Below are positions 1 through 44,058 of a stretch of DNA of 44,058 nucleotides, piece after piece. The notes under the pieces were generated by a model, which worked only from the letters and a program-made list of their open reading frames with translations, ran no database searches and was not told the DNA's origin. The number at the start of each line of letters is the position of its first letter. Position 1 is the first letter of the stretch. Source of the DNA: Alistipes sp. (GTDB lineage Bacteria; Bacteroidota; Bacteroidia; Bacteroidales; Rikenellaceae). The stretch spans positions 1 through 44,058 of the forward strand of contig JAFTVX010000028.1 of the NCBI GenBank assembly GCA_017465575.1, in the 5' to 3' direction. Made by a program: the position numbers and the translations under genes.

Positions 1-164
1 GAATCCTAAAAATTGCAAGAATTCAGTTAGATACTATGCTGAGAATGCATATCGGGTTTATACGTTAGAAACGAGTGGTAGCTCTATATAATATCGTTTC
101 AGTATCATTTGTATTCCCATTTAAGTTCTTACTTTTACATTCCATGACCAAAACAACCCGCATC

Positions 165-226
165 GTATGCTTGTGCATACTCGGTGCGGTGGGGACACTT
201 TGTGGTGTCTCCACCATCAATGCACC
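165..226. repeat. Hairpin cluster
   Basis: Two adjacent hairpins are visible. GTATGC (165-170) pairs with GCATAC (175-180) across a TTGT loop. GGTGGGGACAC (188-198) pairs with GTGTCTCCACC (205-215) with one mismatch, inside a short GGTGC/GCACC stem (183-187, 222-226). The cluster abuts the palindromic element at 231-422. Its function is unknown; it could be the end of a larger structured element whose other part lies outside the window. Confidence 0.55.
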
Positions 227-230
227 AAGA

Positions 231-422
231 GATGGTGTTTTTCATTTTATTGAGTGAGTTAGTCTGTTTTTGCGCTAACATATTTCGGGCTCTTTGAGGT
301 TCTTTTTGGCATCTTTTGAATTGGAAAATTTGATAATAGCCCGCTATTACCTGCATCTTCCAATTCAAAATCTAATCAAAAATAACTCTCAAATAGACTC
401 GAAATAAAATGAAAACACCATC
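231..422. repeat. 192-bp nested palindromic element (family A/B/C, copy A)
   Basis: The outer arms 231-251 and 403-422 are complementary apart from one bulged T. Inside lie a perfect 13-bp stem (314-326 with 358-370) and an apical hairpin TAATAGC-CC-GCTATTA (334-349). The unpaired core at 282-298 reads ATTTCGGGCTCTTTGAG. The same architecture, core and length recur at 26567-26760, and a shortened form is at 41585-41676, although the stem sequences differ. A 77-residue minus-strand reading frame across it looks incidental. Confidence 0.65.
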
Positions 423-637
423 TTCTGCAAGATAAAATAGAATTGATAACTCCAACGGAGCCATTGCGTTCAGCATATATCGTAGCCGATATTGCTATGC
501 AGGATCCTGTTGCCATATCCGTACAAGGCGAGCTCTATGCCCTCGAGCGTAGAACACTCGCCGAGTACAATGGCGACAACACACCAACCCGCACGGGTAT
601 CTTTTTAGACACCCACACTATGATAGAGCAAAGATGA
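413..637 (+). pseudogene. Possible gene remnant ending in the repeat array
   Basis: A frame is open from 413, after a stop at 410-412, to a stop at 635-637. It has no ATG before about codon 30; the earliest plausible start is TTG at 443. The residues up to about 590 have an ordinary protein-like composition, and the frame then runs into the first palindrome of the array at 595. I do not recognise the product. It may be the tail of a decayed gene cut by the array, or it may be non-coding. Confidence 0.2.
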
Positions 638-1954
638 TAGAGCAAAGAGAATGTCATATTGAGCGTAGCGAAATATCTCGCAGTTAGCAATTAGGGCGAT
701 GGTCGTGCAGACCTTGAGATCCTTCGTTACACTCAGGATGACAAAACGAGAGCAAAGATGAAGGAGCAAAGAGCAAAAGTGTATAAATAAAGCACTTACT
801 AACCGCACAGGTAACTATTTAGATACCCACACTATGAAAGAGCAAAGATAAAAGGGCAACGAGGTTGTGGAATAGACAGTTTCCCGACCCCGCACGGGTA
901 ACTATTTAGATACCAACAAGGTTGGAAGGGGCAACATCTATAGAGTATCAGTTAAACAGGCACGGGTATCATTTTAGTTACCCGCAACTATAAAAAACGC
1001 AATGAACATCAACCGCACGGGTAACTATTTAGATACCCGTACCACAGTTAAAGTGTCTTGGCATAGGTGCGATTTTTAACACCCGCGACGAGGTCTGTTT
1101 ACTTATGATGTGGGTGTTAAAAATGACACCCACGCTATTTGTGTGCCACCTAATAAGGTACTATTTTTAACACCTTGCAGGTATCATTTTTAGTATACGC
1201 AAATCAAGTGCACCACATTGTTAGGGGTGCGATTTTTAACACCCACAATTAGGCTAGCTTAACAGTGATATGGGTACTATTTTTAACACTTTCGGGTATC
1301 ATTTTTAGTACCCGAATAACAAGTGTGTCATTTTGTTTGGGCTGTAATTTTTAACACCCACACGGGTAACTAATTAGATACCCGCAACACACAAACAAAA
1401 GATGCCATCTACTACAGCACGGGTATCTTTTTAGGTACCCACGCGATGAAAATATAAAGAGATATAAATAAGGTACTTACAAACCGCACGGGTGTCATTT
1501 TTAGTACCCGAATAACAAGTGTGCCATTTTGTTTAGGGTGTCATTTTTAACACCCGCGACGAGGTCAGCCTGTCTGTGATGTGGGTGTCATTTTTAACAC
1601 CCGCACGGGTAACTTTTAGATACCCGTGATTAAATCAAAACGCCCATTATCAAATCACTCACGGGTATCTTTTTAGATACCCGCATCATTGCTTTTGGGA
1701 ATGCGAAGGTGCAATTTTAACACCTATGGCGAGCCAGCACATCTGCGATATGGGTATCATTTTTAACACACATGGAGAAGTTAGCACAACTATGATATAG
1801 GTGCGATTTTTAACACCCGCACGGGTAACTAATTAGATACCCGCACACACTAAACACGGACTCAATCCACAATCGCACGGGTAACTAATTAGATACTCGC
1901 ACACACTAAACACGGACTCAATCTACACCCGCACGGGTAACTATTTAGATACCC
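595..1954. repeat. Array of about 28 short 20-bp palindromes
   Basis: Two interleaved palindrome types are present. One is of the form GGGTATCTTTTTAGATACCC (perfect at 1663-1682; variants at 595, 896, 964, 1019, 1294, 1364, 1421, 1607, 1823, 1879 and 1935). The other is of the form GGGTGTCATTTTTAACACCC (1536-1555, 1583-1602, inverted at 1112-1131; variants at 1065, 1156, 1225, 1272, 1340, 1707, 1752 and 1799). Start-to-start distances cluster at 22-25, 43-47 and 56 nt. The spacers are partly conserved, for example the segments after 1084 and 1555. No gene is visible within the array. Confidence 0.8.
653..742. repeat. REP-like inverted repeat (GTCATnnTGAG type), copy 1
   Basis: The arms 653-679 and 716-742 are complementary over 27 nt with several differences, forming a long imperfect hairpin around a 36-nt loop. 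The arm pattern GTCATnnTGAGcgtAGCGAA is a repeat type common in intergenic DNA of many bacteria. A second copy is at 1961-2044. Confidence 0.65.
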
Positions 1955-1960
1955 GCATGG

Positions 1961-2044
1961 GTCATTCTGAGCATAGCGAAGAATCTCCCAATATGCGCTA
2001 ACCGCCATACAACCAGATAGATACTTCGCTACGCTCAGTATGAC
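1961..2044. repeat. REP-like inverted repeat, copy 2
   Basis: The left arm begins GTCATTCTGAGCATAGCGAA (1961-1980) and continues to 1988. The right arm is 2020-2044 and is its near reverse complement. Together they form a hairpin like the one at 653-742. It marks the right edge of the palindrome array. Confidence 0.65.
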
Positions 2045-2191
2045 AGAGTACCAATAATGGGTTAAAATGAGTTACGATGAGTTAATATGGGTTAAAATGC
2101 TTTTTTTGCGAAAGTTTTCTAATAACTAAAAACTAATAACTAAAAACTCTCATTGCTCATTGCTAATTGAAAAAAAGATTGCTCTCTGCTC

Positions 2192-2222
2192 TTTGCTCTT
2201 TACTCTTTTTTTCTTACCTTTG
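2192..2222 (+). promoter_or_regulatory. Bacteroidota-type promoter of the pheS operon
   Basis: TTTG at 2192-2195, a 19-nt spacer and TACCTTTG at 2215-2222 match the -33 TTTG / -7 TAnnTTTG consensus of the Bacteroidota primary sigma factor. Transcription should start near 2227, leaving a leader of about 34 nt before the ATG at 2261. The -33 box lies in a CTCTTTG-rich low-complexity run. Confidence 0.75.
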
Positions 2223-2260
2223 CATAATTATACGAAATTGAAAAATAATACTCTATAAAT

Positions 2261-3286
2261 ATGATTAACAAGATTGAAGAGATTTTAAAGGAGATTGAGG
2301 CATTTGCACCCGCTACGGCTGCCGATGTTGAGGCTTTCCGAATTAAGATTCTCGGTAAGAAGGGCTCGTTGGGCGCACTTATGGAGGAGTTTAAGAGTGT
2401 TCCAGCGGAGCAGAAGCGTGAGCTTGGTCAGAAACTTAACCACCTTAAGAATGTGGCTACCGAGCGCATCAACACGCTTAAGGAGGAGTTGCAGAACAAG
2501 GCTGCGATGAGCGCATCACATATCGACGATATGACACGCCCCGGAACATCGGAGCAGGTAGGCTCACGCCACCCTATCTCGATTGTGAAGAATGAGATTG
2601 TATCTATCTTCTCGCGCTTGGGCTACACCGTGGCAGATGGTCCCGAGATTGAGGATGACTGGCATGTATTCTCTGCCCTTAACTTCCCTCCCGAGCACCC
2701 CGCACGCGATATGCAGGATACCTTCTTTATCGAGAGCAACCCCGATGTAGTGCTTCGTACTCACACCTCATCTATTCAGGTGCGTACTATGGAGCGCCAG
2801 AAGCCCCCTATCCGTGTTATCTGCCCGGGTCGTGTATTCCGTAACGAGGCAATCTCTTATCGTGCACACTGCATCTTCCACCAGATTGAGGGCTTATATA
2901 TCGACCGCAATGTATCGTTTGCCGATATGAAGCAGTCGCTGTTGTACTTCGCCAAGGAGCTCTTTGGCGTGCAGGCGCAGATTCGTATGCGTCCTTCGTA
3001 CTTCCCCTTCACCGAGCCTTCGGCAGAGGTGGATGTGTCGTGCTCAATCTGTGGCGGTAAGGGCTGCGGCGTATGTAAGGGCACTGGCTGGTTGGAGATT
3101 ATGGGTTGCGGTATGGTTGACCCTAATGTCTTGGAGGCCAACAACATCGACCCCAAGGAGTTCTCGGGCTTTGCGTTTGGTATGGGTATTGAGCGTATCG
3201 CAATGCTTAAGTTTGGCGTGGGTGACCTTCGCCTCTATTTCGAGAACGATGTGCGCTTCCTTAACCAGTTTGAGGGCGCTTTGTAA
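2261..3286 (+). CDS. pheS: Phenylalanine-tRNA ligase alpha subunit
   Basis: This is the catalytic alpha subunit of the cytoplasmic alpha2beta2 synthetase that charges tRNA-Phe. The 341 residues match the family length. An N-terminal coiled-coil arm (about 1-85) precedes the class II catalytic domain, with motif 2 around RVFRNEAISYRAHCIFHQIE (about 190-210) and motif 3 around GFGMGIERIAMLKFG (about 303-320). A CSICGGKGCGVCKGTGW segment near 260-275 is a probable zinc-binding insert, seen in PheS of related bacteria. It is the first gene of a + strand cluster with its own promoter. pheT is not in the window. Confidence 0.97.
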   Translation: MINKIEEILKEIEAFAPATAADVEAFRIKILGKKGSLGALMEEFKSVPAEQKRELGQKLNHLKNVATERINTLKEELQNKAAMSASHIDDMTRPGTSEQVGSRHPISIVKNEIVSIFSRLGYTVADGPEIEDDWHVFSALNFPPEHPARDMQDTFFIESNPDVVLRTHTSSIQVRTMERQKPPIRVICPGRVFRNEAISYRAHCIFHQIEGLYIDRNVSFADMKQSLLYFAKELFGVQAQIRMRPSYFPFTEPSAEVDVSCSICGGKGCGVCKGTGWLEIMGCGMVDPNVLEANNIDPKEFSGFAFGMGIERIAMLKFGVGDLRLYFENDVRFLNQFEGAL

Positions 3287-3295
3287 AGATTTAGT

Positions 3296-5044
3296 TTGCG
3301 AAAAATTAGTAAAATATTGTTGACAACCATCGTGTTGTCATTCGTTACGGCATTTGCATTTGGTCAGGAGCATAACTCTTCGCCGGCAGATGCCGTTTGC
3401 GACAGCGTGCCAGAGCGACAGCGCCGAACATATCGACACTCGGATGCCGTAAAGCGCCTATCTATCGAGCGAGATACGCTTCGGGCGCGTGAGTTATGGT
3501 TGGAGCTTATCGCAGAGGACTCCACCTACTCCCCTGCTCTCTACTACTTGAGCATCACCGATAGCAAAAACCGTGATAAGAGCAAGGAGTATGCACGCCG
3601 AGCATACGAGGCAGATAGCTCGAATAAGTGGTATGCCCAGAACTATGGCTCTTTGCTTATCACCTCGGGCGACTATCGTGAGGCGTTGCCTATCTATCGC
3701 CGTCTGTTGGTGTTGGATAGCAAGGAGTTATCTACCTATCACGCCTTGGCACTCTTGTATGGTGTGCAGCGAATGCCTTATAGTGCGATAGCTATCTTGG
3801 ATAGTGCCGAGTTGCGCCTTGGTCGTCACCCTTTCTTAGGTGCTATGAAGCAGAGTTTACTGCTTGATACTCACCAATATAAGCGAGCCATTGAGGAGGG
3901 AGAAAGATTGTGCGAGGAGAGCCCTTATAGTGTTGAAAATCACTTGGCTTTGGCCGAAGCTTATGAGGTGTCGCGCCAAGATTCGTTGGCAGAGGCTACC
4001 TATCTTCGTGCCTACGGTATCGACACCACCAACCTCTCGACGCTTGCTGAGGTTGCCGACTACTACAATAGAGTGGGTAACTGGCGTAAGATGCTCGACT
4101 ATGAGGAGCGATTGTTTAAGGATAAGCGAGCGCCAGTTAAGGATAAAGAGCGACGATTGGAGCAGTATACGGGAAATACGGAGTTCTATCGTGACAACTA
4201 CTTCCGCCTTGGCTCTATTATCGTGGGTCTTACGATGGACTACCCCACTAACCGCAACTTCGTAAACGCCTACGCTATGCACCTTATCGGTGGTGGCGCT
4301 ACGGATGAGGCGTACGACTATATGTTGCGCCATATAGATGATGAGTCGGCAACGGCAGACGACTATATAATGTTGCTGCAATATATGATGTTCTTGGAGA
4401 AGAGTGATGCCGAGATTGTGGCAATGTTGGATAGGGCGACAGCGAGGTTTAAGAGCAACGATACCCTACTCTCGTTCAAGGGTTTTTACTATACCGAGAC
4501 GGAGGAGTACGCTAAGGCGCTGAAAATCTTTAAGCAGGGAGTAAAGCGTGCTAAAAAGTTGGAGGATAACAAGTTGCGTAGCCAGTATTTGGGCTATATA
4601 GGCGATATATATCACGAGCAGGGCAAGGATATGAAGTGCTTCAGAGCCTACTACGATGCCTTGCACTACGACGAGAATAATATCCCTGTGTTGAATAACT
4701 ACGCCTACTACCTATCGCTTACGGGTCGAGGTTTGGATAAGGCTTTGACGATGGCACATCTGGCTATGTCGCTCGATTCGGGCAATGCCACATATATCGA
4801 CACTTGTGCTTGGGTGCTCTATAAGATGGGGCGCTACGACGAGGCTAAGAAGCTAATGTTGCGCGCCTTGTCGCTCGATGGTCAGCGTGATGCCGACCTC
4901 TTGGCGCACTATGGCGATATATTGTGGGCGCTGGGCGAGAAGTTTATGGCCGAAACCTACTGGAAGAAGGCCATTGATAAAGGCTACGACAAGGCTACGA
5001 TGGAGAAACATATAAACGAACTAAAGAGTGAAGATGTTAAATAA
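3296..5044 (+). CDS. Secreted tetratricopeptide-repeat protein
   Basis: 582 residues. An N-terminal signal peptide (about residues 1-24, ending AFAFGQ) is followed by about 500 residues of TPR-like helical repeats; one clear unit is near the C-terminus (DTCAWVLYKMGRYDEAKKLM). The protein is probably periplasmic or outer-membrane facing and acts as a scaffold; no catalytic motif is visible. The start is TTG at 3296, 9 nt after pheS. The frame has no ATG until about residue 180, and only the TTG start gives a signal peptide. Its end overlaps the EnvC-like gene. In other Bacteroidota a TPR gene of this kind often sits near an EnvC homologue, which suggests a cell-envelope role (inference). Confidence 0.85.
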   Translation: MRKISKILLTTIVLSFVTAFAFGQEHNSSPADAVCDSVPERQRRTYRHSDAVKRLSIERDTLRARELWLELIAEDSTYSPALYYLSITDSKNRDKSKEYARRAYEADSSNKWYAQNYGSLLITSGDYREALPIYRRLLVLDSKELSTYHALALLYGVQRMPYSAIAILDSAELRLGRHPFLGAMKQSLLLDTHQYKRAIEEGERLCEESPYSVENHLALAEAYEVSRQDSLAEATYLRAYGIDTTNLSTLAEVADYYNRVGNWRKMLDYEERLFKDKRAPVKDKERRLEQYTGNTEFYRDNYFRLGSIIVGLTMDYPTNRNFVNAYAMHLIGGGATDEAYDYMLRHIDDESATADDYIMLLQYMMFLEKSDAEIVAMLDRATARFKSNDTLLSFKGFYYTETEEYAKALKIFKQGVKRAKKLEDNKLRSQYLGYIGDIYHEQGKDMKCFRAYYDALHYDENNIPVLNNYAYYLSLTGRGLDKALTMAHLAMSLDSGNATYIDTCAWVLYKMGRYDEAKKLMLRALSLDGQRDADLLAHYGDILWALGEKFMAETYWKKAIDKGYDKATMEKHINELKSEDVK

Positions 5045-6158
5045 TATGTTGTGTTTGTTGATGGTTGTGGCACTCACCACTACCCCACTACTCCTTTCGG
5101 CACAATCGACCAAAAAGGTTGAGGAGCAGCGCCAGAAGGTGGAGCAGTACCGCAAGGACTTGGAGAAGGCGAAGAGCGAGGTGTCGAAGCTCAAAAAAGA
5201 GAAGAGTTCGGCATCGGAGCGTGTCAAGGCACTCAACCGACAGATGAACCTTCGCAGCAACTATATAGCTGAGACCGAGCATGAGAAAGACCTTGTTAAG
5301 GAGGATATTGCCACGGTGGACCACCTTGCCGACTCATTGCAACAGGCTCTCGACCGCAACCGCGCAATATATGGCGAGGCTGTGCGTGCTGCATATCGCA
5401 GTTATAGGCAGAATACCGCCACCAACTACCTCTTCTCGTCGGAGGGAATATCCGATGCATCACGCCGTATGGCACAGGTACAGCACCTCGCAGATAGCCG
5501 TAAGGCGCTTGCAGAGGAGATAGCGCGCCAGGAGGAGGAGTTGGGCATCGAAAGAGAGCGCTTGGCAACTCGTCGCCACGAGTTGGACTCTATAACGATG
5601 TCGTTGGAAAAGGAGCGAGCATCGTTGGCAGAGGATAAAAAGGAGGCACAGCGCACCTACAACAACCTATCATCTGCCGAGCGTAAGGCGCTGAACAACC
5701 AGCAACAGCAGCAAAAGAGGCTAAATAGCGCCATTGCAGAGCTTCGAAAGCTCACCGAGGGAAATACTGCAGGTAGCTCGTTCTCGGACAAGACAAAGGC
5801 GCTAAATCTCCCCGTAGTGGGTGGCTCGGTAAGTAAGGCACAAGGCAATATGGCGACCATCACGGGCAAGCGAGGCTCCGATGTGCGCTCGATATATGAG
5901 GGTAAGGTTATCCGCATATCGAAGGATAACACCAACCATAGCATGGTATTTATCGCCCATGGTCAATATATCTCCGTCTATACCCACCTCGGCTCGGTGT
6001 CGGTAAAGGAGAATCAGACCGTTAAGCGCGACCAAAAGATAGGCACTATAGGCATCGGCATCGACCATACGGGCAAGGAGAGCGCCTATATGCAGTTTAT
6101 GATTAACCACGCCGATAGCAACAAGCGTATGTCGGTGATGGATTGTTTTAAGAAGTAG
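5034..6158 (+). CDS. EnvC-like murein hydrolase activator (degenerate LytM/M23)
   Basis: 374 residues from ATG 5034; a GTG at 5028 would add two residues. The start overlaps the TPR gene by 11 nt, implying translational coupling. A signal peptide (to about residue 24) is followed by long charged, glutamine-rich coiled coils (about 28-245) and a C-terminal LytM domain (about 265-370). The usual zinc-binding HxH is replaced by YMQ in ESAYMQFMI, and no HxxxD motif precedes it, so the domain is probably non-catalytic. That matches EnvC, which activates amidases at the septum. Name by family; the amidase partner is not in the window. Confidence 0.88.
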   Translation: MLNNMLCLLMVVALTTTPLLLSAQSTKKVEEQRQKVEQYRKDLEKAKSEVSKLKKEKSSASERVKALNRQMNLRSNYIAETEHEKDLVKEDIATVDHLADSLQQALDRNRAIYGEAVRAAYRSYRQNTATNYLFSSEGISDASRRMAQVQHLADSRKALAEEIARQEEELGIERERLATRRHELDSITMSLEKERASLAEDKKEAQRTYNNLSSAERKALNNQQQQQKRLNSAIAELRKLTEGNTAGSSFSDKTKALNLPVVGGSVSKAQGNMATITGKRGSDVRSIYEGKVIRISKDNTNHSMVFIAHGQYISVYTHLGSVSVKENQTVKRDQKIGTIGIGIDHTGKESAYMQFMINHADSNKRMSVMDCFKK

Positions 6159-6164
6159 GGTAGT

Positions 6165-6599
6165 ATGATACATTTCTTTAACGAAGGCACTAACTATCTG
6201 CCTACCAAACGATTAGTTCTCCGTAGATGGATCGAGAAGGTCATTGAAATGGAGGGCTACAAGGCGGGCGAAATCAACTATATCTTCTGCTCGTCGGACT
6301 TCCACCGACAGATGAATCGCGACTACTTGGGTCACGACTACTTTACCGACGCTATCACATTCGAAAACCGTGAAAGTAGGGTAGGCGAGGGCATCGTCGA
6401 GGGCGAGGTATATATAGATGTAGCGACTGTTACGGATAATGCTCCTATGTATAACGCATTGCCTGTCAACGAGATGCGCCGTGTTATTGTTCACGGAGCG
6501 CTACACCTCTGTGGCCATAAGGATAAGACACCATGGGCAGAGAAGAATATGCGCCGTATGGAGAATCGCTACCTCAAACTACTCGCTGAGATGCTATGA
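6165..6599 (+). CDS. ybeY: Endoribonuclease YbeY (rRNA maturation factor)
   Basis: 144 residues, the usual size for this zinc-dependent RNase involved in 16S rRNA 3'-end maturation and ribosome quality control. The signature is HGALHLCGHKDK near residue 110. The first two zinc histidines (HxxxH) are present. The canonical third histidine of HGxLHLxGYDH is displaced; the nearby GH histidine may substitute, and related Bacteroidota proteins also vary here. The gene starts 6 nt after the EnvC-like gene and its last bases overlap the mnmG start by 4 nt (ATGA). Confidence 0.93.
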   Translation: MIHFFNEGTNYLPTKRLVLRRWIEKVIEMEGYKAGEINYIFCSSDFHRQMNRDYLGHDYFTDAITFENRESRVGEGIVEGEVYIDVATVTDNAPMYNALPVNEMRRVIVHGALHLCGHKDKTPWAEKNMRRMENRYLKLLAEML

Positions 6600-8479
6600 A
6601 GCTCAGTTACGACATAGTTGTTGTGGGTGCTGGTCACGCTGGTGCAGAGGCTGCCTCAGCGGCGGCTCGTCTTGGCTCACGCACCCTGCTTATCACTATC
6701 GATATGGAGAAGATAGCCTCTATGTCGTGTAACCCCGCTGTGGGTGGTGTGGCTAAGGGTCAGATAGTGAGAGAGATAGATGCTCTTGGCGGACAGATGG
6801 GAAGAATTACCGACCAGAGCGCCATCCAATTCCGTATGCTAAATCGCTCGAAGGGTGCTGCTATGTGGAGTCCCCGTGCGCAGTGTGATAAGTCGGAGTT
6901 CTCGCGCCTTTGGCGACGCACTTTAGAGAACACCAGAAACCTCTATTTGTGGCAAGATTCCGTGACGGAGATACTCCTCGACCATTCGGGAGAGAAAGTC
7001 GCTGTAAGGGGTGTTAAAACGCGAATGGGAGTGGAGATTGAGTGCCGTAGGGTAGTGCTCACTGCGGGTACTTTCCTCGGTGGCTTGATGCACTGTGGAA
7101 CAAACTCGGCAGAGGGAGGTCGTGCGGGCGATGAGGCGTCACATGGCATCACCGAACAGCTCGTGGCGCTCGGTTTCGAGAGCGGAAGAATGAAGACTGG
7201 AACGCCAGCACGACTGGATGCCCGCACCATAAACTTCGATGCTTTGGAGGTTCAAGAGGGCGATATGGAGCCTTCTAAATTCTCGTACGACCCTGATACT
7301 CAGGTGGTTAAGCATCAACTACCTTGCTTTATGGTCTACACCTCAAAAGAGGTACACGACACTTTGAGAGAGGGCTTTGACCGTTCTCCATTGTTTAACG
7401 GAACAATATCGGGTATCGGTCCGAGATACTGTCCGAGCATCGAGGACAAGCTCAGAACATTCGCCGAGAAGGAGCAACATCAGCTCTTCTTGGAGCCCGA
7501 GGGAAGGTCTACCAATGAGTACTACCTCAATGGCTTCTCGTCGTCGTTGCCATACGAGATACAGTTGGAGGCGTTGCGTAAGATTTCGGGCTTGGAGGAT
7601 GTGCATGTCTACCGCCCTGGCTACGCTATCGAGTACGACTACTTCCCACCCACGCAGTTGCGCCACTCGTTGGAGACCAAGTTGGTTGTTGGTCTCTACT
7701 TCGCTGGTCAGGTAAATGGCACTACGGGCTATGAGGAGGCAGCAGCGCAAGGTCTTATGGCGGGTATCAATGCCCACCGTTCGTTGCATAATCTTGAGCC
7801 TATTGTCTTGAAGCGTGATGAGGCATATATTGGTGTGCTGATTGATGACCTTGTAACAAAGGGTGTCGATGAGCCTTATCGTATGTTTACCTCGCGTGCC
7901 GAGTATCGCATCTTGCTCCGACAAGATAATGCCGATGCAAGATTGACTCCTCTTGGCCACGAAATTGGTCTCGTTTCGGATGAGAAATACGATAATTTGC
8001 TCAAAAAATTATCTTCTGTAGAATCGCTTATTTCTTTCCTTCGCAAGCAGTCGGTCAAAATAGGCGAAATTGACAGCTATTTAATTTCGGTCGGAGAAGA
8101 GCCTTTGACACAGGGAAGAAAGCTCTTCGATATAGTTTTAAGAAGTGGGGTAACGCTCCGAGGTCTTATCGAGGCAGCACCTCGCTTAAAGAAATTTGTC
8201 GAAAAAGAGGAGTTCTCTGCTGAGGTTCTCGACCAGACGGAGATACAAATTAAGTATCGTGGCTATATTGAGCGAGAGCGATTCTTTGCCGATAAACTAC
8301 ACCGATTAGAGAATATAGCTATTCCCGAAGATTTTGACTTCAACGCGATGCAGTCGCTAACCATCGAGGCTCGCCAAAAGTTGACCCGTATTCGACCAAC
8401 GACCATCGGTCAAGCCTCCCGAATACCCGGTGTCTCGCCAGCTGATATCAATGTTTTATTAGTAAGATTCGGCCGCTAA
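6596..8479 (+). CDS. mnmG: tRNA uridine-34 carboxymethylaminomethyl modification enzyme MnmG (GidA)
   Basis: 627 residues, typical length. It is the FAD-dependent partner of MnmE that makes the cmnm5 group at U34 of certain tRNAs. The N-terminal dinucleotide-binding motif VVVGAGHAGAEAA (about 8-20) and the signature SCNPAVGGVAKGQIVREIDA (about 44-63) are clear. The C-terminal helical region that binds MnmE and tRNA is complete. It is translationally coupled to ybeY through ATGA and ends the + strand cluster at a strong terminator. Confidence 0.97.
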   Translation: MKLSYDIVVVGAGHAGAEAASAAARLGSRTLLITIDMEKIASMSCNPAVGGVAKGQIVREIDALGGQMGRITDQSAIQFRMLNRSKGAAMWSPRAQCDKSEFSRLWRRTLENTRNLYLWQDSVTEILLDHSGEKVAVRGVKTRMGVEIECRRVVLTAGTFLGGLMHCGTNSAEGGRAGDEASHGITEQLVALGFESGRMKTGTPARLDARTINFDALEVQEGDMEPSKFSYDPDTQVVKHQLPCFMVYTSKEVHDTLREGFDRSPLFNGTISGIGPRYCPSIEDKLRTFAEKEQHQLFLEPEGRSTNEYYLNGFSSSLPYEIQLEALRKISGLEDVHVYRPGYAIEYDYFPPTQLRHSLETKLVVGLYFAGQVNGTTGYEEAAAQGLMAGINAHRSLHNLEPIVLKRDEAYIGVLIDDLVTKGVDEPYRMFTSRAEYRILLRQDNADARLTPLGHEIGLVSDEKYDNLLKKLSSVESLISFLRKQSVKIGEIDSYLISVGEEPLTQGRKLFDIVLRSGVTLRGLIEAAPRLKKFVEKEEFSAEVLDQTEIQIKYRGYIERERFFADKLHRLENIAIPEDFDFNAMQSLTIEARQKLTRIRPTTIGQASRIPGVSPADINVLLVRFGR

Positions 8480-8482
8480 AAC

Positions 8483-8512
8483 AAAAAGTGTTCCACGGGG
8501 AACACTTTTTTT
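8483..8512 (+). terminator. Rho-independent terminator after mnmG with parS-like loop
   Basis: A perfect 12-bp stem (8483-8494 with 8499-8510) around ACGG is followed by T residues. Its centre reads TGTTCCACGGGGAACA, one base from the palindrome TGTTCCACGTGGAACA, a form seen among ParB-binding parS sites. It lies 4 nt after the mnmG stop codon. Confidence 0.85.
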
Positions 8513-8560
8513 GTGGTTTTTAGTTATTAGTTGTTAGTCATTAGAAGATGATAGGAAATG

Positions 8561-8637
8561 TAAGACGATAGGACTTTAGGAAATAATTCTTATGGTCTTA
8601 GGGTATTTAAGTCCTAATGGTCTTAAATATACCCTAA
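8561..8637. repeat. TAAGACGATAGGA hairpin repeat, copy 1
   Basis: TAAGACGATAGGAC (8561-8574) pairs imperfectly with GTCCTAATGGTCTTA (8611-8625). A second, overlapping stem pairs TTAGGGTATTTAAG (from 8599) with CTTAAATATACCCTAA (to 8637). Related hairpins are at 12048-12080, 13577-13608 and 16581-16613. Tracts of the TTAGTTATTAGTTG type and their complement flank it. Confidence 0.6.
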
Positions 8638-8664
8638 AAACTAAATAACTAATAACTAACAACT

Positions 8665-8696
8665 AAAAAAGACCACCTTTCGGGTGGTCTTTTTTA
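8665..8696 (-). terminator. Rho-independent terminator of ilvE (bidirectional form)
   Basis: GACCACC (8671-8677) pairs with GGTGGTC (8683-8689), with A residues before and T residues after, so it can work on both strands. It lies 50 nt past the ilvE stop codon, between convergent mnmG and ilvE. Confidence 0.8.
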
Positions 8697-8746
8697 TAAT
8701 AGTGTTGCAAATTGAGGCGTCAAAGGATGCCCCTTTTCACAAGAAA

Positions 8747-9760
8747 TTACTCAACAACTACATTCCAGTTGTGGATATCCTCAACACGGCCGTACTGGAT
8801 GCCCTGCAACTGATCGTACATCTTCTTGCAAGTCTCGCCAACCTTCATACCATAGTCGTAGGTAACATTGTTGTCGAGGTCGTACAAAGCGCCGATGGGC
8901 GAGATAACAGCTGCAGTACCGCAAGCACCTGCCTCCTCAAATGTAGCGAGCTCCTCAACGGGGATATCACGCTCCTCAACAGTAAGACCAAGGTCAACAG
9001 CAATCTGACGAAGGCTCTTGTTGGTAATTGAGGGAAGGATAGAGAGTGACTTGGGTGTTACATAGGTGTTGTTCTTGATACCGAAGAAGTTAGCAGCGCC
9101 AAACTCCTCAACCTTTGAGTGGGTTGCAGCATCGAGATACAATACATTAGAGAAGCCCTTCTGGTGAGCAGCCTCCAAAGACCAGATAGATGAAGCGTAG
9201 TTACCACCTACCTTAACATCACCAGTACCACGCGGCGCAGCACGGTCCTGATCACGCATAATGAGGGCCTTGATTGCGGTCATACCACCCTTGAAGTAAG
9301 GACCTACGGGGGCGCAGAAGATGATGAGGTCAGCCTCGTCTACGGCACGAACACCAAGGCAAGTCTTGGTACCGAGAAGGGTAGGACGCAAGTAGAGCGA
9401 TGCACCAGTCTCGTAGGGAGGAATGAACTCTGTGTTACGCTTAACGCACTCAACGCAACCCTCAACGAACTGCTCAACAGTAGGTGCGGGCAAGCAGAGA
9501 CGGTTAGCTGAGTTAATCATACGCTTAGCGTTCTCGTCGGGACGGAACAAGCGTACCTTACCATCAACACCACGGAAGGCCTTCAAGCCCTCGAAGATCT
9601 CCAAACCATAGTGCAAGCAAGCTGCAGACATATGCATCTTGATGTACTCGTCGTCGGTAACCTGCATCTGGCTCCACTGACCGTTAGCGTAGTGGTAACG
9701 AACATTGAAAGCGGTCTTGTAGTAAGCAAAACCAAGCTCTCCCCATTTAATGTTTTCCAT
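8747..9760 (-). CDS. ilvE: Branched-chain amino acid aminotransferase
   Basis: 337 residues; a PLP-dependent fold-type IV aminotransferase that interconverts leucine, isoleucine and valine with their 2-oxo acids using glutamate. The PLP lysine is predicted at residue 183 in GDVKVGGNYASS, and a late segment EEAGACGTAAVISPIG is typical of the BCAT-II subgroup. It starts 69 nt after metG on the same strand with no promoter of its own that I can recognise, so it may be read from the metG promoter. No other branched-chain biosynthesis gene is nearby. Confidence 0.95.
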   Translation of the reverse strand: MENIKWGELGFAYYKTAFNVRYHYANGQWSQMQVTDDEYIKMHMSAACLHYGLEIFEGLKAFRGVDGKVRLFRPDENAKRMINSANRLCLPAPTVEQFVEGCVECVKRNTEFIPPYETGASLYLRPTLLGTKTCLGVRAVDEADLIIFCAPVGPYFKGGMTAIKALIMRDQDRAAPRGTGDVKVGGNYASSIWSLEAAHQKGFSNVLYLDAATHSKVEEFGAANFFGIKNNTYVTPKSLSILPSITNKSLRQIAVDLGLTVEERDIPVEELATFEEAGACGTAAVISPIGALYDLDNNVTYDYGMKVGETCKKMYDQLQGIQYGRVEDIHNWNVVVE

Positions 9761-9829
9761 AATTGTTTGTTTAAGTTTTTGGTTATATTTTTAGGTTGTT
9801 TTTAAGTTAAACCATTGATTGTCAATTTG

Positions 9830-11872
9830 TTAGCCGACCATAGCACCCGCCATAGTCTTATCCTCGGGCTGGAGCAACACAAGGCGACCCAACGCATCCT
9901 CGGCCATAAGAATCATACCGCGCGACTCGATGCCCTTAATCTCGCGAGGTGCGAGGTTGGCAAGCACCAGCACCTGACGACCCACCAACTGCTCGGGGGT
10001 GTAGTACTCGGCGATGCCCGACACGATAGTGCGCTTGTCGATGCCTGTGTCGATGGTGAGCTTCAGGAGCTTCTTGGTCTTTGCCACCTTCTCTGCCTCG
10101 AGGATTGTCGATACGCGGATATCCATTCGCTGGAAGTCGTCGAACGACACCTCCTCCTTCTGCTCCTTGACATTCTTCTCTGCCTCGGCAGCAAGTTTTG
10201 CCTGGCGTGCTGCTGCGAGCTTGTCGAGCTGTGCCTGGATTACATCGTCCTCAATCTTCTCGAAGAGGAGCTGTGCCTCGCCAATGGCGTGCCCCGCCTC
10301 GATAAGCTCCATAGAGCCCATCTGCTCCCAGCCAAACTTATCTGTAGCGAGCATCTTGAGCATCTTCTCTGCCGAGAAGGGCATAAATGGCTCGATGGCG
10401 ATAGCGGTGTTGGCAGTAATCTGCAATGCGATATTAAGAATGGTCTTAACGCGCTCGGGGTCAGTCTTGATGACCTTCCAAGGCTCGGTGTCGGCGAGGT
10501 ACTTATTACCGATACGCGCGAAGTTCATAGCATCCTTCAACGCCTCACGGAAGTGGTAGTGCTCGATATTGCGCTCCAACGACGCCTTAATCTGCTGCAT
10601 CTCCTCGATGGTCGCCTCATCGTAGTCGGTGAGTGTGCCACGCTCGGGAACGATGCCGTCGTAGTACTTCTTGGTAAGAACCAAGGCACGGTTTACGAAG
10701 TTGCCCAATACGGCCACAAGCTCCGAGTTGTTGCGTGCCTGGAAGTCTTTCCAAGTGAAGTCGTTATCCTTTGTCTCGGGGGCGTTGGCGCATAGCACAT
10801 AGCGCAATACATCCTCCTTGCCGGGGAACTCGTCGAGGTACTCGTGGAGCCATACAGCCCAGTTCTGCGAGGTCGAAATCTTGTCGCCCTCCAAGTTCAG
10901 GAACTCGTTGGCGGGGACATTCTCCGGTAGGATATAGTCGCCATGAGCCTTCAACATCGAGGGGAAGACGATGCAGTGGAAGACGATGTTGTCCTTGCCG
11001 ATGAAGTGTACCATCTTGGTGTCCTCCGACTTCCAATACTTCTCCCAGTCGGGCGTAAGGTCCTTAGTAGCAGAGATATAGCCGATAGGAGCATCAAACC
11101 ATACATAGAGCACCTTGCCATCTGCACCCTCCACAGGTACGGGGATACCCCAGTCCAAATCACGGCTTACGGCACGGGGCTGAAGGCCGAGGTCGAGCCA
11201 GCTCTTGCACTGACCATAGACATTCGACTTCCACTCCTTGTGACCCTCCAAAATCCACTCACGCAAGAAGCCCTCGTACTTATCCAGAGGCAAGTACCAG
11301 TGCTTTGTCTCGCGCTTCACGGGCACAGCACCCGATACGGCACTCTTGGGGTTGAGCAACTCGTCGGGCGAGAGTGTTGAACCACACTTCTCGCACTGGT
11401 CGCCGTATGCCTTCTCGTTCTGGCAATGGGGGCAGGTGCCGACGATGTAGCGGTCGGCAAGGAATGTCTGTGCCTCCTCGTCGTAATACTGCATCGACGA
11501 CTGCTCGATAAACTTGCCCTCGTCATATAGCTTGCGGAAGAACTCCGAGGCTGTTACGCGGTGTGTGGGCGACGATGTACGCGAGTAGATGTCGAACGAC
11601 ATACCGAGACGGCGGAACGACTTCTCGATGATTGCGTGGTAGCGGTCTACGACCTGCTGGGGTGTGATGCCCTCCTTGCGGGCCTTGATTGTGATGGGCA
11701 CGCCGTGCTCATCGCTACCGCATACCGAGATAACATCGTAGCCTTTGAGGCGAAGATAACGGGTGTAGATATCCGACGGCACATATACGCCAGCGAGGTG
11801 TCCGATATGCACGGGACCATTGGCATAGGGTAGTGCCGAGGTGATAAGATAACGCTTATACTCTTTGCTCAT
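9830..11872 (-). CDS. metG: Methionine-tRNA ligase with C-terminal tRNA-binding domain
   Basis: 680 residues. It charges tRNA-Met, including the initiator. The class I HIGH motif is HIGHLAG near residue 21. A zinc knuckle CPHC...CEKC lies near 145-162. The KMSKS loop is the variant KISTS (in [11 protein letters not shown], about residue 330), as in several MetG subgroups. The last 105 residues (from [14 protein letters not shown]) are an EMAP/Trbp-like tRNA-binding domain that usually makes the enzyme a dimer. A clear promoter lies upstream, with an 83-nt leader. Confidence 0.97.
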
Positions 11873-11922
11873 TCTTTATTATATTCGTTTTATTTTATCT
11901 TAAGTCGTTGATGCTTCGCAAG

Positions 11923-11943
11923 TAAGCATAGTGTATGCTACGC
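11923..11943 (-). promoter_or_regulatory. Small hairpin in the metG leader
   Basis: AGCATA and TATGCT form a perfect 6-bp stem with a 3-nt loop, between the predicted metG transcription start (about 11957) and the ATG at 11872. No T-box, SAM riboswitch or Met-rich leader peptide is recognisable, so a regulatory role is only a possibility. Confidence 0.3.
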
Positions 11944-11962
11944 CCCTGCGCACAATACGAAA

Positions 11963-11994
11963 CAAAGTTAATAATTTTTCCCGAAAACGGCAAA
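11963..11994 (-). promoter_or_regulatory. Promoter of metG (-ilvE)
   Basis: On the minus strand TTTG (11991-11994), a 20-nt spacer and TAACTTTG (11963-11970) match the Bacteroidota promoter consensus, upstream of metG. Confidence 0.75.
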
Positions 11995-12047
11995 AATAGT
12001 TGTTAGTTTTTAGCTGTTAGTTTTTTGGATTAAGACTATGGGACAAG

Positions 12048-12080
12048 TAAGACGATAGGAGAAAAATCCTAATGGTCTTA
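12048..12080. repeat. TAAGACGATAGGA hairpin repeat, copy 2
   Basis: TAAGACGATAGGA (12048-12060), a GAAAAA loop and TCCTAATGGTCTTA (12067-12080) form a hairpin with a small internal loop. It is followed by a TTAGTT/AACTAA-type tract to about 12115. The 11995-12110 interval holds nothing else I can recognise. Confidence 0.6.
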
Positions 12081-12113
12081 AAGTCCTAAGGTCTTATCTA
12101 AAAACTAACAACT

Positions 12114-12146
12114 AAAAAAAGAGCAAAGACCCGAAAATCTTTGCTC
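12114..12146 (-). terminator. Terminator of the TonB-C-domain gene pair
   Basis: On the minus strand GAGCAAAGA (12138-12146) pairs with TCTTTGCTC (12121-12129), followed by a run of seven T (12114-12120). It lies 24 nt past the stop of the gene ending at 12170. Confidence 0.8.
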
Positions 12147-12169
12147 TTTGCTCTTTGAACTTTGCTTGC

Positions 12170-12733
12170 CTACAAGGCGAACACCACAGGAATCATCAAC
12201 TTTACCTCGACAATCTCTCCCTTCTGTACGGCAGGTGTCCATGCGGGTGCTGTCTCAAGTACGCGGATAACCTCTTGATGCAAGATATTGTCGCACTGGT
12301 CGAGGAACATTAGGCGCTTGGTGTCGACCTTACCATCCTTGCCTACGATGAACATCACATTCACCTGACCCTCGATACCCTTCTCAATAGCCTCGGCGGG
12401 GTACTTTATGTTCTTCATCACCCATAGTTGGAACGATGAGGCATCGCCACCCATAAACTTCGGCATTACTTCTGCCGAGAGCCATACCTCATCGGTATCA
12501 CTCTCCTTGCGTGTGTAGATAAGCACCACACCATTCTCGGTGTTGCCCATATGCGCATAGGCCGCCTTTGCCTCCTCGTCGTTAATCACGGTCATCGACT
12601 CGATGTTTGTCGAGATAATCTTCTCAATCTCCTCGGGCGTAGCGGCACGACCATCGATAACATATAGGGGCTGCTGTGCGGTTGCGATAGTGGCAACGAA
12701 GAGTGCCACCAAAGCAATAATATATCGTTTCAT
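12170..12733 (-). CDS. Secreted protein with plug-like segment and TonB C-terminal domain
   Basis: 187 residues. A signal peptide (about 1-19, ending ATIATAQ) is followed by a segment like the plug of SusC/TonB-dependent receptors (YVIDGRAATPEEI, then IESMTVINDEEAKAAY and NGVVLIYTRK, about 24-76). A TonB C-terminal domain follows (KYPAEAIEKGIEGQVNVMF to the end, about 110-185). There is no transmembrane anchor or proline-rich linker, so it is unlikely to be a standard energy transducer. It is the second of two tandem paralogues, 34 nt after the first. The function is unknown; a periplasmic adaptor for TonB-dependent receptors is a guess. Confidence 0.75.
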   Translation of the reverse strand: MKRYIIALVALFVATIATAQQPLYVIDGRAATPEEIEKIISTNIESMTVINDEEAKAAYAHMGNTENGVVLIYTRKESDTDEVWLSAEVMPKFMGGDASSFQLWVMKNIKYPAEAIEKGIEGQVNVMFIVGKDGKVDTKRLMFLDQCDNILHQEVIRVLETAPAWTPAVQKGEIVEVKLMIPVVFAL

Positions 12734-12767
12734 AATCTTTTGATGTTTAAGGTATTATAAATATTCG

Positions 12768-13418
12768 TTATTTACCAAAGCCGACAACGACAATATCCTC
12801 TATCGACTTATCGACTTCGAGCTTTACATCCGTCTCTGCCACCTTGTAATCCTTGGGAATAGCAAAGACAATAGGCACGGTGAATGTTACGGCAACTGCC
12901 TCGCCATCCTCTCTTGCGGGTGTCCACTGTGGCGACTTGGCAAGCACACGGATAACCTCGTCGTGGAGCACCGCACCACACTTGTCAAAGAAGTTGAGAC
13001 GATTTTGGTTGATGTAGCCATCGGCACCCACGGTGAACTTAACGATTACGGTGCCCTCCTTGCCCTGCTCTAATGCCTCCTGGGGGTAGCGTATATTCTG
13101 CATTATCCAGCGACGGAAGGTCTCTACATCGCCACCCATAAACTGGGGCATCACCTCGGCTGACAATCGCTCCTTCGCCTCGCCCTCTTCGCGAAGAGTG
13201 ATGATAATCACGCCATTCGAGGTATCGCCCAACTCGACATACTGCTGTGCGCTGTCATCTTTAAGCACCATCATCGACTCGATGTCGTTGGGGTTAATCT
13301 TGTTTAACGCCTCTTTCGATACCACGCGGTTGTTTATCACATACATCGGCTCCTGCTCGGCTGCCGACACCGCGATTGTTGCAAACAAAAGTAGGCTTGT
13401 AATAATAAACTGTTTCAT
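12768..13418 (-). CDS. Secreted protein with plug-like segment, TonB C-terminal domain and VVVGFG tail
   Basis: 216 residues, paralogous to the next gene. A signal peptide (to about residue 20) precedes a plug-like segment (YVINNR, INPNDIESMMVLKDDSAQQY, NGVIIITLRE; about 25-76). Next come GAEVMPQFMGGD-like residues and a TonB C-terminal domain (IRYPQEALEQGKEGTVIVKF, about 109 onward). A 25-residue tail ends IEDIVVVGFGK and recalls the EVVVVGYG box at the N-terminus of mature SusC-type receptors. Thus receptor-like pieces flank a TonB domain. It has a strong promoter and is the first gene of the pair. Confidence 0.75.
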   Translation of the reverse strand: MKQFIITSLLLFATIAVSAAEQEPMYVINNRVVSKEALNKINPNDIESMMVLKDDSAQQYVELGDTSNGVIIITLREEGEAKERLSAEVMPQFMGGDVETFRRWIMQNIRYPQEALEQGKEGTVIVKFTVGADGYINQNRLNFFDKCGAVLHDEVIRVLAKSPQWTPAREDGEAVAVTFTVPIVFAIPKDYKVAETDVKLEVDKSIEDIVVVGFGK

Positions 13419-13462
13419 AGTGTTGAAGTTTTAATTTTTGTTGCTCGAGCTTTTTCGTATTG

Positions 13463-13494
13463 CAAAGGTAGGGCGGTGTCGGGCGAAACCCAAA
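13463..13494 (-). promoter_or_regulatory. Promoter of the TonB-C-domain gene pair
   Basis: On the minus strand TTTG (13491-13494), a 20-nt spacer and TACCTTTG (13463-13470) match the Bacteroidota consensus exactly. The ATG follows at 13418. Confidence 0.8.
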
Positions 13495-13576
13495 TTTTTT
13501 GTGTTAAACAATGTTAAAGCCTTTGTTAAAAAGTGTTAAAGCGCGGCATTAAGACGATAGGACAAGTAAGACGAAA

Positions 13577-13608
13577 AAGACGATAGGAGAAAAATCCTAA
13601 TGGTCTTA
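13577..13608. repeat. TAAGACGATAGGA hairpin repeat, copy 3
   Basis: AAGACGATAGGA (13577-13588) and TCCTAATGGTCTTA (13595-13608) form the same imperfect hairpin as at 12048-12080, with partial duplications on either side (from 13551 to 13626). Confidence 0.6.
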
Positions 13609-13746
13609 AGGTCTTAATGGTCTTAAAACTAACAACTAACAACTCCCGTTTCTAATGAGTTAAAATGAGTTACGATGGGTTAAAATGCTTTTTTAGCGGA
13701 AGAGTTAAAATAATAACCATTGCTCATTGCTGTAATCACAACATCG

Positions 13747-13963
13747 GAGCTTTAGCTCGCAGGCGGAACGCCTGCCACAAGCCCCTCCCTTGTCAAGGGC
13801 AGGGGTTTGGGGTGGGATGTAAATATAATTCCCCTTTTTGTATGATTTGCTAAAGTCGATTTTCTGCTACCAAAGGTAGCATTACAATAGTAGGCAGCTC
13901 TCCAAGCTCGCTTGGTAAGAGTTGCCTACTATTGTAATGAGGTGTGATAACACCAGAAAATCG
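13747..13963. repeat. Composite multi-hairpin element with cloverleaf-like 3' part, copy 1
   Basis: In order: GAGC-TTTA-GCTC (13747-13758); GCAGGCG-GAA-CGCCTGC (13759-13775); a CCCCTCCCTTG/CAAGGGcAGGGG hairpin (13782-13805); and a GGGGTGGGATGTAAATATAA link. The 3' part is closed by CGATTTTCTG (13857-13866) and CAGAAAATCG (13954-13963). It contains GCTACC-AAA-GGTAGC, a hairpin of about 26 bp (13881-13938) and GGTGT-GATA-ACACC (13941-13954). The order is the same at 35070-35295 with different but complementary stems. It lies between divergent genes, 134 nt before the kinase gene. Confidence 0.75.
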
Positions 13964-14084
13964 AAAATTGTAGCGACATTTCTCATTCTAACAACTAATA
14001 ACTAACAACTAATAACTAACAACTCCCTTTTGTTAAATAGTGTTAAATTCGCTGTTGCCGTGGTGCGACCTATATATATTTTTA

Positions 14085-14092
14085 TAACTTTG
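14085..14092 (+). promoter_or_regulatory. -7 promoter box of the two-component operon
   Basis: TAACTTTG lies only 4 nt before the ATG at 14097, with no good TTTG -33 box. If used, transcription would start at or beside the start codon, giving a leaderless or nearly leaderless mRNA. Confidence 0.5.
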
Positions 14093-14096
14093 TGGT

Positions 14097-15308
14097 ATGA
14101 AACAGAGTCGATTCACATTGGTTGCCGTCGTTGTGGTTGTTGCGCTGGTGCTCCTTGCATCGGTCGAGGCGATGTGGGCGGTGGGCAATTATCACGACCT
14201 GAAAGCCAACTATCGCAAGCAGATAGAGAGTATCCTTGATGAATCGATATGGCAATACACTGAGGGGCGTAGGCTGTCGCAAGGTTTCAGCATCGGACCT
14301 ATCGACCGCTTCTACACCTTCGTTAGCGATGAACTGCGCTCGGCGGGTATCTCGACACACTTTATGGTAGAGGTGCTCTCGACAACAGATGCCGAGCCGA
14401 TACTCCTTATGTCGATGGGTGGCGAGAGCCTTGGCGAGGAGCGTATGGTGGTCGAGCAGCGTGTTACGCCTATTATCCTACGCCTTACGGTTGACGACCC
14501 ACATATCGGCATTATGCGCTCGATGCGCTCGATGCTGATATTGCAGATTTTGTCTATAGTCGTGCTTATCGTGGCATTCCTCTATATGCTCCGCACACTC
14601 TTTCGTGCCAAGAGCATCGACCGCATACGCCGAGACCTTACACACAATATCACCCACGAGCTAAAGACACCTATCGCTGCCGCATACGCCGCAACGGATG
14701 CCCTGCTCCAGATGCCCGACTTAGCGGAGGATAGCGCAAGCCGAACGGACTATTTGCAGATGACCCTCGGCGAGCTTAAACGCCTCGATACGATGGTCGA
14801 GGAGGTGTTGCGCACATCTACCGAGGAGTTCCGCAATGTCGAGCTTCGTAGGGAGGAGTGCCGAGTGGCGGATATCGCCGAGGAGGTAAGACATACGCTC
14901 GATATGAAGTATAAGGCGAGGGGCGTAGAGTGGTCGTTGTGCGTAGGCGAAGATGTGGTTGTCGTTGCCGACCGCTTCCACCTGCTATCGGCGCTGAGTG
15001 CCCTTGCCGACAATGCCATAAAGTATGGTGGTGAGCCTCCGCGTGTGGCTATCGAGGCGAGCACCAAGCGCGATATGGTGGCTATCACGGTGGCGGATAA
15101 TGGCAGAGGCATACCCCGTAGTGAGCAGAAGCGCATATTCGAGAAGTTCTACCGCATAGGCGAGGGCAACCGCCACACCACACGCGGCTACGGACTCGGT
15201 CTATACTATGTAAAGATGATTGTTGAGCGCCACGGGGGCAAGATTGTCGTATCTTCGTCGCCCAAGGGCTCACGCCTAACCATTAAACTACCCCGCTATG
15301 GCAAGTAA
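14097..15308 (+). CDS. Sensor histidine kinase
   Basis: 403 residues. TM1 (about 7-25), a periplasmic sensor region (about 27-145, no recognised domain) and TM2 (about 147-166) are followed by a HisKA domain with the phospho-acceptor His187 in NITHELKTPI. A HATPase domain follows with N box ADNAIKYGG, G1 VADNGRGIP, F box FEKFYR and G2 RGYGLGLYYVK. It autophosphorylates in response to an unknown envelope signal and passes phosphate to the regulator, whose gene overlaps its end by 11 nt. The ATG at 14097 gives TM1; a TTG at codon 8 is the only near alternative. No target gene can be named. Confidence 0.93.
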   Translation: MKQSRFTLVAVVVVVALVLLASVEAMWAVGNYHDLKANYRKQIESILDESIWQYTEGRRLSQGFSIGPIDRFYTFVSDELRSAGISTHFMVEVLSTTDAEPILLMSMGGESLGEERMVVEQRVTPIILRLTVDDPHIGIMRSMRSMLILQILSIVVLIVAFLYMLRTLFRAKSIDRIRRDLTHNITHELKTPIAAAYAATDALLQMPDLAEDSASRTDYLQMTLGELKRLDTMVEEVLRTSTEEFRNVELRREECRVADIAEEVRHTLDMKYKARGVEWSLCVGEDVVVVADRFHLLSALSALADNAIKYGGEPPRVAIEASTKRDMVAITVADNGRGIPRSEQKRIFEKFYRIGEGNRHTTRGYGLGLYYVKMIVERHGGKIVVSSSPKGSRLTIKLPRYGK

Positions 15309-15978
15309 GAGAGTGCTCATTGTTGAGGATGAGGCGGTGTTGCGCCGTATTGTCGCCGATGCTGTTGAGCGTGCAGGATATAGTGTTGCGGTGGCAGCCG
15401 ATGGCGAGGAGGGCTTGCGCCTCTTTGAGAGCGAACAACCCCACCTTGTTATTGCCGATATTATGATGCCCCGCCTCGATGGTCTTGAGATGGTGCGCTC
15501 GATGCGCCGTTCGGGTGGTGCTACGCAGTTTTTGTTCCTCTCGGCACGCAGTGGTGCCGACGATGTTGTCGAGGGCTTCCGTGCGGGTGGTAATGACTAT
15601 CTGCGTAAGCCCTTTGCCCTTAACGAGCTTATGGCGCGTGTCGAGGCACTCCTCGCCCGTGTCGATGATGCCGATAGCGTAACGGAGTATGCAATAGGCA
15701 GTTACCGCTTCTTGCCCACGGAGCAGACCCTCACACGCAACGACGCTGTAACACACCTCTCGACACGCGAGAGCGCCATACTTGCTGCCCTCGCAGCGGA
15801 GATGGGTAGTGTTGTCAGCTCGCACCGTATGCTGATGGATATCTGGGGCGATGACAGCTACTACAATCTGCGTTCGATGAATGTTTTTATCTCGAAGTTG
15901 AGGGGCTACCTCGCCGACGACAAGGGCATCGAGATTATCTCTATCCGTGGCGTAGGGTATAAGTTGGTGGTACGATAG
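15298..15978 (+). CDS. OmpR-family DNA-binding response regulator
   Basis: 226 residues. The receiver domain (about 4-116) has acidic residues ED at 10-11, phospho-acceptor Asp54 in VIADIMMP and Lys104 in YLRKPF. A C-terminal winged-helix domain (about 130-226) contains the recognition-helix region NLRSMNVFISKLR and the final RGVGYKL. The partner is the kinase immediately upstream, with which it overlaps. The regulon is unknown. A bidirectional terminator lies 43 nt downstream. Confidence 0.95.
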   Translation: MASKRVLIVEDEAVLRRIVADAVERAGYSVAVAADGEEGLRLFESEQPHLVIADIMMPRLDGLEMVRSMRRSGGATQFLFLSARSGADDVVEGFRAGGNDYLRKPFALNELMARVEALLARVDDADSVTEYAIGSYRFLPTEQTLTRNDAVTHLSTRESAILAALAAEMGSVVSSHRMLMDIWGDDSYYNLRSMNVFISKLRGYLADDKGIEIISIRGVGYKLVVR

Positions 15979-16020
15979 GCAGGAGCGTTGCAGAGGGTTC
16001 TTAAGAACTAACAACTAAAT

Positions 16021-16063
16021 AAAAAGCTCGTCCAACCGAAAGGGTTAGACGAGCCAGTTTTTT
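16021..16063. terminator. Bidirectional terminator between the response regulator and Cys-rich lipoprotein genes
   Basis: GCTCGTCCAACC (16026-16037) pairs with GGTTAGACGAGC (16043-16054) with one mismatch. A residues on the left and TTTTTT on the right let it end transcription from both converging genes. Confidence 0.85.
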
Positions 16064-16076
16064 GGTAATCGGTTGA

Positions 16077-16388
16077 TTACTTCTTGATAGCGTCAACGAG
16101 CTTCTCAGCGCCTGCCTCAACAGCCTCAACAGCCTTCTCCTCAGCAGCCTCAACAGCAGCGTCAGCAGCCTCAACAACTGCCTCCTCAATTGTCTTCTTC
16201 TCGCACTCGCCGCAGCACTCCTCAGCAGCAGCGCACTCCTCAGCAGCGCACTCTGTGCACTCCTCAGCGCAGCACTCTGTGCAAGCCTCCTCAGCGCAAG
16301 CCTCGTCAGCGTTCTTCTTCTGCTCGCCGCAGCAAGCAACCATAGAAGCGGCAGCAAACAAAACTGCCAACAAATACATCTTCTTCAT
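16077..16388 (-). CDS. Small Cys/Glu/Ala-rich lipoprotein
   Basis: 103 residues. The lipobox ASMVAC predicts lipidation at Cys19. Residues 19-65 carry about 13 cysteines in a low-complexity run of CAEE/CTE-type units, several paired as CC. The last 40 residues are an Ala/Glu/Val-rich stretch probably forming an amphipathic helix. The composition would suit metal binding or redox cross-linking in the envelope, but nothing shows this directly and I know no family for it. The gene stands alone with its own promoter and terminator, so it is probably a genuine, well-expressed small gene. Confidence 0.8.
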   Translation of the reverse strand: MKKMYLLAVLFAAASMVACCGEQKKNADEACAEEACTECCAEECTECAAEECAAAEECCGECEKKTIEEAVVEAADAAVEAAEEKAVEAVEAGAEKLVDAIKK

Positions 16389-16422
16389 AGCTATAAAGTT
16401 TAGTTAAAAGTTTTTGACCTTA

Positions 16423-16453
16423 CAAATTTATAAAACGATTTTTTTTCAAGCAA
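16423..16453 (-). promoter_or_regulatory. Promoter of the Cys-rich lipoprotein gene
   Basis: On the minus strand TTG (16451-16453), a 20-nt spacer and TAAATTTG (16423-16430) fit the Bacteroidota consensus, with one -33 base missing. The ATG is at 16388. Confidence 0.6.
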
Positions 16454-16580
16454 CATTTTTTCTACTTTTTTCGCCAATAAGTATGATTTTCTATGACAAA
16501 CGGGCATATTTACCCCATAATTATGAGTTTTTCGGAGAAAAGAGAAATGAGCTAAGAGATTTTTAAGAAGAAAGGACAAG

Positions 16581-16613
16581 TAAGACGATAAGAAAAATAT
16601 TCCTATATTCTTA
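16581..16613. repeat. TAAGACGATAGGA hairpin repeat, copy 4 (degenerate)
   Basis: TAAGACGATAAGA (16581-16593) and TCCTATATTCTTA (16601-16613) retain the hairpin pattern of the copies at 8561, 12048 and 13577 with several changes. The rest of 16454-16660 shows only AACTAATAACTAA-type low-complexity sequence. Confidence 0.45.
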
Positions 16614-16659
16614 AGCTCTTAAACAACTCTAACAACTAACAACTAATAACTAAAAACTA

Positions 16660-16695
16660 AAAAAAAGCCCGTAGGTGATGATGAGCCTACGGACT
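16660..16695 (-). terminator. Terminator of the Big2 lipoprotein operon
   Basis: AGCCCGTAGG (16666-16675) pairs with CCTACGGACT (16686-16695) with one mismatch. On the minus strand it is followed by a T run (16659-16665). It lies 26 nt past the stop at 16721. Confidence 0.8.
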
Positions 16696-16720
16696 TTAAA
16701 ACTATATCTCGGCGCCTTGA

Positions 16721-18028
16721 TTAGAATGCCAAGACTGCACGGAATCTGATACCTGCGGTCTTGCTCACACCATCGGTAGGAACATACCAGCTGAATACCA
16801 TCATATCGTATACATTGTACTCGTCAAGCTCGGTAGACGAGAGGTAGTCATCATCGTAGATAATAGCGTTGGGCACCTGACGCAACGAAGCGTTGATAGT
16901 ATCCAAGACGGTGGTGTCCTCGTTCTCAAAGTCTACGATAGGACCCTGATAGTCACCCGAGAATGCGAGGTTAAGCTCCTTGATTGAGGGGAAGTACCAG
17001 CCCGACGAAGTCTCGGGAGCAGCCACGGTACGACGGTGGTCGTTGAGGGCATTCATAGCCGTTACGGGCCACTCTGCGTTCTCCTCGGCAGCATTAAATG
17101 CCTCGATAGCCTTGGTGTTGTTGTAGCCGTTAATCTGGTTCATGGGGTCAGAGTACTCGATGCCCGATAACAGGGTCTGATATTCAAGGCCGTTAGCCTC
17201 AACCCATGCGCTCACAGTGCTGTTGTACTGGCGAGCATTCTTCTGCCAATATACATCCTGGGTCTCGGTGAGTGCCAAAACCAGGCCGTGGTTGCAGTTG
17301 GGGTGGTCGCGACGAAGGATTGCATCATTAACCGTGGGGTCGCCAGTGTAGAAGACAACGCCGATAACGCTCTTCGAGGTATCGAAAGTCGATGAGTAGC
17401 TACCATCAGCGTAGTAAAAATCGCCAATGTGTGCAGGGGCGATGACAGTGATGGTGCAGAGACCAAAGATGCCATCGGCCTCAGCCATAATGGTGGCCTC
17501 ACCCTCGGCAACGCCTGTTACCAAGCCTGCCTCATCTACCGTAGCGACAGCCTCGTCCGAAGATGACCATGTGATGCTCTTGTTTGTGGCATTCTCGGGA
17601 GTGACGGTAGCTGTAAGCTGCAAGGTAGCGCCAATACCCAACGATGCCTCGCTGTGGCTAAGCTCGATAGCCTCGACATCTATGCCCTTTACGGTGATTG
17701 TGCACTCTGCCGACACCGAGCCAACGGTGGCGGTAAGTGTTGTCTGACCAGGTGCTATGGCCGTAACCAAGCCCGCCTCGACCGTAGCAACAGCATCGTC
17801 CTCGATGCTCCAGCTAACCTCGGTCTCGTCGCTATCCTCGGGTGAGATGGTAGCAGTAAGCTCTGCGGTGTCGCCAACGGTGAGCGTAAGCTCTGTTGCG
17901 CTAAGCTCGATGCCTATGGCCAACACGGGCTCATCGGGTGTAGGCTCATCGGGCGTTACAGGCTCATCATTTGTGCAGCCAACGAAGCTGAAAGCTGCAA
18001 AGATTGAGAGTAAGAGATACTTTTTCAT
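16721..18028 (-). CDS. Lipoprotein with two Big2 (Ig-like) domains and a DUF1566-like C-terminal domain
   Basis: 435 residues. The lipobox FVGC predicts lipidation at Cys18. A PDEP-rich linker is followed by two bacterial Ig-like group 2 domains (about 38-115 and 117-195; patterns SATELTLTVGDTAELTATIS and SWSIEDDAVATVEAGLV). The C-terminal domain (about 200-435) contains GDFYYADGSYS, DHPNCNHGLVLAL, YNNTKAIEAFN and SGWYFPSIKEL and ends RFRAVLAF. This domain recurs in the next two genes and recalls DUF1566/Lcl-type domains of surface proteins. It is the third gene of a three-paralogue operon. It is probably surface-exposed; the ligand is unknown. Confidence 0.85.
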   Translation of the reverse strand: MKKYLLLSIFAAFSFVGCTNDEPVTPDEPTPDEPVLAIGIELSATELTLTVGDTAELTATISPEDSDETEVSWSIEDDAVATVEAGLVTAIAPGQTTLTATVGSVSAECTITVKGIDVEAIELSHSEASLGIGATLQLTATVTPENATNKSITWSSSDEAVATVDEAGLVTGVAEGEATIMAEADGIFGLCTITVIAPAHIGDFYYADGSYSSTFDTSKSVIGVVFYTGDPTVNDAILRRDHPNCNHGLVLALTETQDVYWQKNARQYNSTVSAWVEANGLEYQTLLSGIEYSDPMNQINGYNNTKAIEAFNAAEENAEWPVTAMNALNDHRRTVAAPETSSGWYFPSIKELNLAFSGDYQGPIVDFENEDTTVLDTINASLRQVPNAIIYDDDYLSSTELDEYNVYDMMVFSWYVPTDGVSKTAGIRFRAVLAF

Positions 18029-18063
18029 AGTTCTATGTTATTAATTTGTTTGTCGTCGCGTGG

Positions 18064-19152
18064 CTAAAAGGCCAATACATATCGCATATATGCCGAGTCG
18101 CTATCCTTGAAGCCTACCGAGATGTCGCCATCGCTGAAGTAGGCGGTAACAGCAACCATCCAACCTACACGGATAGACTCCTCGTCTACCTCGCGCTCGT
18201 CGAACTCGGCGCTCGACCAGTGGATAAGGCCTGCGAGGCTGTTGACATCGCTAAGCTGCGCAAGGCGCTCGTTGATAAACTTGCGATTGTCGTTGCCTGG
18301 CTTCTTGGCAAAGTAGATGTTACCGTCATACTCACCCGAGCAGAGCAAGGCTAGCTCCTTAGGCGAGGGTAGATACCAGTCGCTCGATGTTGCAGGTGCC
18401 TTGTGTGCATCGCGGTAAGCCACCGTAGCCTCAATGGCCTCTACGGGCCAGCTGCGATTGCTGGCATCCTCGTTGTAAAGCTCGATAGCCTTGGTGTTGT
18501 TGTAGCCCATCATGCGATTTACCGACTCGGGGAGGTTCGATACGATGGGTGCCTCATAATCTGTAACATTCTCCTTGACCCAAGCGCTAACACGCGCACC
18601 TGAGGTCGAGAAGTTTGACTGCCAGTAACCCTTGTCGTGGTTAAGACCCACCACAAGACCGTGTGTGCACTCAGGGTGGTCACGCTTTAGCGATGCGTCG
18701 TCCTTTGCGGGGTCGCCAAGCCAGAAGACAATGCCGATAACCTCGCGCTCGGTGTCAAGGTCCGTAGACCATGAGCCGTCGGCGTAGTAGAAGTCACCAA
18801 CCTGTGGCTCGGTGGAGGGGAGGTTGACATTTACACGGCACGATGCCTGACGATTGTCGATGCTACAAACGATTGTCGCCTCGCCAGCGCCCACGGCCTT
18901 AACAACGCCTGCCTCATCAACGGTTGCTACCATAGGGGCAAGGCTCGACCACTTAACGCTGCTATATTCGGCATCTGCGGGCGTTACGCTGTAGCTAAGT
19001 GTGCTGCTCTGGCCAATCTCCAAGCTCAGCTCGCTCGGCGTTACGACAACATCCTCAACACCAATTGTCTGAGGGCCGTTAGGCTCGTCGTTAGTACAAC
19101 CAATACCCACGGTTGCAAGTAGAAGTAATATTGCGGTCAATAATCTTTTCAT
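18064..19152 (-). CDS. Lipoprotein with one Big2 domain and a DUF1566-like C-terminal domain
   Basis: 362 residues. The lipobox VGIGC predicts lipidation at Cys19. One Big2 domain (about 33-110, with SSVKWSSLAPMVATVDEAG) is followed by the shared C-terminal domain (GDFYYADGSWS, DHPECTHGLVVGL, YNNTKAIELYN, SDWYLPSPKELALL), ending MRYVLAF. It is the middle gene of the three-paralogue operon: 20 nt after the upstream copy and 35 nt before the downstream copy. Copy divergence is highest in the Big2 part and the last 80 residues, while the WY(L/F)PS and YNNTKAIE segments are nearly fixed. Confidence 0.85.
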   Translation of the reverse strand: MKRLLTAILLLLATVGIGCTNDEPNGPQTIGVEDVVVTPSELSLEIGQSSTLSYSVTPADAEYSSVKWSSLAPMVATVDEAGVVKAVGAGEATIVCSIDNRQASCRVNVNLPSTEPQVGDFYYADGSWSTDLDTEREVIGIVFWLGDPAKDDASLKRDHPECTHGLVVGLNHDKGYWQSNFSTSGARVSAWVKENVTDYEAPIVSNLPESVNRMMGYNNTKAIELYNEDASNRSWPVEAIEATVAYRDAHKAPATSSDWYLPSPKELALLCSGEYDGNIYFAKKPGNDNRKFINERLAQLSDVNSLAGLIHWSSAEFDEREVDEESIRVGWMVAVTAYFSDGDISVGFKDSDSAYMRYVLAF

Positions 19153-19172
19153 TGTCGTTATGTTTTATAGTG

Positions 19173-20261
19173 TTAGAAAGCTAAGATTGCGCGTACAAAG
19201 TGGTGGTCCGACTCGTAATATTTCCAGTTCATCCACACCTTACCGCTAAGTGTCGAGAGGTAGAAGGCATACTCATAATCACGCTCGTTGCTTGCCCAAA
19301 TATCGTCCTCAAAGCCTGTGTGGCCCACGGTAAGACCGCCAGGGATAAGTTCGAGCTTGCGATTGATGGTCGTAAGGTTGGTGATGTTGTTGTCTATGTC
19401 GAGTACATTGCCATCAACCTCGCCACTAAGCAGTAGCGAGCACTCCTTCACCGAAGGCAGATACCAGTCGCTACTTGACTCGGGTGCGGGGTACTCCTCG
19501 CGGAAAGCTACGACAACCTCTACAACCTCTACGGGCCACTCTGCGTTCTCCTCGGCAGCGTTGAAGGCCTCGATAGCCTTGGTGTTGTTGTAGCCACGCA
19601 TAGCATTTACCACCTCGTTCTCGTTCCAGGGTGATGTTATAGTTCTATACTCGGGGCAGTTAGCCTCAATCCACTCGCCAACCGATGCGCCATACTGCTC
19701 ATAGTTGGGCTGCCAGTGGTGGTTTACATCGTCGTCGTTGAGTGCCACCACAAGGCCATTTGTGCAATTCGGGTGGTCTTGCTTTAGTAGCTCGTCGTGA
19801 GCTGTGGGGTCACCAATCCAGAAGATAACGCCGATAGCACGCTTCTCGTAGTCGAGTTTTGCGGAGTAGCTACCATCGTCGTAGTAGAACCAGCCCACCT
19901 CGGGTTTCTCGATAACGCTCACCACGCAGTGTGCTTCGGCCTCGGCGCAGCGTGCTGTGATGGTTGCATCGCCTGTAGATAGTGCTATTACCTTGCCTGT
20001 GCGGTCGACAATCGCCACCTTCTTGTTGTCACTCTCCCAACTGATATCGCCAACCTCCTCAGAGAGTGTGGCGCTAAGCTGGAACTCTTCGCCCTTTTGT
20101 AGCGTAATCTCACTATCGCTGAGGGTGATAACAACCTCAGGCTTAGGTTGGTCGGGGTCTGGGTTGGGCTTGGGGTCTGGCTTATTGGGCGCAGGCTCAT
20201 CTACTGTACAACCGACAGCCATCAGAAGGGTCGAGAGGATAGAAAACAGATATAGTCTCAT
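19173..20261 (-). CDS. Lipoprotein with one Big2-like domain and a DUF1566-like C-terminal domain
   Basis: 362 residues. The lipobox LMAVGC predicts lipidation at Cys18. A Pro/Asp/Asn-rich linker (about 22-42) is followed by a divergent Big2 domain (about 44-118) and the shared C-terminal domain (GWFYYDDGSYS, DHPNCTNGLVVAL, YNNTKAIEAFN, SDWYLPSVKECSLL), ending FVRAILAF. It is the first gene of the operon, preceded by a good promoter. The DUF1566-like assignment rests on the motif pattern only. Confidence 0.85.
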   Translation of the reverse strand: MRLYLFSILSTLLMAVGCTVDEPAPNKPDPKPNPDPDQPKPEVVITLSDSEITLQKGEEFQLSATLSEEVGDISWESDNKKVAIVDRTGKVIALSTGDATITARCAEAEAHCVVSVIEKPEVGWFYYDDGSYSAKLDYEKRAIGVIFWIGDPTAHDELLKQDHPNCTNGLVVALNDDDVNHHWQPNYEQYGASVGEWIEANCPEYRTITSPWNENEVVNAMRGYNNTKAIEAFNAAEENAEWPVEVVEVVVAFREEYPAPESSSDWYLPSVKECSLLLSGEVDGNVLDIDNNITNLTTINRKLELIPGGLTVGHTGFEDDIWASNERDYEYAFYLSTLSGKVWMNWKYYESDHHFVRAILAF

Positions 20262-20306
20262 TTTTCCTAATTGAATATTTTATTAAACATTCTCCATTTG
20301 GCAACC

Positions 20307-20337
20307 CAAAATTACTAAAAATTAGTTTATCGCCAAA
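20307..20337 (-). promoter_or_regulatory. Promoter of the three Big2 lipoprotein genes
   Basis: On the minus strand TTTG (20334-20337), a 19-nt spacer and TAATTTTG (20307-20314) match the consensus. The ATG is at 20261 and the three genes behind it are 20-35 nt apart. Confidence 0.75.
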
Positions 20338-20390
20338 AAATATATCCCTTTTTTCACATACCTAACAACTAATAGCTAAAAACTAAAAAC

Positions 20391-20416
20391 AAAAAAAACC
20401 ACCCCGAAGGGTGGTT
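20391..20416 (-). terminator. Terminator of the C1 peptidase gene
   Basis: AACCACCC (20397-20404) pairs with GGGTGGTT (20409-20416) around CGAA. On the minus strand it is followed by a T run. It lies 10 nt past the stop at 20426. Confidence 0.85.
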
Positions 20417-20425
20417 GTTAACTGC

Positions 20426-21622
20426 TTACTTCAAGCCAAGCTTCTTCTTGATATCCTTGGGAAGCGCATCCTTGTGAACGATGATGTTCATAGTCTTGTA
20501 GCGAACAAACGCCTTAGATGCGTACCAGATACCCTTGTAGGTGCCAGCCTCGCCCCATGAGTTCTTTACCATGTAGTACTCGGTGCCGTTCTGGTCCTTA
20601 GCGATACCATAAATCTGCATGCCGTGGTCGTCGGTAGTCTCCCAGTTGTCGTATGCCAACTGACGCTCCTCCTGCGATACCCAACGCTGTGTTGTGGGCT
20701 TGGGAGTGTTCTTTTTCTCCTCCTCGCTGAGGTTGAGCCACTTTGCCATATCCGAGCCCTGAAGGTCGGTGCCTGCGCCCTCCTCGGGAAGCACAGCAGT
20801 ACCCATACGGGTAAAGCCCTTCTCCGATACATCGCTACCCCATGCGATGGTGTAGCCCTCCATGATAGCGTTGTCGAATACCTGCATAAGCTCGTCGATA
20901 GGCAAGTTGTAAGACTTTGCCCAACGCCAGTTATCCTGAATCTCGAGTACGAATGACTCGTAGAAGGGGTGGTGGGTGTAAGATGTCAACGATACATAGT
21001 CGTCAGCATTCAAGCCCAACTCCTCGTAGAACGACTTGGGAGTGTACTCCTTGCCGTTGTAGGTGAACTTCTCGGGACGAACGCCGAGGTAGATGTCGTG
21101 GATAGCCTCGATAGCCTTCTTCCAAAGGGGCATACCCTCTGCATCGGTCTGCAAGCTGCGGTGACGACCCTTAGCGATAGCAGCAACAACAGCATCGCTA
21201 ACAGCCGAAAGCTCGTTGTGGTTCGAAAGCTCCTTGCCATACATCACGCCGGGGCGCATCTCCTCCTCGGGAACGAGACCGAAGGCCTCCATACCGTAGA
21301 TTACATCGTAGAACGAGCCACCCTGTGAGAACGATACATCACCGTGGGTACGAACAGCCTTGTCGGCACGGTCGAGGTAGGTGTTGTGTACGAGGTACAT
21401 CTCCGAGAAATCGAATTCACCCTTGCCCATACGCAAAAGTTCAGACTCGATAAATGCCAACGAAGAGTAGCACCAGCAGGTACCTGCCTGGTTCTGGTTC
21501 TTGATGCTTGTGATAGGGTTCTCCTTCACAACGGTGAACTCAAGAGCTGTCTCCTCAGCCTCCTGAGCCATCGCACCCATAGCCGAGATAGCTGCGAGTG
21601 CCAAAACGAAGATTTTCTTCAT
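20426..21622 (-). CDS. Secreted C1-family cysteine peptidase (bleomycin hydrolase/PepC type)
   Basis: 398 residues. A signal peptide (about 1-20, ending AMGAMAQ) precedes a papain-fold domain. The catalytic Cys is predicted at residue 49 in NQNQAGTCWCYSS. The catalytic His is in TTDDHGMQIYG and the Asn in VKNSWGEAG near residues 340-365. The layout, with a long insert between Cys and His, fits subfamily C1B aminopeptidases, which are usually cytoplasmic hexamers, whereas this one appears to be exported. The substrate is unknown; peptide scavenging in the periplasm is plausible. No promoter of the usual type was found in the 100 nt upstream, which hold TTAGTT-type repeats. Confidence 0.9.
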   Translation of the reverse strand: MKKIFVLALAAISAMGAMAQEAEETALEFTVVKENPITSIKNQNQAGTCWCYSSLAFIESELLRMGKGEFDFSEMYLVHNTYLDRADKAVRTHGDVSFSQGGSFYDVIYGMEAFGLVPEEEMRPGVMYGKELSNHNELSAVSDAVVAAIAKGRHRSLQTDAEGMPLWKKAIEAIHDIYLGVRPEKFTYNGKEYTPKSFYEELGLNADDYVSLTSYTHHPFYESFVLEIQDNWRWAKSYNLPIDELMQVFDNAIMEGYTIAWGSDVSEKGFTRMGTAVLPEEGAGTDLQGSDMAKWLNLSEEEKKNTPKPTTQRWVSQEERQLAYDNWETTDDHGMQIYGIAKDQNGTEYYMVKNSWGEAGTYKGIWYASKAFVRYKTMNIIVHKDALPKDIKKKLGLK

Positions 21623-21730
21623 AGTTGTTAGTTATTAGTTTTTGGTTGTTAGAAATTGTCTATAATTCTTTGTTTAGTTGATAGTTGTCAGTTCTATCTA
21701 AAAACTAACAACTAACAACTAAAAACTCTT

Positions 21731-24031
21731 TTACTTCTTCGCCTTTGCCATAATCTTGCGGCAATCTGCCAAGGTCAGGGTCTCAACCTTTGTGCCCTTG
21801 GGCAGACGGTAGTTCTTGCCGTTAGAGGCGATGTAGGGGCCATACATACCACTCTTAATCACTACCGACCCATCCTCGGGGAAGGTGCGTATAGGCTCAG
21901 ATGCGGCACGCTGCTTAGCGCTGGCCTCCTTCAGAAGCTCCTCGGCACGCTCGCGCGTAATAGTATAAGGGTCGTCGCTCTTCGAGAGCGATGCGAAGCT
22001 CTTGCCGTGGCGCACATAGGGGCCAAACTTGCCGACACCAACCATCAACGCCTCGCCATCCAAGTCGCCAAGGTTGCGGGGGAGGGCAAACAATTCGAGA
22101 GCCTCCTCCAAGGTGATAGACTCGATAAGCTGTCCCTTCTTCAACGAGGCAAACTGACCCTTCTCGCCATTCTCACCCTCGAGCTCGACCATAGGGCCAT
22201 AACGGCCGATACGAGCCTTGACAGTCTGACCTGTCTTGGGGTCTATGCCGAGCACGCGCGTAGCCTGCTGTGAGCGTGTGGGCTGTGTACCAACGGCCTC
22301 ATCAACAAGCGTGTGGAACGGTGCGTAGAAGTCGTCAATCATCCTATGCCAAGTAATCTCGCCATCGGCAATGCGGTCAAACTCCTTCTCGACATTGGCG
22401 GTGAAGTGATAGTCGATAATCGAGGCAAACTGCGTCTCGAGGTAGTCGTTTACGACCATACCGATGTCGGTAGGTGCAAGGCGGTTCTTCTCCTTGCCGT
22501 AGCTCTCTGTGGTCTGCTTCGTAGCTATCTTGCCATTTACGAGTATCATCTGCTCGAGGCTACGGCGCTGAGCATCACGATTCTGCTTTACGACATAGCC
22601 ACGGTTAATAATCGTGGTGATTGTAGGTGCGTATGTCGAAGGACGGCCGATGCCAAGCTCCTCGAGGCGCTTAACGAGGGCTGCCTCATTGTAGCGCGAA
22701 GGTGCCTGGGTGTAGCGCTGTGTCGCAGTAATCTGCGTAGCATAGAGCTTATCGCCAACCATCATCTTAGGCAGGATACCACCCTCGCCCTCCTGCTGAG
22801 CATCTTCGTCTACGGCCTCCGAGTATAGGCGCATAAAGCCGTCGAAGCGGACAACCTCACCTACGGCCATAAACTGCTCCTTGCGGTGCTTAAGGTCGAT
22901 AACGATATTTGTGCGGTCGAGCTCGGCGGGCACCATCTGCGATGCTACGGTACGCTTCCAGATAAGGTCGTAGAGGCGCTTCTCGGTAGCTGTACCCTCA
23001 ATCTCGTGGCGTTCGATATACGAAGGACGGATAGCCTCGTGAGCCTCCTGAGCACCCTTCGCCTTGGTCTTGAAGTTGTGCGGATAGGAGTACTTAGCGC
23101 CAAAGAGGCGGGTAATCTCGTTCTTACACTGCGTAATGGCCATCTGCGAGAGGTTTACAGAGTCGGTACGCATATAGGTGATAAGACCCTGCTCGTAGAG
23201 CTTCTGCGCTATGGACATCGTCTGCGACACGCTCATACCCAACTTACGGCCAGCCTCCTGCTGGAGTGTCGAGGTGGTAAACGGAGGTGCTGCATAGCGC
23301 TGGACAGGCTTCTCCTCAGCCTTCGTCACGGTGAACTCCTCCGTGATGCAGTCGTTGAGGAACTGCTCGGCATCCTCTCGCTTCTCGAAGGGGTGCGAGA
23401 GCGATGCCTTGAAGAGTGTAGCGTTCTCGTCGCCAGCGATATAGAACTGCGCAACAACACGGTACTGCGCCACAGACTTAAAGCCGATAATCTCTCTTTC
23501 GCGCTCCACGATAAGGCGCACAGCAACCGACTGAACACGGCCAGCCGAGAGTGCAGGGCGCACCTTCTTCCACAATACGGGCGAGAGCTCGAAGCCCACC
23601 AAACGGTCGAGGACACGGCGTGCCTGCTGAGCATTCACAAGGTTCATATCTATGGTGCGCGGGTTTTCGATAGCGTTCAATATAGCGCGCTGCGTAATCT
23701 CGTGGAACACGATACGCTTGGTCTGGTCGATAGGCAAATCCAGTACCTTCGCAAGGTGCCAAGCAATAGCCTCTCCCTCGCGGTCCTCATCGGATGCCAA
23801 CCACACGGTCTTTGCCGTGCGTGCCAAGCGCGAAAGCTCGTCGACAACCTTACGCTTGTCGTCGGGAATCTCATATATTGGCTCAAACGACTTATCTATA
23901 TCGACACCGAGTCCCTTCTTCGCCAAGTCGCGGATGTGGCCGAAGCTCGACTTCACCGTGTACTCCTTGCCCAAGAAGCGCTCAATGGTCTTGGCCTTGG
24001 CGGGAGACTCAACAATTACCAAATTTTCCAT
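21731..24031 (-). CDS. topA: DNA topoisomerase I (type IA)
   Basis: 766 residues. It relaxes negatively supercoiled DNA. The TOPRIM domain starts at NLVIVESPAKAKTIERFLG (residue 3) and includes SDEDREGEAIAWHL. The active-site tyrosine is predicted at residue 286 in LITYMRTDSVNLS, and the Rossmann/gate region has GRPSTYAPTI. The C-terminus carries three Toprim_Crpt-type repeats (RIGRYGPMVELEG, VGKFGPYVRHG, MYGPYIASNGKNYRLP) rather than zinc ribbons, as is common in Bacteroidota. It lies 87 nt downstream of the DUF4270 gene on the same strand. Confidence 0.97.
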   Translation of the reverse strand: MENLVIVESPAKAKTIERFLGKEYTVKSSFGHIRDLAKKGLGVDIDKSFEPIYEIPDDKRKVVDELSRLARTAKTVWLASDEDREGEAIAWHLAKVLDLPIDQTKRIVFHEITQRAILNAIENPRTIDMNLVNAQQARRVLDRLVGFELSPVLWKKVRPALSAGRVQSVAVRLIVEREREIIGFKSVAQYRVVAQFYIAGDENATLFKASLSHPFEKREDAEQFLNDCITEEFTVTKAEEKPVQRYAAPPFTTSTLQQEAGRKLGMSVSQTMSIAQKLYEQGLITYMRTDSVNLSQMAITQCKNEITRLFGAKYSYPHNFKTKAKGAQEAHEAIRPSYIERHEIEGTATEKRLYDLIWKRTVASQMVPAELDRTNIVIDLKHRKEQFMAVGEVVRFDGFMRLYSEAVDEDAQQEGEGGILPKMMVGDKLYATQITATQRYTQAPSRYNEAALVKRLEELGIGRPSTYAPTITTIINRGYVVKQNRDAQRRSLEQMILVNGKIATKQTTESYGKEKNRLAPTDIGMVVNDYLETQFASIIDYHFTANVEKEFDRIADGEITWHRMIDDFYAPFHTLVDEAVGTQPTRSQQATRVLGIDPKTGQTVKARIGRYGPMVELEGENGEKGQFASLKKGQLIESITLEEALELFALPRNLGDLDGEALMVGVGKFGPYVRHGKSFASLSKSDDPYTITRERAEELLKEASAKQRAASEPIRTFPEDGSVVIKSGMYGPYIASNGKNYRLPKGTKVETLTLADCRKIMAKAKK

Positions 24032-24061
24032 CCAAATATCTTTCTATTCTTTTAAACGGCA

Positions 24062-24087
24062 AAACCTAAGTTGGTGGCTTAGGTTTC
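24062..24087. terminator. Hairpin between the DUF4270 gene and topA
   Basis: AAACCTAAG and CTTAGGTTT form a 9-bp stem. The T run after it on the minus strand is short, so it may be a weak terminator or only attenuate read-through from the DUF4270 gene into topA. Confidence 0.4.
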
Positions 24088-24118
24088 TCCGTAGAAGTTG
24101 TTAACTTTAGTTAAGTTG

Positions 24119-25732
24119 CTAATCTACAATAGTATATGTCAGCTCCAACGAGATTGGCGCCTTGGCCGCTCCCTCTGCATCGCCTCCATATATCGCTTGT
24201 CGGTTGAAGCCGAAGAGCGCCGCTGCATCGGGGCCTATGTAGAGCCTGCGATAATCGACTAAGCACTCCTCCTTGGGTTCATAGCCCTCCTTGAACTTCG
24301 CAAAATCTACCGTCTTGCCATCCTCCATAAGGTTGTCGGCGGCAGCAAACATCAGCGACTGCACAAAGGTCGAGATATCCATATTGTAACAAGCCAACGA
24401 GCGATTGAGCACACCATCAAAGGTCGATGACGACGAGCCGATGATATAGTCCACAATGCCGATACCCTTGCTATAATCGGTGTAGAGACCTACGCCCTGC
24501 ATCGCCGAGTTGAGCTTAGGTGCAATCTCCAATGGCGCGATAAACTCAGGGTCGTAATCCGAGCCGTCGAGATATACCTTGAGGTGTGCCTGATTTACCG
24601 AAACCACCGAGCCCTCATTAGCCAAGGCTACATCTGCCAACGACTGAATCATCTCGTCGGTGAACTCCACCTCCGTAACATAGCCACCCATACCGTCAAC
24701 AAGATTGATGCCCTCGGCGAGGGTTACGACATTCGACATATCGTGCTCAACCATCGACACCGAGACATTACCAGCCTTGACATCATAGGTCGAGGGGTCG
24801 AGGTAGAAGTTATAGAGCATATAGGTGGTATCCTGAATAATCGTGGGGTCCTCCTTATATCGGCCACGAGCATAGAGATACATCGCCGACTCCGAGAGCT
24901 TTGTTGAGTAGACAGCACCTCTGCCCTCAACATCGCCCTTAGGCTTGATATATAGACCCTTAACCTCGTTGACAAAGCGCTCCTCGTTGCCATTGACATA
25001 GAGAGAGTCCTTGTCGTAGGCAAAGCCGTTGTTCGCTTCAAGGTCGTTGAGGAACATCAGGCGACGGATATAATCCATCGTTGCCGAGGTGTTCTCCAAG
25101 CGCACAGGACAAATCTTCGGCTCCTCGATATCACCTACATAGACACCCTTCTCCTGGTTGGGGAAGGTGAACTCAAAGATAGGCTCTGCACCGATATAGG
25201 GTGTGGGGTCGAAGTTGATATAGAAGGTGGTGTCATTTTCGCCATCGCGGTTGAGGCCGAGGTTGATATAGTCGTTAGAGGTAATCTCATAGACCTCGAA
25301 GCGCTGCTTGATGGTGGTATCACCGTGATAGTCGCTGACATACAAGCCCAAGCACATAGAGTCGAAGATTGGGCGATAACCCCAACCTCGGTCCTTGTGG
25401 AGGCTCATGCTGAAGAGCATCTGTGTCATAAAGCCGGCGCTACGCTCACCAAAGGTGTCGCTAAGCTCGGTGCCAAGGTAGGCATAGTCGAGATTCGACG
25501 AGCGCAACGAGTCGGTGAGAATATTGCGTGTGGCAGCCATTGCGAGGCTCTCCTCACGCTCTCCCTCACGCATCACGCCACCCTTGTATGTACGGCGCTT
25601 AAGCTCCATCTTCTGGTTTGAAGGCACAAACTCAGAGCCCTGTGAGTAGTCTACCTCGGTGGTACAACCTACACCGAGGAGGACCATACAAAGTATGGCG
25701 CAGAGTAGAGAGCTTAGCTTATAGTTGGTCAT
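24119..25732 (-). CDS. DUF4270-type lipoprotein
   Basis: 537 residues from ATG 25732. The frame is open further upstream, but that extension lies inside the preceding gene and lacks protein-like composition, whereas the chosen start gives a lipoprotein signal with lipobox LGVGC (Cys23). The mature protein is beta-rich, consistent with DUF4270, a Bacteroidota family often coded beside a glycogen-synthase-like gene, as here. It is probably anchored in the outer membrane. No catalytic residues are recognised. It overlaps the upstream gene by 14 nt, so the two are probably co-translated. Confidence 0.82.
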   Translation of the reverse strand: MTNYKLSSLLCAILCMVLLGVGCTTEVDYSQGSEFVPSNQKMELKRRTYKGGVMREGEREESLAMAATRNILTDSLRSSNLDYAYLGTELSDTFGERSAGFMTQMLFSMSLHKDRGWGYRPIFDSMCLGLYVSDYHGDTTIKQRFEVYEITSNDYINLGLNRDGENDTTFYINFDPTPYIGAEPIFEFTFPNQEKGVYVGDIEEPKICPVRLENTSATMDYIRRLMFLNDLEANNGFAYDKDSLYVNGNEERFVNEVKGLYIKPKGDVEGRGAVYSTKLSESAMYLYARGRYKEDPTIIQDTTYMLYNFYLDPSTYDVKAGNVSVSMVEHDMSNVVTLAEGINLVDGMGGYVTEVEFTDEMIQSLADVALANEGSVVSVNQAHLKVYLDGSDYDPEFIAPLEIAPKLNSAMQGVGLYTDYSKGIGIVDYIIGSSSSTFDGVLNRSLACYNMDISTFVQSLMFAAADNLMEDGKTVDFAKFKEGYEPKEECLVDYRRLYIGPDAAALFGFNRQAIYGGDAEGAAKAPISLELTYTIVD

Positions 25733-26525
25733 AGAACAATTTATAGTTATCAAATACCTCCTTCTCGTCGCCTGCCTGGTAGTCGAGCACCTTCTTGCCC
25801 TTCTCGCGAGCATATTCGAGGAGTGTGGCATCAGCATTCTCCGAGGTGGCAATAACGCCATCGGCATACTCAATAACGAAGCGATAGAGGTTTTCGTATG
25901 TGGGCTCCTCCAAAATCTTCATCGAGCTATCCATAATGCCCTCGCCCTCGAGCTTGCGTTTGAGTGTGGGGTCGAGCTGGCCCTCAAACTTATCGTCGGC
26001 AAGCGACAACACAATCTTCACATCGCGGAAGAGGGGGTCGTCATAAAATACCTTCTTCAGATACATGGGCACGATAGCCGAGAACCAACCGTGGCAGTGC
26101 ACGATGGTGGGCGTCCAACGCAACTTCTTGACCGTCTCCAACATACCGCGTGCAAAGAAGATAGCGCGGTCGTCGTTATCCTCAAACATATTGCCATTCT
26201 CGTCACGCAAGATAGCACGACGAGCAAAATAGTCGTCGTTGTCGATAAAGTAAATCTGGATGCGTGCCGAGGGAATAGATGCCACCTTGATGATTAGCTG
26301 GTGGTCGTTGTCGTTGATGATAAGGTTCATACCCGACAGGCGGATAACCTCGTGCAGCTGGTTACGACGCTCGTTGATACAGCCATAGCGGGGCATAAAG
26401 GTGCGCACCTCCGAGCCACGCTCCTGCATCTGGCGAGCCATCTCAAGGCTCAACTTCGAGAGCTCGTTCTCAGGAAGATAGGGGGCTATCTCCTGACACA
26501 CGAACAGAATTTTGTTTGTTGCCAT
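25719..26525 (-). CDS. Glycogen/starch synthase-like protein, N-terminal domain only
   Basis: 268 residues from ATG 26525. A TTG at 26546 would fall inside the promoter box. The start MATNKILFVCQEIAPYLPE is that of the GT5 starch-synthase catalytic domain, and HCHGWFSAIVPMYLK matches the HxHDW-type segment. Two things are missing: the ADP-glucose-binding KxGGL motif (replaced by PENELSKL) and the whole C-terminal GT1 domain (real enzymes exceed 450 residues). It is therefore unlikely to make glycogen. Its fixed pairing with DUF4270 in Bacteroidota suggests another role (inference). Confidence 0.8.
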   Translation of the reverse strand: MATNKILFVCQEIAPYLPENELSKLSLEMARQMQERGSEVRTFMPRYGCINERRNQLHEVIRLSGMNLIINDNDHQLIIKVASIPSARIQIYFIDNDDYFARRAILRDENGNMFEDNDDRAIFFARGMLETVKKLRWTPTIVHCHGWFSAIVPMYLKKVFYDDPLFRDVKIVLSLADDKFEGQLDPTLKRKLEGEGIMDSSMKILEEPTYENLYRFVIEYADGVIATSENADATLLEYAREKGKKVLDYQAGDEKEVFDNYKLFYDQL

Positions 26526-26543
26526 AATCGCTAATTTACTACG

Positions 26544-26551
26544 CAAATATA
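26544..26551 (-). promoter_or_regulatory. -7 promoter box of the glycogen-synthase-like/DUF4270 operon
   Basis: TATATTTG on the minus strand, 18 nt before the ATG at 26525. No TTTG lies at the right distance; the -33 region would fall at the edge of the palindromic element at 26567-26760. Confidence 0.6.
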
Positions 26552-26566
26552 GTAAAAATTTTCAAT

Positions 26567-26760
26567 AGGGATGTTCTACAAATTAGTAAAAATGTCTATT
26601 CTGTTGTCGAGAGTTAAATTTCGGTCGCTTTTGAATTTATCTTGGTATATTTCTAATTTTTATTCTGTTACAATGCCCGCATTGCGCCTTCATAAGAAAT
26701 TAGAAATATAGCTCAAAATAATCTTCAAAATCAACTCGACCTAATTTATAGAACCTCCCT
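26567..26760. repeat. 194-bp nested palindromic element (family A/B/C, copy B)
   Basis: The outer arms 26567-26586 and 26741-26760 are complementary with two differences. Inside are GTCGAG/CTCGAC (26606-26611, 26735-26740), a perfect 14-bp stem (26646-26659 with 26697-26710) and an apical CAATGC-CC-GCATTG hairpin (26671-26684). The core ATTTCGGTCGCTTTTGAA is at 26618-26635. It overlaps the queA stop codon and ends next to the promoter of the following gene. Apart from it, 26547-26758 holds only that promoter. Confidence 0.75.
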
Positions 26761-27808
26761 ACAAAATCAACATTGCATCGCCATAAGTACCGAAACGGTA
26801 ACCCTCCTCCTTGGCAATACGGTAGGCATCCATGACCATGTCGTAGCCACCAAACGCTGCAACCATCATCAACTGTGTCGAGTAGGGCAGGTGGAAGTTC
26901 GATACCATAGCATCAGCTGCGGTGAACTGGTAGGGGTGGAAGATAAACTTATTTGTCCAGCCCTCCATAGGCTTGAGCTTACCGCCAACCGTAACGGCGG
27001 TCTCCATAGCACGCATAACCGTTGTGCCGATAGCGACAACCTTGTGGCCGTTGCTCTTTGCGGTGTTGATCTCCTCGACAGCCTTCTCCGTAACGAAGAA
27101 CTGCTCCGAGTCCATCTTATGCTTCGAAAGGTCCTCAACATCGACAGTGCGGAAGTTGCCAAGACCCACATGGAGTGTGATAAACGAGCTGTCGATGCCC
27201 TTAATTTCCATGCGCTTCAAGAGGTGCTTCGAGAAGTGAAGACCTGCTGTGGGGGCTGCCACAGCACCCTCGTGCTTGGCGTAGATGGTCTGATACCACT
27301 CCTCATCCTCGGGCTCTACCTTCTCACGCACCCAGCGCGGTAGGGGTGTCTCGCCCATGGCGTAGAGCGCCTCCTTGAACTCCTCGTACGAGCCGTCGAA
27401 GAGGAAACGAAGGGTACGGCCACGCGAGGTGGTGTTGTCGATAACCTCGGCACCCATCAACTCGTCGTCGCCGAAGAAGAGCTTGTTGCCGATACGAATC
27501 TTACGGGCGGGGTCAACGAGAACATCCCAGAGGCGAAGCTCACGGTTGAGCTCGCGAAGGAGGAAAATCTCAATATCGGCACCTGTCTTCTCCTTGCAAC
27601 CCTGAAGGCGTGCGGGGAATACCTTGGTGTCGTTGAAGACAAACATGTCCTTCTCGTCGAAGTACTCGATAATATCCTTGAAGATGCGGTGCTCAATCTC
27701 ACCGGTGTCGCGGTGAAGCACCATAAGGCGGGCATCGTCACGATTTACGGTAGGATACTTGGCAATCATATCCTCCGAAAACTCATAACCATACTGCGAA
27801 AGTTTCAT
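26759..27808 (-). CDS. queA: S-adenosylmethionine:tRNA ribosyltransferase-isomerase
   Basis: 349 residues, typical length. It transfers and isomerises the ribosyl part of SAM onto preQ1-34 of tRNA, forming epoxyqueuosine. Signatures are [13 protein letters not shown] (about 55-68), [14 protein letters not shown] (about 170-185), [14 protein letters not shown] and the C-terminal FNFHLP-like [12 protein letters not shown]. It is the last gene of the yfhO-ftsX-DUF3098-uppP-truB-queA run, 50 nt after truB. Its stop codon lies inside the right arm of the palindromic element at 26567-26760, so that element would form the 3' end of the transcript. Confidence 0.96.
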
Positions 27809-27858
27809 ATATTCTCAAAAAAAAGTGTGTAACAATCAAATATTATACGCAAAACTCG

Positions 27859-28572
27859 CTATTTTGTTTCACATTCCTTCAACTTTTCCATAAACTCGTC
27901 GAGCGAATGTGCATTTTCGACACAGAACTCGCCACTGCGAGTACGGCGCAACGAGCTAAGATAAGCACCGCTGTTGAGCGCTTCGCCAATCTCGAACGCA
28001 AGCGAGCGAATATAGGTGCCCTTGCTGCACTCGACACGAATCTTGATGCGTGGCAGGTCGTACTCCACAAGCTCCATAGCGTAGATGTTGATTAGTGCCT
28101 TCTTAAGCTCCACCTCAACACCCTCGCGGGCAAACTCATAGGCACGCACACCCTGCACCTTCTTTGCCGAGTAGAGGGGTGGCAGCTGCTCTCTTTCGCC
28201 CGTGAGCGAACGCAGAGCCTCCTCAACCATCTCGCGTGTGATATGCTCCGTGGGGTAGGTCTGGTCTACGGGGTGCTCCATATCGCCACTCGGCGTGGTT
28301 GCGCCCAGCTGCAATTCGGCAACATACTCCTTGCGCTCGGCCTGCAACATATCGACCTTTTTCGTGGCACGACCAATGCAGACGAGCAAGATGCCCGTAG
28401 CCAAGGGGTCGAGAGTGCCGGCGTGGCCAATCTTAATCTTGGGGTGGCCACACTTGCGCAACTGAAACTTTATCTTGCGCACAACATCTGCCGAGGTCCA
28501 CTCGTAAGGCTTGTCGATAACTGCTACATAGCCCTCGGGAAAGTCTACGCCCTGTAATGTAAAATCACTCAT
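27859..28572 (-). CDS. truB: tRNA pseudouridine(55) synthase
   Basis: 237 residues from ATG 28572. An in-frame ATG at 28608 would overlap uppP and adds residues not typical of the family. The catalytic motif is GHAGTLDPLATGIL with the nucleophile Asp near residue 50, preceded by KPYEWTSADVV. KVQGVRAYEFAREG and CSKGTYIRSLAFEIG are further family segments. It modifies U55 in the T-loop of tRNAs. It lies 10 nt after uppP in the conserved run. Confidence 0.95.
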   Translation of the reverse strand: MSDFTLQGVDFPEGYVAVIDKPYEWTSADVVRKIKFQLRKCGHPKIKIGHAGTLDPLATGILLVCIGRATKKVDMLQAERKEYVAELQLGATTPSGDMEHPVDQTYPTEHITREMVEEALRSLTGEREQLPPLYSAKKVQGVRAYEFAREGVEVELKKALINIYAMELVEYDLPRIKIRVECSKGTYIRSLAFEIGEALNSGAYLSSLRRTRSGEFCVENAHSLDEFMEKLKECETK

Positions 28573-28582
28573 AATGGGTGGT

Positions 28583-29377
28583 TTAGAAGATGTAAGAGCC
28601 GATTGCAAGAGAGCCTACAATGGCGCAATAGATAGCAAAATAGATAAGCTTGCCTCGCTTAACGATATCAATCATATAGCGACACGCCAAGCAGCCCACA
28701 ACAAAGGCCGAAACAAAGCCCGCTGCAAGGGGCACAGTGCCGATAGATGATGTGGCAAGACCGCCATCGACGATGTCCAGCAGTGTCTGACCCATAATAG
28801 GTGCCAATACCATAAGGAATGAGAAGGTGGCAACGGCAGCCTTCTTATTGCCAAGCAGGAGGCCCGTAGCGATGGTTGTGCCCGAGCGAGAGAGACCAGG
28901 CATCGAGGCTACAGCCTGCGAACAGCCGATGATAAAGGCATCACGATACGATATTGTCTCCTTCTGGCGAGGCTTGGCGTAGTAGGCAAACGAGAGCAAC
29001 ACGGCAGTGAGCAGAAGCATAGCGCCCACAACCACCATAATATAGTCCGAGCCGAGCATCTGGTCGATATAATCTTTGCACGCAAAGCCCACAATACCAA
29101 TAGGTATCATCGACAAAACGAGCTTGAAGAAGTAGCTCTTCTCGTCGTTCATACCGCGCGAGAAGATACCCTTAATGAGCCACCAAATCTCGCTCCAAAG
29201 CACGACAATCGTGCTTAGCACCGTAGCGGCGTGCAGCGTGATATCGAATGTGAGGTTTTCCTCAATCTCAACGCCAAGCAGCTCCTTGGCTAACTGCAAA
29301 TGGCCGCTACTCGACACGGGCAAAAACTCGGTCAAGCCCTGTACGGCACCCAAAATGATTGCATCTAATGTTTCCAT
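28583..29377 (-). CDS. uppP: Undecaprenyl-diphosphatase UppP (BacA)
   Basis: 264 residues of integral membrane protein with about eight hydrophobic segments. It dephosphorylates undecaprenyl diphosphate to recycle the carrier for peptidoglycan and other envelope polymers; overproduction in other bacteria gives bacitracin resistance. The family motifs are [15 protein letters not shown] (about 14-28) and the later [18 protein letters not shown]. It sits 16 nt after the DUF3098 gene in a gene order that is widespread in Bacteroidota. Confidence 0.96.
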
Positions 29378-29393
29378 TCTATCTCTGTTTTAC

Positions 29394-29624
29394 TTATTTA
29401 TCTTCGTTGGGAAAGCGTTTCATAATGGCGAAAATCTCGATTACAAAGCCTGCAATGACCACAATGGGGGCAAGCGTGATACGGCGGAACGAGAAAATCG
29501 ACTCGTCAAACTCGGTGGCTGTATGGTCGCCACCACCCGACATCAGCACAAAGCCGAGGACAATGACGGCAAGGCCGATGGCAAGCCACATATAGTTCTT
29601 CTTCTGCAAAGGGAGTCTGCTCAT
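29394..29624 (-). CDS. DUF3098 small membrane protein
   Basis: 76 residues with two transmembrane segments (about 12-29 and 50-67) separated by a short polar stretch, and charged ends. The N-terminal MSRLPLQKKNYMWLAIGLAV and the position between ftsX and uppP are characteristic of DUF3098 in Bacteroidota. The function is not established; the location suggests a link with division or envelope synthesis. It starts 1 nt after the ftsX stop. Confidence 0.85.
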   Translation of the reverse strand: MSRLPLQKKNYMWLAIGLAVIVLGFVLMSGGGDHTATEFDESIFSFRRITLAPIVVIAGFVIEIFAIMKRFPNEDK

Positions 29625-29625
29625 A

Positions 29626-30513
29626 TTAGTAGAGGTAAATTTTGTTGGTTTTCATATTCACAAACTTGTTGACCGCAGCGGCTGTGTAGAGCAGGGTGAT
29701 GACCACGCCCACGGTAAGTGTCGAGCCGATGATAATGCCTACGGCAATATGGTCGAGCATAGCGATGCCCTGGGGTGTAAATGCCTCAACGCCATAGACC
29801 GTAAAGGCAATCAAAAGACCCGAGATAACACCTGCCCAAACGCCCTGCTTGAGTGCCGAGCCGAGCAAGGGTCGCATAATATACCACTTCGTAGCGCCCA
29901 CAAGCTTGAGGGTGTTGATAAGGTAGCGCTTCGAGTAGATAGCCAAGCGAATGGTGTTGTGAAGGAGCAAGAGCGAGATAACGAGCAATACGGCAAGGAA
30001 GATTAAGAGTCCGAGCGAGATTGTCGTAATCGTCGAGTGCATATGCTCGACAACCTCAACGGGTGGCACAGAGATATACTCAACACCCGCCGTAGGCTCG
30101 ACATCACCCACAAAGGCCTCGATATTCTCGCGTGCCGAGAGCTCAGGTTTTAGCGTTACCTCGTAGCTGTTGCGCAAGGGGTTTTCGCCCAAGAGCTCGT
30201 CAATCTCCAACTCAAACTGGCGACGGAAAGCTGCATCGTTCACCTTATCCTCCTTCGAGAGGTAGTCGACACGCGCCACCTCCTCACGCGAATTGATTTT
30301 GTCGAGCACCACCTGTTGCTCACCCGCAAAGAGCGAGTCTGCCATCTCGACCGAGACAACAACCCTCTCGCGGAGGTTGTGCGCTGCCGAGAGTGCCGAG
30401 AGCGTTACATAGCTCACGATGCCGAGCATAAACAGCACAAGCGTGATGCTCACCGTTGAGATGATGTAGGAGCGGCGTACCTTACGCGCTATTCGCTTAT
30501 CTCTTTGTTCCAT
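29626..30513 (-). CDS. ftsX: Cell division protein FtsX
   Basis: 295 residues from ATG 30513; an upstream frame extension has no supporting composition. TM1 (about 23-45) is followed by a periplasmic loop and three C-terminal TM segments typical of FtsX/MacB-type permease domains (about 170-290; FLAVLLVISLLLLHNTIRLA, then LVGATKWYIMRPLLGSAL). With the ATPase FtsE (not in the window) FtsX controls murein hydrolases at the septum through EnvC-like partners. An EnvC-like gene is at 5034-6158. The start overlaps the end of yfhO by 25 nt. Confidence 0.93.
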   Translation of the reverse strand: MEQRDKRIARKVRRSYIISTVSITLVLFMLGIVSYVTLSALSAAHNLRERVVVSVEMADSLFAGEQQVVLDKINSREEVARVDYLSKEDKVNDAAFRRQFELEIDELLGENPLRNSYEVTLKPELSARENIEAFVGDVEPTAGVEYISVPPVEVVEHMHSTITTISLGLLIFLAVLLVISLLLLHNTIRLAIYSKRYLINTLKLVGATKWYIMRPLLGSALKQGVWAGVISGLLIAFTVYGVEAFTPQGIAMLDHIAVGIIIGSTLTVGVVITLLYTAAAVNKFVNMKTNKIYLY

Positions 30514-33053
30514 ATCTTCTTGATTGCTAAAACGATAGTTATGACTAATGCAATGAGTATTGCCCACGATGCGATGCCAGTGATTGCCGAGTTAAGACCC
30601 CACGACGGAGCACGGAAGCGCCACTCTATGGTGTGCTTGCCTGCGGGAAGCTCCATACCACGAAGGATGTAGTCTACGGCGTAGTACTCAGCCTCCTTGC
30701 CATCGATAAATGCCTTCCAGCCATCAGCGAAGTAGACCTCCGAGAATACCGCAAAGCTCTCGCCTACGCCATCATAGTCGTAGCGTAGGTAGTTGGGGCG
30801 GTACTCCGTAAGCGAGATTGTGCCCTCGGCATTGTACGATGCTTCGAGGTTGCTATCCGAGGCTACAACAGCCGTTGTGCGTAGGTCGGTAGCGCCAAGT
30901 GCATCAAGCTCCTCGGCAGGGGTCTGCATCTTCGTTGTGCGCTCCACAAGCCAAGCAGCGCCGTATGGCTCCATATCGTAGAGGTGCGCAAACTCCAGCG
31001 CCTCGCCCTCGAAAATCACATATTTGGTGTTGAGTGCAGCCAACATATTGCCATTTTCCTCGCGCAAGTAGCGGTCGATAACATCCTGATAACGACCAAG
31101 TTTTGCACCGTGGTAGCCACCTACCGAACGGTGGAAATATGAGGCATTTGCCGAGTTGAAGGGGTCGCTCGTGAGGTCGAGAACGCGGAAGCCAAGCTCC
31201 TCATCTGCCATAATTGCGAGGTTGGCCTCCGAAGGCTCGATATCGGTGGGTGCGCCCTTGTGCCAGCTCTCCTCGTTGAGGTAACGACCATCGACCAACG
31301 CCATATCGGCAACGACAACGGCAGCCGAGGCAAGCACCAAGAGTATCTTCGAAACATCCTCTTTGCGCTCCTTGAAGCGGGCGTAGAGGATAACGATTGC
31401 GGTCGTTGCGCCTGCATAGAGCAGGGTGCGCCAAGCATCTGCTGTAAAGGCTGAACGGCGGGCAGCGAGTGCCGCCTCCTTGAGTTGCTCAACCCACCAG
31501 CCATTGCCCAACTCAGCGTTGATATTGGCTACGCCAAAGTCGGCAACCGCCCACATCACGGCCACCAACGCCACGATAACGCCAAAGGCTGCGGTGGCAC
31601 GAGTGGCAATCTGCTTATAGTTAAGTTCAGTGCGCCACAACTCCATAAGTGCGATAGCCGCCAAGAGAGGTACGCTCCACTCGACAACAACCAACGCCAT
31701 AGAGACGGTGCGGAAACTTGCGTAGCCTGGCAGGATATCGAACATCAGGCGGTAGAAGCCCATAAAGTTGCTGCCCCACGCCAAGAGGATGGCGAAGAGC
31801 GACACCGCGATAAGCCACCAGCGATTGCGATTTGTGGTGAGTATTAGGCCGAGAATGGCAAGCAGAAGCACCGAGGCACCAAGATAGGTAGGGCCTGCGG
31901 TGTAGGGCTGGTCGCCCCAGTAATTCGATGCATATTTCGATGCCTCGTTCCAGCGCAACTCATAGAGTGTGTAGAGGTGCTCGGCAAGGGTCTCATCGCC
32001 CGAGTTGAGCAGATATTCGACATCCTCTCTTTGTAGTTCGGGGTAGCTCTGGCGGAGCATCTCGGTAAGTTCGTCAAGCGAGTCGTTGAACATCGCCTCC
32101 TGCACACCACGGCTCTGAAGGTGGCGCGCTACATCCTCCGAGAAGTCGCCCGACCACGAACCCATATAGTTGGGCACAAGCATATTGAAGCTCTCGGCGC
32201 GACCATAACTCCAAGCGGTGTTGTAGGCAATCTTCTCCTCGCGGGCATCAGTTTTGTCTACTGCCTCGCTTGTTGCTCGGGTGGTATATTTGTGATGCTC
32301 AAGCGTATAGCGCAATGGCGAGAAGTTGGATGCTACGGCAAAGATGGCGGCAAAGAGCAACACCAACGAGCGGCGAGCCCAATCCTTGATGCGCTTATTG
32401 CGGTAGGCAAAAAACGCCTCGCTAAGCCACAATGCGGCACACGCCAAGAGGAAGTAGTAGGTGATTTGTGGGTGGTTGGCTGCCAGCTCCAACGAGCCAA
32501 AGAGGGCTGCTAACGAGCCTCCGAGCCACATATTGCGCCTTAGGGTGTGCCATACGGCAGCAACTAATGCGGGTGCATAGACCAATGCCCACATCTTGGT
32601 GATATGTCCTACGCCAACGATAAGGAAGAAGTAGGTAGATAAGCCATACGCTAAGCCCGCAACGATGCCTATCCACGGGTTGATGCCCATAAGCACTACC
32701 GAGAGCATCATCACGACCATTGCGAAGAATATCATATTCATCGGCGAGTCGATGACTTTGACCACGCTACCTACGGTCTGCTTTACGCTCTGCGTAGGAT
32801 ACTCAATGTCAATAAGATAGGCGGGCATACCCGAGAACATATTGCCTGTCCACTGGGGGTCTTCGCCTGTCGCCTCGCGCATCTGGCGAATATCCTCGGA
32901 CATACCAGCATATTGGCGGATATCGCCTTGGTCGAGCGACATTCCATCGCGCTGTGGCGCAAAGAAGATATTCGACACCAACCAAAAGGCAACAATGCCC
33001 GTAATCCACGGTGCTACAGCACCAATTATCTTATTCAAAATCTCTCGTTTCAT
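30489..33053 (-). CDS. YfhO-family integral membrane protein
   Basis: 854 residues with about a dozen transmembrane segments in the first 600 (one near 12-32, then several from 95 to 520) and a soluble beta-rich region (about 590-815) before a last TM (about 825-848). This layout fits the YfhO family, GT-C-like proteins linked in Firmicutes to glycosylation of teichoic acids. In Bacteroidota the substrate is unknown, probably a lipid-linked sugar (inference). It is the first gene of the run to queA and has a clear promoter. The first codons and start region resemble the end of the A/B/C palindromic element. Confidence 0.87.
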   Translation of the reverse strand: MKREILNKIIGAVAPWITGIVAFWLVSNIFFAPQRDGMSLDQGDIRQYAGMSEDIRQMREATGEDPQWTGNMFSGMPAYLIDIEYPTQSVKQTVGSVVKVIDSPMNMIFFAMVVMMLSVVLMGINPWIGIVAGLAYGLSTYFFLIVGVGHITKMWALVYAPALVAAVWHTLRRNMWLGGSLAALFGSLELAANHPQITYYFLLACAALWLSEAFFAYRNKRIKDWARRSLVLLFAAIFAVASNFSPLRYTLEHHKYTTRATSEAVDKTDAREEKIAYNTAWSYGRAESFNMLVPNYMGSWSGDFSEDVARHLQSRGVQEAMFNDSLDELTEMLRQSYPELQREDVEYLLNSGDETLAEHLYTLYELRWNEASKYASNYWGDQPYTAGPTYLGASVLLLAILGLILTTNRNRWWLIAVSLFAILLAWGSNFMGFYRLMFDILPGYASFRTVSMALVVVEWSVPLLAAIALMELWRTELNYKQIATRATAAFGVIVALVAVMWAVADFGVANINAELGNGWWVEQLKEAALAARRSAFTADAWRTLLYAGATTAIVILYARFKERKEDVSKILLVLASAAVVVADMALVDGRYLNEESWHKGAPTDIEPSEANLAIMADEELGFRVLDLTSDPFNSANASYFHRSVGGYHGAKLGRYQDVIDRYLREENGNMLAALNTKYVIFEGEALEFAHLYDMEPYGAAWLVERTTKMQTPAEELDALGATDLRTTAVVASDSNLEASYNAEGTISLTEYRPNYLRYDYDGVGESFAVFSEVYFADGWKAFIDGKEAEYYAVDYILRGMELPAGKHTIEWRFRAPSWGLNSAITGIASWAILIALVITIVLAIKKIWNKEISE

Positions 33054-33070
33054 TATAGAACCTACCTATA
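33054..33070. repeat. Partial end of the A/B/C palindromic element
   Basis: TATAGAACCTACCTATA matches the right-hand arm of the element at 41585-41676 (TATAGAACCTACCTTA) and, less closely, the arm at 26741-26760. It directly abuts the yfhO start codon and forms the 3' part of its leader. Confidence 0.45.
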
Positions 33071-33085
33071 AGAATATATAGCGCA

Positions 33086-33116
33086 CAAAGTTAGCAAAAA
33101 TTATTGTAAATACAAA
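33086..33116 (-). promoter_or_regulatory. Promoter of the yfhO-ftsX-uppP-truB-queA run
   Basis: On the minus strand TTTG (33113-33116), a 19-nt spacer and TAACTTTG (33086-33093) match the consensus. The ATG follows at 33053. Confidence 0.8.
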
Positions 33117-33134
33117 AATCGCACGATATAGAGA

Positions 33135-33173
33135 AATAAAATGGGTGCGCCCCAAAATTCGAGGCACACCCAT
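33135..33173 (-). terminator. Terminator of the 33200-33748 lipoprotein gene
   Basis: On the minus strand an 11-bp stem (33163-33173 with 33141-33151, one G-U pair) is followed by TTTATTTC. It lies 27 nt past the stop codon. Confidence 0.65.
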
Positions 33174-33199
33174 CTATTCTTAGAATATTCTCTATATCG

Positions 33200-33748
33200 C
33201 TACTCTGTTTGGAGTACATAAAGCTGTCTTTGAATTGATTTATCTCTGTTGTAAATAGGTTCTTTTTCAATCTTCTCGCCATTTACAACAGCCTCTGTCT
33301 TGGGACTTTTCCCATCACCCTTTCTCTTCTCACTCTTAAAATCCACAATCCATTCGTTGTTCTTGTATCGTAAGATATAGTGGTCAGGTTCACCCAAATA
33401 GGTGTATCCCCAAATTCGCCACGCTACAAGCTCGCCTTCATAGTGTGGTAATTTTTCAAACATTATAGAGTTATCGAAACGATCTCGATCATTTTGATTT
33501 TCATCATTTACTCTCTGAAAGACATCATCTTTAGGACTAAATATCTTACCATTGTACTCCAGCAACAACTCCTCTGAATTGAAGTCATCCTGAAAGCATA
33601 CATTGTTGCCATCACTATCTAAAATAGCAAAGGAGAAAAGATTATTAAACCATCCTGGATAAGGCATCTCATAGACCAATTCATCATTCTCTTTGCATGC
33701 GCTAAAACATAGACAAGTCATAATACAAACAAAAAATAACTTTCTCAT
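33200..33748 (-). CDS. AT-rich lipoprotein of unknown function
   Basis: 182 residues. The lipobox CFSAC predicts lipidation at Cys18. The mature part is charged and rich in Asn, Asp, Glu and Lys, with short beta-like segments (YILRYKNNEWIVDF). I recognise no family. Codon use is clearly more AT-rich (AAA, GAA, AAT, ATA preferred) than in its neighbours, which favour GC-ending codons, so recent acquisition is likely. It has its own promoter and terminator and stands apart from both flanking operons. Confidence 0.75.
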   Translation of the reverse strand: MRKLFFVCIMTCLCFSACKENDELVYEMPYPGWFNNLFSFAILDSDGNNVCFQDDFNSEELLLEYNGKIFSPKDDVFQRVNDENQNDRDRFDNSIMFEKLPHYEGELVAWRIWGYTYLGEPDHYILRYKNNEWIVDFKSEKRKGDGKSPKTEAVVNGEKIEKEPIYNRDKSIQRQLYVLQTE

Positions 33749-33798
33749 ATCACAAAGATTTAATTAAAAATTAATATGATTTGGTCGACAACCTACTA

Positions 33799-33830
33799 CA
33801 AAGTTAAGATATAATATGCTATTTTCCAAA
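33799..33830 (-). promoter_or_regulatory. Promoter of the AT-rich lipoprotein gene
   Basis: On the minus strand TTTG (33827-33830), a 20-nt spacer and TAACTTTG (33799-33806) match the consensus. The ATG is at 33748. Confidence 0.75.
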
Positions 33831-33912
33831 TATTGAGGCATCGTTTTGGTTGATATGGTGGCTATTGGGTGAAATATTTTGTGATTGTTGCCCACTTACA
33901 GAAAAAAATAGT

Positions 33913-33920
33913 TATATTTG
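33913..33920 (+). promoter_or_regulatory. -7 promoter box of the polyprenyl synthase gene
   Basis: TATATTTG at 33913-33920, with a partial -33 box TTG at 33889-33891 (21-nt spacer). The ATG follows at 33964. Confidence 0.65.
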
Positions 33921-33963
33921 CAAAATATAAAACTTAGAAACAGATTGAACTTATTTCGAGAAT

Positions 33964-34980
33964 ATGGTGTCTATTGAACAAATTAGAAAACCTATTGCCT
34001 CGGATTTGGAGGCCTTCGATAAGTTTGTTGCCGACAACTTCTCGGCAGAAGGCGAACTCCTTAGCGAGATGCTTTCGTATGCCCTATCATCGCGTGGCAA
34101 GGGTGTAAGACCTATCCTTACGCTCCTCACCGCCTCGATGCATAGCCCCGCAGCAGAGGAGGCGTCGGACAAATGTGGCGAGGAGCGCCACTGTACCAAG
34201 CGCACCTATCTTGCGGCGATGCTTGTCGAGATGATACATACCGCATCGCTTATCCACGACGATGTCCTCGACGAGGCTGACGAGCGCCGTGGTCGCCCCT
34301 CGGTGAATGCCAAGTGGCAGTCCGACACCGCAATTATCCTCGGCGACTATATCCTTGCCCGCACAATGGCTGTGGGTATGGCATCGGCGCAGTACGACAT
34401 TATCTCGTATATCGGCTCGGCGATGGCTACGCTCTGCGAGGGCGAGGTGTTGCAGAGTCAGCACGCCAAGGCGATGGATACCACACACGACGACTACTTC
34501 AAAATCATCTACCAGAAGACCGCCAGCCTTTTGGGCGTAAGCGCTGCCCTCGGTGCTCTGTCGGTAGGTGCCAAGCGCGAGGAGGTGGAGCGTATGCGTA
34601 AGTTTGGCGAGGCCGTAGGTATGGCATTCCAGATTCAAGACGATATCCTTGATTTTAAGCGCGATAACAATACCGGCAAGCCCTCGAACAACGACCTTCG
34701 CGAGAAGAAGATAACACTCCCGATGTTGGAAGTTATGGAGCAAAAGTCGGAGGAGGAGCGCAAGCATATGCTCGACTTGTTGAAGCGTGCCTCGGAGGAT
34801 GAGAGTGCTGTGGACGAGCTTCACCGTATCGTGGTTGATGGCGGTGGTCCCGAGCTTGCTGCCGAGACTGTGCACGCCTATATCCACCGCGCTATGCACC
34901 ACGCATCGAAGTATCCCGACACGCCCTATCGCCGTGCGATGCTCGACCTCTGCACCTTTATCGCCGAAAGAGATAGATAG
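33964..34980 (+). CDS. Polyprenyl diphosphate synthase (trans-prenyltransferase)
   Basis: 338 residues, all-alpha isoprenoid synthase fold. It elongates an allylic diphosphate with isopentenyl diphosphate. The first aspartate-rich motif is LIHDDVLDEADERRG (about 98-112) and the second QIQDDILDF (about 223-231); RGKGVRP near residue 44 binds the diphosphate. Length and motifs fit long-chain synthases that make the menaquinone side chain; the exact chain length cannot be read from the sequence. It stands alone behind its own promoter. dxs, in the same pathway, is 7 kb downstream but not linked. Confidence 0.92.
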   Translation: MVSIEQIRKPIASDLEAFDKFVADNFSAEGELLSEMLSYALSSRGKGVRPILTLLTASMHSPAAEEASDKCGEERHCTKRTYLAAMLVEMIHTASLIHDDVLDEADERRGRPSVNAKWQSDTAIILGDYILARTMAVGMASAQYDIISYIGSAMATLCEGEVLQSQHAKAMDTTHDDYFKIIYQKTASLLGVSAALGALSVGAKREEVERMRKFGEAVGMAFQIQDDILDFKRDNNTGKPSNNDLREKKITLPMLEVMEQKSEEERKHMLDLLKRASEDESAVDELHRIVVDGGGPELAAETVHAYIHRAMHHASKYPDTPYRRAMLDLCTFIAERDR

Positions 34981-35069
34981 AAAAAGGAATATAATTTAAT
35001 AACTACCCGCTCCCAATACGCAAAATTGGTGGTTAGCAGCAAGGTAGAAGTGTTCTTTGATTTGAAACG

Positions 35070-35295
35070 ACACCTTTAGGTGTGCAGGGCAACGCCCTGC
35101 AACAAGCCCCTCCCTTATCAAGGGCAGGGGTTTGGGGTGGGATATAAATATAAATTACATATTATATTGATATTTGTAGTTATAGCTTTTGATTTTCTGC
35201 TACTTCAGTAGCATTATGATTTTGAGTACTAATTAAGTTAACTTAAAAAAGTACTCAAAGGCATAAAGAAGGTGCAAAGCACCAGAAAATCAAAA
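35070..35295. repeat. Composite multi-hairpin element with cloverleaf-like 3' part, copy 2
   Basis: The order is as at 13747-13963: ACACC-TTTA-GGTGT (35070-35083), GCAGGGC-AAC-GCCCTGC (35084-35100) and a CCCCTCCCTT hairpin (from 35107). A fold closed by TTTTGATTTTCTG (35187-35199) and CAGAAAATCAAAA (35283-35295) follows. It contains GCTAC-TTCA-GTAGC (35199-35212), TTTGAGTACT/AGTACTCAAA (35221-35230, 35250-35259) and GGTGC-AAA-GCACC (35271-35283). It fills the gap 34981-35335, directly upstream of the MFS gene, and no promoter was found there. Confidence 0.75.
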
Positions 35296-35335
35296 ATAGG
35301 CTCAGTAAACATTAAACAACTAATTATAAACTATT

Positions 35336-36625
35336 ATGACACAGAAGAAAAACAGTAATGTTTTGGCTATCATCGTGATGATTCTCTTGTTCGGAATGAT
35401 CTCGTTTGTAACCAACTTGGCTTCGCCTATGGGTGATGTCCTCAAGAACCAGTTCAATGTGGCTAACTGGATGGGTACGCTCGGCGTATTCGCCAACTTT
35501 ATCGCCTACGCTTGTATGGGTATCCCCGCAGGTAACCTCCTCCAGAAGCGTGGCTACAAGTTCACCGCCTTGGCTGCCGTGACCGTAGGTTTCACAGGTG
35601 TTGGCGTGCAGACTATCGCTGGTTTGTTGGACGGCAACGCTGCATTTGGCGTATATCTGCTCGGTGCGTTTATCGCAGGTTTCTCGATGTGTATGCTTAA
35701 CATCGTGGTTAATCCTATGCTTAACAAGCTCGCTGGCGGTGGTAACCGTGGTAACCAGCTCTTGCAGGTGGGTGGCTCGTTCAACTCGTTTATGGGTACA
35801 GCGGTTATCTTCCTTACTGGCGTATTTGTGCCCAGCATCGTTGATGCCGAGATTAAGCAGGTGTTCCCCTTGATGTTCATCGCATTGGCAATCTTCGCGT
35901 TGGCATTTGTGGTTATCCTCTTTACCAATATCCCCGAGACGGAGCGCAATGCAGCCCTCGAGGAGAAGAAGTCGAATATCGGCCCTATGTCGTTCCGTCA
36001 CTTTGTGTTGGGCGCTGTGGCTATCTTCATCTATGTAGGTGTTGAGGTAGGTATCCCCAATGTATTGCAGAAGTGGTTGCAGAATGGCGGTCTCGATGTT
36101 GAGGTTGGTGCCGAGGGTATCGCAGCAACTGTTGCCGCTACCTACTGGTTGCTTATGTTCTTTGGCCGTTTGGCAGGTGCTGCTCTCGGCGCAAAGGTTT
36201 CGGCAAAGGCTATGTTGAGCGCTGTATCTATCGTAGGTCTCTGCCTCGTGCTTGGCGCTATGTTCCTCGACCCCGCAATCTCGGTTAACCTCCCCGTATT
36301 CAAGGGTACAGAGGGCTTCGGTATGGCAGAGGTGCCTATCAACGCTGCATTGCTCGTTCTCTGCGGTCTTTGCACATCGGTAATGTGGGGTGGCATCTTC
36401 AACCTCGCTGTCGAGGGCTTGGGTAAGTACACCGAGAAGGCTTCGGGTATCTTTATGGCTCTCGTTTGCGGTGGTGGTATCCTTCCTCTCTTGCAGAACG
36501 CAGTTGTAGACCTCTCTGGCAACTACCTCGTTAGCTACTGGGTAATCGCAGCAGGTCTTGCCTACCTCCTCTTCTACGCCCTCATCGGCTCAAAGAATGT
36601 TAATAAGGACATCAAAGTCGAGTAA
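35336..36625 (+). CDS. FHS-family MFS sugar transporter
   Basis: 429 residues with 12 predicted transmembrane segments. It probably imports a sugar by proton symport, like the fucose/glucose-galactose FHS group (FucP, GluP). Family-like features are NFIAYACMGIPAGNLLQKRGYK between TM2 and TM3 (about 60-80, with the basic loop after the second helix) and the NP/GN-rich segment NIVVNPMLNKLAGGGNRGNQ near 123-142. No sugar-utilisation gene is adjacent, so the substrate cannot be named. The stop codon is followed at once by the structured element at 36627. Confidence 0.87.
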   Translation: MTQKKNSNVLAIIVMILLFGMISFVTNLASPMGDVLKNQFNVANWMGTLGVFANFIAYACMGIPAGNLLQKRGYKFTALAAVTVGFTGVGVQTIAGLLDGNAAFGVYLLGAFIAGFSMCMLNIVVNPMLNKLAGGGNRGNQLLQVGGSFNSFMGTAVIFLTGVFVPSIVDAEIKQVFPLMFIALAIFALAFVVILFTNIPETERNAALEEKKSNIGPMSFRHFVLGAVAIFIYVGVEVGIPNVLQKWLQNGGLDVEVGAEGIAATVAATYWLLMFFGRLAGAALGAKVSAKAMLSAVSIVGLCLVLGAMFLDPAISVNLPVFKGTEGFGMAEVPINAALLVLCGLCTSVMWGGIFNLAVEGLGKYTEKASGIFMALVCGGGILPLLQNAVVDLSGNYLVSYWVIAAGLAYLLFYALIGSKNVNKDIKVE

Positions 36626-36626
36626 G

Positions 36627-36757
36627 AATTTGTTGTGATAGCGGCGCTACTGCGACGCTTCCCAAAAAGTAACACCCCTTGGGCTGTACTTCTTAGTACT
36701 ATCCCAAGGGGTATTCTTTTGCGAAACGCCACATTAGCACCACTCTGACAACAAATT
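36627..36757. repeat. 131-bp structured element after the MFS gene (inverted partner at 39531-39656)
   Basis: The outer stem AATTTGTTGT (36627-36636) pairs with ACAACAAATT (36748-36757). The conserved 5' core GATAGCGGCGCTACTGCGAC and 3' core CGCCACATTAGCACCACTCT flank a long central hairpin (about 36661-36722) whose sequence differs from its partner's. It begins 1 nt after the MFS stop codon, so it may also end that transcript. A hairpin plus GCAGACG-GAA-CGCCTGC, like the start of the composite elements, follows at 36929-36955. Confidence 0.75.
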
Positions 36758-36960
36758 GGGTAGTGCTGGCTGGAGGGTAGTGTGTTGCGTTCCGTGGAGT
36801 GCCTGCTTCGCATAGGGGTCTAAGGGGTCAGAGGGGCACAAGTGGTTGCGCCTCGTTGAGGCGCTTGATTAGAACTCGACCGCTTGACTCTTTTACCCCT
36901 TTTACCCCTTTTACCCCTTGGGGCGTAGCCCGCAGACGGAACGCCTGCTATAAGCTCTCT

Positions 36961-36998
36961 CCCTAAATTCCCTTTTGATTGCGCTTATCTCCTGCGCC
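36961..36998. repeat. 38-bp repeat, left copy (inverted partner at 39376-39413)
   Basis: One mismatch in 38 nt to the reverse complement of 39376-39413. With the element at 36627-36757 it makes a composite inverted repeat around the ABC exporter genes. Between the two parts (36758-36960) I see G-rich runs and tandem TTTTACCCC units (about 36890-36918) but no gene. Confidence 0.8.
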
Positions 36999-37048
36999 AC
37001 TCTAAAAACTAAAAACCAACAACTAATAGCTATTTTAAACTTTTTTCT

Positions 37049-37056
37049 TATCTTTG
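37049..37056 (+). promoter_or_regulatory. -7 promoter box of the ABC exporter operon
   Basis: TATCTTTG, 22 nt before the ATG at 37079. No TTTG -33 box is visible at 19-21 nt. Confidence 0.6.
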
Positions 37057-37078
37057 CGCATATAAATCCTCATATATT

Positions 37079-38005
37079 ATGAACACTATTCTTTCTGTCG
37101 AGAATGTATCGAAGAGCTATACCGGTCATAAGGCGCTCGACGATGTCTCGATTGAGGTGCCGAGAGGTGCCGTCTATGGCTTGTTGGGCCCTAATGGTGC
37201 CGGCAAGACAACCCTTATCCGTGTAATCAACCGACTAACCATCGCCGACTCGGGTCGTGTGTTGCTCGATGGCAAGGCGATGAGTGCCGACGATATCTTC
37301 CATATAGGCTATATGCCCGAGGAGCGTGGCCTCTATAAGAAGATGCGAGTGGGCGAGCAGGCTATATTCTTTGCCCGTCTCAAGGGCCTTGATAGGCGTG
37401 AGGCAGAGCGCCGCCTGCACACATGGTTTGAGCGCTTGGGCCTGAAGGATTGGTGGAATCGTGCTGTCGAGGACCTCTCGAAGGGTATGGCGCAGAAGGT
37501 GCAGTTTATCTCTACCGTGGTGCACGAGCCTAAGCTCCTTATCTTCGACGAGCCATTCTCGGGCTTCGACCCCATCAACGCCAATATCCTCAAGGAGGAG
37601 ATTCTCGGCCTTCGTGACCGTGGTGCTACCATCATCTTCTCGACACACAATATGGCGTCGGTAGAGGAGATTTGCGACCATATCACCCTTATCAACAAGT
37701 CGCGCAACATCCTCTCGGGCTCGGTAGACGAGATACGCCGTGCGGCGGGTGGCAACACCTTCGAGATTATGCACCGTGCCGATGATGCTACCTTCCGTAG
37801 CGCTATCGAGGGCATCGCCGAAGTTTTGGGCGAGAGCCGTGGCGTGGTGGGTGGCTACACCGCAACAAAGATACATATCGCACGCAACGAGGATGTCCAC
37901 GATGTCATAGCACACCTCAACGACCGTTGCCAACTACGCTCGATGCAGGAGATTATGCCCTCGATGAACGATATCTTTATCCGTGCCGTGAATGGTACTC
38001 TCTAA
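37079..38005 (+). CDS. ABC transporter ATP-binding protein (NatA/ABC-2 type)
   Basis: 308 residues. Walker A GLLGPNGAGKTTLIR (about 34-48), Q-loop region YMPEERGLYKK, signature DLSKGMAQKVQFI (about 135-147), Walker B LLIFDEPFSGFDP (about 156-168) and switch His in STHNM are all present, so the ATPase should be active. The C-terminal 90 residues form the accessory domain (DUF4162-like) of NatA-type exporters. It works with the permease gene 12 nt downstream. The pair could export sodium, a lipid or a peptide; the substrate cannot be read from the sequence. Confidence 0.94.
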   Translation: MNTILSVENVSKSYTGHKALDDVSIEVPRGAVYGLLGPNGAGKTTLIRVINRLTIADSGRVLLDGKAMSADDIFHIGYMPEERGLYKKMRVGEQAIFFARLKGLDRREAERRLHTWFERLGLKDWWNRAVEDLSKGMAQKVQFISTVVHEPKLLIFDEPFSGFDPINANILKEEILGLRDRGATIIFSTHNMASVEEICDHITLINKSRNILSGSVDEIRRAAGGNTFEIMHRADDATFRSAIEGIAEVLGESRGVVGGYTATKIHIARNEDVHDVIAHLNDRCQLRSMQEIMPSMNDIFIRAVNGTL

Positions 38006-38017
38006 AACAGTACGACT

Positions 38018-39301
38018 ATGAAAAAGATGTATTTGATTATATCACGCGAATACTCGGAGCGTGCCCGCAAGAAGTCGTTTATCATCACGACACTTCTCAC
38101 GCCTATACTTATGATAGGCATTATGATTGCCCCCTCGCTGATGATGCTCTACAACACCAGCGACCAGAAGCAGATTGTCGTTGTCGACCGCTCTGGTCTT
38201 GTTGCCGATAAGTTGCAGTCGTCAGACGAGCTCCTCTTCACGCCCCACAACAATATCTCGAAGGCCGAGGCGTGCCAGATATACAACGAGGAGAGTGGCA
38301 TCTTCGCTATATTATATATAGGTAGCGAGGTGGAGAGCCGCGACTCGGTACAGCTTATCACCAACGCCTCGTCGTCGATGATGCTCGAGAGCAACATCAC
38401 CTCGCAGCTCAACGAGATCGTCGAGCAGGAGAAGTTGCGCAAGCTAAATATCGACAACCTCGACGAGATTTTGGCACAGGTAGAGACAAACATCGCTCTC
38501 AGCACCTACCTTAACGACGGTACAGGCGAGGAGGATAGCATGGAGTCTACATCGTCGGATATCAGCTATATCCTCAGCCTTGTGCTCGGCATGATGCTCT
38601 ATATGATTATCATCCTCTATGGCTCGATGGTGCTCACCTCGGTTGTTGAGGAGAAGTCGAGCCGTGTGCTGGATGTCATCGTAACAAGCTGCACCCCCTT
38701 CCAGATTATGATGGGCAAGATTATGGGTATCGCCCTTGTTGCCCTCACGCAGATTGCTATCTGGGCTGCCTTGGTCATCGCTGCATCGAAGTTCTTGGTT
38801 CCCGCCATCCTCTCGGAGGATGTCGCTGCCACTAACGATATGATGATGCAGGCTATGATGGGCACTATCGGCAATACGGCATATATCGCATCGTTGTTCG
38901 CCTATATGCTCCTCTTTATCCTCGGAGGCTTCTTGCTATATGCCTCGTTGTATGCTGCCGCAGGCTCGGCTGTAGACTCGGTGCAGGATGGTCAGCAGTA
39001 CAACACCATCATTATGATTCCCGTTATCCTCTCGATTATCGTGATGATGTCGGTATTCAACGACCCCAACTCGCCTATCGCGTTTTGGTTCTCGATGATA
39101 CCCTTCACTTCGCCTATCGTGATGATTGCCCGCATACCCTTCGGCATAGCGGCGTGGGAGATATGGCTCTCGATTGGTATCCTCTATGCCACCTTTATCT
39201 TCACCACCTGGCTCGCTGCGAAGATTTACCGTATCGGTATCTTTATGCACGGCAAGAAGCCCTCGTGGAAGGAACTCGGCCAGTGGCTCAGAATGAAGTA
39301 G
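38018..39301 (+). CDS. ABC-2 type permease (NatB-like)
   Basis: 427 residues. The N-terminal REYSERARKKSFIITTLLTP leads into TM1 (about 20-40). A large extracytoplasmic domain (about 45-180) and five more TM segments (about 185-395) follow, with SRVLDVIVTSCTPFQIMMGK before the second TM pair. The layout is that of NatB/YhaP permeases, partners of NatA-like ATPases. It ends 12 nt before a clear terminator stem, so this is a two-gene operon, bracketed by composite inverted repeats. Confidence 0.92.
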   Translation: MKKMYLIISREYSERARKKSFIITTLLTPILMIGIMIAPSLMMLYNTSDQKQIVVVDRSGLVADKLQSSDELLFTPHNNISKAEACQIYNEESGIFAILYIGSEVESRDSVQLITNASSSMMLESNITSQLNEIVEQEKLRKLNIDNLDEILAQVETNIALSTYLNDGTGEEDSMESTSSDISYILSLVLGMMLYMIIILYGSMVLTSVVEEKSSRVLDVIVTSCTPFQIMMGKIMGIALVALTQIAIWAALVIAASKFLVPAILSEDVAATNDMMMQAMMGTIGNTAYIASLFAYMLLFILGGFLLYASLYAAAGSAVDSVQDGQQYNTIIMIPVILSIIVMMSVFNDPNSPIAFWFSMIPFTSPIVMIARIPFGIAAWEIWLSIGILYATFIFTTWLAAKIYRIGIFMHGKKPSWKELGQWLRMK

Positions 39302-39312
39302 GAGATACAATT

Positions 39313-39348
39313 AATAAGACCACCCTTTGCGGTGGTCTTATTAGTTTT
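39313..39348 (+). terminator. Terminator of the ABC exporter operon
   Basis: AATAAGACCACC (39313-39324) pairs perfectly with GGTGGTCTTATT (39331-39342), followed by AGTTTTTA. The stem core equals that of the ilvE terminator at 8665-8696. Confidence 0.85.
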
Positions 39349-39375
39349 TAGTTATTAGTTTTTAGTTGTTAGAGG

Positions 39376-39413
39376 GGTGCAGGAGATAAGCGCAATCAAA
39401 AGGGAATTTAGGG
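39376..39413. repeat. 38-bp repeat, right copy
   Basis: Reverse complement of 36961-36998 with one mismatch. The stretch from here to 39530 has GGGAATTTAGGG/GGGAAATTAG-type units that pair with CCCTAAG/TTCCCTAAA units around 39462-39502. No gene is seen. Confidence 0.8.
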
Positions 39414-39530
39414 AGATTAGGGAAATTAGAGAAGTTAGGGATAGCGCTATCGACATTTATCCCTAAGCTCTTTACACTCCTTAAACTCATTAAATTCCCT
39501 AAAAAACTACCCTTCCAATCAGCACTCCCC

Positions 39531-39656
39531 AATTTCTTGTCAGAGTGGTGCTAATGTGGCGCTGACACGAAAAATGGCGGATGGGACATACTAGGCGTAT
39601 TTCCCATTCGCCATTTTGACTGAAGCGTCGCAGTAGCGCCGCTATCACAAGAAATT
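39531..39656. repeat. 126-bp structured element after frr (inverted partner of 36627-36757)
   Basis: The outer stem AATTTCTTGT (39531-39540) pairs with ACAAGAAATT (39647-39656). Read on the minus strand it has the same cores as 36627-36757, with a different central hairpin (ATGGCGgATGGG with CCCATtCGCCAT). The outer stem has a compensated G-C to C-G swap relative to the left copy. It overlaps the frr stop codon and is in the sense orientation to frr, as the left copy is to the MFS gene. Confidence 0.75.
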
Positions 39657-40212
39657 ACACGGTCATTACCTCTTTCTCCTTCTTCTCCAACTCAACATCC
39701 ATCAGCTTGGTATACTTCTCCAAGAGCTTCTGTACCTGTGCCTCGCCATCCTTCTGCTCGTCCTCAGACATACCATCTTTCTGAGCCTTCTTGAACGACT
39801 CCACAGCATCACGGCGTGCGTTGCGGAGGCTGATGCGTGCGGTCTCGCCCTCGGCCTTTACCTTCTTTACAATCTCCTTACGGCGCTCCTCGGTAAGAGG
39901 GGGAATCGAGAGACGGATATGCTCGCCATTGTTCGAGGGGGTAAGGCCGATGTTAGAGTCGATAATCGCCTTCTCGATAGCACGAATCATATTCTTATCC
40001 CAAGGCTGGATAAGCACGGTCTTAGCGTCGGGAACGGTAACGCTGGCTACGCCCGATATGGGGGTCTGTGAGCCGTAGTAGTCCACGAAAACGCCGTTGA
40101 GAACATTCACCGATGCCTTGCCAGCACGGATGTTCAACAACTCCTCAACAAGGTGATCGACAGCACGCTGCATACGATCGGTTGTTTCATTAAGAATAGT
40201 CTTGGTATCCAT
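39655..40212 (-). CDS. frr: Ribosome recycling factor
   Basis: 185 residues from ATG 40212, the standard length; a TTG at 40224 would add four. With EF-G it splits post-termination ribosomes. Recognisable are HLVEELLNIRAGKASVNVL near the start, the central IQPWDKNMIRAIEKAI (about 75-90) and the basic helix NARRDAVESFKKAQKD. It is the third gene of the pyrH-tlpA-like-frr run; the close pairing with pyrH is widely conserved. Its stop codon lies in the structured element at 39531-39656. Confidence 0.97.
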   Translation of the reverse strand: MDTKTILNETTDRMQRAVDHLVEELLNIRAGKASVNVLNGVFVDYYGSQTPISGVASVTVPDAKTVLIQPWDKNMIRAIEKAIIDSNIGLTPSNNGEHIRLSIPPLTEERRKEIVKKVKAEGETARISLRNARRDAVESFKKAQKDGMSEDEQKDGEAQVQKLLEKYTKLMDVELEKKEKEVMTV

Positions 40213-40244
40213 AGTTTCTTTCAATTATTTGTTTCTAAATTTGT

Positions 40245-40838
40245 CTATTTCAAAGCCTTCTCAATAGCGGCATTCACCTCCTTGGCAATCTCCTCGTCGT
40301 AGCCCACAGCAACATATACCACCTTGCCGTCCTTGCCTACAACCACCGAGCGGGGGATATAGTTCGAGGCATACTGGCGGTAGATAGCCTGGCTCTTGTC
40401 GAGACCTACGGGGAAGGTGTAGCCCATCTTATCGAGGAATGCCTCAACCTTAGCACGCTCCTCGCCGCGCGAGATAGGCAAAACAACGAGGTCCTTGCCT
40501 GCGAAGTGGTCGATAACGCCCTTCTGAAGGTGTGCCATCTCCTGACGACAGGGAGGACACCAAGTAGCCCAGAAGTTGATAAGCACAACCTTGCCACGGA
40601 GCGACGATAGCTTAATCTTGCTGCCATCGAGCATCTCTACGGTAAAGTCGGGAGCCTTGTCGCCCTCGTTGATAAGTGTTGTCTGGGCGATGTCGTCCTG
40701 CACAACATTGGCACGGTTTGCCTCTGCCGATGCCTCGGTAGGCCACATAATGATAGCCACAACCAACGCCACCAAAATAAGGAGCATTGCAACTAACGAA
40801 GCGGTAGAACCACGCTTCTTAAACTTTTTCTCTGCCAT
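40245..40838 (-). CDS. TlpA/ResA-like membrane-anchored thioredoxin
   Basis: 197 residues. An N-terminal signal anchor (about 14-32) tethers a periplasmic thioredoxin fold of the AhpC/TSA-Redoxin type (about 57-195). The active site is WATWCPPCRQE (Cys94, Cys97), and the cis-proline is in NYIPRSVVV. It is expected to reduce or relay disulfides in the envelope, as in cytochrome maturation or oxidative defence; the specific partner is unknown. It lies between pyrH (21 nt) and frr (32 nt), an unusual guest in that pair. Confidence 0.9.
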   Translation of the reverse strand: MAEKKFKKRGSTASLVAMLLILVALVVAIIMWPTEASAEANRANVVQDDIAQTTLINEGDKAPDFTVEMLDGSKIKLSSLRGKVVLINFWATWCPPCRQEMAHLQKGVIDHFAGKDLVVLPISRGEERAKVEAFLDKMGYTFPVGLDKSQAIYRQYASNYIPRSVVVGKDGKVVYVAVGYDEEIAKEVNAAIEKALK

Positions 40839-40859
40839 AATCGTTTGATTTAAGGTAAG

Positions 40860-41576
40860 TTACTCTGTTACGACGGTGCCGATATTCTCGCCACGAATGA
40901 CCTTCTCCAAGTTGCCCACGGTGTCCATATCGAAGACTACGAGGGGCAAGTGGTTCTCGCGGCAGAGCGTAAATGCCGTCTGGTCCATAACCTTCAAGCG
41001 GCGTGCCAAGACCTCGTCGAAGGTGATAGTGTCGAACTTTGTCGCTGTGGGGTCCTTCTCGGGGTCGGCGGTGTAGATGCCATCTACGCGAGTGCCCTTG
41101 AACATAATGTCTGCCTCGATCTCGATGCCACGCAATGCCGAGGCGGTGTCGGTCGAGAAGTAGGGGTTAGAGGTGCCACCACCGATGATTACGATGTAGC
41201 CCGCCTCCAAGTACTCGATAGCCTTGGCCTTTGAGTAGTACTCGCCGATAGGCTCCATACGGATAGAGGTCAAAACTTTGCACTTAACGCCTGCCGACTC
41301 CAATGCCGACTGCAACGCTAACGAGTTGATGATTGTAGCGAGCATACCCATCTGGTCGCCCTTTACGCGGTCGAAGCCACGACCAGCACCCTGAATGCCA
41401 CGGAAGATGTTGCCACCACCGATGACGATGCCAATCTCGACACCCATATCGCGGATTGTCTTAATCTGCTCGGCGTATGCCTTGAGCACCTCGACATCGT
41501 GTCCATAGTTCTGCTTGCCCTGCAACGACTCGCCGCTGAGCTTCAAAAGTATTCTCTTGTACGCTGTGTTAGCCAT
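40860..41576 (-). CDS. pyrH: UMP kinase
   Basis: 238 residues. It phosphorylates UMP to UDP with ATP in the cytoplasm as a hexamer of the amino-acid kinase fold. KRILLKLSGESLQG (about 7-20), VIGGGNIFRG (about 50-60), GRGFDRVKGDQMGMLAT (about 65-82) and the later GTSNPYFSTDTASALR are diagnostic. It is the first gene of the minus-strand run; no promoter of the usual form is seen, and its 5' side is filled by the palindromic element at 41585-41676. Confidence 0.97.
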   Translation of the reverse strand: MANTAYKRILLKLSGESLQGKQNYGHDVEVLKAYAEQIKTIRDMGVEIGIVIGGGNIFRGIQGAGRGFDRVKGDQMGMLATIINSLALQSALESAGVKCKVLTSIRMEPIGEYYSKAKAIEYLEAGYIVIIGGGTSNPYFSTDTASALRGIEIEADIMFKGTRVDGIYTADPEKDPTATKFDTITFDEVLARRLKVMDQTAFTLCRENHLPLVVFDMDTVGNLEKVIRGENIGTVVTE

Positions 41577-41584
41577 AGTAGTTT

Positions 41585-41676
41585 TAAGGTATGTTCTATA
41601 AATTAGTATATCAGATATTCATTGTCGGCAGATTCTGTTTCGATCGCTTTTGGGCTAATTTATAGAACCTACCTTA
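41585..41676. repeat. 92-bp palindromic element (family A/B/C, short copy C)
   Basis: The arms 41585-41606 and 41655-41676 are 22 nt long and complementary with one mismatch. The core GTTTCGATCGCTTTTGGG (41637-41654) matches cores at 26618 and 282, but the inner stem and apical CC hairpin are absent. It begins 8 nt upstream of the pyrH start codon, in the space shared with dxs. The rest of 41677-41811 holds the dxs promoter box. Confidence 0.7.
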
Positions 41677-41790
41677 GGTTTATTTGTGCGAAGATACGAA
41701 TTTTTCTCGAAAAATCATAATGTTTTGGCCAACACTTTATCTATTATGTGCATTTTTGGTCGATAAAGTGCGTATAACGAAAAAAATTGC

Positions 41791-41798
41791 TACCTTTG
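41791..41798 (+). promoter_or_regulatory. -7 promoter box of dxs
   Basis: TACCTTTG, 13 nt before the first ATG at 41812 and 40 nt before the second at 41839. No TTTG is found at 19-21 nt upstream. Confidence 0.6.
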
Positions 41799-41811
41799 TA
41801 GAATAGATATT

Positions 41812-43701
41812 ATGCCCTTGGGGCAAAATGTAGTAGCTATGGCAGAGGAGAAAAAGAGATATCTTGATACGATTAACTCACCCGCAGACCTCAAGCGTCT
41901 TAGGGTTGAGGAGCTTGAGGCGGTATGCGCAGAACTCCGAGAGTATATCTTGGAGTGTTGCGCCGTAAACCCAGGCCACCTCGGCTCGAGTCTTGGTGCT
42001 GTGGAGCTTGCCGTGGCTCTGCACTATGTCTACGACACCCCTGCCGACCGCCTTGTGTGGGATGTCGGTCATCAGGCATATGCCCATAAGATTCTTACAG
42101 GTCGCCGTGAGGCATTCCGCAACAACCGCACCCGTGGTGGCATCAGTGGCTTCCCGCGCATGGCAGAGAGCGAGTATGACGCCTTTGGTGGTGGACACTC
42201 GTCGGTGAGCATATCGGCAGCCTTCGGTATGGCAAAGGCTATCGAGATGCAGGGTGGCAAGGAGCATGTGGTCGCCGTTATTGGTGATGGCGCTCTTACG
42301 GGCGGTTTGGCATTCGAGGCACTCAACAATGCTGGTGTCTCGCCCACGACCGACCTTCTTGTCGTGCTCAACGACAACGAGATGTCTATCGACGAGCCTG
42401 CTGGCGCTCTCGACCGCTACTTGGTGCGTATGTCTACCTCGAAGTGGTACAACTCGTTGAAGCGCACCCTTTGGCGTATGTTGTCTGTTGCACCTCCCGT
42501 GCTTAACTTTATCCGAAAGTCGGGCAACGCCATAAAGCAGGGACTTCTTAAAAATAGCAACCTCTTCGAGAGCCTTAACCTCCGATATTTCGCCCCCGTC
42601 GATGGCCACGATGTTGTGGAGTTGGTGCATACCTTGCGTAGCTTGAAGCGTATCGGTGGCCCCAAGTTGCTGCATATCAAGACCCGCAAGGGCAAGGGCT
42701 ATGCCCCCGCAGAGGCAGACCCCTCGGTATGGCACGCACCCGGCAAGTTCGATGTAAAGACTGGCGAACGCATCAAGGGTGCCTACGCCGCCTCGCGCTA
42801 TCAGGATGTCTTTGGAGAAACACTGCTCGACCTTGCTCGTCGTGATGAGCGCATCGTGGGCATCACACCCGCAATGCCCTCGGGATGCTCGCTCAATATT
42901 ATGATGCGCGAGATGCCCGAACGCTGCTTCGATGTCGGTATTGCTGAGGGCCACGCCGTAACATTCTCGGCAGGCTTGGCGGCACAGGGTGCACGCCCCT
43001 TCTGCAATATCTACTCGTCGTTTATGCAACGCGCCTACGACAATGTAATCCACGATATAGCACTTCAGAATCTCCCCGTTGTCCTCTGCCTCGACCGTGC
43101 AGGCATCGTTGGTGAGGATGGCGCAACACACCACGGCGCCTTCGATATGGCATACTTCGGCTGTGTGCCTAACCTAACTATCGCAGCACCGCGTAACGAG
43201 CTGATGCTCCGACAGATGATGTATACCGCATTGCAGCAGGAGTCGCCCTCGGTACTGCGCTATCCACGAGGTGTTGGCGAGGGTGTTGAGTGGCAGGGTG
43301 TACCATTTGAGAGTGTCGAAGTGGGCAAGGGCGAGTGCCTTAGAGAGGGCTCGGATGTCGCTGTGTTGGCTGTTGGCACAATGGCAAATGTGGCGATGCG
43401 TGCTGCTGAGAAGAGTTCAAAGAGTGTTGCGGTCTACGACTTGCGCTATGTAAAGCCTTTGGATGAGAGGCTTATCTTGGATGTTGCCCGCCGCTTTAAG
43501 CGTATTATCACCATCGAGGATGGTATCTTGCGAGGTGGCGTTGGCGAGACCATCGCTGCACTTATCGCCCGCAATGGCCTATCGCCTAAGATTACAACCT
43601 TGGGCATCAACGATAGCTTTGTCGAGCACGGCAAGCCCGCCGAACTCTATGCCGACTGCGGCTATGATGAGGGGGCGCTGCTAAGAGCGATTGAGAAATA
43701 G
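41812..43701 (+). CDS. dxs: 1-deoxy-D-xylulose-5-phosphate synthase
   Basis: 629 residues. It condenses pyruvate and glyceraldehyde 3-phosphate with thiamine diphosphate, the first step of the MEP isoprenoid pathway. GHLGSSLGAVELAVALHYVYD (about 57-75) and WDVGHQAYAHKIL are followed by the ThDP/Mg motif VIGDGALTGGLAFEALNNAG (about 155-175), the pyrimidine domain with HHGAFDMAYF, and a complete transketolase C-domain. The ATG at 41839 (MAEEKKRYLDTINSP) is at least as likely as that at 41812, because homologues begin close to LDTINSP. It stands alone with its own terminator. Confidence 0.96.
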   Translation: MPLGQNVVAMAEEKKRYLDTINSPADLKRLRVEELEAVCAELREYILECCAVNPGHLGSSLGAVELAVALHYVYDTPADRLVWDVGHQAYAHKILTGRREAFRNNRTRGGISGFPRMAESEYDAFGGGHSSVSISAAFGMAKAIEMQGGKEHVVAVIGDGALTGGLAFEALNNAGVSPTTDLLVVLNDNEMSIDEPAGALDRYLVRMSTSKWYNSLKRTLWRMLSVAPPVLNFIRKSGNAIKQGLLKNSNLFESLNLRYFAPVDGHDVVELVHTLRSLKRIGGPKLLHIKTRKGKGYAPAEADPSVWHAPGKFDVKTGERIKGAYAASRYQDVFGETLLDLARRDERIVGITPAMPSGCSLNIMMREMPERCFDVGIAEGHAVTFSAGLAAQGARPFCNIYSSFMQRAYDNVIHDIALQNLPVVLCLDRAGIVGEDGATHHGAFDMAYFGCVPNLTIAAPRNELMLRQMMYTALQQESPSVLRYPRGVGEGVEWQGVPFESVEVGKGECLREGSDVAVLAVGTMANVAMRAAEKSSKSVAVYDLRYVKPLDERLILDVARRFKRIITIEDGILRGGVGETIAALIARNGLSPKITTLGINDSFVEHGKPAELYADCGYDEGALLRAIEK

Positions 43702-43737
43702 AGCGCATCAGCAGGTCGTTACCATTTAATAATAGAG

Positions 43738-43777
43738 AGGCCGACTAAAAAGTGATTTTTGGTCGGCCTTGTTGTTT
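43738..43777 (+). terminator. Terminator of dxs
   Basis: AGGCCGACTAAAAA (43738-43751) and TTTTTGGTCGGCCT (43756-43769) form a 14-bp stem with one G-T pair around GTGA, followed by T-rich sequence. It lies 36 nt past the stop codon. From here to 43896 no gene is seen; the stretch includes the end of the IS element. Confidence 0.85.
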
Positions 43778-43896
43778 ATGTTTGCGATAGTCGAAAAAAA
43801 GAGTTGCAAGATAAATAACTAGAAAATATTAGTATCTTTTTTACAGATGCCGCTTATAGGCGTTCATACATCGCTAAAATGCCATTTATAAACTCC

Positions 43897-44058
43897 CTAT
43901 GCAGGTTGTTTATTAGCATTTCGTATTGCTAGAGTTCTGATATATTTTCGGATATTATGTGCCGTGGCGATTGTTGCAAACTCCGCCTTTACCATCGTGT
44001 GTCCACGATAGTTAAAGCGTTTGAAATGGTTATCATATTTTATCTGTCCAAATACCGC
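43897..44058 (-). mobile_element. IS transposase, C-terminal 53 residues (partial, runs off the window)
   Basis: Reading the minus strand from the window edge gives an uninterrupted frame to a TAG at 43897-43899. It includes GQIKYDNHFKRFNYRGHTMV and the pattern VKAEFATIATAHNIRKYI, then a basic tail. This is like the C-terminal end of DDE transposases of the IS1182/DDE_Tnp_1_6 type (RGxxxVKAEF...AHNxRK). The catalytic residues and the other IS end lie beyond the window. The frame is too short to have been picked up by length-based gene calling. Confidence 0.75.

Follow-up and report, generated by a model that had tools for sequence, protein, structure and literature searches.

A covarying cloverleaf fold and a triplex-type hairpin in a probable MITE-like element of Alistipes

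Introduction

What keeps the shape of a non-coding stretch of DNA while its bases change? Two places in one contig of an Alistipes genome raise this question. The window analyzed here is the whole of that contig (JAFTVX010000028.1 of assembly GCA_017465575.1, 44,058 nt), which is contig 35 in an assembly of 1.95 Mb in 47 contigs. A first-pass annotation, made from the letters of the window alone, described composites at 13747–13963 and 35070–35295, with the same four-helix, cloverleaf-like fold and compensatory changes between the two, and argued for a selected structure in RNA or single-stranded DNA. Both composites are present, and every helix pair listed for them was found. Their features are as follows.

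Copy 1
13747–13758, + strand: small hairpin 1 (GAGC TTTA GCTC), read directly and found in folds; the unit also occurs as a dispersed repeat in this genome
13759–13775, + strand: small hairpin 2 (GCAGGCG GAA CGCCTGC), from sequence and fold; dispersed repeat
13782–13818, + strand: triplex-type hairpin, code match 8/8, linker of 3; pyrimidine arm 13782–13791, purine arm 13795–13805 (one bulged C), TTT 13806–13808, third strand 13809–13818
13856–13964, + strand: cloverleaf, from folds and alignment, 106.3 bits with covariance model R1; closing stem 13856–13865/13955–13964, arm 13866–13880, long hairpin ~13881–13938, arm 13941–13954

Copy 2
35006–35313, + strand: inserted DNA holding copy 2, approximate extent, ends placed by eye against locus L142
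35050–35064, + strand: possible remnant of an IS4-type left end (GTGTTCTTTGATTTG), aligned to IS ends and to other copies; weak, score 16 against a 95% control of 12
35070–35083, + strand: small hairpin 1 (ACACC TTTA GGTGT), read directly, recurring in other copies; its 5′ half pairs elsewhere in the RNA fold
35084–35100, + strand: small hairpin 2 (GCAGGGC AAC GCCCTGC), from sequence and fold
35107–35143, + strand: triplex-type hairpin, matching the triplex code; pyrimidine arm 35107–35116, purine arm 35120–35130 (one bulged C), TTT 35131–35133, third strand 35134–35143
35189–35295, + strand: cloverleaf, from folds and alignment, 98.7 bits with R1
35299–35309, + strand: possible decayed right inverted end (GGCTCAGTAAA; consensus CGCATCAGTAGTA), aligned with intact-ended copies; not above control in the end-score test

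The two leading hairpins of copy 1 belong to another dispersed repeat of the genome.

Results

The four-helix fold is far beyond chance in both window copies. Folded alone as RNA, the cloverleaf of copy 1 (13855–13965) reaches −64.0 kcal/mol (z = −12.6) and that of copy 2 (35188–35296) −40.5 kcal/mol (z = −9.2), and in each case 0 of 200 shuffles was as good. The cloverleaf of the best-preserved copies is a four-way junction whose central arm measures 20 bp; loops of the side arms are mostly 3 to 4 nt long. The earlier description of the central hairpin as unrelated in sequence stands except for its unpaired, CAAG-YTYR-CTTG-like tip and an A-rich bulge 3′ of it, both of which recur between copies.

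This genome holds four cloverleaf places, i.e., the two window copies and two further ones. In a MAFFT alignment of these four (A2), which was made from sequence only and given a structure obtained by folding these four copies themselves, 95.0% of 181 cells are paired and two-sided change occurs in 16 of 47 pairs. The cells changed on both sides number 20, compared to 7.3 ± 2.1 in shuffles and 1 to 6 in slid versions, which bears out the compensatory changes proposed earlier. The covariance search that had been suggested as a check returned many further copies. A model of the cloverleaf (R1) matched in at least 21 of the 180 genus genomes, and a first order-wide search, with R2, gave matches in two of 393 genomes, namely this one and G470. 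A broader model (R3), built on divergent copies after that search, matched in at least 61 of the 180 genus genomes and in at least 11 of the 393 order genomes including this one, and in 10 of the 206 other genera sampled; one of these matches (G290) is weak (E 0.007) and without the four-way fold. These genome-wide counts are lower bounds because any search of more than 40 genomes was run with stricter filters. In the genus search, R3 scored no more than 21 candidates per genome, and copy counts are lower bounds in the several genomes that reach 21; G108 has at least 19 different cloverleaf places among the R3 matches listed. For this genome, the genus search counted five R3 matches, three of them given individually, and the order search lists the four known places. 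Copy counts are partly non-independent because some copies are orthologous pairs (G133a/G074a and G086b/G108c).

Two larger alignments were used to count covariation. Among 23 close copies (A4), 169 cells are changed on both sides, compared to 44.9 when shuffled; among 24 divergent copies (A6), the numbers are 349 and 97.0, and both-sided change is seen in 44 of 45 pairs. Both sets contain only + strand matches selected by an E-value cut, by which L097 was dropped from A6, and three rows (L052, L053 and L071) are common to both; because the models to which they were fitted come from the same family, their paired percentages are biased upwards. In these alignments, G.T cells outnumber A.C cells 34:12 in the 23-row set and 43:13 in the 24-row set, and 26:7 and 28:7 where both neighbors are Watson-Crick pairs. 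G.T is the more frequent in 15 of 23 and 16 of 24 rows, the less frequent in 1 and 0, and equal in 7 and 8, respectively. G.U is thus in three- to fourfold excess over A.C, and therefore one strand, the + strand, most simply as an RNA, carries the fold. A strand-biased mutation pattern could also give an excess of G.T, and G.T is tolerated in DNA as well. Both kinds of evidence give strong support to the earlier claim that structure has been selected in a single strand.

Two known identities of the cloverleaf were considered and rejected. It is not a tRNA gene, as ARAGORN found none in the window, and it is not a known Rfam RNA, as the Rfam 15 covariance models gave no match in the window at gathering thresholds.

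In 35 of 49 cases, simple ORF calls place the left neighboring gene so that it reads into the + strand; two of 59 copies were flagged within ORFs, one of 90 codons and one a 640-codon open frame. Copies are mostly intergenic, and where both neighbors were called these are most often convergent (19/48) and rarely divergent (4/48). Such a placement would suit an intrinsic terminator or a 3′-UTR stabilizer for convergent genes. We regard this reading as very unlikely: in the copies viewed, no clear T-run was seen by eye directly 3′ of the closing stem, the same position bias is equally expected from the loss of insertions near promoters, and copy 1 itself is located between divergent genes.

How the copies spread can be read from their flanks. 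In many close-type copies, GCATCAGTAGTA-like strings terminate the region to the right of the closing stem, and in some the reverse complement of this end reappears upstream. A search for ends of this type found them in at least 10 of 180 genomes, with 0 for the reversed control among the matches listed. The same type of end bounds an IS of ~1.3 kb in G014, in which two ORFs match DUF4372 and DDE_Tnp_1 and the NCBIfam IS4 family, and it recurs near contig ends in G065; one complete IS was seen (L167), with the transposase split into two ORFs. The left flank of the composite resembles the left end of the IS in G014. Among the 54 of 59 copies that entered a test for this end (the other five have too little upstream sequence), 12 scored above the 95% shuffled control, where ~3 are expected by chance, and eight of them clearly so. 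The copy on C36, which is copy 4 of this genome, scored 41 against a control of 13.

The flanks of the eight strong copies carry a second signature. In seven of them, the C36 copy included, the 9-bp flanks agree at 7 to 8 of 9 positions, at total lengths of 335 to 417 bp, while in the remaining one (G109d) they agree at only 4. Cross pairs of flanks from the eight copies average 3.9 with a maximum of 6, and of 40,320 permutations only one, the true pairing, was as good. For 24 other copies with a flank call, agreement is 0 to 4 of 9, and for the weaker left-end candidates G095a, G103a and G140e it is 3, 3 and 2 of 9. None of 25 later-added, mostly divergent copies has an IS left end above control; a right-end-like string is slightly above control in four of these (G097, G186b, G132c and G099c). 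In this genome, copies 1 and 3 have no recognizable IS ends and copy 2 has a trace only, and no target duplication was identified for window copies 1 and 2. The best-preserved layout comprises a left IS-like end, two small hairpins, a triplex hairpin, an AT-rich spacer, the cloverleaf and a right inverted end; in some of the best-preserved copies, the two small hairpins are replaced by other sequence. A solo element of ~190 bp with the same ends lies on C24 of this genome. In L173 (G132:C5), a triplex block and a different hairpin come after an IS-type end, with no recognized cloverleaf.

An empty site was found for copy 2. A search with this locus matched 39 of 61 genomes, and 14 loci were read: the flanking genes, 355 nt apart here, are separated by 35 to 207 nt, with the element absent, in 14 of 14 relatives inspected. 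In L149, a stem-motif string lies within a coding region, and the gap there is 43 nt. A megablast search of a plasmid collection with the neighboring gene found nothing. Together, the ends, the flank duplications and the one empty site point to mobilization of the best-preserved copies by an IS4-family (DDE) transposase, as judged from sequence. Shared inverted ends and target duplications are found in part of the copies and insertion polymorphism at copy 2, as for a MITE derived from the IS4 family. In kind, the element is a MITE, and MITEs and triplex motifs are both kinds already known.

The first-pass annotation had looked to a hairpin-binding HUH/Y1 transposase instead. The Y1 transposase (PF01797) was rejected as mobilizer: it is present in two of 180 genus genomes (G042 and G043), and the 21 genomes matched by R1 all lack it; the broader model R3 has one match in G043. 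A DUF4372/DDE transposase homolog was found in at least seven of 180 genus genomes and not in this MAG. Multi-copy IS are often missing from MAGs, and for this reason its absence here says little.

Could the helices simply be those of an ordinary decaying MITE? Quasi-palindrome correction is able to perfect stems, and in a functionless element the helices might be kept solely by template-switch repair of imperfect palindromes. Parts of one study (PMC10969869) describe MITE transcripts as stable stem-loops, which would fit such an origin. However, repair perfects stems locally, yet copies that differ in nearly every pair share the four arms, the junction, the tip and the bulge, and the same arms, junction, tip and bulge are kept outside the genus too. 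The excess of G.U over A.C also speaks against repair alone. We consider this explanation quite unlikely.

Shortly before the cloverleaf lie CCCCTCCCTT and GGGGTGGGAT, which had been taken for linkers. They are the pyrimidine arm and the third strand of an intrastrand-triplex hairpin, and this hairpin covaries on three strands. In order, the stretch consists of a pyrimidine arm, a loop, a purine arm, an NTT linker and a third strand, and the third strand is the 5′ to 3′ complement of the pyrimidine arm, which is the code of an antiparallel purine-motif triplex. Two counts support this code. First, in an unanchored scan, in which overlapping registers of one block were counted apart, 48 of 139 distinct combinations match at 8/8, compared to 1.1 expected from shuffled third regions. 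Second, among 27 distinct anchored blocks in nine pyrimidine-arm classes, with the anchor chosen after examples had been seen, 17 match at 8/8, five at 7 and five at 6 or fewer. The fraction of positions that follow the code (G*G-C, A*A-T or T*A-T) is 0.884 in these blocks, compared to 0.680 ± 0.032, with a maximum of 0.819 in 10,000, when third strands are swapped. A direct duplication was rejected as the origin of the GGGGTGGG stretch, since the third strand is a mirror of the purine arm: the CCTCCCTT blocks fit the code at 7 to 8 of 8 and a direct repeat at 1 to 2 of 7. In the G-run classes TCCCCCTT and CCCCTCCC, a direct repeat also fits at 4 to 6 of 7, and code and direct repeat are not discriminated there. 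Among divergent copies, L214, L216, L217 and L221 have a triplex block before the cloverleaf, and L218 to L220 and L222 do not.

A purine-motif triplex is a DNA rather than an RNA structure, and it fits awkwardly with a pure RNA reading of the composite. By its sequence, the block is a class II intrastrand triplex motif as in PMC4666352. Further variants of the block were seen: L002, L010, L069 and L085 carry an extra hairpin-like module (GCGTTGCGATTAAGGTGAG...GCAACGAAAAGG; GCATTGCG in L085) inside the loop of the triplex hairpin. Triplex blocks without a cloverleaf lie near rRNA and tRNA genes in L004 and L032 (5S rRNA-like by eye), L010 (tRNA-Leu) and L009 (tRNA-Ser), and L004 has another long hairpin 3′ of the block.

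Outside the genus, the cloverleaf keeps different company. In eight of ten loci (L202 and L205 to L213), its 5′ base lies within 11 nt of the end of an ARAGORN-predicted tRNA on the same strand (Ser, Tyr, Lys, Lys, Val, Thr, Ser and Arg), and in two (L208 and L213) ARAGORN found no adjoining tRNA. Within the genus, one of 59 copies is next to a tRNA gene (G123, 20 nt away). All nine tRNA-adjacent cloverleaves share the strand of their tRNA. Behind the cloverleaf, a copy of the tRNA 3′ end is present in four of nine tRNA-adjacent loci (17, 14, 10 and 10 nt; the 95% score of shuffled sequences is 8) and was not found in the other five; a 10-nt match in L205 to an inner part of the tRNA was left out of this count. 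In L202 (G470), the 3′ end of tRNA-Ser and an exact 17-bp copy of it are 184 bp apart, and the cloverleaf fills most of the interval. This layout is familiar from site-specific integration. Compared with Rfam at gathering thresholds, ten tRNA-linked or candidate loci gave only tRNA and the Bacteroidales small SRP, with the cloverleaf unmatched. The cloverleaf is a separately conserved module, which outside the genus stands behind tRNA genes without MITE ends.

These copies, together with the triplex, bear on whether the working form is single-stranded DNA. The + strand, exposed in replication or transfer, might fold into the cloverleaf and the triplex and serve as a site of recombination or fork pausing, much as attC sites do for integron integrases. 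The triplex hairpin obeys a DNA purine-motif code on three strands, the cloverleaf comes out nearly the same with DNA as with RNA parameters, tRNA 3′ ends are repeated behind four of nine tRNA-adjacent cloverleaves, and parts of PMC4666352 report that the class II motif folds stably as single-stranded DNA in vitro. The DDE-type ends and 9-bp duplications of the best-preserved genus copies argue against this reading, as does the lack of a PF01797 Y1 transposase in all 21 genomes with R1 matches, and we judge it unlikely.

The window contains other repeats. A second structured family of ~125 to 130 nt (AATTTSTTGTCAGA...TCACAASAAATT) occurs at 36627–36757 (−) and 39531–39656 (+), with a further match at 8731–8748 (−), and in L013, L015 and L017. 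It forms one long hairpin of ~10-bp modules parted by internal loops, and the stems differ between copies; sequence similar to it adjoins cloverleaves in G086 and G108. At 578–1960, there is an array of ~11 copies of a palindrome-like CGGGTAAC..TTAGATACCCG unit together with GGGTG..TTTTTAACACCC units. Runs of a CTAACAACTAATAACTAA-type repeat occupy several intergenic regions, e.g., 13995–14030, 16629–16664 and 20355–20390.

Discussion

Here, we describe a composite that is probably the body of a non-autonomous, MITE-like element, with the cloverleaf as a conserved module whose working form is most likely an RNA. We suggest that an IS4-family transposase with DUF4372 and DDE domains moves the best-preserved copies in trans, and transposition would leave the 9-bp duplications of target DNA that flank seven copies; the copy at 13747 lacks recognizable ends and may have originated by the same route. 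Selection would then maintain the shape of one strand. The element could be transcribed by read-through from an upstream gene or tRNA, and the cloverleaf RNA would form a compact 3′-trailer domain, whose conserved tip and A-rich bulge would let a factor recognize it. The triplex hairpin, by contrast, may act at the level of DNA when its strand is exposed.

A broader reading is more tentative, and we hold it to be possible rather than probable. The cloverleaf might be a mobile structured RNA domain with a history of its own, which forms the 3′ trailer of tRNAs in several families of the order, partly with copies of tRNA ends behind it, and which in certain Alistipes genomes has multiplied to tens of copies, some of these carried by IS4-type MITEs with a triplex hairpin. 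It would then be a bacterial analog of tRNA-linked SINEs.

The element shares traits with several known systems. The tyrT repeats of E. coli (rtT RNA) are also a non-coding unit behind a tRNA gene in which the 3′ end of the tRNA is repeated; a four-way fold is not known to be part of that unit, whereas the element described here has one and gives no Rfam rtT match at gathering thresholds. Integron attC sites are likewise variable in sequence and conserved in structure, act on one strand and carry extrahelical bases, while here a four-way junction and, in the best copies, IS-type ends are present. REP/RAYT systems have dispersed extragenic palindromes in common with it, unlike which PF01797 Y1 is found here in none of the genomes with R1 matches.

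Closer still are bacterial MITEs such as BrickBuilt of Porphyromonas gingivalis, which is built on a 23-nt minisatellite (PMC4596501), and QMITE2 (PMC10969869). As far as the parts of these sources consulted go, they are equally non-coding, intergenic and IS-derived, with inverted ends, short target duplications and structured transcripts expected; the core here differs in being a covarying four-way cloverleaf with a triplex hairpin, and the cloverleaf also occurs outside the MITE. With the class II triplex motifs or PIT elements (Holder et al. 2015, PMC4666352), as described in parts of that paper, it shares the pyrimidine arm, purine arm, short loop and purine third strand, the intergenic location and the many copies. 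The same parts report that no association of the E. coli motif with transposons, phages or plasmids was found, and the main text has no word starting with Bacteroid-; by contrast, the motif here lies inside a mobile composite, shortly before the cloverleaf. A literature search that covered few subscription papers returned no description of this element or of the combination of MITE, triplex and cloverleaf.

The finding thus concerns a non-coding mobile element with a cargo that is conserved as a shape, as seen in the 349 two-sided cells of 24 divergent copies. The element joins MITEs, intrastrand triplex repeats and tRNA-trailer elements, which are usually separate subjects of study. Two questions thereby become testable: what selects for structure within MITEs, and whether mobile DNA carries triplex repeats along.
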